In this document: in pieces, positions 1 through 64,000 of the stretch
Numbering within the stretch: position 1 is the first letter of the stretch
How the letters are laid out: each line of letters opens with the position of its first letter
NCBI GenBank assembly: GCA_003388555.1
Contig: QQVD01000004.1
Coordinates: 1-64,000 of the forward strand
DNA length: 64,000 nucleotides
Reading direction: 5' to 3'
Origin: Acidobacteriota bacterium
GTDB taxonomy: Bacteria; Acidobacteriota; Thermoanaerobaculia; Multivoradales; Multivoraceae
Notes under the pieces: generated by a model
Database searches by the model: none
Told to the model about the DNA's origin: nothing
What the model saw: only the letters and a program-made list of their open reading frames with translations
Position numbers and translations under genes: made by a program

Positions 1-1652
1 TGGTCTCGTCGCTCGGCAAGTGCGTCGCGGCGGCTTCGGTCGGCGCCATCCTCGAGGCGCGCGGCTTCAAGGTCGCGATCATGAAGCTCGACCCGTACGT
101 CAACGTCGATCCCGGCACCATGTCGCCGTACCAGCACGGCGAGGTGTTCGTCACCGACGACGGTGCCGAGACCGACCTCGACCTCGGCCACTACGAGCGC
201 TTCACCCACGGCCTCACCAGCAAGCTGCACAACTACACCACCGGCAAGATCTACGAGTCGGTCATCAACAAGGAGCGGCGCGGCGACTACCTGGGCAACA
301 CGGTGCAGATCATCCCGCACGTCACCGACGAGATCAAAGACGCGATGAAGCGCATCGCCGACGGCGTCGACGTGGTGATCGTCGAGATCGGCGGCACCGT
401 CGGCGACATCGAGTCGCTACCGTTCCTGGAGGCGATCCGTCAGTTCCGGCTCGAGCTCGGGCGCACCAACGCGATCAACATCCACCTCACCCTGGTGCCC
501 TACATCGCCGCCGCCGACGAGCTGAAGACCAAGCCGACCCAGCATTCGGTGCGCGAGCTGCGCGAGATCGGCATCCAGCCCGACGTGCTCCTGTGCAGGG
601 TCGACCGGCCGATCCCCGAGGAGATGAAGCGCAAGATCGCGCTCTTCTGCAACGTCGACCGCGACGCGGTCATCGCGGCGCGCGACGTCGAGACGATCTA
701 CGAAGTGCCGCTGATGTTCTGCCGCGAGGGCCTCGACAACGCGTTGCTCAAGCTGCTCAACCTGCCGGAGCTCAAGCGCGACCTGTCGGGCCTGCAGGAG
801 CTGGTGGAGAAGATCAAGAACCCCACCGACAAGGTGCGCATCGGCATCGTCGGCAAGTACACCTCGATGCCCGACGCCTACAAGTCGCTCAACGAAGCGC
901 TGATGCACGGCGGCGTCGCCAACGACCTCGAGGTCGAGCTCGTCTACATCGACGCCGAGCGGATCGAGAACGGCAACTGGCCGTCCGAGGTGTTCGACGT
1001 GCACGGGATCCTGGTGCCGATCGGCTTCGGGGTACGCGGCACCGAGGGCAAGATCAGCGCCATCCGCTGGGCGCGCGAGAACCGGGTGCCGTTCTTCGGC
1101 ATCTGCCTCGGCATGCAGTGCATGGTCATCGAGTTCGCGCGCCACGTCTGCGGCATCGACGCCGCCACCAGCTCGGAGTTCGACGCCGAGACCAAGGAGC
1201 CGGTGATCTACAAGCTGCGCGATCTGCTCGGCGTCGAGGAGCTCGGCGGCACCATGCGCCTCGGCAGCTACCCGTGCGTGCTCCAGCCAGACACCCGCGC
1301 ACGCGAGATCTACGGCCAGCCGCTCATCCACGAGCGCCACCGCCACCGCTACGAGGTCAACCAGAAGTACCTGGGCCGGCTGCGCGAGGGTGGCCTGGTG
1401 ATCTCGGGGCTGAGCCCCGACGGCAAGTTCGTCGAGATGGTCGAGCTCAGCGACCACCCGTGGTACCTCGGCTGCCAGTTCCACCCCGAGTACAAGTCGA
1501 AGCTCACCGCTCCGCACCCGCTCTTCGTCTCCTACATCGCCGCCGCGCTGGAGGAGAAGAAGCGCCGCGTGGAGAAGGCGGAGAGCGCCGCCGAGGGCGA
1601 CCTCGACCCGGCCGCCGCGACGGCGATGGCCGCCGCCCAGGACACCAACTGA
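1..1652 (+). CDS. pyrG: CTP synthase (5' end outside window)
   Basis: Makes CTP from UTP, ATP and glutamine. The gene enters the window already open (first full codon at position 3) and about 549 residues are visible, so only some 15 N-terminal residues are missing. The synthetase domain shows [15 protein letters not shown] and [10 protein letters not shown]. The C-terminal glutaminase domain shows the nucleophile loop GICLGMQ and the FHPEYKS segment with its His and Glu. One oddity: the ATP loop reads SSLGKC where the family normally has SSLGKG. The stop is 14 bases before kdsA; pairing with kdsA makes sense because CMP-Kdo formation consumes CTP. Identification is certain. Confidence 0.97.
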
Positions 1653-1666
1653 GCCAGGTGCCCGTC

Positions 1667-2524
1667 GTGACCGTCACCGCCGCCCCGTTCGAGATCGCCA
1701 CCGGCATCGGCTTCGGCGACGGCGGCTTCCCGGTGATCGCCGGGCCGTGCGTCATCGAGGGCGAGCGCTGGCTGGTCGAGTGGGCCGGCGCGCTGCGCCA
1801 GCTGGCCCGCGAGTGCGGCACCGAGATCGTCTTCAAGTCGTCGTTCGACAAGGCCAACCGCAGCTCGCTCGGCAGCTTCCGCGGTCCCGGCCTCGAGCAG
1901 GGGCTCGCCGCGCTCGCCGCGGTCAAGCAGGCGCACGGTCTGCCGCTGCTCACCGACGTGCACGAGCCGTCGCAGTGCGCCGCCGCGGCCGAGGTCTGCG
2001 ACGTGCTGCAGATCCCCGCCTTCCTCTGCCGTCAGACCGATCTGCTGCTCGCCGCCGGCGAGACCGGGCGACCGGTGATGATCAAGAAGGGGCAGTTCGT
2101 CGCCCCCTCCGACATGCTGCGCGCGGTCGACAAGGTGCGCAGCACCGGCAACGAGCGGGTGGCGGTCACCGAGCGGGGCGTCAGCTTCGGCTACCACAAC
2201 CTGGTGGTCGACATGCGCAGCTTCTCGCTGCTGCACGAGGAGGGGGTGTTCGTGCTCTACGACGTCACCCACTCGCTGCAGCTCCCGGGCGCGCTCGGCC
2301 ACCAGACCGGCGGCGACCGCCGCTTCGCCCGCGCCCTGGCGCGCGGCGCGGTGGCGGCCGGGGCCGACGGCCTCTACCTCGAGACCCATCCGGACCCCAG
2401 CGCCGCCCGCTGCGACGACGCCACCCAGCTGCCGCCGGAGACGACCCGTCAGGTGCTCGCCGACGCGCTGGCGCTGCGGCGCCTGTTCGCCGCCGAGGGG
2501 CGGCCGGTCGAGGCCGGCCGGTGA
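1667..2524 (+). CDS. kdsA: 3-deoxy-8-phosphooctulonate (Kdo-8-P) synthase
   Basis: Condenses arabinose-5-phosphate with phosphoenolpyruvate to give Kdo-8-phosphate, the first committed Kdo step of LPS inner-core synthesis. The 285-residue product has the aldolase-like barrel motifs VIAGPCVIE, KSSFDKANRSS, KKGQFVAP and HPDPSAARCDD. The Cys in AGPC is the hallmark of the metal-dependent class; the metal-independent class has Asn there. The GTG at 1667 was chosen because an AGGTG stretch lies about 7 bases upstream; a GTG at 1658 is possible. The stop overlaps the kdsD start (GTGA), so the two are translationally coupled, and KdsD makes the KdsA substrate. Confidence 0.95.
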   Translation: MTVTAAPFEIATGIGFGDGGFPVIAGPCVIEGERWLVEWAGALRQLARECGTEIVFKSSFDKANRSSLGSFRGPGLEQGLAALAAVKQAHGLPLLTDVHEPSQCAAAAEVCDVLQIPAFLCRQTDLLLAAGETGRPVMIKKGQFVAPSDMLRAVDKVRSTGNERVAVTERGVSFGYHNLVVDMRSFSLLHEEGVFVLYDVTHSLQLPGALGHQTGGDRRFARALARGAVAAGADGLYLETHPDPSAARCDDATQLPPETTRQVLADALALRRLFAAEGRPVEAGR

Positions 2525-3597
2525 CCACCACCGACGGGCCCGCGACGACGAGCGGCGGTCCGGCGAGCGGCACCGGTGATTCCGGCGAGCCCGGTGAGTC
2601 CGTCGGGCCCGGGCGCCCCTCCCGTTACCGCCGCATCGCCGCCGAGGTGCTGCGCATCGAGGCGGCGGCGATCGAGGGCCTGCTCGACCAGCTCGACGAG
2701 CAGTTCGACCGCGCCGTCGAGGTCATCCGCTCGGCGCCCGGGCGGGTCGTCTGCACCGGCATGGGCAAGAGCGGCCACGTGATGAAGAAGGTCTCGGCGA
2801 CCCTCTCCTCGACCGGCTCGCCGTCGCTCTTCCTGCACCCGGCCGAGGCGATCCACGGCGACCTCGGCATGATCGTTCCCGGCGACGTTGTGCTCGCGGC
2901 GTCGTTCTCCGGCACCTCGACCGAGCTGCTCGACATCGTCGATGCGCTGCAGGGGCGCCAGGTGCCGATCATCGCCATCACCGGCGCCAGCAGCTCGCCG
3001 CTGGCGCGCGCCGCCACCGTGCACCTCGCGGCGCGCATCGACAAGGAGGCCTGCCCGCTGAACCTCGCGCCGACGGCGTCGACCACCGCCACCCTGGCGC
3101 TCGGCGACGCTCTGGCGATGGCCCTGCTCGAGGCGCGCGGCTTCACCTCGGAGGAGTTCGCCAGCTTCCATCCCGGCGGCCAGCTCGGCCGCGGCCTGCG
3201 GCGCCTCGAGCAGCTGATGCACCGCGGCGACGACCTGCCGAGGGTGCACCAGGGGCAGCCGCTGCGCGAGGCGATCTACGAGATGTCGCGCGGCCGGCTC
3301 GGCATCACCGCGGTGGTCGACGACGGCGGGCGTCTGGTCGGGGTGATCTCGGACGGCGACCTGCGCCGCATGCTCGAGCGTCCCGAGGCCGACCGCCCCG
3401 GGCTGCTGGCGCAGGCGGTGGAGAACTGCATGACCCGCAACCCGAAGTGGGTCGACCGCACCACCCGCGCCTCCGAGGCGCTCGAGCTCATGGAGCAGCA
3501 TCGGATCACCTCGCTCTTCGTGTGCGAGGAGGACGCCGGCCTGATCGGCGTGGTGCACATCCACGACCTCTGGGGCCTGCGCCGGGCCAGACGCTGA
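2521..3597 (+). CDS. kdsD: arabinose-5-phosphate isomerase (SIS plus two CBS domains)
   Basis: Interconverts ribulose-5-phosphate and arabinose-5-phosphate, feeding KdsA. The product is 358 residues: a Gly/Pro-rich tail of about 35 residues with no visible motif, a SIS domain (GMGKSGHVMKK, then FLHPAEAIHGDLGM and SFSGTSTELL) and a C-terminal CBS pair starting near LMHRGDDLPR. The start is a GTG overlapping the kdsA stop as GTGA. The N-terminal tail is longer than in enteric KdsD. The usual downstream partners kdsC and the lpt genes are absent; tatC lies on the opposite strand instead. Confidence 0.93.
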   Translation: MTTTDGPATTSGGPASGTGDSGEPGESVGPGRPSRYRRIAAEVLRIEAAAIEGLLDQLDEQFDRAVEVIRSAPGRVVCTGMGKSGHVMKKVSATLSSTGSPSLFLHPAEAIHGDLGMIVPGDVVLAASFSGTSTELLDIVDALQGRQVPIIAITGASSSPLARAATVHLAARIDKEACPLNLAPTASTTATLALGDALAMALLEARGFTSEEFASFHPGGQLGRGLRRLEQLMHRGDDLPRVHQGQPLREAIYEMSRGRLGITAVVDDGGRLVGVISDGDLRRMLERPEADRPGLLAQAVENCMTRNPKWVDRTTRASEALELMEQHRITSLFVCEEDAGLIGVVHIHDLWGLRRARR

Positions 3598-3682
3598 GTC
3601 GGTCGGCGCGATGCGCCCGCCCGACGCGACTGTCCCGCGGCCGGCGCTATCGAGCCGCAGAACCCGCACCGCGGTCCGCGAC

Positions 3683-4567
3683 TCAGTCGCCGCGTCGACG
3701 GCCGCGACGCCAGTCGGCGAGCGCCGCGGCGCCGACACCCAGCAGGTAGAGCACGATCGTCGGCAGCGCCACCACCATCAGGTTCACCACGTCCGGCGTC
3801 GGCGTGATGACCGCCGAGACGACGAAGATCAGCAGCACCGCCCAGCGGAAGTGGCGGATCAGGAACGCCGGCGTCACCACCCCGAGCTGAGCCAGCATGA
3901 AGATCAGGATCGGCAGCTGGAACATGACGCCGAGACCGAGCAGCACGTTGGTCAGCAGGCCGAGGTAGGTGTCGACGGTGATCACCGCCTCGAACTCGCC
4001 GCCGAGATTGATCAGGAAGCGGGCCGCGAAGGGAAAGGCGACCAGATAGCCGAACAGCCCGCCGGCGAGGAAGAAGCTCGAGCCGAAGACGATGAACGGT
4101 GCGGCGTAGCGCTTCTCGCGCCGGTACAGGCCCGGTGCGATGAACTTCCACACCTGGTAGAGGATGAACGGCGACACCAGGAAGATGCTGGCGAGCAGCG
4201 CCACCTTGACGTAGAGCACGAAGGGGTCGGTGATCTTGAGGAACGACAGCTTCTCGACCAGCGGCTCGAACACCACCGCGCGCGGCAAATCGGGCAGGAA
4301 GGGCACCGGCGGCAGCGGGATGGTGCCGCCGGTGATCGGCATCGACAGGGCGCGGTAGATCGGCTTGGCGAAGGCGAAGCAGACCATGAAGCCGACGAAC
4401 ATCGCGACGATGCTCGCCAGCAGCCGGCGCCGCAGCTCCTCGAGATGCTCGAGCAGGGTCATGCGCTCGAGCTCCTCGGGCTGCTCGGGCTGCTCAGGCT
4501 CCGCACCGCCGCGCTCGAGCCGGGGCTGCCCGGAACCGCCACCGAGGCTCGCCTGATCGCTGGCCAA
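3683..4567 (-). CDS. tatC: Sec-independent translocase subunit TatC
   Basis: Multi-spanning receptor core of the twin-arginine translocon in the inner membrane. The family signature LLEHLEELRRRL is followed by six hydrophobic segments, with FxxPLVEKL, YQVWKFIAPGLY and the ITPTPDVVN loop before the last helices. The longest reading starts at TTG 4567 with AGGGG six bases upstream, 15 bases after tatA, and adds 35 polar residues. An ATG at 4462 (MTLLEH...) would give the canonical N-terminus and also has a GAGGAG upstream, so the true start is open. Convergent with kdsD; no terminator seen in the 85-base gap. Confidence 0.95.
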   Translation of the reverse strand: MASDQASLGGGSGQPRLERGGAEPEQPEQPEELERMTLLEHLEELRRRLLASIVAMFVGFMVCFAFAKPIYRALSMPITGGTIPLPPVPFLPDLPRAVVFEPLVEKLSFLKITDPFVLYVKVALLASIFLVSPFILYQVWKFIAPGLYRREKRYAAPFIVFGSSFFLAGGLFGYLVAFPFAARFLINLGGEFEAVITVDTYLGLLTNVLLGLGVMFQLPILIFMLAQLGVVTPAFLIRHFRWAVLLIFVVSAVITPTPDVVNLMVVALPTIVLYLLGVGAAALADWRRGRRRGD

Positions 4568-4582
4568 CGAAGTCCCCTGGGC

Positions 4583-4966
4583 TCAGTCGGCCGCTCGCGC
4601 GGCGGCGCCGGTGGCGGCTCCCGGCTCGCTCCCGGCGTCGTCTCCGGGGCCTCCCGAGGCTCCCGGCGTCACCTCGGACGCCCCGCCGCCGGAGCCCCGG
4701 GCGACCGCCGGAGAGCCGCTCTCGGACCCGGTGGCGCTTCCCTGCCGCGTCTCGCCGACCGGCAGCCCACGCGTCTTCTGGCGCGTCGAGTCGTCGACTT
4801 CCACCTCGTAGTCGAGGGTGCGCTTGAGGTCGGTGGTGGCGCGGCGGAACTCGCCCATCGCCTTGCCCAGGGTGCGGCCGATCTCGGGCAGCCTCTTGGG
4901 CCCGAAGATGAGCAGCGCCACCGCCATGAGCAGCAGGATCTCCTGCATGCCGAGAGTCCCGAACAT
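4583..4966 (-). CDS. tatA: TatA/TatB-type translocase subunit
   Basis: Single-span pore or adaptor subunit of the Tat translocon. The 127-residue product opens with MFGTLGMQEILLLMAVALL, then the hinge motif FGPKRLPEIGRTLGKAMGEF and an amphipathic helix. The rest (from about residue 55) is a low-complexity Gly/Ser/Ala tail. Only one tatA/tatB-type gene is present here, so it could serve both roles. It precedes tatC by 15 bases. The ATG sits six bases after a TAGGAT hexamer, suggesting a very short or absent leader. Confidence 0.93.
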   Translation of the reverse strand: MFGTLGMQEILLLMAVALLIFGPKRLPEIGRTLGKAMGEFRRATTDLKRTLDYEVEVDDSTRQKTRGLPVGETRQGSATGSESGSPAVARGSGGGASEVTPGASGGPGDDAGSEPGAATGAAARAAD

Positions 4967-4972
4967 CCGCCT

Positions 4973-4978
4973 ATCCTA
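4973..4978 (-). promoter_or_regulatory. possible -10 element of tatA
   Basis: TAGGAT on the minus strand ends six bases before the tatA ATG. No convincing -35 hexamer is seen at 16-18 bases. If it is used, the transcript would be leaderless or nearly so. Single hexamers occur by chance, so this rests on the same arrangement at other first genes in the window. Confidence 0.4.
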
Positions 4979-5256
4979 GCCGCCCGGCCAGTCGATGAGC
5001 CACCGGCTGCGACCGCGGACGCAGGCCGCCCGACGGGCGGCTCCGTGGTCTCGCCATGGGGTCGTGGGCGACCCTGGCGGAGGGTCGCCGACCGGCCTCT
5101 CGCCCGGCGCCGGGAGCGGGGGCCGGAGCCCCCGTCGACGGGGTGCGGGAATCGGCGGCCCGATCGTCTCCGTTGCTGCAGCAGTCAGCCGCCCGCCCTG
5201 TTGGCGGTTCGTCACATGTCGCATCCGGTGGGCCGCGTCCCACCGGGCTTTCGGGC

Positions 5257-5262
5257 TACACT
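5257..5262 (+). promoter_or_regulatory. possible -10 element of the S41 peptidase gene
   Basis: TACACT lies nine bases before the ATG at 5272, which places a predicted start of transcription within about three bases of the start codon. No good -35 and no Shine-Dalgarno sequence are visible. Confidence 0.4.
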
Positions 5263-5271
5263 CGACAGACC

Positions 5272-6897
5272 ATGAAGAAATCCTGGCGTACCGTCGCGCT
5301 CACCGTCTTCGCGCTCACCGTGCTGGTCGGCTCGTGGGCCGGCGACGACCTGATGGCTCTCAACGACGAGGTGCAGAGCAACGTGCGCCTCTACACCGAG
5401 CTGATCGAGGTCGCCCATGCCAACTACGGCGAGGAGATCGCCTACCGCGACCTGGTCTACGCCTCGATCCAGGGCATGCTGCGCTCACTGGATCCGCACA
5501 CCAGCTTCCTCTCGCGCGAGGCCTACGAGTCGATGCGCGACAAGCAGCAGAGCCACTTCTACGGGCTCGGGATCTTCGTCGGGCAGCGCAACGGGCAGCT
5601 CACCGTGATCACCCCGATCCCCGGCACCCCGGCGGCCGAGAAGGGCATGCAGACCGGCGACATCATCTCGGCGATCGACGGCGAGCCGACCGAGGAGCTC
5701 AGCGTCGACGAGGCGATCCGCAAGCTCAAGGGCCCCAAGGGCACCGAGGTCACCGTGACCCTGCTGCGCCCCGGCCTCGACGAGCCGATCGATCTGGTGA
5801 TCCAGCGCGCCGAGATCCCCCAGAACACGGTGCAGTACGCCTACATGATGACCGACGAGGTCGGCTACCTGAACATCCGCGACTTCTCGCGCTCCACCGG
5901 CAGCGAGGTGGCGCGGTCGCTGCAATCGCTCAAGGACCAGGGCCTGCAGAAGCTGATCCTCGACCTGCGCTTCAACGGCGGCGGCCTGCTCGACCAGGCG
6001 ATCCAGGTCGCCGACCAGCTGGTGCCGGGCAAGTCCAAGATCGTCGAGACGAAGGGTCGCATCCCGAGCTCGTTCGAGTCGTACTTCTCGACCGGTACCT
6101 ACCAGGCGCTGGACATGCCTCTGATCGTGCTGGTCAACGGCGGCAGCGCGTCGGCTTCGGAGATCCTCGCCGGCGCGGTGCAGGACCACGACGTCGGCCT
6201 CGTCGTCGGTTCGCCCACCTGGGGCAAGGGTCTGGTGCAGACCGTCTACTCGCTGTCGCAGGGCGCCGGCCTGGCGCTGACCACGGCGCGCTACTACACG
6301 CCCTCCGGCCGGCTCATCCAGCGCGACTACAGCTCGTACTGGGACTACTACACCGGCTACGACGAGAACGGTGGCGAGCCGGGGAACGACGACGAGGACG
6401 TCGAGGTCTTCACCACCGATCTCGGCCGCAAGGTGTTCGGCGGCGGCGGCATCACGCCCGACCACAAGGTCGAGGCCGACGAGCTGGCCCCCTTCCTGCA
6501 GAAAGTCTTGGCGCGCAGCGGCTTCTTCACCTTCATCGTCGAGTACGGCGCCGGACGCGACATCACCGAGTCGTGGCAGCCCGACGAGCAGACCCTGCAG
6601 GCGTTCGGCGAGTTCCTCGTGCGCGAGGAGTTCGGCGACCAGGACGAGGTCGCCGAGGCACTCGCCGACCCCGATGTGGTCGACTACGCCCGCCACCGCA
6701 TGCGCTTCGAGATGTTCAACGGCCGCTTCGGCCTCGAGGCCGGCCACCGTGCCCTCGCCGTGGCCGACAACCAGATCCAGGCCGCGCTCGCCCTTTTCGA
6801 CGAAGCCGCGGCGCTGCTCGAACAGCGCCGCGCCTGGAAGCAGGACGAGAGCGGCGGCGAAGGCGCCGAGCACGACCGCGTCGCCGCGTTGCGCTAG
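5272..6897 (+). CDS. ctpA: S41 family C-terminal processing peptidase with PDZ domain
   Basis: Exported serine protease of the Tsp/CtpA family, which trims or degrades envelope proteins from the C-terminus. The 541-residue product begins with MKKSWR and a hydrophobic segment (about residues 8-23) that acts as signal peptide or anchor. A PDZ domain follows (YGLGIFVGQ to GDIISAIDGEP, about 95-165). The peptidase core has LRFNGGGLLDQA, the nucleophile motif GGSASASEILAGAV and the general-base Lys in SPTWGKGLVQT. A C-terminal region of about 150 residues (from FGGGGITPDHKVE) is typical of the long CtpA group. The ATG at 5272 fits the signal sequence; readings extending upstream lack one. Confidence 0.93.
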   Translation: MKKSWRTVALTVFALTVLVGSWAGDDLMALNDEVQSNVRLYTELIEVAHANYGEEIAYRDLVYASIQGMLRSLDPHTSFLSREAYESMRDKQQSHFYGLGIFVGQRNGQLTVITPIPGTPAAEKGMQTGDIISAIDGEPTEELSVDEAIRKLKGPKGTEVTVTLLRPGLDEPIDLVIQRAEIPQNTVQYAYMMTDEVGYLNIRDFSRSTGSEVARSLQSLKDQGLQKLILDLRFNGGGLLDQAIQVADQLVPGKSKIVETKGRIPSSFESYFSTGTYQALDMPLIVLVNGGSASASEILAGAVQDHDVGLVVGSPTWGKGLVQTVYSLSQGAGLALTTARYYTPSGRLIQRDYSSYWDYYTGYDENGGEPGNDDEDVEVFTTDLGRKVFGGGGITPDHKVEADELAPFLQKVLARSGFFTFIVEYGAGRDITESWQPDEQTLQAFGEFLVREEFGDQDEVAEALADPDVVDYARHRMRFEMFNGRFGLEAGHRALAVADNQIQAALALFDEAAALLEQRRAWKQDESGGEGAEHDRVAALR

Positions 6898-6906
6898 CTG
6901 GCGGAA

Positions 6907-6974
6907 GGGGTCGGGGGTTGGGGGTCAGGGGTTAGGGATCGGGGGTTAGGGGTTAGGGACTAGGGGTTGGGGTC
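6907..6974 (+). repeat. G-rich degenerate array 1
   Basis: Begins ten bases after the S41 peptidase stop. Units resemble GGGGTTAGGGA, GGGGGTCA and GGGGGTTG, with at least eight runs of three or more G on the plus (coding) strand. The many closely spaced G runs could fold into a G-quadruplex in DNA or in the 3' end of the transcript. Confidence 0.8.
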
Positions 6975-7073
6975 GCAGCGATCCACCTCGACAGGGCCGC
7001 AACCCAGCAACCGGAACGCCCCGCCACTACCTGTTCGAGAACACCGACCCGGCCGGAAGCGCGCCCCTCCGCC

Positions 7074-7111
7074 TCCTCCCCCTTCAGGGGGAGGACCGAG
7101 GTGGGGGTGTC
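7074..7111 (+). repeat. hairpin plus left copy of a 26-bp inverted repeat
   Basis: A nine-base stem (TCCTCCCCC with GGGGGAGGA, loop TTCA) spans 7074-7095. The 26 bases at 7086-7111 recur inverted at 7305-7330 with 22 of 26 positions identical. Confidence 0.75.
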
Positions 7112-7304
7112 TCGTCGAGCGATTCCTTCTCAGGGCAAGGCAGGGTTTGCTGCGTTCTCAGTCCTCGTCCTCGTCGTGGGTCGAGGCGGCGATGAGCTCG
7201 CGTCGTAGCGCTGAGCAGCCGTGGTCGTTCCGATCTCGATCTTTGGATCGATGCACCACCAGACGAGCGAGCCCGGCTCTCGGTGCCGCGGAATGGCTGA
7301 CTGG

Positions 7305-7342
7305 GACAACCCCACCCCGGCCCTCCCCTTGAAAGGGGAGGG
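7305..7342 (-). repeat. right copy of the inverted repeat plus perfect hairpin
   Basis: Positions 7305-7330 are the inverted partner of 7086-7111. They run into a perfect ten-base palindromic stem (CCCTCCCCTT, GA loop, AAGGGGAGGG) at 7321-7342. A weaker stem of the same type (CTCTCC with GGAGAG) follows at 7355-7374. Confidence 0.75.
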
Positions 7343-7478
7343 AGCTACTTCCGACTCTCCACCTTCAGGGAGAGGGCTTAGGGAAGGCCCGTCATCCGGC
7401 TCGTCGCATCGAAGCGACGCTTTCGTCCGCCCAGCATTCCGGCGCTCGTCTCGACGCACCGGGGCGAGACGGCTCCGA

Positions 7479-7600
7479 CCCCGGGTCCCCGGTCTCTGGT
7501 CCCCGGTCCCTGGCCCCCGGTCCCTGGCCCCCGGTCCCTGGCCCCCAACCCCTGACCCCTGACCCCTGACCCCTGACCCCCAACCCCCAAACCCAAACCC
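7479..7600 (-). repeat. G-rich degenerate array 2
   Basis: Lies immediately downstream of the site-2 protease stop and is G-rich on that gene's coding strand. It has four tandem GGGGTCA units followed by repeats of the type GGGGGCCAGGGACC. It mirrors array 1 in position and polarity relative to the neighbouring gene. Confidence 0.8.
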
Positions 7601-8683
7601 CTACAGCCGGCGGATCACCTCGATCCACTGGCTCAGCTTCTCGGCGGTGAGCATGCCGACGAGACCCTCGGAGTCGGCGACCACGAGGGCGGCATGGGGC
7701 TCGCCGTGCAGGCGGCGCAGAGCCTCCTCGAGCGGCATGTCGATCGCCGCCGGCTCGACGTCGCGCGCCATCGCCTCGAGCACCGCCGCATCGGGGCCGT
7801 GCTCTACCAGGCCGCGGAGCAGGGCGTTGCGGTCGAGCAGGCCGGCGAGCCGGCCCCAGGCGTCGACGACGGGGAAGTCGCGCTGGCTGCCGGCGAGGAA
7901 GAGCCGGGTGGCGTACTCGAGCGAGTCCTGCGGCGCCAGCGTGCCGACCCGCACCATCATCGCCTCGCCGACGGTGCGCCCGCGCACCAGCGAGCGGGTG
8001 CGGTTGAACGCCGCCTCCTGGCCAGCGCCGAAGAACACGAACAGCGCGATCAGCAGCAGAACCAGGTTCTGGCCCGGCCCGAAGATCGCCAGCAGCGCCA
8101 GCAGCGCGGCGATCATCTGGCCGAGGAGAGCCGCGAAACGGGTCGCCTCGTCGTCGCCGACCATCAGGCTCAGCAGCGAGCGCAGGATGCGACCGCCGTC
8201 CATCGGAAAGGCCGGCAGCAGGTTGAAGGCGAACAGCGCCAGGTTGGAGAGCAGCAGCAGGCCGTAGAGCGCCGCCGGCCCTTCCTGGATGGTGGGATCG
8301 AGCGGCAGATCGAGGCCGAGACCGACGACCAGCAGCAGAGCGGCCAGCGCCAGGTTCACCAGCGGCCCGGCGATCGCGATCATCAGCTCGGCGACGCCCG
8401 ACGGCATGCGGTCCAGCCGCGCCAGGCCGCCGATCGGGGTGAGCACGATCTCCTCGGTCTGCACGCCGTAGCGACGGGCCATGAGCGCGTGGCCGAGCTC
8501 GTGCAGCACCACGCAGGCGAAGATCAGGCCCAGGTACAGCACCGCGAACCAGGCCGGCTGACCGGAGCTGGCGCCCCACAGGCCGACCAGCAGCACCAGC
8601 AGCAGGAAGGAGAAGTGCACCCGGACCGGGATGCCGGAGATCACTCCCAGCTGTAGCGTCCCCGACCGGCGCGGCGCCCTCAA
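7601..8683 (-). CDS. site-2 protease (M50) with CBS domains
   Basis: Intramembrane zinc metalloprotease of the S2P family, subgroup with a C-terminal CBS pair. The 360-residue product has a membrane region with the zinc motif HELGHAL (in VVLHELGHAL, about residue 70) and the second motif NLLPAFPMDGGR (about 160), further hydrophobic helices, then CBS repeats (about 235-360). Substrate unknown; relatives release regulators or clear signal peptides. The start is read as TTG at 8683, overlapping the aminotransferase stop as TTGA, which gives the usual short N-terminus before the first helix. An internal GTG (ISGIPV...) is the alternative. Confidence 0.88.
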   Translation of the reverse strand: MRAPRRSGTLQLGVISGIPVRVHFSFLLLVLLVGLWGASSGQPAWFAVLYLGLIFACVVLHELGHALMARRYGVQTEEIVLTPIGGLARLDRMPSGVAELMIAIAGPLVNLALAALLLVVGLGLDLPLDPTIQEGPAALYGLLLLSNLALFAFNLLPAFPMDGGRILRSLLSLMVGDDEATRFAALLGQMIAALLALLAIFGPGQNLVLLLIALFVFFGAGQEAAFNRTRSLVRGRTVGEAMMVRVGTLAPQDSLEYATRLFLAGSQRDFPVVDAWGRLAGLLDRNALLRGLVEHGPDAAVLEAMARDVEPAAIDMPLEEALRRLHGEPHAALVVADSEGLVGMLTAEKLSQWIEVIRRL

Positions 8684-9921
8684 GGCATCTCCAGCGCGGC
8701 GGCCGGGCGCTCGCGTGCGGCCCCTTCCCAGACGGCTCCGAAGGCCTCGCGCAGGCGCTCGACGCCGACCTCGATGCGCTCGCGCGGGGCGGCGAACGAC
8801 AGGCGCAGGTGACGCTCGGCCCCGAACGCGGCGCCCGGCACGGTGACCACTCCGACGCGATCGAGCAGGAGCTCTGCCAGCGCCACCGAACCGTCGACGC
8901 CGCCGACGTCGAGCAGCTCGGAGACGTCGGGCAGGGCGTAGAACGCGCCGTCGGGCGCAGCGCAGCGCACGCCGGGCATCGCCTCCAGCGCCGACACCAG
9001 CAGGTCGCGGTTGCCGCGGCAGCGGGCCACCTGCTCGGCGGAGCTGGCGCCGCCGCGCTCGAGCGCCGCTCGCGCCCCGACCATCGCGAAGCTGGTCGGA
9101 TGCGTCGTGGCGTGGCTCTGCACGCTTCGCAGGCCGGCGATCACGTGGCGCGGGCCGAGCGCGTAGCCGACCCGCCAGCCGGTCATCGCGAACGCCTTGG
9201 AGAAGGAGGAGATCCACACGACGTGATCGGGGAACTCCGCCGCCACCCGGACTCCGCCGAGCGCCGACTGGCGAGGCGGCACGTCGCGGTAGTCGAAAGC
9301 CTCGTAGGTGGCGTCGACCAGCAGCACGACGTCGCGCCGCGCGGCGACCTCGGCGAGCCGCCGCAGCGCGTCGTGCCCGATCACCGCGCCGGTGGGATTG
9401 CAGGGGCTGTTGATCAGCACCACCCGGGTACGGTCGCCGATCGCCGCGACGAGGGCGTCGGCATCGAAGGCGAAGCCGCCCTGCGACGAGCGTTCGACCG
9501 CGACCGTCCGCCCGCCGACCAGGGCGATCTGCGCCGGCAGGCTGCCCCAGCACGGGGTCGGCAGCACCACCTCGTCGCCGGGATCGAGCAGCGCCATCAT
9601 CGAGCCGAGCAGGGCGGACTTCGCTCCCACGGTGACCAGGACGTCGCCGTCGCCGGTCCACGGCGCACCGTGCCCGCGGTAGTGGCGGACCAGGGCAGCG
9701 CGCAGATCCGGTGTGCCGTCGACCGTCGTATAGCGCGTGAAACCGGCGGCGAGGGCCTCTCTCGCCGCCTCGACGGCGCCGACCGGCGACGCGAAGCACG
9801 GCTCGCCGGCGCCCAGGTCGACCAGATCGCGGCCCTCACGGGTCAGCTGGGCGGCGCGGCGCGCCACAGCGATGGTCGCCGATTCGGCGGCCGCAACGAC
9901 CCGGGAGGCGAGCTTGACCAC
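8680..9921 (-). CDS. PLP-dependent aminotransferase, class I/II
   Basis: Fold-type I aminotransferase of the aspartate/aromatic group, 413 residues. Visible motifs are DLGAGEPCFASP near the N-terminus, NSPCNPTGAV, and the PLP lysine in SFSKAFAMTGWRVGYALGP. The substrate cannot be read from sequence; aspartate, aromatic amino acids or N-succinyl-diaminopimelate are all possible. The GTG at 9921 was chosen because the protein then starts about 40 residues before the GAGEP motif, as in homologues, and seven bases after a TACCAT hexamer. It is coupled to the site-2 protease downstream and divergent from the dsbD-like gene. Confidence 0.88.
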   Translation of the reverse strand: MVKLASRVVAAAESATIAVARRAAQLTREGRDLVDLGAGEPCFASPVGAVEAAREALAAGFTRYTTVDGTPDLRAALVRHYRGHGAPWTGDGDVLVTVGAKSALLGSMMALLDPGDEVVLPTPCWGSLPAQIALVGGRTVAVERSSQGGFAFDADALVAAIGDRTRVVLINSPCNPTGAVIGHDALRRLAEVAARRDVVLLVDATYEAFDYRDVPPRQSALGGVRVAAEFPDHVVWISSFSKAFAMTGWRVGYALGPRHVIAGLRSVQSHATTHPTSFAMVGARAALERGGASSAEQVARCRGNRDLLVSALEAMPGVRCAAPDGAFYALPDVSELLDVGGVDGSVALAELLLDRVGVVTVPGAAFGAERHLRLSFAAPRERIEVGVERLREAFGAVWEGAARERPAAALEMP

Positions 9922-9928
9922 GGCCGCG

Positions 9929-9938
9929 ATGGTACCAT
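9929..9938. promoter_or_regulatory. palindromic -10 candidate shared by divergent genes
   Basis: ATGGTACCAT is a perfect ten-base palindrome that reads TACCAT on both strands. On the minus strand it sits seven bases before the aminotransferase GTG; on the plus strand it would start a leader of about 250 bases for the dsbD-like gene. No clear -35 element is seen on either side. Confidence 0.35.
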
Positions 9939-10194
9939 CCGACGTCGGCGCGAAGCGCGCTCGCGAAGCCCGCGAGACGGCCTCGGGCGGTGCCCGGAGG
10001 CAGCTCGTCCGGGACGCGACAACCCTCCGCCAGCGCAGTGCAGGCCGGCTCTTCGCCGCTGCTACACCAAGCCCGCGTCGGCACCGTCGCCCCTCACCCG
10101 CCAGCTCGACGGCGACGGCCCCGACCACCACCGCTGTCGCAGCCGGGCAGCCGCCCGTCGGCGGCGCCGCCGCCTTCGCCACGGAAAGCGCACC

Positions 10195-12108
10195 ATGAGC
10201 CACGCCTGTACTCCGCCGACCCTCGACCGCAGACGGTCGTGCATCGTCGCCGCACTGCTCGCGGCGCTGCTGCCCTGGCTCGGCGGTGCTCCGCAGGCCA
10301 CCGCACAGCGTCCCGGCGAGCCGGCGAAAGTGATCGTCGAGGCGGTCGCCGACCGCACCTCCTACCTGCCCGGCGAGGTGGCGCGACTGGCGCTGCGCGC
10401 CGTGGTCGAGGACGGCTGGCACATCCAGAGCAACACTCCGTCCTTCGAGTACCTGATCCCGACCGAGGCAGTGTTCACCGTCGGCGGCGGTCTCTCCCCC
10501 GGCGAGGTGCTCTATCCACCGCACGAGATGTGGCAGTCCTCGTTCGAGGCCGAGCCGCTGGCGGTCTACGACGGCGAAGTCGTCTTCCTGACCACGGTGG
10601 CGATCCCGACGACCCATCCGGCCGGCGACGTCACCGTCTCGAGCACCCTCTTCTACCAGGCCTGCGACGAGCGCATCTGCCTGCGCCCCACCGAGGCGAC
10701 GTACGAGATGGCGATCTCGGTCGGCGCCGCCGGGGAGGAGCAGCTGCCGGAGCTCTTCGCCGCCGCCCAGGCCGCTCTCGACGGCGCCGTCGCCCCGCCC
10801 TCCGGCGGCTCTCCGGGCGCTGGCGCCGGCTGGACGATGCCCGCACGCGCTCCCGGCCTCGCCTGGATGCTGGTGCTCGGCGTGCTCGGCGGTCTGATCC
10901 TCAACCTGATGCCGTGCGTGCTGCCGGTGCTGTCGCTCAAGGTCTTCGGGCTGGTGGGTTCGGCCGGCAAGGGCGATCTCTACGTCAGGACCGGCGCCCT
11001 GGCGACCACCGCCGGCATCCTCTTCTCGTTCTGGATCCTGGCCGTCGGCGTCATCGCGCTGCGCGGAGCCGGCCAGGCGGTCGGCTGGGGCATCCAGTTC
11101 CAGAACCCGGTGTTCGTCGCCCTGCTGGCGGTGATCGTGGTGCTCTTCAGCCTCAACCTCTGGGGCCTGTTCGAGATCCCGATGCCGGGAGTGCTGCGCG
11201 GGGTCGGCCCGGGCTCGGGCCTCGCCGGGCACTTCGCCAGCGGCCTGTTCGCCACCTTGATGGCGCCACCCTGCTCGGCCCCGTTCCTGGGCACCGCGGT
11301 GGGCTTCGGGCTGTCGCAGCCGGCCTGGACCACCCTGGCGATCTTCACCGCCGTCGGCGTCGGCATGTCGCTGCCCTACCTCGTGCTGGCGCTGCGGCCC
11401 GGCGCGGTGCGTCTGCTGCCGCGGCCGGGAGCCTGGATGGAGACCCTGCGCGGCGTGCTCGGCTTCCTGCTCGCCGGCGCCGCGATCTGGCTGCTCTTCG
11501 TGCTCGCGGCACAGCTCGCGCCGGTGACCCTGGCGCTGGTCCAGGCAGGCCTGCTGACGATCGGGCTCTTCGCCTGGCTGATGCATCGCAGCCGCAGCGA
11601 GCAGCCTCGACGGGCCTGGCTGCCGCGCGTCGCGGCGCTCGGCATGGTGCTGGCTTCGGTCGCCGTCCTGCTGATCGCCAGCCGGGCCGACGGCAACGCC
11701 GAGCGCGAGGCCGGCGGCGGGCGACTCGCCTGGACACCGTTCGATCGCGCCGCCGCCGAGGCGCGCGCCGCCGGCGGCGAGCTGGTCTTCGTCGACGTCA
11801 CCGCCGACTGGTGCGCCACCTGCAAGGTCAACGAACGCGTGGTGCTGGAGAGCGCACCGGTGGTCGAGGCCTTCGAGCGCCTCGGCGTGGTGCCGATGAA
11901 GGCCGACTGGACCAACCGCGACGACGCCATCGCCGCCTACCTCGCCGACTTCGGACGCTACGCGATCCCGTTCTACGTGCTCTACCGTCCGGGACGGGAA
12001 CCGCACGTCTTCGGCGAGCTGCTCACCCGCGGCTCGGTGCTCGAGGTGCTCGAGGAGTCGGCGCTGCCCGCGTCCTCGGTGGCTCAGGAGCTCGGGCCGG
12101 CGCCCTGA
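10195..12108 (+). CDS. dsbD: DsbD-like thiol:disulfide interchange protein
   Basis: Carries electrons from cytoplasmic thioredoxin across the inner membrane to envelope thiol proteins. All three DsbD modules are fused in 637 residues. After a signal sequence (hydrophobic stretch, AQRPGEP junction near residue 37) comes the N-terminal alpha domain with the cysteine pair CDERIC. The central domain of about eight helices holds the two buried cysteines in LMPCVLPVLSLKV and MAPPCSAPFLG. The C-terminal thioredoxin domain has the CATC active site (DWCATCKVNE). The ATG at 10195 precedes a clean signal peptide. Its 3' end overlaps the convergent rarA by 25 bases. The ScsB-like branch is an alternative name. 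Confidence 0.93.
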   Translation: MSHACTPPTLDRRRSCIVAALLAALLPWLGGAPQATAQRPGEPAKVIVEAVADRTSYLPGEVARLALRAVVEDGWHIQSNTPSFEYLIPTEAVFTVGGGLSPGEVLYPPHEMWQSSFEAEPLAVYDGEVVFLTTVAIPTTHPAGDVTVSSTLFYQACDERICLRPTEATYEMAISVGAAGEEQLPELFAAAQAALDGAVAPPSGGSPGAGAGWTMPARAPGLAWMLVLGVLGGLILNLMPCVLPVLSLKVFGLVGSAGKGDLYVRTGALATTAGILFSFWILAVGVIALRGAGQAVGWGIQFQNPVFVALLAVIVVLFSLNLWGLFEIPMPGVLRGVGPGSGLAGHFASGLFATLMAPPCSAPFLGTAVGFGLSQPAWTTLAIFTAVGVGMSLPYLVLALRPGAVRLLPRPGAWMETLRGVLGFLLAGAAIWLLFVLAAQLAPVTLALVQAGLLTIGLFAWLMHRSRSEQPRRAWLPRVAALGMVLASVAVLLIASRADGNAEREAGGGRLAWTPFDRAAAEARAAGGELVFVDVTADWCATCKVNERVVLESAPVVEAFERLGVVPMKADWTNRDDAIAAYLADFGRYAIPFYVLYRPGREPHVFGELLTRGSVLEVLEESALPASSVAQELGPAP

Positions 12109-13607
12109 TCGCCTCGACCGGGCTCGTCTCCGGGCTCCTCTCCGGTGGCCCCGTCGTCGGCCCTTGCCGCCCCCCCGCCCGCGCCTACGGCCTCCGCCGG
12201 GTCGGCCTGCTCGTCGGCCGACCGCCGCCGCTCCCGCACCGTGCTGCGTCTGGACCGCAGCGCGTCGAGACGGCTCGAGAGCGCGACCTCCTCTCCCGAT
12301 CGGCCCGGCCGGTAGAAGCGCTGGTCGGCGATCGCGTCGGGCAGGCACGACAGACCCGCCAGCCCCTCCTCGGTGTCGGGGGCGTAGACGTAGTCGCGGC
12401 CGTAGCCGACGTCGCGCATCAGACCGGTGGCGGCGTTGCGGATCACCAGCGGCACCGGATCGGCCGGCCGCTCGGCGAGCGTCTGCCGCACCGTCTTCTC
12501 CGCCCGGTACAGCGCCACGCTCTTCGGCGCCAGAGCGAGGTAGACCGTGGCCTGGGCGAGGAAGAGGTGGCCCTCGGGCGGGCCGACGCGCTCGTACGCC
12601 TGCCATGCCGCCAGGGTCTGCTCGAGGGCTCGCGGATCGGCGGTTCCGACGTCCTCGCTGGCAAAACGCAGCATGCGACGCGCCACGTAGCGCGGATCCT
12701 CGCCGGCGTCGATCATCCGGTAGAGCCAATAGAGGGACGCGTCGACGTCGCTCTCACGCAGCGACTTGTGCAGCGCCGAGATGAGGTTGAAGTGCTCTTC
12801 GCCCGACTTGTCGTAGAGCAGCGTCTTGCGCTGCACGATCCGGCGCACGTCGGCGCGCTCGATGGTCCGGGCGCCGCGCGCCGCAGCGTCGTCGGCCGCC
12901 AGCTCGAGCATGCCGAGGGCGCGGCGTGCATCACCACCGGAGAGCTGCGCCAGGTCGGCCACGGCGTCGTCACCGACCTCTAGCTCGCGGCCGCCGAGTC
13001 CGCGCTCGCGGTCGGCGAGCGCCCGGCGCACCACCTCCTCGAGTCGGTCGGTCGCCAGCGGCTCGAGCACGAGCACCCGGCAGCGCGAGAGCAGCGCGCC
13101 GTTGAGCTCGAACGACGGGTTCTCGGTCGTCGCTCCGACCAGGGTCACGACGCCGCGCTCGACGTAGGGCAGGAAGGCATCCTGCTGGGCGCGGTTGAAG
13201 CGGTGGATCTCGTCGACGAACAGCACCACCGGCCGGGAGCGCTGCAGCCGCTCCGCCTGCGCCATCACGTCGCGGATCTCCTTGATGCCGGAGACCACGG
13301 CGCTGAAGGGCAGGAAGTGGCACTCGGTCTCCTGCGCCAAAATCCGCGCCAACGTCGTCTTGCCGGTGCCCGGCGGCCCCCACAGGATCAGCGAAGGCAG
13401 GCGGCTCTGCCGCACCACGCGGCGCAGGAATCCCTCGGGGCCGACCAGGGCCTGCTGGCCGATCACCTCGTCGAGGTCGCGCGGTCGCATCCGCTCGGCG
13501 AGCGGAGCCTCGTCCCGCACCCACCCGGACTCCGCGGCCGCCCGGCCCTGGCGGTCGCCTCCGCGGCGGTCGGCCTCATCGTCGCCGAACAGGCTGCGGT
13601 TGCGCAC
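12084..13607 (-). CDS. rarA: replication-associated recombination protein A (RarA/MgsA)
   Basis: AAA+ ATPase related to clamp loaders that acts at stalled forks. The 507-residue product shows EVIGQQALVG, Walker A GPPGTGKTT, Walker B VLFVDEIHRFNRAQQDAFLP, sensor 1 GATTENPSF, and the family C-terminal region (EDVGTADPRAL, AWQAYERVGPPEG). The GTG at 13607 has GGAG seven bases upstream. About 40 polar residues follow the last family motif. Preceded by an unknown lipoprotein gene 22 bases away, so probably in the same transcript. Confidence 0.95.
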   Translation of the reverse strand: MRNRSLFGDDEADRRGGDRQGRAAAESGWVRDEAPLAERMRPRDLDEVIGQQALVGPEGFLRRVVRQSRLPSLILWGPPGTGKTTLARILAQETECHFLPFSAVVSGIKEIRDVMAQAERLQRSRPVVLFVDEIHRFNRAQQDAFLPYVERGVVTLVGATTENPSFELNGALLSRCRVLVLEPLATDRLEEVVRRALADRERGLGGRELEVGDDAVADLAQLSGGDARRALGMLELAADDAAARGARTIERADVRRIVQRKTLLYDKSGEEHFNLISALHKSLRESDVDASLYWLYRMIDAGEDPRYVARRMLRFASEDVGTADPRALEQTLAAWQAYERVGPPEGHLFLAQATVYLALAPKSVALYRAEKTVRQTLAERPADPVPLVIRNAATGLMRDVGYGRDYVYAPDTEEGLAGLSCLPDAIADQRFYRPGRSGEEVALSSRLDALRSRRSTVRERRRSADEQADPAEAVGAGGGAARADDGATGEEPGDEPGRGDQGAGPSS

Positions 13608-13629
13608 CCCGTGTCTCCTCGCTCGCGGC

Positions 13630-14802
13630 TCAGCGGACGGCAGCCGAGGCCTGCGTCGTGCCGGCGAGCCGCGCCAGCTCGACCACGCCGTCGCCGACGA
13701 ACACCTCGGACAGCCGCACCACGGAGGCACCCTGCTCGAAGTCGAGGCCGCGGTCGGCACCGTCGAGCACGCCGGGAGCCCCCTCGGCGGCATCCTCGAG
13801 CAGCACCACCCAGCGCACGCCGACGCGCAGCAGATCGCCCGGCGCCACGTCGTTGCCCCAGCCGGCGCCGGCACCGAGCTCGACCGGGCTCCAGGCGAGC
13901 TCGGCGAACGGTCGGCCCGCGTCGTCGGTGAGGTCGCGGAGCAGCTCGATGCGACTGAACGCCAGACCCTGCTCGTGCAGAGCCCTCAGCCTCTCGCGCA
14001 CCGCCGACGCCGCCTCCGAAGAGCCCTCCTCCGACAGCTCGGGCGCCAGCTCGAGCTGGGCCAGGCCGAAGGCGCGCTGCGCGGCGCCGAGCGGACCCTG
14101 CGAGCGCAGCACCAGGGTGGTGACTGAGGCGGGGTTCTCGAGCAGGACCTCGGGGCCGGGCGACTTGAAGCGCTCCTGCGGCAGGATGGCGTCGCGTTGC
14201 TCGGAGAGCTCGACCCACGCCTGCACGAAGCGGGTGCCGAAGTCGACCGTGCGGCCGGCATTCACCTCGAGGTCCTGCTGGCTGGAGAGCTCGAACTCGG
14301 CCTCGGCGATCCAGCCGCGGCCCCACTCGGGGCGCGCGAAAGCGTCGTAGGCGAAGCGCTCGAGCCGCTCGGGACCGGCGAGCTCGACGTAGCGGCGCTC
14401 GGGCTCGAGGGTCAGCCACAGCACCTGCGCGAAGCGGGGACCGGCCCAGGTGGACAGACTCTCGCTGGCGACCGGCCGGCCGGCGAGCTCGAGTGCCGGT
14501 GCGTCGGTGTAGTAGAAGGCCTCACCATCCTCGCTGTGCGCCTCGAGGACCGCGTGGAGGCGTACCTCGCTCCCCGGGTCCACCGCGACGACGCCGGTCC
14601 GCGCCACCCCCTCTCCGACCACCTCGATCGCCACGTGCGCGGCGACCGGCTCCGGCCGCGAGGCGCCGCAGCCTCCGAGGGCCCAGCAGGCCAGCACCGC
14701 GGAGAGCACCGGCCGCGGACGCACCCAGGTTGCACGCCGGGCCGTCACTCCGGCGCTCTCACCAGCCCGGCGGTCCGCAGCGCTCGGCGACGCGTTGCTC
14801 AC
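13630..14802 (-). CDS. predicted lipoprotein of unknown function
   Basis: I do not recognise this family. The 390-residue product has an arginine-rich N-terminus, a hydrophobic stretch and a lipobox (WALGGC, Cys near residue 45), so it is probably an envelope lipoprotein. The mature part looks like a mostly beta secreted protein, with a run of WxxxxFELSSQQDLEVNAGR type and a C-terminal segment about body-weight balanced between acidic and hydrophobic residues. The GTG start overlaps the stop of the upstream TPR gene as GTGA, indicating translational coupling and perhaps a shared envelope role. Confidence 0.75.
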   Translation of the reverse strand: MSNASPSAADRRAGESAGVTARRATWVRPRPVLSAVLACWALGGCGASRPEPVAAHVAIEVVGEGVARTGVVAVDPGSEVRLHAVLEAHSEDGEAFYYTDAPALELAGRPVASESLSTWAGPRFAQVLWLTLEPERRYVELAGPERLERFAYDAFARPEWGRGWIAEAEFELSSQQDLEVNAGRTVDFGTRFVQAWVELSEQRDAILPQERFKSPGPEVLLENPASVTTLVLRSQGPLGAAQRAFGLAQLELAPELSEEGSSEAASAVRERLRALHEQGLAFSRIELLRDLTDDAGRPFAELAWSPVELGAGAGWGNDVAPGDLLRVGVRWVVLLEDAAEGAPGVLDGADRGLDFEQGASVVRLSEVFVGDGVVELARLAGTTQASAAVR

Positions 14803-17729
14803 GATGCCGGACGCAGGCGCTCGACGCAGTCCGCCACGTCGCGGTAGGACGAGTTCTGCGAGTAGACCTCGAGGAACGTCTCGTAGGCGCGATCGTCGTA
14901 CGACATCGCCTCGTAGGTCTGTGCCATCTCGTAGAGCATGCCGAGCCGTTGCTCGTCGCTCATCGCTCCCGAGTCCAGCGCCTTCTGGTACCAGTCGATG
15001 GCGATCTCCGGCAGTCCCTTGTCGCGGAAGCAGATGCCGAGCATGGCGCACGACTCGACCAGGAAGGCCTCCGACTTGGCGGAGACCTGGAACTCGCTGA
15101 TCGCCTCGTCGAGCAGCATCATCTCCCGGTAGGCGATGCCGAGGTTGTAGTGGGTGTCGGCGTCTTCCTGCGGGATGTTCTCGGCCACACCGCGCTTGAA
15201 ACCCTCGACGATCTCCTCGAGGCTCTGCTCGCCCTCGCCGCGCGGTGGCGCCGGAGCCTTCGCCGGCGGACCCTCGCCGAGCGCGCCCTGCAGCTCGGCC
15301 GCGAGATCGAAGAGCTCCTCCTCCTCGAAGAGCTCCTCTTCGGACCCCGACGCCGCCGGCTCGTTGAGCCAGCTCGCCGCCGAGATGGACTCGTCGCCGG
15401 TCACGGTGTCCGAATCGAATCCGGTCGCCACCCGCGAGGCCTGTCCTACGGGCTGCTCTTCGGGCTCGGGCAGGGCGGTGAGCTCGCCGAGCTCGTCGGC
15501 GAGCGCCGGCTCTGCCTCCGGCTCCTCGGCGAGATCGAGCTCGTCGGCTGCCGTCTCGGCGTCGACCGCGGCGAGCTCGAGGTCGTCGGGCGCTTCCGGC
15601 TCCTCTTCCGGCTCCTCTTCCGGCTCAGCCTCGACAGCGATCTCGAGCTCCGGCTCGGCGATCTCCTCCAGCGCCGGCTCGGAGGCCGTAGCTCTCTCCT
15701 CGATCTCAGGCTCGGGCTCGGGCTCGGCCACCGCCGGCGGCTCGATCTCCCGTCCCTCGACCACGAATCCATGGCTCTCGAGAACCTCGCGCTGGCGTTG
15801 CCACCGCTCGTCGTCCTCGCCGACCTCGCGCACCAGGTTGCGGGCGCGGCGTACGACGTCCTCGGGAGGACGCACGGCGACGGCCAGATCGATCCACCGG
15901 GTGAGCACCCGGACGTGCCTCGGCTCGTCGGAGAGGACCTCGTCGAGTCGTTCGAGGGCCTTCTCGATCAACCCGTACTTGGCGAACACCTCGGCTTCCT
16001 GGATGCGCTCGAGCACCTCGGACTGGTCGGCGGCAGCCGGCACCTCCTCGAGCACCTCTTCGGGCTCTTCTTCGGGCTCTTCCTGCGGCTCTTCCTCGAG
16101 CTCCGCCTCGGGTTCTTGCGCCGGCTCTTCCAGCGCCTGCCCGAGACGCTCGAGGCTCTCGAAGGCGGTGTCCTCGAGCGCCTCGGCCTCGGCGCTCTCG
16201 TCGAGCCGGGCTGCGGCCTGCTCTCGCTGGTCCTCCTCGGCCTCGTCGAGCAGCCCCAGATCGAGCTCGATGGCGGCTGGCTCTTCCTCCAGCGAGAGGT
16301 CGCCGCTGCCCTGCAGCAGGTCGTCGTCCGCAGCCAGTCCGGCGAGATCGCCGACCGGCTCCGCCTCCGCCAGCTCCGGCAGGCCATCGTCGTCCGAGGC
16401 CTCGGACGCCTCGCGGTCGACCCCGGGGAAGTCCTCCGGCAGAGGCGCCTTGGGCAACCTCAGGCTGCCGGAGGCATCGAGGTCGGGATCGAATGCCGGA
16501 ACCGAGCCGCGGGCCTGCTGCACCGGCGCGGCATCGGCCGGTTCCGCCGGCGACGGTGGCTCGACCTCGGTGGCCGCCGGCTCGTCGTCTCCGAGCAGCG
16601 CGGCGAAGGGGTCGAGCTCGACCTCCGACTCACCGGCCGGCGCAGCCTGCGCCTCCCCGAGCTCCGTCTCCAGGTCGGGCTCGGGCTGGAACTCGAAGGC
16701 GGCCGAGTCCTCGCTCGGGTCGTACGGCTCGGGAACGAACTCGGGCTCGTCCTGCGGCTCGCCGACCTCGCTGGTCGGTTCCTCGGAAAGCTCGACCATG
16801 TCGTCGGGCGGCTGCACCTGGGTGCTCGGCGGCGCCGAGGGCGCGGGTGCCTCGACGGCAGGCGGCGCGGAGGCGGCGGCAGGCGGCGGCGTCTGCTCAC
16901 GGACCGGCGGCTCGGGCTCGGCGAAGACCGGCGGCTCGGGCCGACGCCGGGGCTGCGAGCCGGTGTCGAGCAGCGAGCTGTCGGGCGCCACCTTCGGCGG
17001 GGTGATCAGGCTCTCGAGCTGCTCGGCCGCCGGATTCTGCTTGATCGCCACGTCGAGGAAGCCGCGAGCGCGCTCCTCGCCACCTGCGTCCTTGAGCGCG
17101 ACCAGCGCTTCTGAGATGAAGTCGAGGTTCTTCGAATCGACCCTAAGCGCCCGGTCGTACACCTGCATGGCATGGTCGATCTGACCGTGCGAGAGCATGA
17201 TCCCGGCGATGCGGCCGTAGTAGTCGAGCGCCTCGTCGGTCCGTCCCCGCTCGCGCTGGATGTCGGCGATGCGCAGATAGTGGGTGGGGTTCTCGGGCTC
17301 CAGCTCGATGAGCTGCTCGTACAGCTCGATCGCCTGGCGCTTGTTGCCCTCGCGCAGCATCGCCTCGGCGACCAGGTTGAAGTGGCGCAGGGCGTCGTTC
17401 AGCAGACCCTGCTTGCGGTAGAGCTCGGCCAGCCGACGGTGGGCCTCGAGGTGGGTGGGATCGAGGCGGTGGACCTTCTTGAAGACCGCGATCGCCTTGA
17501 CGTAGAAGCCGTCGAGCGCGTACTGCTCGGCGGTCTTCATGTAGTACTCGACCGCCTGATCGGTCTGGCGCAGGCGTACGTACAGGTCACCGACGCGATT
17601 CAGCGTGTTGGTGTCGCCCGGCGCCTTGGCGAGGACCTTCTTGTACTCCTTGATCGCCGCTTCGATCTTGCCCTTGTTGACCAGCTTCTCGGCGTTGGCC
17701 AGGACGTCCTTGCGGAAGAGAGCGGCCAT
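14799..17729 (-). CDS. large TPR protein with long acidic low-complexity linker
   Basis: Cytoplasmic-looking scaffold protein of 976 residues with no signal peptide. Residues about 1-235 form a regular TPR array (NRVGDLYVRLRQTDQAVEYY, then IADIQRERGRTDEALDYY). A Glu/Pro/Ala-rich linker with runs such as EEEPEEEPE fills about 240-600 and again 700-850. A short helical repeat sits near 610-690 (FAKYGLIEKALERLDEVL), and a second TPR array closes the protein (THYNLGIAYREMMLLDEAISEF). The ATG at 17729 overlaps the rnhB stop (TGATG). Function unknown; split TPR arrays joined by acidic linkers are known in motility and secretion scaffolds. Confidence 0.88.
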   Translation of the reverse strand: MAALFRKDVLANAEKLVNKGKIEAAIKEYKKVLAKAPGDTNTLNRVGDLYVRLRQTDQAVEYYMKTAEQYALDGFYVKAIAVFKKVHRLDPTHLEAHRRLAELYRKQGLLNDALRHFNLVAEAMLREGNKRQAIELYEQLIELEPENPTHYLRIADIQRERGRTDEALDYYGRIAGIMLSHGQIDHAMQVYDRALRVDSKNLDFISEALVALKDAGGEERARGFLDVAIKQNPAAEQLESLITPPKVAPDSSLLDTGSQPRRRPEPPVFAEPEPPVREQTPPPAAASAPPAVEAPAPSAPPSTQVQPPDDMVELSEEPTSEVGEPQDEPEFVPEPYDPSEDSAAFEFQPEPDLETELGEAQAAPAGESEVELDPFAALLGDDEPAATEVEPPSPAEPADAAPVQQARGSVPAFDPDLDASGSLRLPKAPLPEDFPGVDREASEASDDDGLPELAEAEPVGDLAGLAADDDLLQGSGDLSLEEEPAAIELDLGLLDEAEEDQREQAAARLDESAEAEALEDTAFESLERLGQALEEPAQEPEAELEEEPQEEPEEEPEEVLEEVPAAADQSEVLERIQEAEVFAKYGLIEKALERLDEVLSDEPRHVRVLTRWIDLAVAVRPPEDVVRRARNLVREVGEDDERWQRQREVLESHGFVVEGREIEPPAVAEPEPEPEIEERATASEPALEEIAEPELEIAVEAEPEEEPEEEPEAPDDLELAAVDAETAADELDLAEEPEAEPALADELGELTALPEPEEQPVGQASRVATGFDSDTVTGDESISAASWLNEPAASGSEEELFEEEELFDLAAELQGALGEGPPAKAPAPPRGEGEQSLEEIVEGFKRGVAENIPQEDADTHYNLGIAYREMMLLDEAISEFQVSAKSEAFLVESCAMLGICFRDKGLPEIAIDWYQKALDSGAMSDEQRLGMLYEMAQTYEAMSYDDRAYETFLEVYSQNSSYRDVADCVERLRPAS

Positions 17730-18505
17730 CAGGCACCCCACCCCGGCGCCAGGGCCGGTTGGTGGACGTCGGGGCGCAGCCGGCCGCCCTCCGGCCTGCT
17801 GCCCGCACGGCCGGCGGGCGCAGCCAGGTCGCCGTCCGGGGAGTGGCGCGGCACCACCGAGCGGAAGGTCAGTCGGTGGATCGGTGTCGGCCCGAGCTCG
17901 TCGAGAGCGCGGCGGTGGTCCGGCGCGCCGTAACCCTTGTTGTCGGCGAAGCCGTATGCGGGGTACTGACGGTGGTAGCGCTCCATCAGTCGATCGCGCT
18001 CCGTCTTGGCGATCAGCGAGGCACAGGCCACGGCGTAGCACCAGGCGTCGCCGCGCACCACCGGGATGCAGGGGATCGAACGATCGTCGAGCTCGAGCGG
18101 CACCGCGTCGACGATCACGGCGTCGGGGCGCACAGGCAGCTCGGCGACGGCACGGCGCATCGCCAGTCGAGTCGCCTGCAGGATGTTGACCCGCTCGATC
18201 GTGTCGGCGGACACGGCGACCCAGGCACTCGCCACCGAGCTGTCGCGCACCGCGCGCGCCAGCATCTCACGGCGCTCGGCAGGCACCTTCTTGCTGTCGT
18301 CGACGCCGGGCACCGAAGCGGTGCACCGGGCGTCGACCAGCACCGCGGCCGCCACCACCGGACCGGCGAGGCATCCCCGACCCGCCTCGTCGACACCGGC
18401 GACCAGCCTTCCCCCTCCGCGGGAGATCAGCTCTTCCAGACCCCGGTGCAGGAAGAGGCGATAGGCCTCACAGAAGAGGCGCGTCAGATCGGTTGCCTTC
18501 TGCAC
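17729..18505 (-). CDS. rnhB: ribonuclease HII
   Basis: Removes RNA from RNA-DNA hybrids and single ribonucleotides from DNA. The 258-residue product has the catalytic motif VAGVDEAGRGCLAGP, DAVPLEL, the GDAWCYAVACASLIAK helix and YPAYGFADNKGYG. About 40 C-terminal residues are Pro/Arg-rich and beyond the usual fold. The GTG at 18505 was chosen: it lies after rplS, has AGAGG close upstream and leaves about 35 residues before the first motif. It sits at the end of the rpsP-to-rplS run, a common arrangement. Confidence 0.94.
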   Translation of the reverse strand: MQKATDLTRLFCEAYRLFLHRGLEELISRGGGRLVAGVDEAGRGCLAGPVVAAAVLVDARCTASVPGVDDSKKVPAERREMLARAVRDSSVASAWVAVSADTIERVNILQATRLAMRRAVAELPVRPDAVIVDAVPLELDDRSIPCIPVVRGDAWCYAVACASLIAKTERDRLMERYHRQYPAYGFADNKGYGAPDHRRALDELGPTPIHRLTFRSVVPRHSPDGDLAAPAGRAGSRPEGGRLRPDVHQPALAPGWGA

Positions 18506-18560
18506 TACGCCCTCTGCACTCTCCGGCTGCGCCGACGGTTTCGGATCGGAGAGCGATGCG

Positions 18561-18920
18561 TCAGACCTCTCGCTTCTCCTCGATGCGAGCCGCCTTGCCG
18601 CGCAGGTCGCGCAGGTAGTAGAGACGGCCACGACGTACCTTACCGCGACGCGACACCTCGATCTGGTCGATGGTCGGCGAGTGCAGCGGGAAGATCCGCT
18701 CGACGCCGACCGATCCCGACATCTTGCGCACCGTGAAGGTCTCGCGGGTGCCGCCGCCACGGCGGGCGATGACGACACCCTCGAAGATCTGAATGCGTTC
18801 CTTCTCGCCCTCGACGACGCGCACGTGCACGCGCACGGTGTCGCCGGCGCGGAAGTCGGGCTGGCCGTCCTTCATGAAGTGCGCCTCGTGACGCTGCAGG
18901 ACGTTGGTCTGCCTACTCAT
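18561..18920 (-). CDS. rplS: 50S ribosomal protein L19
   Basis: Large-subunit protein at the interface with the small subunit. The 119-residue product has [53 protein letters not shown] and [11 protein letters not shown], all standard. The ATG at 18920 has GGAG seven bases upstream; upstream readings in frame are not plausible for L19. It is separated from trmD by about 200 bases with no recognisable gene. Confidence 0.98.
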
Positions 18921-19123
18921 TGGCTTTCTCCGGAAGATCTGGAATCTGGAATCGGGGAGCGACGTGCGACCGGGGAAGCGGCCGGGCAGCCCGTCCACCG
19001 GGTCGGGACGCCGACGCCGCGCGCCGCCGAGCCTCCACACGGCGCCCGAGCCGGGAGCCTCCGTGCGCGCGCAGAACGGTCGAACGTCTGCCGACGCGCC
19101 GAGGGAGTCGCTCCCTGGAACCG

Positions 19124-19867
19124 CTAATTATCTTCGCTTCGGCCCGACCTTTCAAGCCCCGAAGGCTCCACCTCGCTCGTCTCGGGACCCGCCGATCGGG
19201 GTTCCAGGAGGTCCGGCCGCTTGCGCCGTGTCGCCTCCTCGGCCTGCTCGCGGCGCCAGGCGGCGATCGCGGCGTGGTTGCCGGAGCGGAGGACCTCGGG
19301 CACTTCGAGCCCATCGACCTCCAGCGGGCGGGTGTAGTGCGGGTGGTCGAGCAGACCGCTGCGGAAGCTGTCGTTGATCACCGAGTCCGCGAGACCCACC
19401 ACGCCGGGTATCTGACGCGAGATGGCCTCGACGACCACCATGGCGGCCACCTCGCCGCCCGACAGCACGTAGTCGCCGATCGACAGCTCCTCGTCCACCT
19501 CGAGCTGCCGCACCCGCTCGTCGACCCCTTCGTAGCGCCCGCAGACCAGCACCAGGTGCTCGCGGGTGGCGAGCTCCTGCGCCACCGCGTCCGACAACGG
19601 GCGCCCCTGCGGCGAGAGCAACGCGACGCGGGACGCCGGCCGGCGCAGCGACCGGATCGCCCGCAGCAGGGGCGGCGCCATCAGCACCATGCCGCCACCG
19701 CCGCCGTACGGCTCGTCGTCGACCGAGCGACGAGCGTCCTCGGCGTGGTCGCGCAGGTCGTGCGCGGCGACCTCCAGCAGCCCGTCGCGGCGCGCCCGGC
19801 CGATCAGGCCGAGCTCGAGGAAGGGCCCGAACAGGTCGGGGAAGATGGTCACGATGTCGATACGCAC
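19124..19867 (-). CDS. trmD: tRNA (guanine-N1)-methyltransferase
   Basis: SPOUT-class enzyme that methylates G37 next to the anticodon and so prevents frameshifting. The 247-residue product begins [15 protein letters not shown] and shows [50 protein letters not shown] and the C-terminal HPHYTRP. The GTG at 19867 gives the canonical N-terminus and overlaps the end of rimM by 19 bases. About 30 Glu/Ser-rich residues extend past the fold. Confidence 0.97.
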
Positions 19868-20433
19868 AGCTTCACCAGTCCGGCAGGCAGATCGGTCTCG
19901 ACGCGCCGGGCCGCGACGTCGACCCGGAGCAGATGCGCCTTGACGAAGGGCACCAGGAGCCGCGCCTCGGGCCGGTCGCGCTCGCCGGCCGGGAGGTGGC
20001 GACGGGCCGCAGCGCCCTCGCCCAGCAGCACCTCGAGCAGCAGCCCGCCGCCGTCCTCGCGCACCGCGACGACCGTGCCGAGCTCACCCTCGTGACGATC
20101 GAGCACGCGGCAGCCCTCGAGCTCGAAGAAGTAGAACTCGCCCTCCGGCGCCTCCGGCACGGCCTGCCGCGGCACCTCGAGCCGGCGACCGCGCAGGGCG
20201 CTCGCCGCGTCGCGGTCGGTGACCCCGGCGAGCGTCAGCAGCAGTGTGCCGCGGTGGCGCCGCACCTGCTCGATCGCGAGCCTCTCCCCGGCGCACCACA
20301 GCTCACCGCCGCGGGCGAAGCGGGCCTCGGTGTCGGAGAAGCTCTCCACCGCCACCTCGCCCCGGACCCCGTGGGCGCCGAGCACGCGCCCGACTTCGAT
20401 CCACTCGGGGAGCCGGGCTTCGTCGCGGTTCAA
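19849..20433 (-). CDS. rimM: 16S rRNA processing protein RimM
   Basis: Assembly factor for the 30S head that binds S19. The 194-residue product has the N-terminal barrel motif VGRVLGAHGVRGEV and the PRC-barrel part with EGEFYFFELEGCRV and LVPFVKAHLLRVDV, ending in the usual LPAGL. The start is TTG at 20433, overlapping the khpA stop as TTGA. Located between khpA and trmD as in many bacteria. Confidence 0.95.
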   Translation of the reverse strand: MNRDEARLPEWIEVGRVLGAHGVRGEVAVESFSDTEARFARGGELWCAGERLAIEQVRRHRGTLLLTLAGVTDRDAASALRGRRLEVPRQAVPEAPEGEFYFFELEGCRVLDRHEGELGTVVAVREDGGGLLLEVLLGEGAAARRHLPAGERDRPEARLLVPFVKAHLLRVDVAARRVETDLPAGLVKLCVSTS

Positions 20434-20672
20434 TCTTCGACGACTTCGAGCTCGTAGTAGACGCCGCTCTCGGTGCCGCGCACCTCGAGCAGGTTGCGCA
20501 GCGAGCGGATGGTGCGGCCCTGGCGGCCGATCACCTTGCCGACCTCGTCCGGCGCCACGCGGACCTGCAGCAGGCGGGTGCCGCCGAGGTCTTCCTCGCT
20601 GACTTCCACCTCGTCCTCTTCGTCGACCAGAGCCCGCACCAGCAGGTCGACCTGATCACGGACCTCAGACAT
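20430..20672 (-). CDS. khpA: KH-domain RNA-binding protein KhpA
   Basis: Small RNA-binding protein of 80 residues with one KH domain. The GxxG loop is GKVIGRQGRTIRSLR. In other bacteria KhpA pairs with KhpB to bind many transcripts. The ATG at 20672 follows an AGGA six bases upstream. It sits between rpsP and rimM, the conserved position. The acidic N-terminal stretch DEEDEVEVSEED is slightly longer than in short homologues. Confidence 0.95.
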   Translation of the reverse strand: MSEVRDQVDLLVRALVDEEDEVEVSEEDLGGTRLLQVRVAPDEVGKVIGRQGRTIRSLRNLLEVRGTESGVYYELEVVED

Positions 20673-20680
20673 CGTCGGTC

Positions 20681-20983
20681 CTAAGCCTCGGCCGCGGCTT
20701 CGTCACCGCCGGCGTCCTGGGCCGCCGGGGCCGGAGCCGCCGGTCGCTCGACGTTGCTCTTGCCGCGCAGCCGCCGGACGGTCTCGGAGAGCTGGGCTCC
20801 GTTGCCGACCCAGTAGTCGATGCGCTCCTCGTCGAGCTGGATCGCCGCCGGCTTCTGCTTCGGATCGTAGTAGCCGATCTCCTCGAGAGCGGTGGAGCCG
20901 GGGACGCGGCGCTGGTCGGAGACGACGACGCGGTAGAACGGCGCGTTGCGCGCGCCCATGCGTCGCAGACGGATCTTCAACAT
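20681..20983 (-). CDS. rpsP: 30S ribosomal protein S16
   Basis: Small-subunit assembly protein. The 100-residue product begins MLKIRLRRMGARNAPFYR and contains VVVSDQRRVPGS, EEIGYYDPKQKP and DYWVGNGAQLSETVRRL. The ATG at 20983 has a strong AAGGAG seven bases upstream. The last 20 residues are Ala-rich and variable. First gene of the rpsP-khpA-rimM-trmD-rplS-rnhB run. Confidence 0.98.
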   Translation of the reverse strand: MLKIRLRRMGARNAPFYRVVVSDQRRVPGSTALEEIGYYDPKQKPAAIQLDEERIDYWVGNGAQLSETVRRLRGKSNVERPAAPAPAAQDAGGDEAAAEA

Positions 20984-21203
20984 CTGGGAACTCCTTGCGG
21001 GTCTTCGGTTCGATTCGGTCGGATCGTGGGCGTCCGCGCCGGCCGGTGCCTGCCGGCCCTGGAGGCTGCGGCGCGGGATCGATGCGGGTGAGATGGAACG
21101 GTGGACGGCAGACGCCGCAGGCGGGCCATCGCCGTGTGCGGCGCCGGGAGAGATCGCTCCTCGCCGGTCCGGCGACCTGTCGGCGGCCACTCGGTCGCTG
21201 TCT

Positions 21204-21234
21204 GCAGGTCGGCTCGGCCGGAGCCGCGACCTGC
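21204..21234 (-). other. bulged hairpin in the rpsP leader
   Basis: GCAGGTCGGCTC pairs with GAGCCGCGACCTGC across a short GC loop, leaving a two-base bulge. It has no following U run, so it is not a classical terminator. It could be a regulatory or processing structure for the ribosomal operon. Confidence 0.4.
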
Positions 21235-21310
21235 CGAGAGAATCATGCGGGTGGCAGAGCGCCGCCGCGGAGCCGTCGGCCAAGGCGCAGCTCCGCCGCG
21301 CGAGCACCGC

Positions 21311-21340
21311 AGACTACCAGCATCTCGCGCCACGCGGCAA
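21311..21340 (-). promoter_or_regulatory. candidate promoter of the rpsP operon
   Basis: On the minus strand, TTGCCG (21340-21335) and TAGTCT (21316-21311) are separated by 18 bases. It matches the TAGNCT-type -10 seen at the MglA and HTH genes. Confidence 0.45.
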
Positions 21341-21419
21341 CTCGGGGCCGGCGGCCGTCGCGGCCGTCGCGCTCGCTGCGCCGCCCGGGGCTCCTGCTCG
21401 TGGTGGACCGCGCCCCAGC

Positions 21420-22742
21420 TCAACCGAGAGCGCCGCGGAGGAAGCCGCCCTTCATCCGCTTCATCATCTTCTGCATCTGCTTGTACTGCTTGAGGAGCTG
21501 GTTCAGCTCCTGGACCGTGCGACCCGACCCGGCGGCGATGCGACGCTTGCGTGAGGCGTTGAGGAGACCCGGCTTCTCGCGCTCGCGCGGCGTCATCGAG
21601 TTGATCAGCGCTTCGATCGCCACCAACCGCGTCTCGTCGACCTGCGCCCCCGCCCCGGCGAGCCCCTTGAACGGCCCGGTCTTCGGCAACATCTCCATCA
21701 GCTGGCCCAGCGGGCCCATCTTGCGGATCTGACGCAGCTGGTCGCGAAGGTCCTCGAGGGTGAACTGCCGGCGCGCAATGCGCTGCGCCATGCGCTCGGC
21801 CTGGTCCTTGTCGATCGCCTGCTCGGCCTTCTCGATCAGCGACAGCATGTCGCCCATGCCGAGGATGCGCGACGTGGTGCGCTCGGGCTGGAACAGCTCG
21901 AGGTCCTCCACCTTCTCGCCGACGCCGACGAAACGGATCGGCACCTCGGCGACGGCACGGATCGACAGCGCCGCGCCGCCACGGGAATCGCCGTCGAGCT
22001 TGGTCAGGATCACCCCCGAGACCGGCAGCGCGCCGGCGAAGTGCGCGGCACTGCGCACCGCGTCCTGGCCGGTCATCGCGTCGCAGACGAAAAGCAGCTC
22101 CTGCGGAGAGACCACCTGCACCAGCGAGCGCAGCTCGTCCATCAGCGAGTCGTCGACGTGCAGTCGACCTGCGGTGTCGAACAGCACCACGTCGCGTCCG
22201 CCCTCGCGGGCCTCGCGCAGGGCACGCGGCGCGAAGGCGACCACGTCCTCACCCTCGCGAGGAGTGATCACCGGCACGTCGATCGCCGCGCCGACCTGAC
22301 GCAGCTGCTCGATCGCGGCGGCGCGCTGGAGGTCGCCGGCGACCAGCACCGGGTTCTTGTGCTGCTTGTCGCGCAGCCGCTTGGCGAGCTTGCCGATGGT
22401 GGTCGTCTTGCCCGAGCCCTGCAGGCCGCAGAGCATCACCACCGCCGGTCTGCCCTTGAGCTGCAGCTCCTGACCGGGTTCGCCGAGCAACTGGTTGAGC
22501 TCGTCGCGGACGATCTTGAGCACCTGCTGATCGGGAGTCAGGCTGCGCAGCACCTCCTCGCCGAGCGCCTTCTGCTGCACGCTGGCGACGAAGTCGCGCA
22601 CCACCTGCACGTTGACGTCGGCGTCGAGCAGCGCCAGGCGGATCTCCCGCATCGCCCGCCGCAGGTCGTCCTCGGAGACCTTGCCCTGACCGCGGAGGCG
22701 GCTGAACACCCCCTCGAGCTTGCCCTGCAATCCGTCGAACAT
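21420..22742 (-). CDS. ffh: signal recognition particle protein Ffh
   Basis: SRP GTPase that targets membrane proteins to FtsY and the translocon. The 440-residue product has the N domain, the G domain with Walker A GLQGSGKTTT, DTAGRLHVD, TKLDGDSRGGAAL and GVGEKVEDLELF, and a Met-rich M domain (MAQRIARRQFTLEDL, then MTPREREKPGLLN and QMQKMMKRMKGGF). The ATG at 22742 (MFDGLQGKLEGVF) has AGGTGG upstream. Stands as a single gene between long intergenic stretches. Confidence 0.97.
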   Translation of the reverse strand: MFDGLQGKLEGVFSRLRGQGKVSEDDLRRAMREIRLALLDADVNVQVVRDFVASVQQKALGEEVLRSLTPDQQVLKIVRDELNQLLGEPGQELQLKGRPAVVMLCGLQGSGKTTTIGKLAKRLRDKQHKNPVLVAGDLQRAAAIEQLRQVGAAIDVPVITPREGEDVVAFAPRALREAREGGRDVVLFDTAGRLHVDDSLMDELRSLVQVVSPQELLFVCDAMTGQDAVRSAAHFAGALPVSGVILTKLDGDSRGGAALSIRAVAEVPIRFVGVGEKVEDLELFQPERTTSRILGMGDMLSLIEKAEQAIDKDQAERMAQRIARRQFTLEDLRDQLRQIRKMGPLGQLMEMLPKTGPFKGLAGAGAQVDETRLVAIEALINSMTPREREKPGLLNASRKRRIAAGSGRTVQELNQLLKQYKQMQKMMKRMKGGFLRGALG

Positions 22743-22977
22743 CCCTACCCACCTCTCGTTTCGCCGTCGCTCGGCGGTCTGACGCGCCGTCGTCAGGCCG
22801 CATGCACGTTCGGCTCTCGGCCGGTCAAAGCGACGCTCGGACCGCCGGCCCGGCAACTCGCCCGCCTCAGTTCCGCTTCCAGGTCCAGGTCGCCCGGGTC
22901 CGGGCCGCCTGGGTCGACGCCTGGGTGCGGCGGCGAGATCGTCGATCCGCCGCAAGCCGCCTGGCAGCCGCCTGCTC

Positions 22978-25644
22978 CTAAGAGCTCTCCTCCGCGTCGC
23001 GGCCGCGCTCGAGGCGGCGACGCAGGCGCGAGCCGAAGAGCGCCGGCAGGACGGTGATCGCCACCAGCGCGGTCAGCAACGCGCCCATGATCGCAACGAA
23101 TCCCATCGAGCGCAAACCCGGGTAGCGCGACAGCGAGAGCGAGCCGAAGCCGACGCTGGTCGACAGCGCCGCGAGCACGATCGCCTTGCCGGTCTCCTGC
23201 AGAGCGGCCAGGAAACGGTCGGTTCCCTCGCCGTGGGTGTGGCGCCGCAGCTCCTCGTACTCGCTCGGCGCCTCACGGAAGCGATGCACCATGTGCACCC
23301 CGTAGTCGACGCCGATGCCGATGATCATGGTGGTCACGAAGACGTTGAAGAAGTTCATGTCGATGCCGAAGGCGGCCATCCCGCCGAGCATCCAGAGAAT
23401 CCCCACCACCAGCGGCGCCAGCGACAGCGCGGCGTCGACCGGGTTGCGGTAGTCGACCCAGAGCATCAGCGCGACGACGACGAAGCCGACCACCGCCGCG
23501 ACCACCGCGTCGCTCTTGACCTGCTCGCGCAGGCGCTCCGACACCGTGTTGACTCCCGAGAGGGTGACGTCGTCGCCGAGCCGGTCGGCGAGATCCACCA
23601 CCGCCGGCGGCGCTTCGCGCTTGGCGACGCGCGGCGGCGGGTGCAGGTAGACGACGCTGCGCCAGCCGCCGTCCACCTCGCGCACGTAGCGATCGAGCAG
23701 CCGCCGGGTCTCCTCCACCGCACCCAGGTCGTCGAGGGTGACCACCTCCTCGCGCGCCGCGGCCGCGGTCAGCAGATCGATGCCGCGGGCGAATCCCTCC
23801 GGCCGCAGCCCCGCCGCCCGCGCCGCCTCGTCGAAGCTCGCCCGCAGTCGCTCGGGGTCGAGCAGATCGCCGCGATGCTGGCTCATCCACGCCAGGCCCT
23901 GGCGCTGCTGCGACGGCGCCGGCAGGATGCCGTCGATGCTGTCGACCCGCAGCAGGACTCCCTGCTCGATCAGCTCGCCAGCCGCCGCGGCGACCTCGGC
24001 GGTGCGTTCGAGCACCGCCTCCTGGGTGTCCGCGGCCACCACCAGCATCATGTAGTCGAAACCCGAGCCGAACTTCTCGGACACCCGATCCTGCACCAGC
24101 ACCCCGGCGTTGCCCTCCGGGCGCATCGAGCGGATCGAGTCGACGAACTCGAGCCGTGGCGCCACCATGGCGCTGGCGATGCTGAGCACCAGCGCCACCA
24201 CCAGGACCGGGGCCGGATGGTGGTAGGACCAGCGGATCAGACGCGAGCTGCCGAAGCCGTGCAGGTAGAGGCGCGGCGCCCCCGCGGCGCGCCGCGCGAC
24301 CAGTCCCGAGAGCACCGGAAGACGGGTGACCCATCCCGGGATCCCGCCGTGCGGGTGATCCTCCCGCCAGGCGAGCATCGCCGGCAGCAGCACCAGCACC
24401 GCCGCCATGCAGAAGAAGATGCCGGTGCCGATCAGGAACCCCATCTCGCGCAGGCCGGTGAACTCGGTGACCAGGAAGGCGTAGAAGGTGGCCGCGGTGG
24501 TGACGCCGCCGGTGACCACCGCGCGCCCCGACGACCCGGTCATCGCCCGCAGCGCCTCGTCGAGTGGGCGTCCCTGGCTCCGCTCCTCGACGTAGCGGCC
24601 GTAGGAGACGATCACGAAGTCGATCCCGAGGCCGACGAGCAGCGCCGCGAAGCCGCTGGTGAAAGCGTTCAGACGACCCAGGGTCAGCGCCGCGAAACCG
24701 GCCGCGACGATCAGCCCCGAGGCCAGCGGCACGAAGGCGTAGAGCAGCAGCGAGAGCCGCCGGAAGGCGACCCAGAAGAGCACCAGCACCGCGATCATCG
24801 AGGTCACCGCGTTGATCAGCACGTCGCGGAAGAGGGTGCCGGCGTCGGAGAGCGCGATGACGTAGGTGCCACCGAGCGACACGCTCGGCGGCTCGAGCTC
24901 CTCGCCCTCGGCGATCTCGAGCCACTCACCGAGGGTGCGCTCCACCGCCCCGTCCACCGCCGCGACCAGCCGGCGATCGAACTCGATCTCCTGCGCCGGC
25001 GCTGTCGGCTTGGCGACCATCAGCAGCATCTCGCGATCGGTGCTGAGGAAGTAGCCGCGGCTCCAGTCGACTCTCAGGTCGCCGCGCGTCCCGACCAGCT
25101 GGTCGAGGAAGACCTCGCTGATGCCGAGGGGATCGAGCAGGTAGAGGTCCTGCAGGGCGATCGCCTGCGGCGTCTGCAGCTGACGCCGCAACTCGACCGC
25201 CCGCTCGCGGATCGCCGGATCCGAGAGCCGCTCGGCGAGCTGCTCGCGACCGTCACCGTCGAGGAAGAGGAAGGCGTTGGGGAAGAACTCCGCCACCAGA
25301 TCCTCGATCTCGCCGATGTTGAAGTCGACGTACTCGATCTCCTCCAGCTCCTCGAGCCTCGGAGCCAGTGCGTCGGCGAACGACAGATAGGGCTCGAGCA
25401 CCGCGCCCTGCGGGATCTCGACCACGACCAGCAGCACGTCGAGGCTGCCGAAGACCTCGAGCGTCTCGCGGAAGCGCTGCACCACCGGATCGTCCTGCGG
25501 CAGCATGTTGAGGATCTCGGTGTCGACCTCGAGCCGCGCGGTGAGCGCCAGCGAGGTGGCGAGCACCACGGCGCTGACCACGAAGATCCGCGGCCAGTGC
25601 GCCCTCGCGTAGAAGGCGATGCGGTGCAGCAGGGACTCCAGCAT
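22978..25644 (-). CDS. RND superfamily (MMPL/HpnN-like) exporter
   Basis: Large inner-membrane transporter of 888 residues with two similar halves. Each half has one N-terminal helix, a periplasmic loop of about 200 residues, and a block of five to six helices. The blocks carry GIDFVIVSYGRYVEE and GIGVDYGVHMVHRFRE, the paired motif typical of MMPL and hopanoid-transporter (HpnN) members. Cargo is unknown; hydrophobic lipids such as hopanoids are a reasonable guess. The ATG at 25644 has GGAG eight bases upstream and begins MLESLLHRIAFYARAHWP. It follows pgsA by 56 bases, so a lipid link is plausible. Confidence 0.88.
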   Translation of the reverse strand: MLESLLHRIAFYARAHWPRIFVVSAVVLATSLALTARLEVDTEILNMLPQDDPVVQRFRETLEVFGSLDVLLVVVEIPQGAVLEPYLSFADALAPRLEELEEIEYVDFNIGEIEDLVAEFFPNAFLFLDGDGREQLAERLSDPAIRERAVELRRQLQTPQAIALQDLYLLDPLGISEVFLDQLVGTRGDLRVDWSRGYFLSTDREMLLMVAKPTAPAQEIEFDRRLVAAVDGAVERTLGEWLEIAEGEELEPPSVSLGGTYVIALSDAGTLFRDVLINAVTSMIAVLVLFWVAFRRLSLLLYAFVPLASGLIVAAGFAALTLGRLNAFTSGFAALLVGLGIDFVIVSYGRYVEERSQGRPLDEALRAMTGSSGRAVVTGGVTTAATFYAFLVTEFTGLREMGFLIGTGIFFCMAAVLVLLPAMLAWREDHPHGGIPGWVTRLPVLSGLVARRAAGAPRLYLHGFGSSRLIRWSYHHPAPVLVVALVLSIASAMVAPRLEFVDSIRSMRPEGNAGVLVQDRVSEKFGSGFDYMMLVVAADTQEAVLERTAEVAAAAGELIEQGVLLRVDSIDGILPAPSQQRQGLAWMSQHRGDLLDPERLRASFDEAARAAGLRPEGFARGIDLLTAAAAREEVVTLDDLGAVEETRRLLDRYVREVDGGWRSVVYLHPPPRVAKREAPPAVVDLADRLGDDVTLSGVNTVSERLREQVKSDAVVAAVVGFVVVALMLWVDYRNPVDAALSLAPLVVGILWMLGGMAAFGIDMNFFNVFVTTMIIGIGVDYGVHMVHRFREAPSEYEELRRHTHGEGTDRFLAALQETGKAIVLAALSTSVGFGSLSLSRYPGLRSMGFVAIMGALLTALVAITVLPALFGSRLRRRLERGRDAEESS

Positions 25645-25700
25645 GCGGTGCGCTCCAGTGGGGCGGTCTTCGGCCCGATCGGCCCCGGGGGCCGGGTCGC

Positions 25701-26258
25701 CTACGGCTCGGGGTCGCCCGGCGGCTCGATGAGGACCCGCCGGCCGTGCCGCACGAAGTACTCGATGCCGGAGTAGATCGTCAGGGCGACCGCGATCCAC
25801 AGTGCGATCGGGGCGATCGGCTGCAGCGCGCCGAGACGGTCCGAGATGATCAGCAGGGAGATGGCGACGATCTGAGAGGTGGTCTTCAGCTTGCCCGACA
25901 GGCCCGCCGCCAGCACCTGGTTCTGGGACGCCGCCAGGCTGCGCAGGGTGGACACGGCGAACTCGCGGGCCACGATCACCACCACCGTCCAGGCCGGCGC
26001 CAGGCCGAGGCCGACCAGGGAGATGAACGCCGCCGAAGTGAGGATCTTGTCGGCGGCGGGATCGAGCAGCTTGCCGATCCGGGTGATCTGACGTCGTCGT
26101 CTGGCGATGAAGCCGTCGAGGAAGTCAGTGAGCGCCGCGGTCAGGAAGAGGACCAGGCCGATCACCTCGCGACCCTCGATCTCGGTGAGGAGGACCACCA
26201 CCAGGATCGGCACCAGCAGGATGCGGGACAGGGTCAGCAGGTTGGGCAGATTGAACAT
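25701..26258 (-). CDS. pgsA: CDP-alcohol phosphatidyltransferase, probable phosphatidylglycerophosphate synthase
   Basis: Transfers a phosphatidyl group from CDP-diacylglycerol, most likely to glycerol-3-phosphate, in the inner membrane. The 185-residue product begins MFNLPNLLTLSRILLVP, typical of PgsA, and has the full signature DFLDGFIARRRRQITRIGKLLDPAADK split around the metal-binding Asp residues. Four to five hydrophobic segments are visible. Lies upstream of the MMPL exporter on the same strand. Confidence 0.93.
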   Translation of the reverse strand: MFNLPNLLTLSRILLVPILVVVLLTEIEGREVIGLVLFLTAALTDFLDGFIARRRRQITRIGKLLDPAADKILTSAAFISLVGLGLAPAWTVVVIVAREFAVSTLRSLAASQNQVLAAGLSGKLKTTSQIVAISLLIISDRLGALQPIAPIALWIAVALTIYSGIEYFVRHGRRVLIEPPGDPEP

Positions 26259-26480
26259 CGGTGGTCGGAGGGATCGGAGTGGGGACGTGCGGGGGCGTGG
26301 CCGGGTGGGGTCAGGCGCTCGCCCCGGACCGGCGCCGACGGCGAGCGCGCCGGCACGGGACCTCCGCTCGGTGGGCGCGAGCGACGCCGGACGGGTGCGG
26401 GCTGCGGCGATGCTATCTCTGCCGGGGCCGCGAGTCGGACCGACCGGCGGCCGACGGTCCCGCAGCTGGCGCCCGGCGGC

Positions 26481-27214
26481 TCAGGGGGTGGTCAGCACCA
26501 GGCGCCCCTGGGCGTCCCGCTCGACCCGGATCGGAGCCGACTGCGGCCGCGCCCGCTCGCGGCTGCGCGGCGTGATCGCGGGCACCTCGCCACGGTAGAC
26601 CCCGAGCACCTTCTTCACGTAATCGACCGTCTCGCGGTAGGGAGGAATGCCGCCGTAGCGCTCGACCGCGGAGGGGCCGGCGTTGTAGGCCGCCAGGGCG
26701 TGTTCGAGATGACCTCCGAAGCGGTCGAGCATGCGGCGCAGATAGCGGGTCCCGCCCGAGACGTTCTCGGCCGGGTCCCAGGGATCGTCGACCCCGAGCT
26801 CACGTGCCGTCTCCGGCATCAACTGCATCACCCCGATGGCGCCCTTGCTCGACAGGGCGGCGATGTCGACGGCGGACTCGACCTGAGCCACCGCCTCGAC
26901 CAGACGGCGGTCGAGGCCCTGGACCCGGGCCTCACGTGCGAACAGCTCGGCGAGGTCGCCCGGCGGATCGCGCCGCACGACGACGATGCCGGAGCCGGGT
27001 GAGGCGCTGGCGCGCGGCGAGCCACCACCGGTGATCACGAGCATGCCGTCGGCCGAGCGCGAGATCTTGATGCCGCTCTCGGTGGCGAGCGCCGTCGCGG
27101 CGCCACACAGCCACAACACCACGCACAACACCACGAAGGTGAGGTGGCCGGCGCGGCGCAATGCCCACCGACCGGCACGCAGGGCGCCGGGGACCGGACG
27201 GTCGGCGCAGCGAC

Positions 27215-27218
<4 letters not shown>
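26481..27218 (-). CDS. lytic transglycosylase, SLT family 1
   Basis: Cleaves the glycan strand of peptidoglycan to anhydromuropeptides in the periplasm. The 245-residue product has an N-terminal hydrophobic segment (about residues 28-45) serving as signal or anchor, then the catalytic domain with the Glu in VAQVESAVDIAAL, SKGAIGVMQLMPETARELG and LAAYNAGPSAV. The TTG at 27218 overlaps the alaS stop as TTGA and has GGAGG seven bases upstream, a good case for a TTG start. A short basic tail follows the domain. Confidence 0.9.
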
Positions 27219-29887
<2,669 letters not shown>

Positions 29888-29998
29888 GGCGCTGGTTCGG
29901 CACCCGCCGACTCCGGCTCGCGGCGGTCCGGCCCGGGGACGAGTGCGGGGAACGAGGGTCGGGCGGACCGTCCCGACCGCGCACGGACAGGCTTCGTG

Positions 29999-30487
29999 CT
30001 ACCGCGAGCCGGCGTCCACGGCCGGCGGCGCGGACTCATCGTCCGAGCGGCGTAACTCCTCCAAGACGAGGAGAATAACACGCGTCGAGTAGCCCTTGCG
30101 AGCGAGGAAACGTCCGATCGACGCCTCCTCCGCGCCCCTGCCCGAGCGCGCCGCGGCGAGGTCGCGGGCCCGCCGCAGCTCGTCGTCGTCCGACGTCTCG
30201 GCGGCGGCCCGCTGGGCCAGATCCTCGTCGACCCCGCGACGCAGCAGCTCCTGGCGGATCCGCGCCGAACCCTCGCCCCGCCGACGCCGGCGCAGGGCGA
30301 CGAACTCGGCCGCCACCGACTCGTCGTCGATCACGCCGTCGCGGCGCAGCACCGCCAGGATCTGCTCCACCTCCGTCTGCGGATAGTCGCGCCGCAGCAG
30401 CTTGCGCCGCAGCTCGGCTTCGAAGTGCGAACGCTGAGCGAGCAGCTGCAGGGCCTTGTCGAGGCAGCTGACCTCCTCACCCGCCAC
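29999..30487 (-). CDS. recX: recombination regulator RecX
   Basis: Small helical protein that modulates RecA filaments. The 162-residue product has ALQLLAQRSHFEAELRRKL, the VIDDESVAAEFVALRRRRRGEGSARIRQELLRRGV region (three-helix repeats) and the repeat FLARKGYSTRVILLVLEEL. Longest motif named here in parts only. The GTG at 30487 has GGGAG seven bases upstream. recA is not in the window; adjacency to alaS is a frequent recX arrangement. Confidence 0.9.
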   Translation of the reverse strand: MAGEEVSCLDKALQLLAQRSHFEAELRRKLLRRDYPQTEVEQILAVLRRDGVIDDESVAAEFVALRRRRRGEGSARIRQELLRRGVDEDLAQRAAAETSDDDELRRARDLAAARSGRGAEEASIGRFLARKGYSTRVILLVLEELRRSDDESAPPAVDAGSR

Positions 30488-30520
30488 GGCAGATCTCCCT
30501 TGTGGCAGCCGGCAGCCGCG

Positions 30521-31699
30521 TCAGCGCTCGATCTCGAACTCTTCTTCGAGCATCTCGGAGGCCTCGAAGTCGCCCCCTCGGGGGCCGACCAGGGTGCCCT
30601 CCATCTGCGCCCGGGCCAGGTCGGCGGTCGACTGCACGCCCTCGAGCTTGAGCTTGAACTCGTCCGGGTTGCTGGCCCGCTTCATCGCGTCGTCGAGCGA
30701 GATCAGGCCGCCGGTGTAGAGCATGTAGAGGCTCTGGTCGAAGGTCTGCATGCCGTACTGGCTGGTGCCGAGGGAGATCTGGTCGCGGATGAACTTGGTC
30801 TTGTCCTTGTTCTCGATGCACTCGCGGATGTACGGCGTGGTGATCATGATCTCGGTCGCCGGCACCCGGCCCATCGAATCGAGGCGTGGCACCAGACGCA
30901 ACGAGATGACCGACTTGATCACCTGCGCCAGCTGCAGCCGGATCTGCTTCTGATGGTGCGGCGGGAAAACCGAGATGATCCGGTTGACGGTCTCGGTGGC
31001 GTCCAGCGTGTGCAGGGTCGAGAACACCAGATGGCCGGTCTCGGCCGCCAGCAGCGCTGTCTCGATGGTCTCGTAGTCGCGCATCTCGCCGACCAGGATG
31101 ACGTCGGGATCCTGGCGCAGCGCCGCGCGCAGCGAGCGGCTGTACTCGTAGGCGTCGACGTCGAGCTCGCGCTGGTTGACGATCGAGCGCTTGTCGCGGT
31201 GCAGGTACTCGATCGGATCCTCGATCGTGATGATGTGCTCGGCGCGGCTCGAGTTGATGTGGTCGATCATCGCCGCCAGCGTGGTGCTCTTGCCGGAGCC
31301 GGTGGTCCCGGTGCACAGCACCAGCCCGCGGCGCTCCTCGCAGATGCCCTCGAGCACGGGAGGAAGCATCAGCTCGCGCATCGACAGGATGCGGGCCGGG
31401 ATCACGCGCAGCACCAGACCGATCGTGCCGCGCTGCTGGAAGACGTTGCAGCGGAAGCGGCCGAGGCCAGGCACCGAGTAGGCGATGTCGAGGTCGAGCT
31501 CCTCCTTGAAGCGCTGCTTCTGGCGCGCGTTCATGATGGAGAACGCCATCTGCACGGTGTCCTCCTGCATCAACCGCTTGAGCTCGTTCAGCGGCTTGAG
31601 CATCCCGTCGATGCGGATCACCGGCGGCGAGCCCACCTTGAGGTGGATGTCAGAGGCCTTGTTCTCGACCCCGATCTTGAGCACGTCGTTGATGTTCAC
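30521..31699 (-). CDS. pilT: type IV pilus retraction ATPase, PilT/PilU family
   Basis: Hexameric cytoplasmic ATPase that depolymerises pili and drives twitching. The 392-residue product has the N-terminal KASDIHLKVGSPPVIRIDG, Walker A GTTGSGKST, the Asp box ITIEDPIEYLH, Walker B QDPDVILVGEMRD, the His box TGHLVFSTLHT, and a C-terminal YIRECIENKDKTKF in place of the PilT AIRNLIRE motif, which leans toward PilU-like. The GTG at 31699 has GGAGG six bases upstream. A prepilin lies 15 kb away. Confidence 0.94.
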   Translation of the reverse strand: MNINDVLKIGVENKASDIHLKVGSPPVIRIDGMLKPLNELKRLMQEDTVQMAFSIMNARQKQRFKEELDLDIAYSVPGLGRFRCNVFQQRGTIGLVLRVIPARILSMRELMLPPVLEGICEERRGLVLCTGTTGSGKSTTLAAMIDHINSSRAEHIITIEDPIEYLHRDKRSIVNQRELDVDAYEYSRSLRAALRQDPDVILVGEMRDYETIETALLAAETGHLVFSTLHTLDATETVNRIISVFPPHHQKQIRLQLAQVIKSVISLRLVPRLDSMGRVPATEIMITTPYIRECIENKDKTKFIRDQISLGTSQYGMQTFDQSLYMLYTGGLISLDDAMKRASNPDEFKLKLEGVQSTADLARAQMEGTLVGPRGGDFEASEMLEEEFEIER

Positions 31700-31779
31700 G
31701 GCGCTCCTCCGCTGTCGACCGGCGCCGCGGGATCGGCTCGACGGACGGCGAGCCCGCCACGCCTGCGGCGCCACCGGTC

Positions 31780-31785
31780 ATCCTA
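31780..31785 (-). promoter_or_regulatory. possible -10 element of pilT
   Basis: TAGGAT on the minus strand, about 80 bases upstream of the pilT start, identical to the hexamers before tatA and hrcA. No good -35 partner is seen. Confidence 0.3.
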
Positions 31786-31861
31786 CAGGAACGGTGGCGT
31801 GTGCGTCGGCGGCGGTGCTGCCGCTGGGCCGGGTCGACCGCCGGCACCAGGCGGCACGGCC

Positions 31862-32641
31862 TCAGCGCCAAGGGGCAACCAGCAGCAAGCCGCTCGCCAC
31901 CAGCGCCGCGGTCTCCACCCGCAGCACTCTCGGCCCGAGGCGCATCGGCAGCCAGCCTCCCTCCCTCACTCCGAGGGCGTAGCGTGCGGCGAGCCGCTCC
32001 TCCTCGTGCGGCGAGAAGCCGCCCTCCGGGCCGATGACGAGGCGCATCCTGGCGGCGCCGCGCAGCAGCGCTGGCTCCTGCGGCGGGTGGCGCAGATCGA
32101 GGACCACGGTGGCCGGAGCGGCGGCGTCGGGCGCTTCGGCCAGCAGCTCGTCGAACCGTCGGTCGAGCTCGATCGCCGGCAGCACGCTGCCGCCGCTCTG
32201 CTCGAGCGCCGAGCGGGCGACGCGCTCGAAGCGCGCCTGCTGTCGGTCGGCGTAACGGTGCTGCGAGCGCTCGCTGTCGTAGAACACGATGCGGCGCACT
32301 CCCAGCTCGCCGAGCTTCTCGACCAGCCACGAGGCGCGCTCGGGGCGCAGCGCAGCGCACCACACCTCGAGCCGGAGGTCCGGCTCGGCAGCGACTAGCG
32401 CCTCCTCGAGCCGCAGCGTCGCGGAACTGCGCTCGACCTCCTCGACGACCGCGGCCCGCGAGCCGCCCCGACCGTCGACCACCCGCAGCCGCTCACCGAC
32501 CGCCAGGCGACGGGCACGGAAGAGGTGCCGGTAGGCGTCGCCTCCGACGACGACGCGCTGGCCACCCAGCTGCTCCGGACCGACCAGCAGAGTCGCGACG
32601 AGACGGACCCGGTCGTCGCCGGCGAGCGGTTCAGAGGGCAT
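31862..32641 (-). CDS. rsmE: 16S rRNA (uracil-N3)-methyltransferase RsmE
   Basis: SPOUT-class enzyme that methylates U1498 of 16S rRNA. The 259-residue product has the N-terminal PUA-like part (GGDAYRHLFRARRL), KLGELGVRRIVFYDSERSQ, the cofactor knot LVIGPEGGFSPHEEERL and LGPRVLRVETAAL. The ATG overlaps the prmA end by 11 bases, so the two methyltransferases are coupled. Confidence 0.95.
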   Translation of the reverse strand: MPSEPLAGDDRVRLVATLLVGPEQLGGQRVVVGGDAYRHLFRARRLAVGERLRVVDGRGGSRAAVVEEVERSSATLRLEEALVAAEPDLRLEVWCAALRPERASWLVEKLGELGVRRIVFYDSERSQHRYADRQQARFERVARSALEQSGGSVLPAIELDRRFDELLAEAPDAAAPATVVLDLRHPPQEPALLRGAARMRLVIGPEGGFSPHEEERLAARYALGVREGGWLPMRLGPRVLRVETAALVASGLLLVAPWR

Positions 32642-33698
32642 CGCTCTTCCGCCGCGCCAGCACCAGGGCGATCCACTCTTCGCGCTGCGCGGTCTCGACG
32701 CACTCGAGGCCGAGGTCGCGCCAGCGTCCCTCGATCTCCTGCCGCTGCTCGCTCAGCACGCCGCTGAGCAGCAGCTCGCCGCCGTCGGCCAGGGCCGCCG
32801 CGATGGCCGCCTCCTGGCCCTCGATGCGATGAGGCAGCACGTTCACGGCCACCAGCTCGAAGCCGCCGCGAGCGCTCTCCCCGAGACACGCCACGGTGCC
32901 GCAGACCAGTTGCAGCGGCAGCCGGTTGCGCTCGGCGTTGCGTGCGGCGACGAAGCTCGAGCAGGGATCGATCTCCACCCCCAGAGCGGCACGGGCGCCG
33001 AGCCGCCGCGCCACCAGACAGAGGATGCCCGATCCCGAGCCGACATCGAGCAGGCGCGCTCCCTCGAGACGGCGCTGCTCGAGCAGGTCGACCATCAACC
33101 GGGTGGTGGGATGGCTGCCGGTACCGAAGGCCTGCTCGGCCGGCAGCAGGAGACGGTGGCGCTGCCGCGCGCCCGCACCCTCGGGCGGCAGAGCACGATC
33201 GCCGGCATCCGCCAGCCCGGCCGCCTCGGCCGGCTCGTCGGGATCGCGCGGATCGAAGACGAAGCGGGCGGTCGTGATCGGCTGCGCCCTGGCGCGGTAC
33301 TCCGCCAGCCAGTCGCGCGGCGGCAGCTCGGCGACACCGACGATCCGACAGCAGCTCGCCTCGTCGCCGAGACCGTCCAGCGCTGCCCGCGCCCGCTCGC
33401 GGAGCCCCTCCTCGCCGCCGGGCCCCAAGGGCGGGAAGATCGCCTCCAGCGGCAGCCGGTCGCCGCGGGCCTCGAGGCGCTCGGCGAGCAGACCTCCGGC
33501 CGGCTGCACGCCGAGGCAGCCGATCTCGAACAGTCGCGCCGCGGCGTCGTCCTCCCAGCGAGCGTCGACCTCGAACCGCAGCGCCAGGTGGCCGCAGCCC
33601 GCCTGGGCTCCGCGGTTGGGTGACGCGCCCGCGCCGACCGCGGCGCTCGACCGCCGTCCTCGCCGACTCAGCGGAACAGCTCCTTCACCTTTCCCCAC
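32631..33698 (-). CDS. prmA: ribosomal protein L11 methyltransferase
   Basis: Class I SAM enzyme that trimethylates L11. The 355-residue reading has [32 protein letters not shown], the SAM loop [15 protein letters not shown], the acidic [16 protein letters not shown] and the catalytic-site [10 protein letters not shown] (NVLP where many have NILA). Start is unsure: GTG 33698 overlaps dnaJ by 31 bases with poor spacing to its AGAGG, while a CTG at 33671 would overlap the dnaJ stop as CTGA with AAGGAG eight bases upstream. Confidence 0.92.
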
Positions 33699-34786
33699 AC
33701 CCTCTTGCGCCCCGAGCCGACGCGCTCACCGCCGATCTCCGCCAGGCGCTCGAGCAGCTCGCGCTCCTCCTCGCCGACCTCCTTCGGCGACGGCACGTGC
33801 AGGGCGATCTGCACCACGTGGTTGCCGCGGCCGCTGCGACCGAGTCGCGGGATGCCGTCACCGCGCAGCACGAAACGCTGGCCGGGCTGGCTGCCGGCGG
33901 GGACCTCGAGCTCGCGACGACCGTGCAGGGTGTCGACCTGGAGGATGCCGCCGAGCACCGCCTGCGGGTAGCCGATCAGCTCGAGGGTGTAGACGTCGGC
34001 GCCCTGCCGGGCGAATCGCTCGTGCTCCTCGACGTGCACCACCACGAAGAGATCTCCCGGCGGCCCGCCGCGCAGACCGTGCTCGCCCTCACCGGCGAGA
34101 CGCAGCCGAGCCCCGGTGTCGACCCCGGGCGGGATCGTCACCTGGATCGAGCGTTCCTTCTCGACCCGGCCCTGACCCTGGCACTCGCTGCACGGGTCGC
34201 TGATCACCTGACCCTGGCCCTGGCACTGCGGGCAGGTGCGAGCCACGGTGAAGAAGCCCTGGGTGAAACGCACCTGACCGCGGCCGGCGCACCCGGCACA
34301 CGTCTTCGGCGCCTCGCCGCCGGCCGAGCCGCTGCCCGAGCACCTCTCACAGCTCTCGAGGCGCGGGATGCGCAGCTCCGGCTCACAACCAAAAGCCGCC
34401 TCCTCGAAGGTGATCTGCAGGTCGTAGCGCAGGTCGGCGCCGCCCATGGCGCCACCGCGCCCGCGCCGCGGCCGCCCCTGACCGAACAGGTCGCCGAAGC
34501 CGAAGAGGTCGCCGAGGATGTCCGAGAAGTCGGTGAAGGCCGAGGGATCGAACCCGCCGGCGAAGCCGCCGCCGGAATGGCCGAACTGGTCGTAGCGTGC
34601 GCGCTTCTCGGGGTTCGAGAGCACGGAGTACGCCTCTGCGGCCTCCTTGAACTTCTCCTCCGCCTCCTTGTCGCCGGGGTTCTTGTCCGGGTGGAACTGG
34701 ACCGCCAGCCTGCGGTAGGCGGACTTGATCGCCTTGACGTCGGCGTCGCGCTCGACCCCGAGCACTTCGTAGTAGTCACGCTTCAC
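33668..34786 (-). CDS. dnaJ: chaperone DnaJ
   Basis: Type I Hsp40 co-chaperone that hands clients to DnaK and stimulates its ATPase. The 372-residue product has the J domain ([14 protein letters not shown], with the HPD triad in [11 protein letters not shown]), a Gly/Phe region ([11 protein letters not shown]), four zinc repeats ([32 protein letters not shown]) and the C-terminal substrate domain. The GTG at 34786 has GGAGAG seven bases upstream. About 180 bases separate it from dnaK. Confidence 0.97.
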
Positions 34787-34966
34787 GACACTCTCCGGAT
34801 GCGTCCGTGCACGACGGGCGCGGCGCCCGTGGTGGGCGGAGGACGACGCGCACGGCCCGGCCCAGACCGCTGAGCGCGCTTCCCGAGGCCGACCCGGGGC
34901 GACGCGAACCGCCGCCCGCGAGGTCCCGACGGCCTCCGCGCGCCGCTGGCGCCGGAGCCGGGGACG

Positions 34967-36787
34967 CTACTCGTTGGCCTCGTCCAACATCAGGTTCGAC
35001 AGCAGGCGCGAGATCGAGTTCAGATCGAACATCGCCGCCTCCATGTCCACTCGGTCCTCGCTGCCCAGCGCGGTGCGCGCCTGGCCGAGGACCTCCTTGA
35101 CTCGCTTGCGGTCCGAGTCGCGCAGTGCTTCGCCGAACTGCTCGAGGACCTTCTCGTTGGTGTAGACCATGCCTTCGAGCCGGTTGCGCACGCGGCGCAG
35201 CTCGCGCCGTTCGCGGTCGGCCTTGGCGTAGTCGGTCGCCTCCTGGACCAGGCGGTCGACCTCCTGCTGGCTCAGTCCGCTCGCCGGGCTGATCTGGATC
35301 GTCTGCTGGTGATTCGTCGCCATGTCGCGCGCCGACACCGTGTGGATGCTGTTCGAGTCGATCGAGAAGGTGACTTCGATCTGCGGCACGCCCTTCGGCG
35401 CCGGCGCCACGCCGACCAGCTCGATCTTGCCCAGCGAGCGGTTGTCAGCCGCCAGCTCGCGCTCTCCCTGCAGCACGTGGATCTCCACCGTGTCCTGGTT
35501 GTCGACGACGGTGGTGAAGATCTGCGACATCTTGGTCGGGATCGTCGAGTTGCGCTCGATCAGCCGGGTGAACAGACCGCCCTGGGTCTCGATGCCGAGC
35601 GACAACGGGGTGACGTCGAGCAGCACGACGTCCTTGATGTTGCCCTGCAGGATGCCGCCCTGGATGGCGGCGCCCATCGCGACGACCTCGTCGGGGTTGA
35701 TGTCCGAGTTCGGCTCGCGCTGGAAGAGCTCCTTGACGATCCGGTGCACCATCGGCATCCGCGTCTGGCCGCCCACCAGCAGCACCTCGTCGATCTGACT
35801 CGGCGCCAGCCCGGCCTGCTCCAGCGCGTCGAGACATGGCCCGCGGGTCCGCTCGACCAGATCGCGCACGATCTCCTCGAAGTGGCCGCGGGTGAGGCTG
35901 CGCGACAGGTGCCGCGGACCGTGGTCGTCGGCCGAGATGAAGGGCAGGTTGATCGGCGCCTCCTCGCTGACCGACAGCTCGCACTTGGCGCGTTCCGCGG
36001 CCTCCTTGAGGCGCTGCAGGGCCATGCGATCGCTGCGCAGGTCGATCGAGGTCTCCTTCTGGAACTCCTCGACCAGCCAGTCCATGATCCGGCGGTCGAA
36101 GTCCTCGCCGCCCAGATCCGGGTCGCCGTTGGTCGCCTTGACCTCGAAGATCCCCTGCGACAGCTCCATGATCGAGATGTCGAAGGTGCCGCCTCCGAGA
36201 TCGAAGACCGCGATGTTCTCCGAGCCGTCACGGCGGTCGAGCCCGTAGGCGAGGGCGGCGGCGGTCGGCTCGTTGATGATCCGCAGCACCTCGAGACCGG
36301 CGATCCGGCCGGCGTCCTTGGTCGCCTGGCGCTGCGAATCGTCGAAGTAGGCCGGCACCGTGACGATCGCCTCCTCGATGCGCTCGTCGAGGATCTCCTC
36401 GGCAAACGAACGCAGCTCCTGCAGGATGATCGCTGAGATCTCCTCCGGGCTGTACGAACGGTCGCGGATGCGGATCTTCACGTCGCCGTTGGGAGACTCG
36501 ATCAGCGGATACGGCAGATGCACGTCGAGCGCCCGCTGCACGTGCGGGTCGTTGAACTTGCGGCCGATCAGGCGCTTGACCGCGAACACCGTGTTCTGGG
36601 GATTGGTGATCGCCTGGCGCTTGGCGATCTGACCGACGAGCCGGTCGCCGTCCTCGGCGAAGGCGACGATGGAGGCGGTGGTCCGGCTGCCCTCCCGGTT
36701 GGCGAGCACCCGGGGTGCGGCGACTCCTTCGACGACTGCCACGCAGCTGTTCGTCGTGCCGAGGTCGATGCCGAGAATCTTGCTCAC
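34967..36787 (-). CDS. dnaK: chaperone DnaK (Hsp70)
   Basis: ATP-driven chaperone. The 606-residue product has the nucleotide-binding domain ([61 protein letters not shown]) and the substrate domain ([42 protein letters not shown]). It ends soon after the helical lid at LMLDEANE, without the Gly-rich acidic tail that often closes bacterial DnaK. The GTG at 36787 has AGGAAG upstream. Order grpE-dnaK-dnaJ is conserved. Confidence 0.97.
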
Positions 36788-36835
36788 CGAGTCTTCCTGG
36801 CCGGCTCACCGGCGCCTTCACATCCGGCGGGGCGG

Positions 36836-37678
36836 TCAGCTCCCCGCGTCCGCGTCGTCGTCGAGCGGCTCGTCGAACGCGCCGTTCACTTCGTCGTCGC
36901 TCGCGGAATCTCCCGCCTCGTCGCGTGCCGCCTTCCTGGCATTCCTGGCGGATTCCGACGGAACCGCCACGACGACCATCGCCGCGCGCAACAACCGATC
37001 GTGCAGGGTATAGCCACGCTGGTACTCGTCGACAACAGTAGCAGTCGCGACCTCGTCGTCCTCCACCCGGGAAACCGCTTCGTGCACCGACGGGTCGAAG
37101 CGCTCGCCCACCGCGGTGATGGGCTCGACTCCGGCACGCTCCATGATGCCCTCGATCTGCTTCAGGATCATCTCGACACCTCGCTTGAGATCGTCGAGAT
37201 CTCCGTCGGCCTCCAGAGCGCGAGTCAGATTGTCGACTACCTGGAGGCAGTCGCGCAACACGCCCTCGGCGGCGTAGCGCTTCTCGTCCTGCCGGCTGCG
37301 CTCGGTGCGACGGCGGAAGTTCTCGTAGTCGGCCAGGGCGCGCAGGGCCCGGTCCTTCTCCTCCGCCAGTCGCCCTTCGAGCTCCTGGACGCGCCGCGAC
37401 ATCTCCTCGAGCTCGGCGGAGGCGGCTCCGGCCACCTTCGCGGGCCGCTCCGACTCCTGCCGATGAGCGGTCGGCGCCTCGGCGTCGCCTACGCTCGCCG
37501 CCTGCGCGGTCTCTGCGGACTCGGCTTCCGGATGGTGGCGCGCACCGACCCGGGCGTCCACGGCCTCGAGCGCCTCGCGCATGAGGGTCTCGGGGTCCGA
37601 GTCGGAGTCGTCTTCGAGATCGAGATCGTAGACGTCCTCGTCCTCTTCGACGGCGTCGTTGTGGGGATCCTGGTTCAT
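36836..37678 (-). CDS. grpE: nucleotide exchange factor GrpE
   Basis: Releases ADP from DnaK. The 280-residue product is longer than usual: about 115 acidic and low-complexity residues (EEDEDVYDLDLEDD) precede the coiled coil (ELEEMSRRVQELEGRL) and the core RALADYENFRRRTERSRQD, ERFDPSVHEAVSRVEDDE and GYTLHDRLLRAAMVVVA. An acidic tail (FDEPLDDDADAGS) follows. The ATG at 37678 starts the acidic region; no clear Shine-Dalgarno is seen. First gene of the chaperone run after hrcA. Confidence 0.94.
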   Translation of the reverse strand: MNQDPHNDAVEEDEDVYDLDLEDDSDSDPETLMREALEAVDARVGARHHPEAESAETAQAASVGDAEAPTAHRQESERPAKVAGAASAELEEMSRRVQELEGRLAEEKDRALRALADYENFRRRTERSRQDEKRYAAEGVLRDCLQVVDNLTRALEADGDLDDLKRGVEMILKQIEGIMERAGVEPITAVGERFDPSVHEAVSRVEDDEVATATVVDEYQRGYTLHDRLLRAAMVVVAVPSESARNARKAARDEAGDSASDDEVNGAFDEPLDDDADAGS

Positions 37679-38083
37679 GGCACTGGATTGGACCGCTCGA
37701 GCGCGGCCGGGGCAAGGATCGGCAGCATCCCGTCGGCCCACTGCGGTCGACGAACGCCGCTGCGGGTCGGGGTCCGGAACGAAGAGATCGCCGGCGCAGG
37801 CGCGGCCGCACCAGGCGAGCGGACACCCGTCGCGCCACTCCCTCTCCAGTCGCGCGGCGGAACCGCTCGGCGATTCCTTCGCGCGAAAATACCAGAGCCG
37901 GCAGCCGCTCGGCCAGTCGCCCGGAAGAGAAGGTCAGGAGCGACCCCTTGGCCTGGCCGCAACCGCCAGCAGCCGGACGAGCCTTGCCTAGCGCCACCGG
38001 CGCACGCCGACGGGGATCCTGCGGCCGCCGACCGTCGCGGCAGCGGCCTCAGATCCGCTTCGAGGAGCTCGCACCGGGCGGGC
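37679..38083 (-). other. intergenic region between hrcA and grpE
   Basis: No gene is supported in these 405 bases. It holds the only A/T run of the region, GAAAATA, read as TATTTT on the minus strand (37891-37886), which may be the -10 of a grpE-dnaK promoter about 200 bases upstream of grpE. The HrcA operator CIRCE (TTAGCACTC with its inverted copy) is not visible. Confidence 0.5.
37886..37891 (-). promoter_or_regulatory. possible -10 element upstream of grpE
   Basis: TATTTT on the minus strand is the closest match to TATAAT in the gap. A TGGCCG hexamer lies 18 bases upstream, a weak -35. A sigma-32-type promoter was not recognised. Confidence 0.3.
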
Positions 38084-39205
38084 TCACAGCGTCCCCTCGA
38101 GAGCCGCGGTCAGGCGATCGCCGAGATAGTCGACCAGCGGGATCAGCTTGCCGTACTCCATGCGCGAGGGACCGAAGAGACCGATGCCTCCCACCGGCCT
38201 GCCCTCGACCAGGCAGCCCTTGACGATGAGCGAGAAGTCGAGGTCCGAGGTGAGGTCGCTCTCCTCGCCGATGTAGACACGCACCGCCTCACCTTCGATG
38301 CAGCGCCCGAGCAGCGCAGCGACCCGAGCCTTGTCCGAGAAGGTGTCGAAGAGGCGCCGGACTCGCCCGAGGTCGGAGAGCTCCGGCAGCCCGAGCAGGG
38401 CCTCGGTGCCCTGCACCGCGAGGTGGGGCGCCGATTCGACGTCGAGGCCCTGTTGGGCGAGTCGGATCGCCCGCCCCAGCAGCTGGTCGACCTGCGCCCG
38501 CCCGTCCGCCAGGCTGCTCAGCAGGCGGCGCCGGATCTCGGCGATCGAGTGGCCGGCGAAGGTCTCGCTGACGAAGTTCGACAACCGGATCAGCTCTTCG
38601 CGGGCGATCTCTTCCTCGACACGCACCACCTTGTTGTCGACGAAACCGTTCGCCGAGACCACGACGCAGAGCACCTTGTTGCCGGTCAGGGGCACGAACT
38701 CGATCCGTTCGACCGCCGTCTGCGCCACCTCCGGCGTCACCACGATCCCGACCTGCGAGCTGAGCTCGGAGAGCAGCTGAGACGCGAGGCTGGTGAGCTC
38801 GTCCTGATCGGCGCCGCCGCCGCTCAGCTCGGCGTCGATGAGTCGCATCGCGGCGGGCGAGGGAGACTCGGCCTTCATCAACGAGTCGATGAACAGATGG
38901 TACCCCTGCGTCGTCGGTACCCGGCCGGCCGAGGCGTGCGGCTGGCGCAGGTAGCCCATCTCCTCCAGATCCGCCATCGTGTTGCGGATGCTGGCCGAGG
39001 ACAGCGACAGCACCCGGTCCTTGGCCAGCCGTCGCGAGCTCACCGGCTCGGCGGTGAGCAGGTACTGCTCGACGACACCGCGCAGGATCTCGCGATCGCG
39101 ATCGCTCAGGGTCTGGGCGCTGTCGGAGCTGAGGTTGCTGTCGGTACTCTCGCCCACGGCGTGCTCTTGCGAACCGGAGCGCCGGCGACGGACGCGTCGC
39201 CGCAC
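38084..39205 (-). CDS. hrcA: heat-inducible repressor HrcA
   Basis: Winged-helix repressor of chaperone operons in many bacteria. The 373-residue reading has the DNA-binding part LSDRDREILRGVVEQYLLTAEPVSSRRL in segments, SSASIRNTMADLEEMGYLRQPHASAGRVPT, and the C-terminal regulatory domain with IGEESDLTSDLDFSLI and IGLFGPSRMEYGKLIPLVDYL. The GTG at 39205 is the longest start; a GTG about 16 codons in (GESTDS) is possible. Leads the hrcA-grpE-dnaK-dnaJ run and is divergent from the MglA-like gene. Confidence 0.95.
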   Translation of the reverse strand: MRRRVRRRRSGSQEHAVGESTDSNLSSDSAQTLSDRDREILRGVVEQYLLTAEPVSSRRLAKDRVLSLSSASIRNTMADLEEMGYLRQPHASAGRVPTTQGYHLFIDSLMKAESPSPAAMRLIDAELSGGGADQDELTSLASQLLSELSSQVGIVVTPEVAQTAVERIEFVPLTGNKVLCVVVSANGFVDNKVVRVEEEIAREELIRLSNFVSETFAGHSIAEIRRRLLSSLADGRAQVDQLLGRAIRLAQQGLDVESAPHLAVQGTEALLGLPELSDLGRVRRLFDTFSDKARVAALLGRCIEGEAVRVYIGEESDLTSDLDFSLIVKGCLVEGRPVGGIGLFGPSRMEYGKLIPLVDYLGDRLTAALEGTL

Positions 39206-39219
39206 CCGATCCGGTCACG

Positions 39220-39225
39220 ATCCTA
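39220..39225 (-). promoter_or_regulatory. possible -10 element of hrcA
   Basis: TAGGAT on the minus strand, 14 bases before the hrcA GTG. Same hexamer as upstream of tatA and pilT; no good -35 seen. Confidence 0.35.
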
Positions 39226-39371
39226 CCAGCGACCGGATGGTCACCCGTGCTCTCGACGGCCGGCGACGACCGGTCCGGCGCCGGGTGCCGGCCCTCGGCG
39301 CCGTTCGCAAGTCCCTGGCTCCCTGCGGCTTGCGGCCGACCGCGCAGGCACCGGCGTCGACGGCGCGTCTG

Positions 39372-39400
39372 TTGCCCCCGCCCCTTGCAACTGGTAGCCT
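39372..39400 (+). promoter_or_regulatory. candidate promoter of the MglA-like gene
   Basis: TTGCCC (39372-39377), a 17-base spacer and TAGCCT (39395-39400). The start codon is at 39498, giving a leader of about 90 bases. Confidence 0.55.
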
Positions 39401-39497
39401 CCTCGGTTGGACCGGGAGCCGGCTGCTGGTGGCGCCACGGCCGGCGGCGCCTGTCCGTCGGATCCCTCCGGCCACAGTCCTTCTACGAGACCGCCGC

Positions 39498-40655
39498 GTG
39501 GTTTTCTTCAACTACAGCACCATGCAGATGGCGGCCAAGATCGTGTACTACGGTCCTGGTCTGTGCGGGAAGACCACCAACCTGCAGCACATCTACAACC
39601 GCACGAGCAACGACTCGCGCGGCGAGATGGTCTCGCTCGAGACGGACACCGATCGCACCCTCTTCTTCGATCTGCTGCCGATCGACGTCGGCACGATCCA
39701 GGGGTTCAACACCCGCATCCAGCTCTACACGGTGCCGGGTCAGGTCTTCTACAACACCACCCGCAAGCTGGTGCTCAAGGGCGTCGACGGTGTCGTGTTC
39801 GTCGCCGACTCGCAGCGGGCGATGCGCAACACCAACATCGAGTCGTTCTCCAACCTCGAGCAGAACCTGGCGGAGATCGGTCTCTCGGTGAAGGAGGTGC
39901 CGCTCGTCCTGCAGTACAACAAGCGGGACCTGCGCGACATCCTCAGCGTCGAGGAGCTGAACGAGACCCTCAACCGCGAAGGCTGGCCCTACTTCGAGGC
40001 TTCCGCCCTGCAGGGCGACGGCGTCTTCGAGACCCTCAAGGGGATCTCGAAGCTCACCCTGCTGAGCCTCAAGCGCCGCATCGCCGAGATGCAGGCGAAG
40101 TCGTCGCCGGCCGGCAAGGCGGCGCCGCAGCAACCTCCTCAGCAGCAGGAGAAGCAGCCACAGCGGCCAGCGCGTGCTGCCGCGGCGGCGGCGAAGCCGG
40201 AGGCGAAGGCACCGCCAGAGCCGGCCCCGACGCCTCCGCCGGCCGAGACGGCCGAAGCCCTCGCCGGCGCCGACCGCGCCGGCCGGCGACCCAAGGTGGA
40301 CATCCTCGCCGAGCTCGAGAAGATCCGCCGCCAGGCGCGGCAGGGAACCGCCCGCGAGCCCCGCGGCGGCGACGACAGCGCCACCGCGGGCGCCACCAGC
40401 GCCGACCGGTCGCCGGAAGGGGCGGAACGGCCGGCGGTCCAGATCAACGGCGATCGAGAGATCGAGCACGAGCTGCAGCTCTCCGTGCCGCGCCCCGACC
40501 TGATCCGGGCTCGCCGGGTCAGCGTCAGCTTCCGCATCGAGGACGAGCAGAGCGAGATCGTCGACAGCGTGGTGCAGAACTTCGACGTCGCCGACCCGGC
40601 CGACCTCGAGCACCTGCTGCTCCGCCTCAGCATCGCCTTGCGCAGCGACGGCTGA
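39498..40655 (+). CDS. mglA: MglA-like small GTPase with extra C-terminal region
   Basis: Ras-like GTPase of the bacterial MglA family, which sets cell polarity and controls motility in Myxococcus. Residues about 1-195 are a full GTPase: FFNYSTMQMAAKIVYYGPGL, P loop GPGLCGKTTN, switch II TVPGQVFYNTTRK, NKRD and the ASALQGDGV loop. Unusually, 190 more residues follow: a Pro/Ala/Gln-rich linker (about 200-290), then a compact region (EHELQLSVPRPDLIRARRVS, SFRIEDEQSEIVDSV) ending in a Leu-rich helix. Standard MglA stops near 195. Start GTG 39498 gives the family N-terminus. No MglB gene is adjacent. Confidence 0.88.
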   Translation: MVFFNYSTMQMAAKIVYYGPGLCGKTTNLQHIYNRTSNDSRGEMVSLETDTDRTLFFDLLPIDVGTIQGFNTRIQLYTVPGQVFYNTTRKLVLKGVDGVVFVADSQRAMRNTNIESFSNLEQNLAEIGLSVKEVPLVLQYNKRDLRDILSVEELNETLNREGWPYFEASALQGDGVFETLKGISKLTLLSLKRRIAEMQAKSSPAGKAAPQQPPQQQEKQPQRPARAAAAAAKPEAKAPPEPAPTPPPAETAEALAGADRAGRRPKVDILAELEKIRRQARQGTAREPRGGDDSATAGATSADRSPEGAERPAVQINGDREIEHELQLSVPRPDLIRARRVSVSFRIEDEQSEIVDSVVQNFDVADPADLEHLLLRLSIALRSDG

Positions 40656-40744
40656 AGCCCACGGCTCGAGGGGGCTCGGCGCCTCCACGGTGCTCCACGG
40701 TGGCCCGCTGGCCGACCGGCGGCCCGGCCGAGGCCCTTTTCGCG

Positions 40745-40750
40745 TAGGCT
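40745..40750 (+). promoter_or_regulatory. possible -10 element of nrdR
   Basis: TAGGCT, eight bases before the nrdR ATG. No Shine-Dalgarno precedes the ATG, consistent with a leaderless or very short-leader transcript. No -35 is evident. Confidence 0.4.
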
Positions 40751-40758
40751 GTCGCTTC

Positions 40759-41238
<480 letters not shown>

Positions 41239-41380
41239 GGCCCTCCGCTCGCCGGCGGCGGCCAGCAGCGTCGCGGGCCACCGCGCCGACACACACCCGC
41301 CCGCTGCGGCGACGCATCGGCGGTCACCGCCAGCCCCGAGGCGCCTCACTGCACCCGATGGCGCACACCCGACGAGACAG

Positions 41381-43954
41381 ATGAGCGAGAGCAGAGACAG
41401 CGGCCCGACCGAGTCGATCGTCATCTCCCCGGAGCCCTCGGGATCGCTGCAGAATCACGACGCCGACGACGGAGAGGCTTTCGACCTCGCATCGGTACCC
41501 GACGTGCTGCCGGTGCTGCCGCTGCGCGATTCGCTCGTCTTCCCCTACATCATCGTGCCGCTCTCGGTCCGGCGCGCCACCTCGCTGGCCGCGGTGGATC
41601 AGGCGCTCGCCGAGAGCCGCATCGTGCTGCTGGCCTCGTCCGCCGAAGCGGCGTCGAACGGGGGCGAGGAGGAGTCCGAGGAGATCGGGCCCCTGCACGA
41701 GATCGGCGTCGTGGCGCTGATCATGCGCATGCTGAAGCTCCCCGACGGGCGCGTCAGGGTGCTGGTCCAGGGGCTGTGCCGGGCCGGCATCCAGCACGTC
41801 AGCCAGACCCGTCCGTTCGTGCGGGCGCGCATCCGGCCGCTCGCGGACCAGGGCGCCTCACCGGCGCAAGGGGACGGCGAGGCGCGGGCTGCCGCGCCGA
41901 GCGAAGAGGAGGTCGAGGTCAACGTCCGCGCCACCAAGGATCTGCTCGAGCGGGCCGTGCAACTCGGCAGGCCGATCTCCTCCGAAGTGATGGTGATCGC
42001 CGCCAACCTCGAGGACCCCGGCAGGCTCGCCGACCTCGCCGCCAGCAACCTCGATCTCGGCCACGAGACCGGCCTCGAGATCCTCTCGTGCCTCGATCCT
42101 CTGCTCAGGCTCAAGCGGGTCAACGAGCTGCTCTCGCACGAGGTCCGCCTGCTGACCATGCAGTTCGAGATCGCCTCCCAGGCCCGCGACGAGATGGACC
42201 GCAGCCAGCGCGAGTACTTCCTCCGCCAGCAGCTGCGCACCATCCAGGAGGAGCTCGGCGAGGCGGGCGAGCTGGAGGAGGAGATCGAGTCGTACCGCGC
42301 CAAGGCGCGCGATCTCGAGCTGGGCGACGAGGCCGCGGCGGAGGTCGAGCGTCAGCTGCGGAGACTGGAGAAGGGACATCCCGACTCCGCCGAGAGCTCG
42401 GTGATCCGCACCTTCCTCGACTGGTTGCTCGGCCTGCCGTGGCAGCAGGTGACGGTCGACAACCTCGATCTCGAGCGAGCGCGCCGCGTGCTCGACGAGG
42501 ACCACTACGACCTCGAGCGCGTCAAGCAGCGCATCCTCGAGTTCCTCGCGGTGCGCAAGCTCAAGCCCGATGCCAAGGGCCCGATCCTCTGCCTGGTCGG
42601 ACCGCCCGGGGTCGGCAAGACCTCCCTCGGTCGCTCGGTGGCGCGGGCCCTGGGCCGACGGTTCGTGCGCATCGCGTTGGGCGGGGTCCGCGACGAGGCC
42701 GAGATCCGGGGCCATCGCCGCACCTACGTCGGCGCGATGCCAGGACGCATCCTGCAGGGACTCAGGCAGGCCGGCACCAGCAACCCGGTCTTCATGCTCG
42801 ACGAGATCGACAAGATCGGCTCCGACTTCCGTGGCGATCCCGCCGCGGCGTTGCTCGAGGTGCTCGACCCGGCCCAGAACGACAGCTTCCGCGACCACTA
42901 CCTCGGCGTCGAGTACGACCTCTCGCGGGTGCTCTTCCTGACCACGGCCAACCTTCTCGATCCGATCCCCGCCGCCTTCCGCGACCGCCTCGAGGTGCTG
43001 CGCCTGTCCGGTTACACGCTGCCGGAGAAGCTGCAGATCGCCACCCGCCATCTGGTGCCGCAGCAGCTGGTCGAGAACGGCCTCGACAGCTGCGGCGTGC
43101 ACTTCTCGAGCGGCGCCCTGCGGCGCGTCATCCGGGACTACACGCGCGAGCCCGGCCTGCGCGAGCTCGAGCGCTCGATCGGCTCGATCTGCCGCAAGCT
43201 CGCCTACCGTCTGGCGACCGAGCCGAACGGGGAGCGCACCGCGAAGGTGATCGCGGGAGGGCGGCCCGCGACCGCGGGCAGCGGCAGCGACGAGGCAGCG
43301 CCACGGAGTTTCCGTATCACCGCACGCCAGATCCCGGGCCATCTCGGTCCAGCGCGGCACTTCTCGGAGGAAGCGTTGGAGGGCGACCGGGTGGGAGTCG
43401 CCACGGGTCTCGCCTGGACCGCAGCCGGCGGCGACCTGCTGATCGTCGAGGCGATCTCGGTGCCGGGCAAGGGCGAGCTCAAGCTCACCGGACAGCTCGG
43501 AGAGGTGATGCGCGAATCGGCCCAGGCGGCTCTCAGCTTCGTGCGCGGGCACCTGGCGCGTGAAGATCCCGCGACCGGCGGCAGGATCGACGAGATCGAT
43601 CTGCACGTGCACGTCCCGGCGGGGTCGGTTCCCAAGGACGGGCCTTCGGCAGGCATCACGATCGCCGCGGCCCTGCTCTCTCTGCTGCTCGGCAGGGCGG
43701 TGCGTGCGGACCTCGCGATGACCGGCGAGCTGACCCTACGCGGCGACGTGCTCCCGATCGGCGGCCTGCGCGAGAAGATCCTCGCCGCCGACGCGGCCGG
43801 CCTGCGCACGGTGCTGATCCCCAAGGCGAACCTGCGCGATCTCGAGGAGATCCGCAGCACCATCCGCCGCAAGCTCCAGGTACGCGCCATCGCCTCGATG
43901 CACGAGGTCATCGATCTGGCGCTGCTGCCGAGGACGCCGCGGGACGGAGACTGA
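41381..43954 (+). CDS. lon: ATP-dependent protease Lon
   Basis: Cytoplasmic AAA+ serine protease that removes damaged and regulatory proteins. The 857-residue product has the N-terminal LON domain (VLPVLPLRDSLVFPYIIVPL), a coiled coil with QREYFLRQQLRTIQEELGE, Walker A GPPGVGKTSLG, Walker B VFMLDEIDKIGSDFRGDP, and the protease domain with the Ser-Lys dyad in PKDGPSAGIT and LPIGGLREKILAA. The ATG at 41381 was chosen as the first start after nrdR compatible with the family. thiL begins six bases after its stop. Confidence 0.97.
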   Translation: MSESRDSGPTESIVISPEPSGSLQNHDADDGEAFDLASVPDVLPVLPLRDSLVFPYIIVPLSVRRATSLAAVDQALAESRIVLLASSAEAASNGGEEESEEIGPLHEIGVVALIMRMLKLPDGRVRVLVQGLCRAGIQHVSQTRPFVRARIRPLADQGASPAQGDGEARAAAPSEEEVEVNVRATKDLLERAVQLGRPISSEVMVIAANLEDPGRLADLAASNLDLGHETGLEILSCLDPLLRLKRVNELLSHEVRLLTMQFEIASQARDEMDRSQREYFLRQQLRTIQEELGEAGELEEEIESYRAKARDLELGDEAAAEVERQLRRLEKGHPDSAESSVIRTFLDWLLGLPWQQVTVDNLDLERARRVLDEDHYDLERVKQRILEFLAVRKLKPDAKGPILCLVGPPGVGKTSLGRSVARALGRRFVRIALGGVRDEAEIRGHRRTYVGAMPGRILQGLRQAGTSNPVFMLDEIDKIGSDFRGDPAAALLEVLDPAQNDSFRDHYLGVEYDLSRVLFLTTANLLDPIPAAFRDRLEVLRLSGYTLPEKLQIATRHLVPQQLVENGLDSCGVHFSSGALRRVIRDYTREPGLRELERSIGSICRKLAYRLATEPNGERTAKVIAGGRPATAGSGSDEAAPRSFRITARQIPGHLGPARHFSEEALEGDRVGVATGLAWTAAGGDLLIVEAISVPGKGELKLTGQLGEVMRESAQAALSFVRGHLAREDPATGGRIDEIDLHVHVPAGSVPKDGPSAGITIAAALLSLLLGRAVRADLAMTGELTLRGDVLPIGGLREKILAADAAGLRTVLIPKANLRDLEEIRSTIRRKLQVRAIASMHEVIDLALLPRTPRDGD

Positions 43955-43960
43955 GCGATC

Positions 43961-45013
43961 ATGGGCCGTCGACGAGGCGACGACGCGGTCGTCTCGACTC
44001 TCGTCGACGAAGACACCTTCGTCGACTGGCTACGGGACCACGGAGTGCCGGCCGGCGACGACACCGCATTCCTCGCCGCCGGCGAGCACCGCGCCGGGCT
44101 GGTGCTCACCACCGACTCGCAGCTCGAGTCGGTGCACTTCCCCGAGGATCTCGATCCCTGGCTGATCGCCCAGCGGCTGGTGCGGGTCAACCTCTCGGAC
44201 CTCTCTGCCGCCGGATCGCGCCCCCGCTGGGCACTGTGCAACCTGAACGCACCGCCCGACTTCGACCGCGAGCGCTTCTTCGCCGGACTGCTGGCCGACT
44301 GCCGGCGATGGGGACTGTCGCTGATCGGCGGCGACACCTCGTCGGCGAGACAGGTCTCGAGCACCCTGACCGCGATCGGCGATCTGCCGCAGGGTCGCCG
44401 CCCCCTCACACGCGACCGCGCCAGGCCGGGAGATCGCCTACTGGTCGCCGGCAGCCTCGGCGAGGCCGCCGCCGGCCTGCTGCTGCAGCAGGCCGGCGCA
44501 CGCTGCCACCGAGGCGCGGTCGAGCTCCCCGAGGGACTGCCGCAAGGGCTCGCTGCCGCCGCTCGCCGGGCGGTGCGTCGACACCGACTCCCGGTGCCGG
44601 ACGTCGAGCTCGGACTCGAGCTCGCGCGACCTCTGTCGTCGGGCCGGACCGGCCGACGCGGGCCCGCGGCCATCGACCTCTCCGACGGCCTGCTCAAGGA
44701 CGCGCACCGACTCGCAGGCGCCTCCGGCGTGCGCTTGCGCATCGATCTCGACCGTCTTCCCGTCGCGGCCTCGTTGCGCCGCCTCGCGCAGTATCTCGAG
44801 GTGACGCCGCTCCACCACGCCCTCAGCGGCGGTGAGGACTACGTGCTGCTCTTCTCGCTGCCGCCGGAGCACCCGGGCGCCACGGCCGGGCAGGAGATCG
44901 GCGAGGTGTGCGTGGGCAGCGGGCTGGAGCTTGTCCGCGGCGGCCGCGACGTCACCACCGAGGTGCTCGACCAGCTGCCGCGACTCGGCTGGGACCACCT
45001 GGCGGACGGCTGA
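43961..45013 (+). CDS. thiL: thiamine-monophosphate kinase
   Basis: Phosphorylates thiamine monophosphate to the active diphosphate. The 350-residue product has the PurM-like N-terminal part with GDDTAFL (GDDAA in most), TTDSQLESVHFP (TTDxLVExVHF type), LSDLSAAGSRPRW, GLSLIGGDTSSA and the C-terminal DLSDGLLKDAHRLA and LSGGEDYVLLF. It starts six bases after lon, so co-transcription is likely. No other thiamin gene or TPP riboswitch is seen here. Confidence 0.93.
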   Translation: MGRRRGDDAVVSTLVDEDTFVDWLRDHGVPAGDDTAFLAAGEHRAGLVLTTDSQLESVHFPEDLDPWLIAQRLVRVNLSDLSAAGSRPRWALCNLNAPPDFDRERFFAGLLADCRRWGLSLIGGDTSSARQVSSTLTAIGDLPQGRRPLTRDRARPGDRLLVAGSLGEAAAGLLLQQAGARCHRGAVELPEGLPQGLAAAARRAVRRHRLPVPDVELGLELARPLSSGRTGRRGPAAIDLSDGLLKDAHRLAGASGVRLRIDLDRLPVAASLRRLAQYLEVTPLHHALSGGEDYVLLFSLPPEHPGATAGQEIGEVCVGSGLELVRGGRDVTTEVLDQLPRLGWDHLADG

Positions 45014-45096
45014 GGGAAGGCCACAGCGGGCCGCGCCGGTCTTCCCGGCCGCGGCCCGCGAGATGCCTGGAGAGATGCCAGGAGGTGGAGTAGGGG

Positions 45097-45798
45097 TCAG
45101 CTGCGCCGCACGGTCACCGTCATCGGCGCCCTCAGCACCTTCACCAGCTCCTTGATCTGCTTCTCCAGAGCGCTGTGCGAGCGCTCGAGGGCGGCGACCC
45201 GGCCTTCGACGCCGCCTCCGCGCGCCGGTCTCTCGGCGCCGGTCCGAGCGGCGCTCTGGGCCTTCGGCTTGCGACCGCGCTTGCTGTTGCGACGCAGCTC
45301 CTGGAAGACCTCGACCGCCTCCGGGTAGTAGCGGCGGGTGCGGCCCTCGCCCTCGTGCGGCAGCTTGTCGAGGTGCAGCTTCACGTAGCGCAGCAGCGTC
45401 GGGTACGAGATGTTGGTGCGACGACCGATCTCCTGGAGCGAGAGCAGCCCCTCGCCGCCACCGCCCCTGCCCGCCCTGCTCGCGGAGGTCTTCTTCCTGC
45501 CCGCTCCGGCGCCGCGCGTGCGCCGCTTCTTCCCCGTCTTCTTCTTGGAGGACTTCTTCTTCGAGGTCTTCTTCTTCGAGGTCTTCTTCTTGCCGCCACC
45601 GCGCCGGCTGATGCCCTCCTCCTTCAGGCGCTCGAACACCGCCAGCGCCTCCGGGTAGTAGCGCTGCTTGCGGCCTTTGCCCTCCGAGGGGATCTGGTCG
45701 GCATGGAGCTTCTTGTACTTTTGCAACGTCGGCATCGAGATGCCGGTGCGCTTCGACACCTCGGTGAGGGTCAACAACTCGCTTCGCTCAGGACTCAT
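45097..45798 (-). CDS. tandem MerR-like HTH protein with lysine-rich linker
   Basis: I know no named family with this layout. The 233-residue product has two related helix-turn-helix units: residues about 8-62 (LTEVSKRTGISMPTLQKYKK) and 135-190 (LQEIGRRTNISYPTLLRYVK). About 30 of 54 aligned positions agree, including RYYPEA in each. They are joined by a linker of repeated KKKTSKKK units and Arg/Gly, like a histone H1 tail. A C-terminal coiled coil (RVAALERSHSALEKQIKELV) suggests dimers. Likely a DNA-binding or nucleoid-associated protein. Start ATG 45798 follows a good promoter at 45898-45926. Confidence 0.85.
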   Translation of the reverse strand: MSPERSELLTLTEVSKRTGISMPTLQKYKKLHADQIPSEGKGRKQRYYPEALAVFERLKEEGISRRGGGKKKTSKKKTSKKKSSKKKTGKKRRTRGAGAGRKKTSASRAGRGGGGEGLLSLQEIGRRTNISYPTLLRYVKLHLDKLPHEGEGRTRRYYPEAVEVFQELRRNSKRGRKPKAQSAARTGAERPARGGGVEGRVAALERSHSALEKQIKELVKVLRAPMTVTVRRS

Positions 45799-45897
45799 GG
45801 TGGGTCTACCTCGAAGGCACGCGACCGACGAGAAGACCCCGGCGATCGGCGAAAGAAGACAGGATGCGGATGGCACATTTCATCCGCCACGCCCTCA

Positions 45898-45926
45898 AGG
45901 CTACAGCCGAATAGAAAAGTTCACAA
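45898..45926 (-). promoter_or_regulatory. candidate sigma-70 promoter of the tandem HTH gene
   Basis: On the minus strand TTGTGA (45926-45921), a 17-base A/T-rich spacer and TAGCCT (45903-45898). The -10 is identical to the one before the MglA-like gene and the spacing is ideal. Confidence 0.6.
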
Positions 45927-46011
45927 CCACCAGCCTGCTGGCACCCTCGGCGGGCCGTGCAGCCGGTCCGAGGCGACGACCGGGCGCCGCAGCGGACCGA
46001 GCCGGATCGAG

Positions 46012-46028
46012 CCGTGTCAGCGACACGG
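46012..46028 (-). terminator. hairpin downstream of the prepilin gene
   Basis: Perfect seven-base stem CCGTGTC/GACACGG with a three-base loop, about 165 bases past the prepilin stop. No U run follows, so it is at best a weak or factor-assisted terminator. Confidence 0.35.
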
Positions 46029-46193
46029 CGCGGTGACGCCGCCGGCGGCAACCGTGCCCGATGCGGCCGCGGGCGGGAGGCGGCGACGGCGAGTCGGCGC
46101 CAACGGCGACCCGGGCGGCCGACCGAGGGCCTGGTGCGCCGCTGTCGTCCCGATCCTCGAGCGTTGCGGTCGACGCCAGCGACGCGGTCGGCG

Positions 46194-46745
<552 letters not shown>

Positions 46746-47076
46746 CGGGAGCTCCGTGGAGGAAATGGGGGCGGCCGGCTGTCCTCGGGACGTCCCCTGA
46801 CGACCTCGACCCGGCCCGAAGTGGGACCGATGCAAGCCGAATACCACCCGCTGTCGCGTCGCGCCGACGCTCCGCTGCACTGTTTCGGTGACGGTGAAGC
46901 CCAAACTCGGTCGCATCCAACGGTCGAAACCCGCCGAGCCGGTGCCATTCCACGCCAAAACTAGTCTTTCTCTTGACGCGGAACGGCATATCCCTCGACA
47001 CGTTTGGTCAGCGGTGCCGCCGTCGGTCACCCGAGGGAGCCGCGACTGTCGTGCCCTGGACGGCGCCGGCAGCGCC
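46746..47076 (-). other. control region of the prepilin gene
   Basis: No gene in these 331 bases between the activator stop and the prepilin start. It contains the sigma-54 promoter at 46846-46831 and, 110-150 bases further upstream, an unusually A/T-rich patch (46955-46980, CCAAAACTAGTCTTTCTCTT) suited to bending or activator binding. A clear dyad for the activator was not found. Confidence 0.6.
46831..46846 (-). promoter_or_regulatory. sigma-54 (-24/-12) promoter of the prepilin gene
   Basis: Minus strand TGGTATTCGGCTTGCA. The invariant GG and GC are exactly ten bases apart and nine of twelve consensus positions (TGGCACG-N4-TTGCW) match, including the whole TTGCA. Predicted transcription start near 46820, giving a leader of about 75 bases. 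Confidence 0.75.
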
Positions 47077-50000
47077 TCACGATTCCGGGCGGGAGACTCC
47101 CAGCTGGCGGACGAGGTAGGACATCGCCTGGCGGGTGATGCCCAGCCTGCGGGCGGCTTCGGCCTGGTTACCGGAACACTCGGACAGCGCCCGTGCGAGC
47201 CGATCCCGCTTGATCCGCTCGAGCCACTCGTGCCAGGGCCCCTCGGCCTCGCGAGCCGACGACGCGCCGGCCAGTCCCAGGATGTCGGGCCCGATCTCGA
47301 CGGTGTCGGGCTCACAGAGCGCCAGGGCCCGTTGGACCGCTCCTCGCAGCTCACGGACGTTGCCCGGCCAGGAGTGACTCCGTAACGACTCGAGCGCCTC
47401 CGGCGACAGCCGGCGCTCGTCGCCCGCACCGGCGAGCTCGGCGAGAAACGTCTCGGCGAGCCGCACCGCGTCGTCGCCGCGCTCGCGCAGCGGCGGCAGC
47501 GTCACCACCGCGACGTTGAGCCGGAAGAGCAGGTCCTGCCGGAAAGCGCCCTCGCGCACCAGGGTCTCGAGGTCGCGGTGGGTCGCGGCGATGACTCGCA
47601 CGTCGACCCGGCGGATCGCGGTCTCGCCGACGCGGCGGATCTCGCCCTCCTGCAGCACCCGTAGCAGCATGCCCTGGGCGACCGGTGGCAGATCACCGAT
47701 CTCGTCGAGGAACACGGTGCCTCCTTCGGCGCTCTCGAAGACGCCGACGTGCTGCCGGTCGGCGCCGGTGAACGCGCCGCGGGCGTGACCGAACAGATCG
47801 GAGAGCAGCAGGGTCTCCGAAAGGGCAGCGCAGTTGACCGCGAGGAAGGGCGCCGCGGCGCGAGGCGACAGCCGGTGCACCGCTCGCGCCGCCAGCTCCT
47901 TGCCGGTTCCGGTCTCGCCGAGCACGAGCACCGGGATCTCGCCGCGGGCGAATCGCCGCAGCTGCCGCGTCGCCGCCAGCAGGGCAGGGCTGTCGCCGAC
48001 CATCTCCTCGAGCCGCCCGTCCCCTGGCGCACTGCCGCCAGAGCGCGCGCCGACGCCCGAAGGCGCGCCGATCCACTCGCACTGGCGCTCCACCGTCTCG
48101 ACCAGCACCCGGCAGGCGGCGGCGGAGGGTCCCCGCTCGAGCCGCCAGACGCCACAGCGGCCGTCGATCTCGACCGCATCCACCGCCTCGCCGGAGGCCG
48201 GAGCCGGCCCCTGGCGCAGCACCCAGCGGCGCGAGCTGCCCTGCAGCGTCACCCCGAGCTCGCTGCCGGGCAGCCGCTCGAACCATTCGCGCAGTGCCGA
48301 CTCGCTGGCTGGCGTCTGCTCGATGAGCTGCGCCAGGTGCTCCCACAGGGCCTCCCACCGACCGGACGGAGGCCGGCGCCCGGAGCCGTCTTCGTCACGT
48401 CGCTCAAGGCCGTTCGGCACCGCGGGGCGACTCTCGTCGCCCTCGCCACCGGCCAACGGCTCGGCCAGCCGGCCGGCGCCGCAGCCGACCAGGTGACGAG
48501 CAGCGCGAAGTCGCAGCTCGACGTCGACGATCTCGGGTGCGAGCCGGTGCACGAGCAGGACGAGTCGCGCCGCCCCGTGCGACTGCATCGAGCGGACCGC
48601 CGACGCGAGGAGCTCGCCGGTCGCGCCACCCGCTGCCACGGCGCGCCACAGCTCGCCCACTGCGCCTGGCGGACTGTCGCGCAGAGCCTCGGCCCGTCGC
48701 CCGGCCATCAGCCAGATCGCCGGGATCTCCTCCCGCTCCGCGGCCAGCGCCGGGATGCGGTCGATGCCCTGCAGCGCCTTTCCAGCAGCGGCTCCCTGAC
48801 CACGCAGACCGAGAGCCAGGGCGCGCAGCGCCGCCGGTTCGCCGGGATCGCAGATCAGCTCGCCGCTGCCGCACAGATCCGCCTCGACCGTGTCGAGGAC
48901 GTCCAGGCACTCGCCGAGCTCGCCGACGAGGAGATGCAGCCGAGCCCGGAGGATGCGGTCGTGCACGACGCCGCGACGGTTGTCCTGCGCCCGGCTCACC
49001 GCCTCGCAGCGTTCGACCAGGTCGGCGACCCCGTCGAAACGCCCACAGCGCATCCGGATGTCCGCCAGGTTGGCGAGGCAGAGTGAAGTGGCCACCGGCC
49101 CGTCGCAGCGCGACATCAGGCGGTGGGAGTGCTCGATCGCCCGCTCGGCCGCGGCGCGCTCGCCGGCCGCCCACCGCGCCGTCGCCAGATCGTTCCAAAG
49201 GCGCCCAGCCTCGAAGACGCGCAGCAGCCTCCGACTGCCGAGCGCCGACGAGATCTCCCGTGTCGCCTCGGCGGCGCGGCCGGAGAGCAGCAGGCGGGTG
49301 CCCTCGGCATGGTGCAACTGCCACGCGTGCTCCTCGGGTACGCCGTACGAGCGGGCCCTGTCGAGGTGCCTGGCGAAGCGTTCGGCATCGCCGAGATCGA
49401 GACGACCCCAGGCGGCGAGCAGGTGGGCGCGGCCGCGGTGGCGGCCACGTCCGGCGCGTAGCGAGCGGGCGATCCAGTCGCGCTGCCTCGTCCGGTCCTC
49501 GCGCGCCGCGAAGACCCTCTGTGCCACCTCGGCCAGCGCCAGGGTCTCCCTCGCTCCCAACGCTTCCCGCTCGAGGGCGAGCAGGGCGCGCTGGGCCCGG
49601 TGCAGCTCGCCGAGCTGGTAGAGGCAGGCGACGCCGTACATGCGTGCCCACACCCGGTCGAGTCGCCGGAAGCGATCCAGGGCGGCACGGAAGGCGCCCT
49701 GTGCGAACAGGGCACGGGCCTCCTCGTAGCGTTCCCGGTCGTTGACCGGCGGTGAACGCTCCCACGCCAGGGCGGCAGCGCGCCAGCGGCGCTCCAGGAA
49801 CAGCTCGCGCGGCGGGCGCAACCGCAGGGACGGCGACGGATGCCACAGGTCGCGGGCGTCCTCGGCCATCGCCAGGCGCTCGGCATCGGCTGCGTCCGAG
49901 CTGCGCGCCAGCAGCTCGCGCCGCCAGTGGCGCGGTCCGATGATGCGGGGCCGGCCGCTGATTGCCGAACTGGCGACCAGCGCCCGTCGGTGCTCGGCGT

Positions 50001-50646
50001 AGCGCTGCGACCACAGGAAATCGGCCAGCACGAGCAGTCTCCGCACCACCCGCTGGGGACGCACGTCGGTGAGCTCCTGGCCCCAGTCGGACTGCAGGCG
50101 GCGTGCGATCCGGCGCGCCTCGCCGCGCCCGGCGACGCTGTGCGAGCCGCCGAAGAGCATCTGCAGCAGCTCGCGCAGCAGCTGCTGAGCGAGTGGACCG
50201 CGGCGACCGTCGCGGTGCAGGGAGACGACGCTCCGCGCCGGCAGCCCCAGCAGCACACCGGGCCCGAGGGTCGCCTCTGCCCACGCCCCCATCTCCAGAT
50301 CCAGGCCGACCGAGCGCAGGTGGCCGAGCAGCGCCGCCCCCTGCAGCAGGAGGCCGAGGCGGTGGCGATCGGTCAGCCCCTGGCGCGCCGCCGCCAGCGG
50401 CTGCGCCGCGGGATCGGCCGCGGCGGCGAAGGCGGCATGCCGGATCGCGAGCGCGACACGCCCCCGCTCCGCGACAGCCCCGGGCGGCGGTGGCTCACGC
50501 CACGCTGGCCCGGCCGTGCCCACCCCTCGAGCCAAGACTCCCCCGATCGCCGCTGCGGGGCCTCCGAAGCACCACGACGCGACCCGCCCGGCCCTGCGCC
50601 GAGCACGGTCACGACACCGGTGGCGACGGTCGCTCCGCAGCTCCAA
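47077..50646 (-). CDS. sigma-54-dependent activator with large TPR-like sensory half
   Basis: AAA+ enhancer-binding protein that remodels sigma-54 RNA polymerase. The C-terminal third has Walker A GETGTGKE (about residue 910), the sigma-54 contact loop GAFTGA (about 957), Walker [12 protein letters not shown], the [20 protein letters not shown] segment and a Fis-type HTH ([20 protein letters not shown]). There is no receiver, GAF, PAS or FHA motif at the N-terminus. About 850 residues instead form helical Ala/Leu/Arg-rich repeats resembling TPRs (roughly 280-640). The longest reading starts at TTG 50646; a GTG at 50523 is an alternative. Directly upstream of the prepilin gene. Confidence 0.88.
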
Positions 50647-50752
50647 GACGACGTGAACGGATCACTGCATGGTAGCGCAAGCGCCCGGGCGGCGCCGCTT
50701 TGCGACACTTCTTGGGATGCGGCGCGAACGGACGAGAGGACGCCGCGGCGGC

Positions 50753-52129
50753 TCAGCCGAGCCCGAAGAGCTGCTGCCAGAAGGCAGGATACGACTTCGC
50801 GACAGTCGCCGGATCCTCGATCCAGAGCTCTTCGCGACGCAGCCCGACGAGCGCCAGGCTCATGGCGATCCGGTGATCGGAGCGTGGATCGATGTGCACC
50901 GCCTCGGCGGCCGGCCAGCGCCGCGATCGCGCCGGATCCCCTTCGATCACCAGACCGTCGGCGCGCTCCTCGACCACGACGCCGACTTTGCACAGCTCGG
51001 TCGCCATCGCCTCGAGGCGGTCCGATTCCTTGATCCTGAGATGGGCGGCGCCGCGGATCTCGGTGCGGCCGGGAGCGAAAGCGGCCAGCGCCGCCAGAGT
51101 CGGCACCTGGTCGGGCATCGACGACATGTCGACGCTGATCGCGGAGCGCACCCTGCCGCCGACACGCAGCACCTCGCCCGAGCCGTCGTCTGCCGCGAGC
51201 CACTCCAGCTCTCCGCCCATGCGCGAGAGCAGATCGAGGAATCCCCGATCGCCCTGGATCGAGTCGCGCCGCAACCCCGCGAGCTCGACCGGACAGCCGC
51301 TGATCATCGCCGCCGCTGCCGGGTAGGGCACGGCGGAGTCGTCCGCTTCGACCTGCACCACCCCCGCCGGCACCCGCGGCGCCTGCGCACCCGGGGTACG
51401 CCAGCCGTCGGCGGTGGCGACCGGAGTGGAGGCGCCCTGCCGCGCCATCGCATCGCAGGTGACCTCGACGTAGGGACGCGAGGTCAGCGCCCTCAGCTCG
51501 ACCTCGATCGGCCGCGGCGAGAAGGCGCCCGCCATCAGCAGCGCCGACAGGAACTGACTCGACGAGCCCGCGTCGAGGCTGCAGCGCCCCCCGACCAGCG
51601 AGCTGCCCTCGATGGCGAGGGGCGCGAACCCGGCTTCGCCCAGGTATTCGATCCGCGCCCCGAGCTGACGCAGCGCGTCGATCAGCGGTCCGATCGGACG
51701 CTCGCGCAGGCGCGGCGTTCCGTCGAGCTCGAAGCGGCCGGCGACCACAGTCAGCGTCGCCGCCAGGAAGCGGAACATGGTGCCGGCATTGCCGCAGTCG
51801 ATCCGGACCCGAGGCGGTCGCGCGTCTGGCTCGGGCGGTCGCAGGTCGAGATCGATCGCCCCGATGCGCCGATCGAGCACCTCGACGCTCCAGCCGGCGG
51901 CGACCAGAGCGGAGCGGAACAGCGAGGTGTCCTCGGCGTCCAGCAGGTTCAGCACCCGCAGTGGCGCACCACCCAGCCAGGCGAGGTTCAGGGCGCGGTG
52001 CGAGTAGCTCTTGGAAGGCGGTGGAGCGATACGTCCGCCGCGGAAGCGATCACCCGGCACCCTCAGGGGGTCGGGCAGGCGCGACAGGTCGAGCCCCTCG
52101 AACCGCGGTCTGCCGGAACTCGCCATCAT
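50753..52129 (-). CDS. aroA: 3-phosphoshikimate 1-carboxyvinyltransferase (EPSP synthase)
   Basis: Sixth step of the shikimate pathway: joins phosphoenolpyruvate to shikimate-3-phosphate. The 458-residue product has PPSKSYSHRALNLAWL, the GNAGTMFRFL loop, DGTPRLRERPIGPLIDAL, SSSQFLSALLMA, VEADDSAVPYPAAAA and DPRSDHRIAMSLAL. The ATG at 52129 overlaps the upstream metallophosphatase stop as ATGA; the following codon is also ATG. Confidence 0.96.
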   Translation of the reverse strand: MMASSGRPRFEGLDLSRLPDPLRVPGDRFRGGRIAPPPSKSYSHRALNLAWLGGAPLRVLNLLDAEDTSLFRSALVAAGWSVEVLDRRIGAIDLDLRPPEPDARPPRVRIDCGNAGTMFRFLAATLTVVAGRFELDGTPRLRERPIGPLIDALRQLGARIEYLGEAGFAPLAIEGSSLVGGRCSLDAGSSSQFLSALLMAGAFSPRPIEVELRALTSRPYVEVTCDAMARQGASTPVATADGWRTPGAQAPRVPAGVVQVEADDSAVPYPAAAAMISGCPVELAGLRRDSIQGDRGFLDLLSRMGGELEWLAADDGSGEVLRVGGRVRSAISVDMSSMPDQVPTLAALAAFAPGRTEIRGAAHLRIKESDRLEAMATELCKVGVVVEERADGLVIEGDPARSRRWPAAEAVHIDPRSDHRIAMSLALVGLRREELWIEDPATVAKSYPAFWQQLFGLG

Positions 52130-52989
52130 GCGGCGTCCCGATCGCCCTCGACGACCGCGGCGGAAGGGCCGCGGCACGGCTCGATCGCGACGCAGGCCCC
52201 CCAGCGCGGCCGCTCGTCGTCGAGCCAGAGCAGCGCCGGGGTCTGGTACCAGGCGTCGACCACCCGCACGCTTCCGGACGTCAGGGGGCGTTCCCAGTCG
52301 CAGTGGAAGTGGCCGAGCAGTACCGTGTCGTGACCCTCTCGGAGTCGCCTCGCGGCGAACGCCTCGATGGCACGACGCGGCAGCTCGCGCCGATGGCGGA
52401 AGTTGGTGCGGGCGAGCCTCCGCTCGGTGCTGTGCACGATGAAGCGCGCCAGCGGCCCGGGGATGCGGTGGAAGAGGAAGCGGCTGGCGGCGCTCTTGGA
52501 GAGCCAGCGCCAGAACAGGTAGGCGCGGTCCTCGCGGTTGATGCCGTCGCCGTGCACCGCCAGATAGCGCCGGCCGCCGCTGGTGAACCGATGCTCGGAC
52601 ACGACCTGGTCGAAGCGGGCGGCGTAGGGGCTCTCGGCGAGGAAGAAGTCCCTGTTCCCCTCGATGTACACCGACTCGATACCGCGCTCGCCGAGGCGCT
52701 CGATCGCCGGCATCATCTCGGCGATCTGCCGGGTCTCGTAGCGGCGGTCGCCCACCCAGACGTGGAACAGGTCGCCGAGGAAGACCACCCTTCGGCACTG
52801 CGCCCGGCGCAGGTCGTCGAGTTGCCGAGCCAGTGGACCGGCTTCGCCTCCCGGTCCGCCGAGGTGGGCGTCGGCGACCACCACGACCGCTCCGTCGGCC
52901 ACGGAGTCGACGGAGGACCCACGGCTCTCTGCGGCCTGCGCCCGGCGCTCCGGCTGCCCGGCTGGTCCTGTCCCCTGATCGACGGACAC
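52126..52989 (-). CDS. lpxH: LpxH-like UDP-2,3-diacylglucosamine hydrolase
   Basis: Calcineurin-like phosphoesterase, probably the lipid A enzyme that releases UMP to give lipid X. The 287-residue product shows the five metal motifs: VADAHLGG, GDLFHVWVGD, EGNRDFFL, VHGDGINRED and LGHFHCDW, with the LpxH-type RRYETRQIAEMM region. It carries 30 disordered N-terminal residues. The GTG at 52989 has GAGGAG five bases upstream. Coupled to aroA. Other UDP-sugar pyrophosphatases of the family cannot be excluded. Confidence 0.82.
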   Translation of the reverse strand: MSVDQGTGPAGQPERRAQAAESRGSSVDSVADGAVVVVADAHLGGPGGEAGPLARQLDDLRRAQCRRVVFLGDLFHVWVGDRRYETRQIAEMMPAIERLGERGIESVYIEGNRDFFLAESPYAARFDQVVSEHRFTSGGRRYLAVHGDGINREDRAYLFWRWLSKSAASRFLFHRIPGPLARFIVHSTERRLARTNFRHRRELPRRAIEAFAARRLREGHDTVLLGHFHCDWERPLTSGSVRVVDAWYQTPALLWLDDERPRWGACVAIEPCRGPSAAVVEGDRDAA

Positions 52990-53093
52990 GCGGACTCCTC
53001 AGGGGCGGCCGAGCGAGCGCATCGGCAGAGACATCGTCAGCGGCGTAGTCAGCAGCGTCGCCAGAGGCGTCGCGGGAGGCGTCGGCGGATGCA

Positions 53094-54197
53094 TCACAGG
53101 ATCCGCAGCGAGGGCTTCTTGCGACTCTCGGTCCCCTGCACCACGGCTTCGGCGATCGCGGCGAAGACCTCCCGGTGCACCGAGGCCGCCTGCTCTTCGG
53201 GCTCGGCGACGACCGGTCGGCCGGCGTCGCCGCCGCTCATCACCGCCGGATCCAGGGGCACCTTGCCGAGGAACTCGACGCCGAGCGCCTCGGCGGTGCG
53301 CTCGCCGCCACCAGCCTTGAACACGGCGGTCTCCTCGCCGCAGTGCGGGCAGACGAAGCCCGACATGTTCTCGACGATCCCGAGCACCGGGACGTTGACC
53401 TTGCGGAACATCGCCAGACCCTTGCGGGCATCGATGAGGGCCACGTCCTGCGGGGTGGTGACGATCACGGCACCCGACATCGGCACCTTCTGCGTCAGCG
53501 TCAGCTGGGCGTCCCCGGTTCCCGGCGGCAGATCGACGATCAGGTAGTCGAGATCGCCCCAGCGCACGTCTCCCATCAGCTGCTCCAGCGCCTTCATCAC
53601 CATCGGGCCGCGCCAGATCACCGGGGTGTCGACGTCCAGCACGAAGCCGAGCGACATGATGCGGATGCCGTAGCGTTCGAAGGGCAGGAGGCGCCCCGCC
53701 TCGACCCTGGGCTTGTCGTCGATGCCGAACATCATCGGCACCGACGGACCGTAGATGTCGGCGTCGAGCAGTCCGGTGCGATGACCGAGCTGGCCGAGTC
53801 GCACGGCGAGATTGGCCGCCACGGTCGACTTCCCGACCCCGCCCTTGCCGCTCGCCACCGCCACGACGTGGCGCACCCCCGGCAGCAGGTCGGAGTCCTG
53901 AGCTATCGCCTTCTGCTGGGCCTGGCGTGGCGCCGCGACCTCGATCTCCACCCTGTGACCGCCGAGGCCGTCGATCGTCGCCAGGCGCTTCTCGATCTGA
54001 TCGCGGATCTGGTCGCCGGCGCCGGGATTGTGGGTGGGAATGCGTAGACGCACCAGCGCCTCGCCGTCGCCGGAGACCTCGATCCGCTGCACGAAGCCGA
54101 AGGAGACGATGTCGCGCGTCATGCCGGGGAAGGTGACCCGACGCAGCTCCGCGACGACGCGCTGCTCCAGGGCGTCGGAGTCTGGGGTCTCAGCCAC
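53094..54197 (-). CDS. mrp: Mrp/NBP35-type iron-sulfur carrier ATPase
   Basis: P-loop ATPase that carries and transfers Fe-S clusters. The 367-residue product has an N-terminal MIP18-like domain (about residues 8-90), a Walker A of the deviant type ASGKGGVGKSTVAANLA, LLDADIYGPSVPMMFG, DYLIVDLPPGTGDAQLTL, and the cluster-binding CPHC in NMSGFVCPHCGEET. The GTG at 54197 gives a normal N-terminus. Separated by about 100 bases from lpxH. Confidence 0.95.
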   Translation of the reverse strand: MAETPDSDALEQRVVAELRRVTFPGMTRDIVSFGFVQRIEVSGDGEALVRLRIPTHNPGAGDQIRDQIEKRLATIDGLGGHRVEIEVAAPRQAQQKAIAQDSDLLPGVRHVVAVASGKGGVGKSTVAANLAVRLGQLGHRTGLLDADIYGPSVPMMFGIDDKPRVEAGRLLPFERYGIRIMSLGFVLDVDTPVIWRGPMVMKALEQLMGDVRWGDLDYLIVDLPPGTGDAQLTLTQKVPMSGAVIVTTPQDVALIDARKGLAMFRKVNVPVLGIVENMSGFVCPHCGEETAVFKAGGGERTAEALGVEFLGKVPLDPAVMSGGDAGRPVVAEPEEQAASVHREVFAAIAEAVVQGTESRKKPSLRIL

Positions 54198-54318
54198 GCT
54201 CCACCGTCCCGCGCCGCGGCTGCGGCGGCCGATCGAACCGCTGTTTCTCTCTCTGTCTCGCTCGCTGCATCGGGGACCTTCCTCGTCGCGTCAATCGCCT
54301 TCGCCCGCCGCGCGTGCC

Positions 54319-55158
54319 TCAGCCACCGCGCTGCGGTCCCTGCCGTTGCGCCGCCGCGTCGGTCGCAGCTGGTGGGGCGGCCGCCGTGCCCTGCTCCGCA
54401 TCGTCGGCCGCGTCGGACTCGGCGGGCTCGGCGACATCGGAAAGGGAAGCTCCCGCCAGCCCGGCGATGCGGTGCCGCACCTCGTCGACCAGCTCCCGGC
54501 CCACCCGGGCGCCGTCGCCTCGCGGCATCGGGATCGGCTCACCGTAGCGCACCCGCACCCTACCCGGTCGCACCAGCAGCGAGCCCTTCGGCCGGATCCG
54601 GCGGGTGCCGTCCAGCCCGATCGGCACCAGCGGAACACCGGCCTTCTGCGCGATCACGAAGCCGCCGCGGCGGAACGGCAGGATGCGGCCGTCACCAGAC
54701 CTGGTCTGCTCCGGGAAGATCAGTATCGATGTGCCTGCCTCGAGCTGGCGCACCGCCTCCTCGAGCGATTCGCGGGCGCGGCCGCGGTCGCCACGATCGA
54801 CCGGAATGAAGCCCATGATCTTGAGCGACCAGCCGAACACCGGGATGTGGAACAGCGAGCGCTTGGCCAGGAAACGGGTTCTCTCGGGCAGCGTCCACAA
54901 CAGCACCGGGATGTCGAACAAACCCTGGTGGTTGCACAGGAACACGTAGACGGCGTCGGGGTCGAGCGGGCGCTCGAAACGCACGTCGAGACGGATGCCG
55001 CCGGTCAGCAGCAGCCCGCGTGCCCAGAGCCTGGTCGCCAGGCTGGGACCGGCGACCCTCGGCCCGAGGATCCCGGTCAGGATCGCGATGCAACCGAACA
55101 CCGCCGTCCCGAAGAACAGGAACAGGTTGTTGGCGAGCGTCGCGAGCAGGGTCGACAT
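54319..55158 (-). CDS. plsC: 1-acyl-glycerol-3-phosphate acyltransferase (PlsC-like)
   Basis: Inner-membrane acyltransferase of phospholipid synthesis, likely making phosphatidic acid. The 279-residue product has one or two N-terminal hydrophobic helices, the catalytic NHQGLFD (HX4D), FLAKRSLFHIPVFG, GFIPVDRGD and FPEQTRSGDGR. The last motif usually reads FPEGTRS; here Gly is Gln. A Gly/Ala/Asp-rich tail of about 45 residues follows. Start ATG 55158 is preferred; GTG 55185 adds nine residues. Confidence 0.9.
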   Translation of the reverse strand: MSTLLATLANNLFLFFGTAVFGCIAILTGILGPRVAGPSLATRLWARGLLLTGGIRLDVRFERPLDPDAVYVFLCNHQGLFDIPVLLWTLPERTRFLAKRSLFHIPVFGWSLKIMGFIPVDRGDRGRARESLEEAVRQLEAGTSILIFPEQTRSGDGRILPFRRGGFVIAQKAGVPLVPIGLDGTRRIRPKGSLLVRPGRVRVRYGEPIPMPRGDGARVGRELVDEVRHRIAGLAGASLSDVAEPAESDAADDAEQGTAAAPPAATDAAAQRQGPQRGG

Positions 55159-55481
55159 CGATTCGCAGGGAGATCTCGCGCCCACGGCCCGGTGAGGCGC
55201 TGTATCGGAGTTCTTCCGGGCCCTCGCGGAGCGAACAGACAGCGCCGGCCGGCGCGAGCGGTGGCGCTACTATGGTTCGGCGAGACGAAGAGCCGCGGGG
55301 CACGTCGTCACCGGGAGCGACGGCAAACTAGCACCTCGGGCGGAGCGGTTCCACCGCGCCCGCTCCGCCGCTACGATGACCGCCGCTCCAGAGGGGGTGG
55401 CGCCGCGCAGCGCCCTCGGTGTCGCCGGAGCAGCCCGGCTGGAGCCCGAGTGCGACCTTCGGTATTGGAGAGCCGTGACGG
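55159..55481. other. divergent intergenic region between plsC and mlaE
   Basis: No gene in these 323 bases. The plus strand has TANNNT hexamers at 55267 (TACTAT) and 55371 (TACGAT) that could serve mlaE, neither with a good -35. A nested hairpin (GGCGGAGC with GCTCCGCC, inner GGT/ACC) occupies 55339-55369. Nothing clear for plsC. Confidence 0.45.
55339..55369. other. nested hairpin upstream of mlaE
   Basis: Eight-base outer stem GGCGGAGC/GCTCCGCC enclosing a 15-base loop with a small inner stem. No U run. Could be a leader or terminator-like structure. Confidence 0.3.
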
Positions 55482-56243
55482 ATGCTCACAGACCTCAGAC
55501 GCGCCACCAGCGAGGTCGGGGCGATCGCCCTTCTGACCGTGCGCGCCTTCCGGGCCCTGCTCACCCCGCCCTTCGAGCTGCGCCTGTGGCTGCACCAGAT
55601 GGAGCAGCTCGGCGTCATGTCGCTCGCCGTGGCCAGCGTGACGATGATCTTCACCGGCATGGTGCTGGCTCTGCAGACCGCCTACGGCCTGCCCGAGCTG
55701 GGGGTGAAGTACTACATCGGCACCGTGGTCTCGAAGACCCTGACGCGCGAGCTCGGACCGGTGCTGATCGGCCTCATCGTAGGAGGCCGCATCGGATCGG
55801 GAATGACCGCGGAGCTCGGCTCGATGAAGGTCACCGAACAGGTCGATGCGCTGCGCTCGATGGCGGCCGACCCGGTGAAGAAGCTGGTGGCCCCGAAGCT
55901 CGCCGCTAGCCTCGTGATGCTCCCCGTGCTGACCATGATCGGCGACGTGCTGGGCATCTTCGGCGGCATGGTGATCTCGGTTTACGAGCTCAACGTGGCG
56001 ATGGGCGTGTACCTGAACGACGTCACCAGCACCCTCGACCTCTCGGACCTGGGCAGCGGCCTCGGCAAATCGGTCTTCTTCGCCTACTTCATCACCGTCA
56101 TCGCCTGTCACAACGGCCTCACCGCCGAGGGAGGCGCCGACGGGGTGGGCCGGGCGACCACCAAGACGGTCGTGTGGACCTCCATCGTCATCCTCGTTTC
56201 CGACTTCTTCCTCACCAAGCTCTTCTATATCCTGGGCGGGTGA
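55482..56243 (+). CDS. mlaE: MlaE-type ABC transporter permease
   Basis: Inner-membrane permease of the MCE/Mla lipid transporter that moves phospholipids between inner and outer membranes. The 253-residue product has GVMSLAVASVTMIFTGMVLA, the conserved core SKTLTRELGPVLIGLIVGGRIGSG in parts, MTAELGSMKVTEQVDALRSM, and five hydrophobic helices. First gene of mlaE-mlaF-mlaD; its stop overlaps mlaF as GTGA. Confidence 0.94.
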   Translation: MLTDLRRATSEVGAIALLTVRAFRALLTPPFELRLWLHQMEQLGVMSLAVASVTMIFTGMVLALQTAYGLPELGVKYYIGTVVSKTLTRELGPVLIGLIVGGRIGSGMTAELGSMKVTEQVDALRSMAADPVKKLVAPKLAASLVMLPVLTMIGDVLGIFGGMVISVYELNVAMGVYLNDVTSTLDLSDLGSGLGKSVFFAYFITVIACHNGLTAEGGADGVGRATTKTVVWTSIVILVSDFFLTKLFYILGG

Positions 56244-56989
56244 GCGGGCTGTTCAAGATCCGGGGCCTGACCAAGCGCTACGGCGACCGCACCGTCCTCG
56301 ACCGGATCGATCTCGACCTCGAGCGCGGCGAGGGTCTGGCGCTGCTGGGCAGGTCGGGCACCGGCAAGAGCGTGCTGCTGCGTCAGCTCAACGGCCTCGA
56401 AGCGCCCAGCGAGGGGACCATCGAGTTCGACGGCCAGTGTCTGTCGAGCCTCGACGAGCGCCAGCTCGCGCCGATCCGCAGGCGCGTCGCGATGCTCTTC
56501 CAGTCCGGCGCGCTCTTCGACTCGATGACCGTGTTCGGCAACATCGCCTTCCCTCTCCTCGAGCACACCGACATGGACGAGGACGAGGTGCGCGAATGCG
56601 TCGCCGAGAAGCTGCGACGGGTCGGTCTCGAGGGCATCGAGGACCGCATGCCCTCCCAGCTCAGCGGCGGCATGCGCAAGCGGGTGGCGCTGGCGCGCTC
56701 GCTGGCGCTCGACCCCGAGGTCGTGCTCTTCGACGAGCCCTCCACCGGGCTCGACCCGATGACCGCGGCCTCGATCGCCAGCCTGATCGAGTCGGCGCGC
56801 CGCGACCTCGGCGTCACCTGTGTGGTGGTCACCCACGACCTGCCGCTGGCCAGGCGGACCGGCCAGCGGGTCGCCTACCTGCACGAGTCGAAGTTCCGCT
56901 TCATCGGCACCTGGGCCGAGGCCGAAGCCAGCGACGACCGCCACCTGCACGACTTCCTCGAGGGCCGGGAGGAAAATCATGCAGCGTGA
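56240..56989 (+). CDS. mlaF: MlaF-type ABC transporter ATPase
   Basis: Energises the lipid transporter. The 249-residue product has Walker A GRSGTGKSVLL, Q loop LFQSGALFDSMTVFGN, signature LSGGMRKRVALAR, Walker B VVLFDEPSTGLDP and switch His VTHDLP. The Q-loop SGALFDSMTV text is diagnostic of the Mla branch. GTG 56240 overlaps the mlaE stop; the 3' end overlaps mlaD by 11 bases. Confidence 0.95.
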   Translation: MSGLFKIRGLTKRYGDRTVLDRIDLDLERGEGLALLGRSGTGKSVLLRQLNGLEAPSEGTIEFDGQCLSSLDERQLAPIRRRVAMLFQSGALFDSMTVFGNIAFPLLEHTDMDEDEVRECVAEKLRRVGLEGIEDRMPSQLSGGMRKRVALARSLALDPEVVLFDEPSTGLDPMTAASIASLIESARRDLGVTCVVVTHDLPLARRTGQRVAYLHESKFRFIGTWAEAEASDDRHLHDFLEGREENHAA

Positions 56990-58115
56990 GGCGAACGTCG
57001 GCCGCATCGGCCTGACGGTCCTCGCCGCGCTGGGGCTCTTCATCGCGGCGATCTGGATGATCGGGGACCAGTCGAGGCTCTTCACCTCGAAGGTCGAGTA
57101 CACGGTGCAGTTCCGCAACGTCGGCGGGCTCGCCCCGGGCAGCCCGGTGCAGCTCAACGGCGTCAATGTCGGCCAGGTCGAGGACATCGTGCTACCCGAC
57201 GACCTCAACAAGCAGGCGTTGCAGGTGCACATCTCGATCGAGAGCCGCTACTCGGCGCGCATCCGTCGCGACTCGTTGGCGCGCATCAAGAGCTTCGGCC
57301 TGCTCGGCGACAAGTACGTCGAGATCATCTCGGGCTCGGCCGACAGCGAGGCGATCGCCGATGGCGGCGAGATCCCGACCGCCCGGCAGACCGACGTCGA
57401 CGCCCTGATCCAGAGCGGCGAGGACGTCGCCGACGACCTGGTGTCGACCGCCAGGTCGCTGTCGCGCATCCTCGCGCGCATGGACCGAGGCGAGGGAGTG
57501 CTCGGCGAGCTGGTGAGCGACGAGGGCAGCCAGGCGCTTTCGGAGCGGATCAACGGCATCGCCAGCAGCCTCGACCGCATCACCGCCAACCTGGATCGGG
57601 GCGAGGGCACTCTCGGGCGGCTGCTCGCCGACGACACCCTCGCCCTCTCCCTGGAGTCGACGATGGCCCGGGCCGACCGGGTGCTGGCGTCGTTCGAGGA
57701 TGGCGAAGGGGTGCTGCCGGCGCTGGTCCACGATCCCGCCTACAAGGAGCGGCTCGACCGGGTCCTCTCGGAGACCGAGGCCACCGCCAAGGAGCTCGGC
57801 GCCATCGCTGCCGAGCTGCGCGCCAGCGACGGTCTGCTGCCACGGCTGCTGCGCGATGAAGAGCTCGCCGACCAGTTGCTCGCCGAGATCCGCTCGGTGC
57901 TCGACTCGCTCGACAGCATCGCCGGCAAGCTCGACCGCGGCGACGGCACCGCGGCACAGTTGATCAACGATCCGGCCGTCTACGAGGCGGTCAACGACAT
58001 CCTGGTCGGCATCGACGAGTCGCGGATCCTGCGCTGGCTGATCCGCAACCGCCAGAAGGCGGGGATCGAGAAGCGCGCCGAAGAGCTCCAGCAGTCGCTC
58101 GACGAGCAGCCCTGA
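56979..58115 (+). CDS. mlaD: MCE-domain lipid-binding protein MlaD
   Basis: Periplasmic, membrane-anchored lipid carrier ring of the transporter. The 378-residue product has one N-terminal helix (about residues 8-25), the MCE domain (VQFRNVGGLAPGSPVQLNGV, to DKYVEIISG) and a long helical tail. The tail holds five degenerate repeats of the type DRGEGxLGxL, at MDRGEGVLGELV, LDRGEGTLGRLL, FEDGEGVLPALV, ASDGLLPRLL and LDRGDGTAAQLI. ATG 56979 has GGAGG six bases upstream. No MlaB or MlaC gene follows. Confidence 0.93.
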   Translation: MQREANVGRIGLTVLAALGLFIAAIWMIGDQSRLFTSKVEYTVQFRNVGGLAPGSPVQLNGVNVGQVEDIVLPDDLNKQALQVHISIESRYSARIRRDSLARIKSFGLLGDKYVEIISGSADSEAIADGGEIPTARQTDVDALIQSGEDVADDLVSTARSLSRILARMDRGEGVLGELVSDEGSQALSERINGIASSLDRITANLDRGEGTLGRLLADDTLALSLESTMARADRVLASFEDGEGVLPALVHDPAYKERLDRVLSETEATAKELGAIAAELRASDGLLPRLLRDEELADQLLAEIRSVLDSLDSIAGKLDRGDGTAAQLINDPAVYEAVNDILVGIDESRILRWLIRNRQKAGIEKRAEELQQSLDEQP

Positions 58116-58196
58116 ATCCCACGCTGCCGCGACCCGTTCGCAGCGGCGACGCCGGCGAGCCCAGCCGAGGGCGGGTGCGCTAAGGTCCGCCTGCGC

Positions 58197-58219
58197 CCCG
58201 GAGCCGGAGCCGCTCCGGG
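58197..58219. other. hairpin between mlaD and ugd
   Basis: Perfect eight-base stem CCCGGAGC/GCTCCGGG with a seven-base loop, about 80 bases past mlaD and shortly after a TAAGGT hexamer (58181-58186). No U run. May end mla transcription or lie in the ugd leader. Confidence 0.4.
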
Positions 58220-58327
58220 CGACGAGCCGCGGCGGCGCGGCGCCCGGGATGCGCCGTCGTCGTGCGGCCATCGACCCTGGCACGTCGTCCGGCCCTCCCG
58301 ATCCGCATCTCCTCGGAGCTCCTCGAT

Positions 58328-59653
58328 ATGAACATCTGTGTCGTCGGCAGCGGCTACGTCGGTCTGGTCACCGGCGCCTGCCTGGCCGACTTCGGAATGA
58401 ACGTCACCTGCGTCGACAAGGACGAGGGCAAGATCGCCCGTCTGCTCGACGGCGAGATCCCGATCTACGAGCCCGGCCTCGAGGTGCTGGTGGCGAAGAA
58501 CCGTTCGCGCGGTCGGCTGCACTTCTCGACCGACGTCGGAGCCGGAATCGACGAGGCGCTGGCGATCTTCATCGCGGTCGGCACCCCCCCGCGCGAGGAT
58601 GGCTCGTCGGATCTGACCTTCGTGCGCCAGGTGGCCGAGGCGGTGGCGAGTCGCCTCACCTCGTTCAAGGTGGTGGTCACCAAGAGCACGGTGCCGATCG
58701 GCACCGGCCAGATGATCGAGAAGATCCTGCGCGACGGCGGCGGTGACTCGGCCGACTTCGCGGTGGTCTCCAACCCGGAGTTCCTGCGCGAGGGCTCGGC
58801 GATCGACGACTTCCTCAACCCGGACCGCCTGGTCATCGGCAGTCGCGACGAGCGCGCCATCTCGGTGATGCTCGACATCTACTCGCCGCTGCGCACCGCC
58901 GACGTTCCCTTCGTCGTCACCAACGTCGAGACCGCGGAGATGATCAAGTACGCCTCCAACAGCTTCCTGGCGACCAAGATCTCGTTCATCAACGAGGTCG
59001 CCGAGCTGTGTGAGCGACTCGGCGCCGACGTCGAGGTGGTGGCGCGGGGCATGGGGCTCGACAAGCGCATCGGACCCCAGTTCCTGCACCCGGGGCCGGG
59101 CTTCGGCGGCTCGTGCTTCCCCAAGGACGCGCGCGCCCTCGCCCACATCGCCCGCGAGCAGGAGATGCGCTTCGAGATCGTCGAGACGGTGATGGCGGTC
59201 AACGAGCGCATCAAGCTGCGCATGATCGACAAGATCGAGGCCGCCACGGGCGGCCTCCCGGGCCGCAAGATCGGAGTCCTCGGGCTCTCCTTCAAAGCCG
59301 AGACGGACGACATGCGAGAGAGCGCGGCGATCCCGATCATCCAGGGCCTGCTGCAGCGCGGCGCCTCGGTGCGCGCCTACGATCCGGCGGCGATGGACAC
59401 CTGCCGCGACCTGTTGCCACAGATCGACTACGCCGCGGACGCCTACGACTGCGCCAACGGCGCCGACGTCCTGGTCATCGTCACCGAGTGGAACGAGTTC
59501 CGGAAGCTGGAGCTGCGCCGGCTGAGCGCGCTGATGCGGCGCAAGGTGATCGTCGACCTGCGCAACCTCTACGAGCTCGAGAAGCTCGGCGAGGCGGGCT
59601 TCGCGTACCACTCGATCGGCCGGCGTCCGGTCGGCGCCGGAGGCACCTCGTGA
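58328..59653 (+). CDS. ugd: UDP-glucose 6-dehydrogenase
   Basis: Oxidises UDP-glucose twice to UDP-glucuronate with NAD. The 441-residue product has the Rossmann start [58 protein letters not shown], the catalytic Cys in [16 protein letters not shown] and the C-terminal NAD-site [15 protein letters not shown]. The ATG at 58328 has GGAG nine bases upstream. Its product is the substrate of the next gene, coupled as GTGA. Confidence 0.96.
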
Positions 59654-60678
59654 CCACCACCCTGGTGACCGGTGCCGCCGGCTTCCTCGGCTCGCACCTG
59701 TGCGACCGGCTGATCCGTGAGGGCCACCGGGTCGTCGGACTCGACAACTTCCTCACCGGGCATCGGCGCAATCTCGCCCACCTCGACGGCAACGACCGGT
59801 TCCGTTTCATCGAGCACGACATCTCCAAACCGATCGTCGTCGACGAGCCGATCGACAACATCCTGCATTTCGCCTCTCCGGCGAGTCCGATCGACTATCT
59901 CGAGCTGCCGATCCAGACGCTGAAGGTCGGGTCGCTCGGCACCCACAACACGCTGGGGATCGCCAAGGCGCACGGCGCTCGCTACCTGCTCGCGTCGACC
60001 TCGGAGGTGTACGGCGATCCCCTGGTCCACCCGCAACCGGAGAGCTACTGGGGCAACGTCAACCCGGTCGGACCACGAGGCGTCTACGACGAGGCGAAGC
60101 GCTTCGCCGAGGCCATGGTCATGGCCTACCACCGCTTCCACGGCCTCGAGACGAGGATCGTACGGATCTTCAACACCTACGGGCCGCGCATGCGCCGCCG
60201 CGATGGCCGGGTGGTGCCGAACTTCATCCGCCAGGCGTTGGCGGGCGAGCCGATGACGGTCTACGGCGACGGGTCGCAGACCCGCTCCTTCTGCTACGTC
60301 AGCGACCTGGTCGACGGCATCCACCGGTTGCTGCTCAGCGATACCGCCGAGCCGGTCAACATCGGCAATCCTGCGGAGATGAGCATCCTCGAGTTCGCCC
60401 GTGCCATCGCCGCCGCCGTCGGCGCCTCGGAACGGATCGAGTACCGCGACCTGCCGGTCGACGACCCACGCACCCGCCAACCCGACATCACCCGCGCCCG
60501 CCAGCTGCTCGGCTGGGAGCCTCGGGTGCCGTTGGCAGAGGGGCTGCGCCAGACCATCGCCTACTTCCGCGAGCTCGCTCCCGAGGCGCCCGACGGGCCG
60601 GGCGCGAGCGGCGACGAAGGGGCTGCAGGGGCCACAGAGACCGTAGAGACCGCCGAGCGGCCTCGGGAACGCCGGTGA
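59650..60678 (+). CDS. uxs: UDP-glucuronate decarboxylase (UDP-xylose synthase)
   Basis: NAD-dependent short-chain dehydrogenase that decarboxylates UDP-glucuronate to UDP-xylose, a precursor for surface polysaccharide. The 342-residue product begins [20 protein letters not shown] and has the diagnostic [37 protein letters not shown] (catalytic Tyr and Lys), [10 protein letters not shown] and [18 protein letters not shown] Gly/Glu-rich tail of about 30 residues ends it. GTG start overlaps ugd. Confidence 0.95.
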
Positions 60679-60686
60679 GGGCGGGG

Positions 60687-60944
60687 ATGAGTCGCCAGCT
60701 GGATCAGGCCTGCTCTCGCTGCGGTGAGCGGCGCGAGGGCCTGCAGCGGGCGCCCTACCCGGGAGAGCTGGGAGAGGAGCTCCTGCAGCGGGTCTGTCGA
60801 TCCTGCTGGGACGAGTGGCGGGAGATGGAGGTACGGGTGATCAACGAGCTGCGCCTGAACTTCATGGATCCCGCCGCGCAGGAGAAGCTGGCGCGACAGC
60901 TGCGTGCCTTCCTCTTCCCGGCCGATCCTCCGGCAGACGAGTGA
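60687..60944 (+). CDS. YggX-like Fe(II)-trafficking protein with zinc-ribbon-like cysteines
   Basis: Small 85-residue protein. YPGELGEELLQRV, WDEWREMEVRVINELRLNFM and LARQLRAFLF line up with the YggX family (YPGELGKRIY, INEKKLNMM, MVNFLF in E. coli), linked to Fe-S cluster protection. Unlike classical YggX it has two CxxC pairs, CSRC near residue 9 and CRSC near 37, that could bind zinc or iron. The ATG at 60687 fits the family; GTG 60675 would overlap uxs as GTGA. Function in a nucleotide-sugar operon is unclear. Confidence 0.78.
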   Translation: MSRQLDQACSRCGERREGLQRAPYPGELGEELLQRVCRSCWDEWREMEVRVINELRLNFMDPAAQEKLARQLRAFLFPADPPADE

Positions 60945-61678
60945 GCCCCGAAGGTCCGGCCCGTGCCGGCGGTCGGGGACTGTGGATCCGCATCGGCGTG
61001 CTCGCGGCCGTCGCGGCCGCCGGCTACGCCCTGCTGCAGGGGCCGCTGTCGGGGCTGCGCAGCGAAGAGGGCTGGCTGGCGCTGCTCGCTTCACTGCGCG
61101 AGCTCCCGGCGGCGCCGCTGCTGGTCGTCGGGACGTGCACGGCTCTGTGCCTGACCGGCCTGCCGATCACGCCGATGATCCTCGCCACCGGGGCGATCTT
61201 CGGCATCTGGCCGGGCAGCCTCTACAACTTCGCGACCCTCTGCATCGGCGCCGCGATCGGATACTGGCTCGGCAGGACGGCACTGCGCGGCACCACCGAG
61301 CAGCTGTTCGGCGATCGCCTGACCACCCTGCGCCGATTGCTCGGTCGGCGTGGCTTCTGGAACCTGGTGCGCATCCGCTACGTGCCGATCCCCTATCTCT
61401 TTGCCAACCTCGGCCTGGCCGCCTGCGGAGTTCCCTGGCGTCCCTTCATGCTGAGCACGGCGCTGGCGATGCTGCCGATCGCCATCACCTGGGCGGCGCT
61501 CGCCGGATCGATCGTCCAGGCCGGCACCGGGGACCGCAGCGCCGGTCTGCGCAACATGATGCTGGCCCTGGTGCTGCTCTTCCTGCTCAGCTTCCTGCCC
61601 AGCCAGGTGCTGGCCTGGCGTCGCGGCTTGCGCTACCGCGACCTGCTGGCCCGCCGCGCCGCTCGCGACGGCTCCTGA
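60941..61678 (+). CDS. VTT-domain (TVP38/TMEM64/DedA-like) membrane protein
   Basis: Inner-membrane protein of the VTT superfamily, members of which scramble or flip lipids. The 245-residue product has five to six hydrophobic segments, the re-entrant motif LTGLPITPMILATGAIFGIWPG in parts, IGAAIGYWLGRTALRG, and VRIRYVPIPYLFANLGLAACGV. GTG 60941 overlaps the YggX-like stop as GTGA. Last gene of the ugd operon; its end is eight bases from the convergent ClpX-like gene. Confidence 0.87.
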   Translation: MSPEGPARAGGRGLWIRIGVLAAVAAAGYALLQGPLSGLRSEEGWLALLASLRELPAAPLLVVGTCTALCLTGLPITPMILATGAIFGIWPGSLYNFATLCIGAAIGYWLGRTALRGTTEQLFGDRLTTLRRLLGRRGFWNLVRIRYVPIPYLFANLGLAACGVPWRPFMLSTALAMLPIAITWAALAGSIVQAGTGDRSAGLRNMMLALVLLFLLSFLPSQVLAWRRGLRYRDLLARRAARDGS

Positions 61679-61686
61679 GAGTTCGG

Positions 61687-62850
61687 TCAGATCGTGTCGC
61701 CGGGACGGGCCATGGCACGTTCGACCTCTGGCAGGTCGATCGACAGCACCCCGCCCTCGGCCGCGGCCGGAGGATCGATCTCGAACGGCCTGACCACCTG
61801 GCGGAAGATCTCCCGCAGCGCCCTGGCGCCGATGCGCTTGCGCCTCGCGGCGGCTTCGGCGATCCGTTGCGCCGCGCTGGGCGACAGGGCCAGATCGACA
61901 CCGTAGGCCGCGAAGTAGTCGCGCGCCAGCAGATACGGGGAGTCGGGCGCCTCGAGCAGGATCTGCACCAGGTCGCCGGGGCGCAGGTCGTCGAGCAGGA
62001 CCACCGACTCGTAGCGCGACAGGAACTGCGGCGACATGCCGTAGGCGAAGAGATCCTCGGGTCGCAGCCAGTCGCGCAGCCGGAAGGGCAGCTCCTCGCG
62101 CACGCTGGTGCCCTCGACGACCGTCACCGGTTGCAGCGCGCCGCGGTCGGCGCCGACCGTCACCCGGTCGTAGACCGCGTCGTAGAGGCCCTCGAAGGCA
62201 CCGCCGGCGACGAACAGCAGCTGGCGCGAGTCGATGTCGACCCGGCCCGAACCGAGCCACTCGGGCAGGTCGACGGGCACCGATTCGTTCTCCATCAGGG
62301 TGAGGAGCGACTCCTGGGCGCGAATCCCGGCGACGTTCGGCTCGCCTTCGACCTGGGAGCGGATCTTGTCGACCTCGTCGACGAATACCACGCCACCGGA
62401 GATACGTTCGCAGAGCTGCTCCAGCGTCGCTTCGGGACCGAGCACCGTGCGCGCCTGTTCGAGCAGGCCCAGCAGCACCACCTGACCCGGACGTCCGCGC
62501 TCGGCCTCGCGTCCGAGCACATTGGCGTGCAGTCGGAGCACGATGGGCCGCTCCCCCGGCGCCGGCGCAGCGACCGCGGCCGGCGACTGGAGCGCCGGCC
62601 GTTCTCCGAAGTAGTGCTCGACCGCCCGCATCAGGGTCGTCTTGCCCATGCCCGACGATCCGATCATCAGGATGTTGCCTGCGTGCACGCCGCTCAGACG
62701 CTTGGCGAGAGCGATCGCCACCTCGGCGACCGCCTCACGCTGGCCGACGATCCGGCCGGACAGCTGGGCGGCGATCTGGCGTGCGGTCGGCGGGGCCGAG
62801 CTCCTCTCGCCCGCCGCGTCACGGGTTCCGGTGGTCGCCGTCTCGTCCAT
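61687..62850 (-). CDS. ClpX-like AAA+ ATPase lacking ClpX docking features
   Basis: AAA+ ATPase of the ClpX branch, 387 residues. It has Walker A GSSGMGKTT, Walker B GGVVFVDEVDKIRSQ, the ClpX-type QLLFVAGGAFEGLYD, FLSRYESVV and the sensor 2 GARALREIFRQV. It lacks three ClpX hallmarks: the N-terminal C4 zinc domain (residues 1-40 are polar, no Cys), the aromatic pore loop GYVG (here GREAERG), and the IGF loop that docks on ClpP. Probably a stand-alone remodelling ATPase. ATG 62850 precedes the conserved part by about 25 residues. Confidence 0.82.
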   Translation of the reverse strand: MDETATTGTRDAAGERSSAPPTARQIAAQLSGRIVGQREAVAEVAIALAKRLSGVHAGNILMIGSSGMGKTTLMRAVEHYFGERPALQSPAAVAAPAPGERPIVLRLHANVLGREAERGRPGQVVLLGLLEQARTVLGPEATLEQLCERISGGVVFVDEVDKIRSQVEGEPNVAGIRAQESLLTLMENESVPVDLPEWLGSGRVDIDSRQLLFVAGGAFEGLYDAVYDRVTVGADRGALQPVTVVEGTSVREELPFRLRDWLRPEDLFAYGMSPQFLSRYESVVLLDDLRPGDLVQILLEAPDSPYLLARDYFAAYGVDLALSPSAAQRIAEAAARRKRIGARALREIFRQVVRPFEIDPPAAAEGGVLSIDLPEVERAMARPGDTI

Positions 62851-62929
62851 CTCCGGGGCTCCTCCCTCGCTGCGGCTGCACGCTGATGCGTCGCCTCCTG
62901 CTCCGGCCGGCCGCGTCGCGACCAACGCC

Positions 62930-63943
62930 TCAGCGCGGGGCGCCGAGCGGCAGCACCGGGGCCAGCTCGACCAGCACCTGGTCGTAGAGACGCTTCGAGA
63001 GCGTCCTGAAGGTCTCCCGATCGTAACGCTCGGGGCTGGCCGAGAGCTCCACCCGGCTGCCGCCCTCGGCCCCCACGGTGACCTTGACCCGCACGTCGCC
63101 CCAGATCAGCGACCATCCCGGCGTCACCTCGACACGCCGATCGAAGGCCACGCCGAGCTCGCGCAGGGCATCGATCACCGCGCCGAGGACCCGGCCCTCA
63201 CGCACCTCGTACTCCTCCTCGGGCAGCCGGAAGAAGGACTTGAAGTGCTCCGGAGGAGGCTCGTAGCCGTCGGTCTCGAGCAGCTTCTGGAAGCGTGCCT
63301 CGTCGAGCAGAGACTCGAACGAGGGGTCGGTGCGCAGTGCGATCCGGGAACGCTCGTCGAGCGCCACCGCCTGCTCGAGCAGTCCGATCGCCTCCTGTGG
63401 GCGATCGGCGACGGCGTGGTTCTTGGCCACCAGCAGGAGCGCCTCGAGCTGGTCCGGCGCCAGTTCCAGGTAGCGCCGGAAGTGGCCCTCCGCCTTCTCG
63501 GCGTCTCCGGCGAGCAGGTATGCGGCTCCCAGATTGATGTGGTTGTCGAGCGCCTCGGGGTCGAGCTCACGGGCGCGCTCGAAGCCGGCGATCGCCTCCG
63601 CATAGCGTCGCTGGGAGATCTCCAGGGCGCCGAGGGTGAGCCACCCGGGGCGCAGCTCCGGGTCGATCTCGAGCGCCTGTTCGAGATCGGCCCTCCCCGC
63701 CACGGGGTCGCGGAGCATGAAGTGAGCCTCGCTGCGAGTCAGCAGCACCTCGGCGCGCGGACGCCGCGATTTCGCGGCCAGCCCGTCGAGGATCCGCAGC
63801 GCCTGCTCCGGCTCGCCTGCCTCGAGTCGCGCCCTGGCGTCGGCGAGCGACTCGGCGGCCAGCGGCGACGCCGCCAGCAGCACGACCGCGCCGCCCAGCG
63901 CCACGACACGACGGATTCCTCTGGCCAGCGGCCGACGGCTCAT
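62930..63943 (-). CDS. exported TPR protein
   Basis: Periplasmic or secreted protein of 337 residues. A signal peptide (MSRRPLARGIRRVVALGGAV, cut near ASPLAAES) precedes about five TPRs (ALEIDPELRPGWLTLGALEI, then ELDPEALDNHINLGAAYLLA). After residue about 235 comes a beta-rich region (PGWSLIWGDVRVKVTVGAEG) that I cannot assign. ATG 63943 has GGAGG six bases upstream. It lies 79 bases before the ClpX-like gene on the same strand, so they are probably co-transcribed. Its own promoter may lie beyond the window edge. Confidence 0.85.
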   Translation of the reverse strand: MSRRPLARGIRRVVALGGAVVLLAASPLAAESLADARARLEAGEPEQALRILDGLAAKSRRPRAEVLLTRSEAHFMLRDPVAGRADLEQALEIDPELRPGWLTLGALEISQRRYAEAIAGFERARELDPEALDNHINLGAAYLLAGDAEKAEGHFRRYLELAPDQLEALLLVAKNHAVADRPQEAIGLLEQAVALDERSRIALRTDPSFESLLDEARFQKLLETDGYEPPPEHFKSFFRLPEEEYEVREGRVLGAVIDALRELGVAFDRRVEVTPGWSLIWGDVRVKVTVGAEGGSRVELSASPERYDRETFRTLSKRLYDQVLVELAPVLPLGAPR

Positions 63944-64000
63944 CGGGAGCCTCCCGGGAACGGCGGAACCGTCGGCAGCGAGTCCGGCTGGCGTCGACGC

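Follow-up and report, generated by a model that had tools for sequence, protein, structure and literature searches.

A tandem MerR-like winged-HTH protein with AT-hook-like motifs, a candidate architectural DNA-binding protein of an Acidobacteriota order

Introduction

The closest described systems are of two kinds. The first comprises MerR-like proteins: RacA of Bacillus subtilis, which has one winged HTH (wHTH) domain and binds as a symmetric dimer, and BldC of Streptomyces, whose MerR-like wing occupies an A/T-rich minor groove that is narrowed, with the heads packed side by side (PMC5859096). The second comprises H-NS, MvaT, Lsr2 and Rok: for bridging these need no more than an oligomerisation region, a linker that is flexible and mostly basic, and a DNA-binding domain that is either of the minor-groove/AT-hook type or a winged helix (PMC6936261).

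Here we describe a protein with two MerR-like wHTH units in tandem, encoded in a 64,000-nucleotide stretch of Acidobacteriota DNA (the window). Its likeness to RacA concerns the architectural use of a MerR-like wHTH without an effector domain together with a separate helical region, of which the fold and the helix are what the two share; RacA has one wHTH per chain, whereas the family of the window protein has two to four heads plus basic hooks. With BldC and RdfS it shares the MerR-like wHTH and, presumably, the joint action of multiple heads on DNA. BldC, however, is a 68 aa protein with one head and no coiled coil that oligomerises via the wHTH, whereas in the window protein the heads are joined by a linker and followed by a helix. 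The likeness to H-NS, MvaT, Lsr2 and Rok is drawn on the manner of working and not on sequence or fold; the order of the parts and the number of DNA-binding heads per chain differ. HMGA proteins possess AT-hooks and no HTH: the window family resembles them in its RGRPRK and GRPPGSK hooks, several of which occur per chain in some relatives, but the hooks play a secondary part in this family, and RGRKPK is the only one that the window protein has. The protein thus shares the MerR-type head, but it belongs to neither RacA nor BldC, and we file it under none of the proteins named here. In the open-access literature we found nothing on tandem MerR-like proteins with AT-hooks and, among the matches listed, nothing on nucleoid proteins of this Acidobacteriota class, which is weak evidence of novelty.

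Anatomy of the protein

The gene and the parts of its product are the following:

45097-45798, minus strand: gene of the tandem-HTH protein (233 aa), with the ATG start at 45798 and the stop at 45097-45099
45604-45780, minus strand: first wHTH unit, aa 7-65; matched by Pfam MerR_1 / HTH_17, 109 bits with the unit HMM, AlphaFold2 pLDDT of about 90
45454-45603, minus strand: linker, basic and disordered, aa 66-115; pLDDT mostly 44-46, net charge +23
45280-45453, minus strand: second wHTH unit, aa 116-173; Pfam HTH_17 (best stretch 118-167), MerR-type fold matches
45262-45279, minus strand: AT-hook-like RGRKPK, aa 174-179; its position after the last HTH unit is kept in many orthologues
45130-45210, minus strand: C-terminal helix, a probable coiled coil, aa 197-223; AlphaFold2 helix with pLDDT of about 83-86 over most of its length
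45100-45126, minus strand: conserved tail PMTVTVRRS, aa 225-233; its proline is invariant in alignment A1

The protein (pI 11.1) begins with MSPERSELLTLTEVSKRTGISMPTLQKYKK, and conservation among the orthologues starts just past the ATG at 45798. Two similar HTH units had been predicted, and they are indeed present: they are identical in 32 of 60 aligned columns, and their alignment scores 155 where the highest of 2000 shuffles reached 20, which rules out a chance likeness. Both are matched by the Pfam models HTH_17 and MerR_1, which exceed their cut-offs for the whole protein; the MerR_1 score of 30.5 bits (cut-off 21.6) establishes the presence of a MerR-type winged-HTH domain. The linker between the units (KKKTSKKKTSKKKSSKKKTGKK) includes a degenerate hook site, GGGKKK, and KKKTS repeats, the latter encoded at 45536-45591 by 3.7 tandem copies of a 15-bp unit; the linker's charge of +23 is spread over 50 residues. 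The second unit is followed by the RGRKPK motif, a short basic stretch and the helix 197-223, which is the sole further helix predicted by AlphaFold2 outside the HTH units. The coiled coil originally predicted to follow the HTH units therefore stands as far as this helix is concerned, while its coiling remains only probable.

Against the features of MerR regulators, the protein has the winged HTH but neither the adjacent dimerisation helix nor the effector domain. The Pfam and NCBIfam scans of the window protein found no effector or metal-binding domain at the C-terminus, where a tail of 10 residues follows the helix. In the structural model the last of the three helices of unit 1 runs to aa 66 and gives way to the disordered linker, so that the antiparallel dimerisation helix appears to be absent from its place right after the wHTH.

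Predicted structure and fold neighbours

The AlphaFold2 run on the window protein, which used five sequences, returned two wHTH units, the low-confidence linker (44-46) and the helix 197-223, with a pTM of 0.30 for the whole, at which the relative placement of the parts is undefined. Modelled alone, the second unit reached a pLDDT of 86.7 and a pTM of 0.69. The nearest solved structures of the unit model are MerR-type heads, such as those of HiNmlR, CarH, SoxR, CadR and CueR; its fold matches extend to RacA, Xis and BldC (chains 6ama and 6amk in the Foldseek matches), which are architectural proteins, and to the Par protein of plasmid pSK1. The RacA DNA-binding domain (5i44) matches with Z 6.9 over 59 aligned residues at an rmsd of 2.6; a Z of about 7 is modest and supports the fold class rather than any particular relative. 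By sequence, a single-sequence search found no close solved structure, and a profile search gave marginal matches only.

Most MerR-like wHTH proteins are regulators, and such proteins dominate the fold matches. The protein could be a conventional sequence-specific regulator: at a few promoters, for example its own or those of neighbouring genes, the fused heads would bind direct repeats as a pre-joined dimer, or as a covalent version of the head-to-tail pair of BldC, with the hooks and the Lys linker merely raising affinity. The lack of an effector domain and of a dimerisation helix adjoining the wHTH speaks against this, and together with the evidence given below leads us to regard a regulator as unlikely, though well worth keeping in view.

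The matches to RacA and pSK1 Par likewise recall a chromosome-anchoring or segregation protein of that kind, in which the heads would occupy centromere-like sites and the coiled coil and tail would bind a partner. The invariant proline and the strand-like character of the tail (P-x-x-V-T-x-x-R) resemble a docking peptide. The protein has two heads, however, rather than one, no membrane-targeting region was seen, and five of the 26 loci compared below (L084, L087 and L094-L096) either lack the tail or have it in altered form. We consider such an anchor improbable.

Conservation of the tandem layout and of the hooks

For the comparison of layouts the protein was read in 26 loci of the window's order. 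The original prediction had staked its reading on homologues keeping the second HTH, and at least two HTH units are found in 26 of 26 loci; with no effector domain and no adjacent dimerisation helix, this layout also bears out its view that the protein is not a standard MerR regulator. Members of the genus g2 have three units, and one genome (G010) has four. In a tree of 57 units over 59 columns, the first units are separated from the later ones by a single change, and the additional units of g2 fall among the later ones; branch support is weak because there are only 59 columns. From this separation the duplication looks old enough to predate the families of the order. A recent duplication in the window's own genome only was also considered and is unsupported, the split between first and later units being order-wide, albeit with a weak support value. 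In the four-HTH relative (L091, 7650-9290) the C-terminal part is an extended acidic repeat, EEAAAPEEAAAPEKAAAP, whereas the linkers of the family are usually basic.

All units carry the wing motif GxGRxxR[YF] with little or no variation. The recognition helices differ by head, with ISMPTLQ[RK]YKK in the first and ISYPTL.RYV in the later units, and this difference is kept across the order, as a regulator with a fixed composite site would predict. Such an operator is nevertheless hard to reconcile with two to four heads and with linkers that range from 9 to 86 aa in length and from 0 to 45% in K+R content across the 26 loci. The free variation of length and charge shows that the lysine blocks are one lineage's filling and not a mark of the family; the lysine linker that had been singled out is real in the window (net charge +23, 15-bp repeat) but is not conserved, and we dropped it as a defining feature.

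What is better conserved is an AT-hook core. GRP, within RGRPRK or a similar motif, follows the first HTH at a near-fixed distance in 20 of the 26 loci, and the six loci without it after unit 1 are exactly those of the window's own family: here the site reads GGG in the window and in G002 and is GAGRKK-like in g2, while RGRKPK or PGRKPK is retained after later units. Judged from these residues, the first hook has degenerated in that family, and RGRKPK has been kept behind the last HTH. In the parts outside the HTH units RGR[PK] was observed 42 times against 1.3 expected from composition shuffles, a comparison that ignores shared ancestry. With the Pfam AT_hook model, the hook fragment of the G028 orthologue scores 17.9 against a cut-off of 17.4, two fragments from family f5 score below the cut-off, and the window's RGRKPK gives no match. 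In f5 the hooks are multiplied, with GRPPGSK occurring three times (RRGRPPGSK) and with GRPPG repeats (GRPPGRPPGRPPG). The extra AT-hooks in several lineages count against the regulator. In one relative (L094, 7805-8698) overlapping GRPPGRPPGRPPG hooks follow one another behind the second HTH.

Genomic neighbourhood and promoter

The gene lies in a conserved order of genes: dnaJ-dnaK-grpE-hrcA, a gene for an Arf/Ras-like GTPase, nrdR, lon, thiL and the tandem-HTH gene, which is convergent with thiL and has a sigma-54 activator gene upstream on the same strand, an arrangement kept across the order. This strikingly constant neighbourhood points to a vertically inherited chromosomal locus. The conserved position beside the sigma-54 activator gene is also a point in favour of a regulator. 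Several neighbours have features of their own. The sigma-54 activator gene (47077-50646, minus strand) encodes a protein of 1189 aa with sigma-54 activator and Fis-type HTH domains, whose first ~880 residues have no Pfam match at E 1e-4. Between it and the tandem-HTH gene is a pilin-like gene (46194-46763, minus strand; prepilin methylation motif, E 9e-9), which is outside the conserved neighbourhood. The Arf/Ras-like small GTPase domain protein (~38955-40652, plus strand) lies between hrcA and nrdR and is conserved in 19 of 28 loci. The dnaJ-dnaK-grpE-hrcA cluster is at ~33671-39214 on the minus strand; no CIRCE site was found in the window with up to three mismatches allowed, and one is present in a single relative, L094.

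The proximity of dnaJ-dnaK-grpE-hrcA and lon raises the question of a heat-shock regulator of the HspR type, HspR being itself MerR-like, and there is a weak match to the NCBIfam HspR model (E 0.048). The score of that match is 13.7 against a cut-off of 105, no HAIR site occurs in the window or in the loci of relatives, and HrcA is already present. Being so far under the cut-off and with no HAIR site, this candidate was rejected; we give it only the slimmest chance.

The gene had also been credited with the best sigma-70-like promoter in the window, and this did not hold up. A consensus scan found no sigma-70 promoter in the region of the gene, and the putative one given by a matrix ranks tenth in the window:

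45886-45926, minus strand: putative sigma-70 promoter TTGTGA-17-TAGCCT, matrix score 5.8

In its relatives the situation differs: when both strands of each 8-17-kb locus are scored, the top sigma-70 match falls just upstream of the gene in 17 of the 26 loci, and these promoters are near-consensus with spacers of 16-18, as in TTGACA-17-GATAAT. The promoter of the window is weaker than the orthologue ones at the corresponding place. The near-consensus promoters suggest strong constitutive expression of the gene in the relatives. With their ordinary spacers and near-consensus boxes they have no need of MerR-type untwisting, a further argument against the regulator.

Distribution and loss

The genome that carries the window has one copy of the gene. 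A first search recovered it in 49 of 60 relatives, and a class-wide profile search found the family in 53 of 149 genomes, all 53 from the order to which the window belongs (53 of the 72 genomes sampled there, 0 of 77 elsewhere in the class). In a phylum sample of 297 genomes the matches were members of the order and two distant proteins from another family. A pattern-based genome scan, through which alone phyla beyond Acidobacteriota were covered, had four Acidobacteriota loci among the matches listed. Going by record titles, the named relatives fall in Acidobacteriota, one of them in Thermoanaerobaculia. A distant family of Acidobacteriota has two HARE-HTH proteins (L099, 601-1623; L100, 6909-7946) that combine one clear HTH unit (~65 bits) with a long charged region after it and differ in that the unit HMM recognises no second unit; the C-terminal HARE-HTH domain was found in L099, the one scanned.

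A mobile or phage origin was entertained, there being excisionase-like PHROG matches, and is unsupported: synteny is kept, and a search of plasmids, phages and viral contigs found no relative of the protein. At least four genomes have lost the gene at an intact locus (G003, G054, G033 and G083, each with both flanks on one contig), from which it follows that it is not essential order-wide; its dispensability also argues against the anchoring role. A further genome without the gene (G024) may reflect an assembly gap, since its contig stops at the upstream neighbour.

Proposed role in DNA architecture

The tandem layout, kept across the order, probably marks a chromosome-organising protein rather than an ordinary one-gene switch. 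The original suggestion of a DNA-bridging or nucleoid protein fits best: a bridging or coating protein would be built from just such components, namely several heads on a flexible basic chain, hooks and a helix at the C-terminus, and for this reason we prefer an architectural role to that of a regulator. We consider it somewhat more probable than an even chance that the tandem-HTH protein is an abundant architectural (nucleoid-associated) protein, which is multivalent and bridges or loops DNA. It would act as follows: each MerR-like wHTH would place its recognition helix in the major groove with the wing (GxGRxxRY) beside it; the hook after a unit (RGRPRK or RGRKPK) and the Lys/Arg-rich disordered linker would add contacts to the minor groove and the backbone; the flexible linker would let the two, three or four heads of a chain reach segments of DNA that adjoin or lie apart; and chains would be joined through the C-terminal helix into a particle with four or more DNA-binding heads. 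Such a particle could bridge, loop or coat DNA and would probably favour A/T-rich stretches. The computations directly give the folds of the wHTH units, the disorder of the linker, the helix, the conservation of the tandem layout and of the hooks, and the near-consensus promoters of the relatives; from these we infer the binding of DNA, oligomerisation, the A/T preference, bridging and abundance.

The two to four heads, the seemingly old duplication with its distinct recognition helices, the hooks, the pI of 11.1, the linker charge of +23, the modelled disorder and helix, the fold neighbours RacA, Xis and BldC, the promoters of the relatives, the single copy, the synteny and the lack of relatives in the plasmids, phages and viral contigs searched are all consistent with this architectural role. 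Counting against it are the loss of the gene in at least four genomes, the first hook of the window lacking GRP, the RGRKPK unmatched by AT_hook and the window's own promoter, which is not outstanding; moreover, with HU in three copies the cell is not short of nucleoid protein. A bolder form of the architectural reading is plausible, although we hold it to be short of an even chance: the protein would be a lineage-specific bacterial chromatin protein made of covalently joined tandem wHTH heads, two to four of them depending on the lineage, with hooks and a helical oligomerisation tail, and the main DNA-bridging or xenogeneic-silencing protein of the order. As a single-copy, syntenic, order-wide, multi-head protein with AT-hooks and, in its relatives, a near-consensus promoter, it is a strong and directly testable candidate, and the relatives with two, three or four heads, and with intact or degenerate hooks, are ready-made variants for examining how head number and minor-groove hooks tune DNA bridging.
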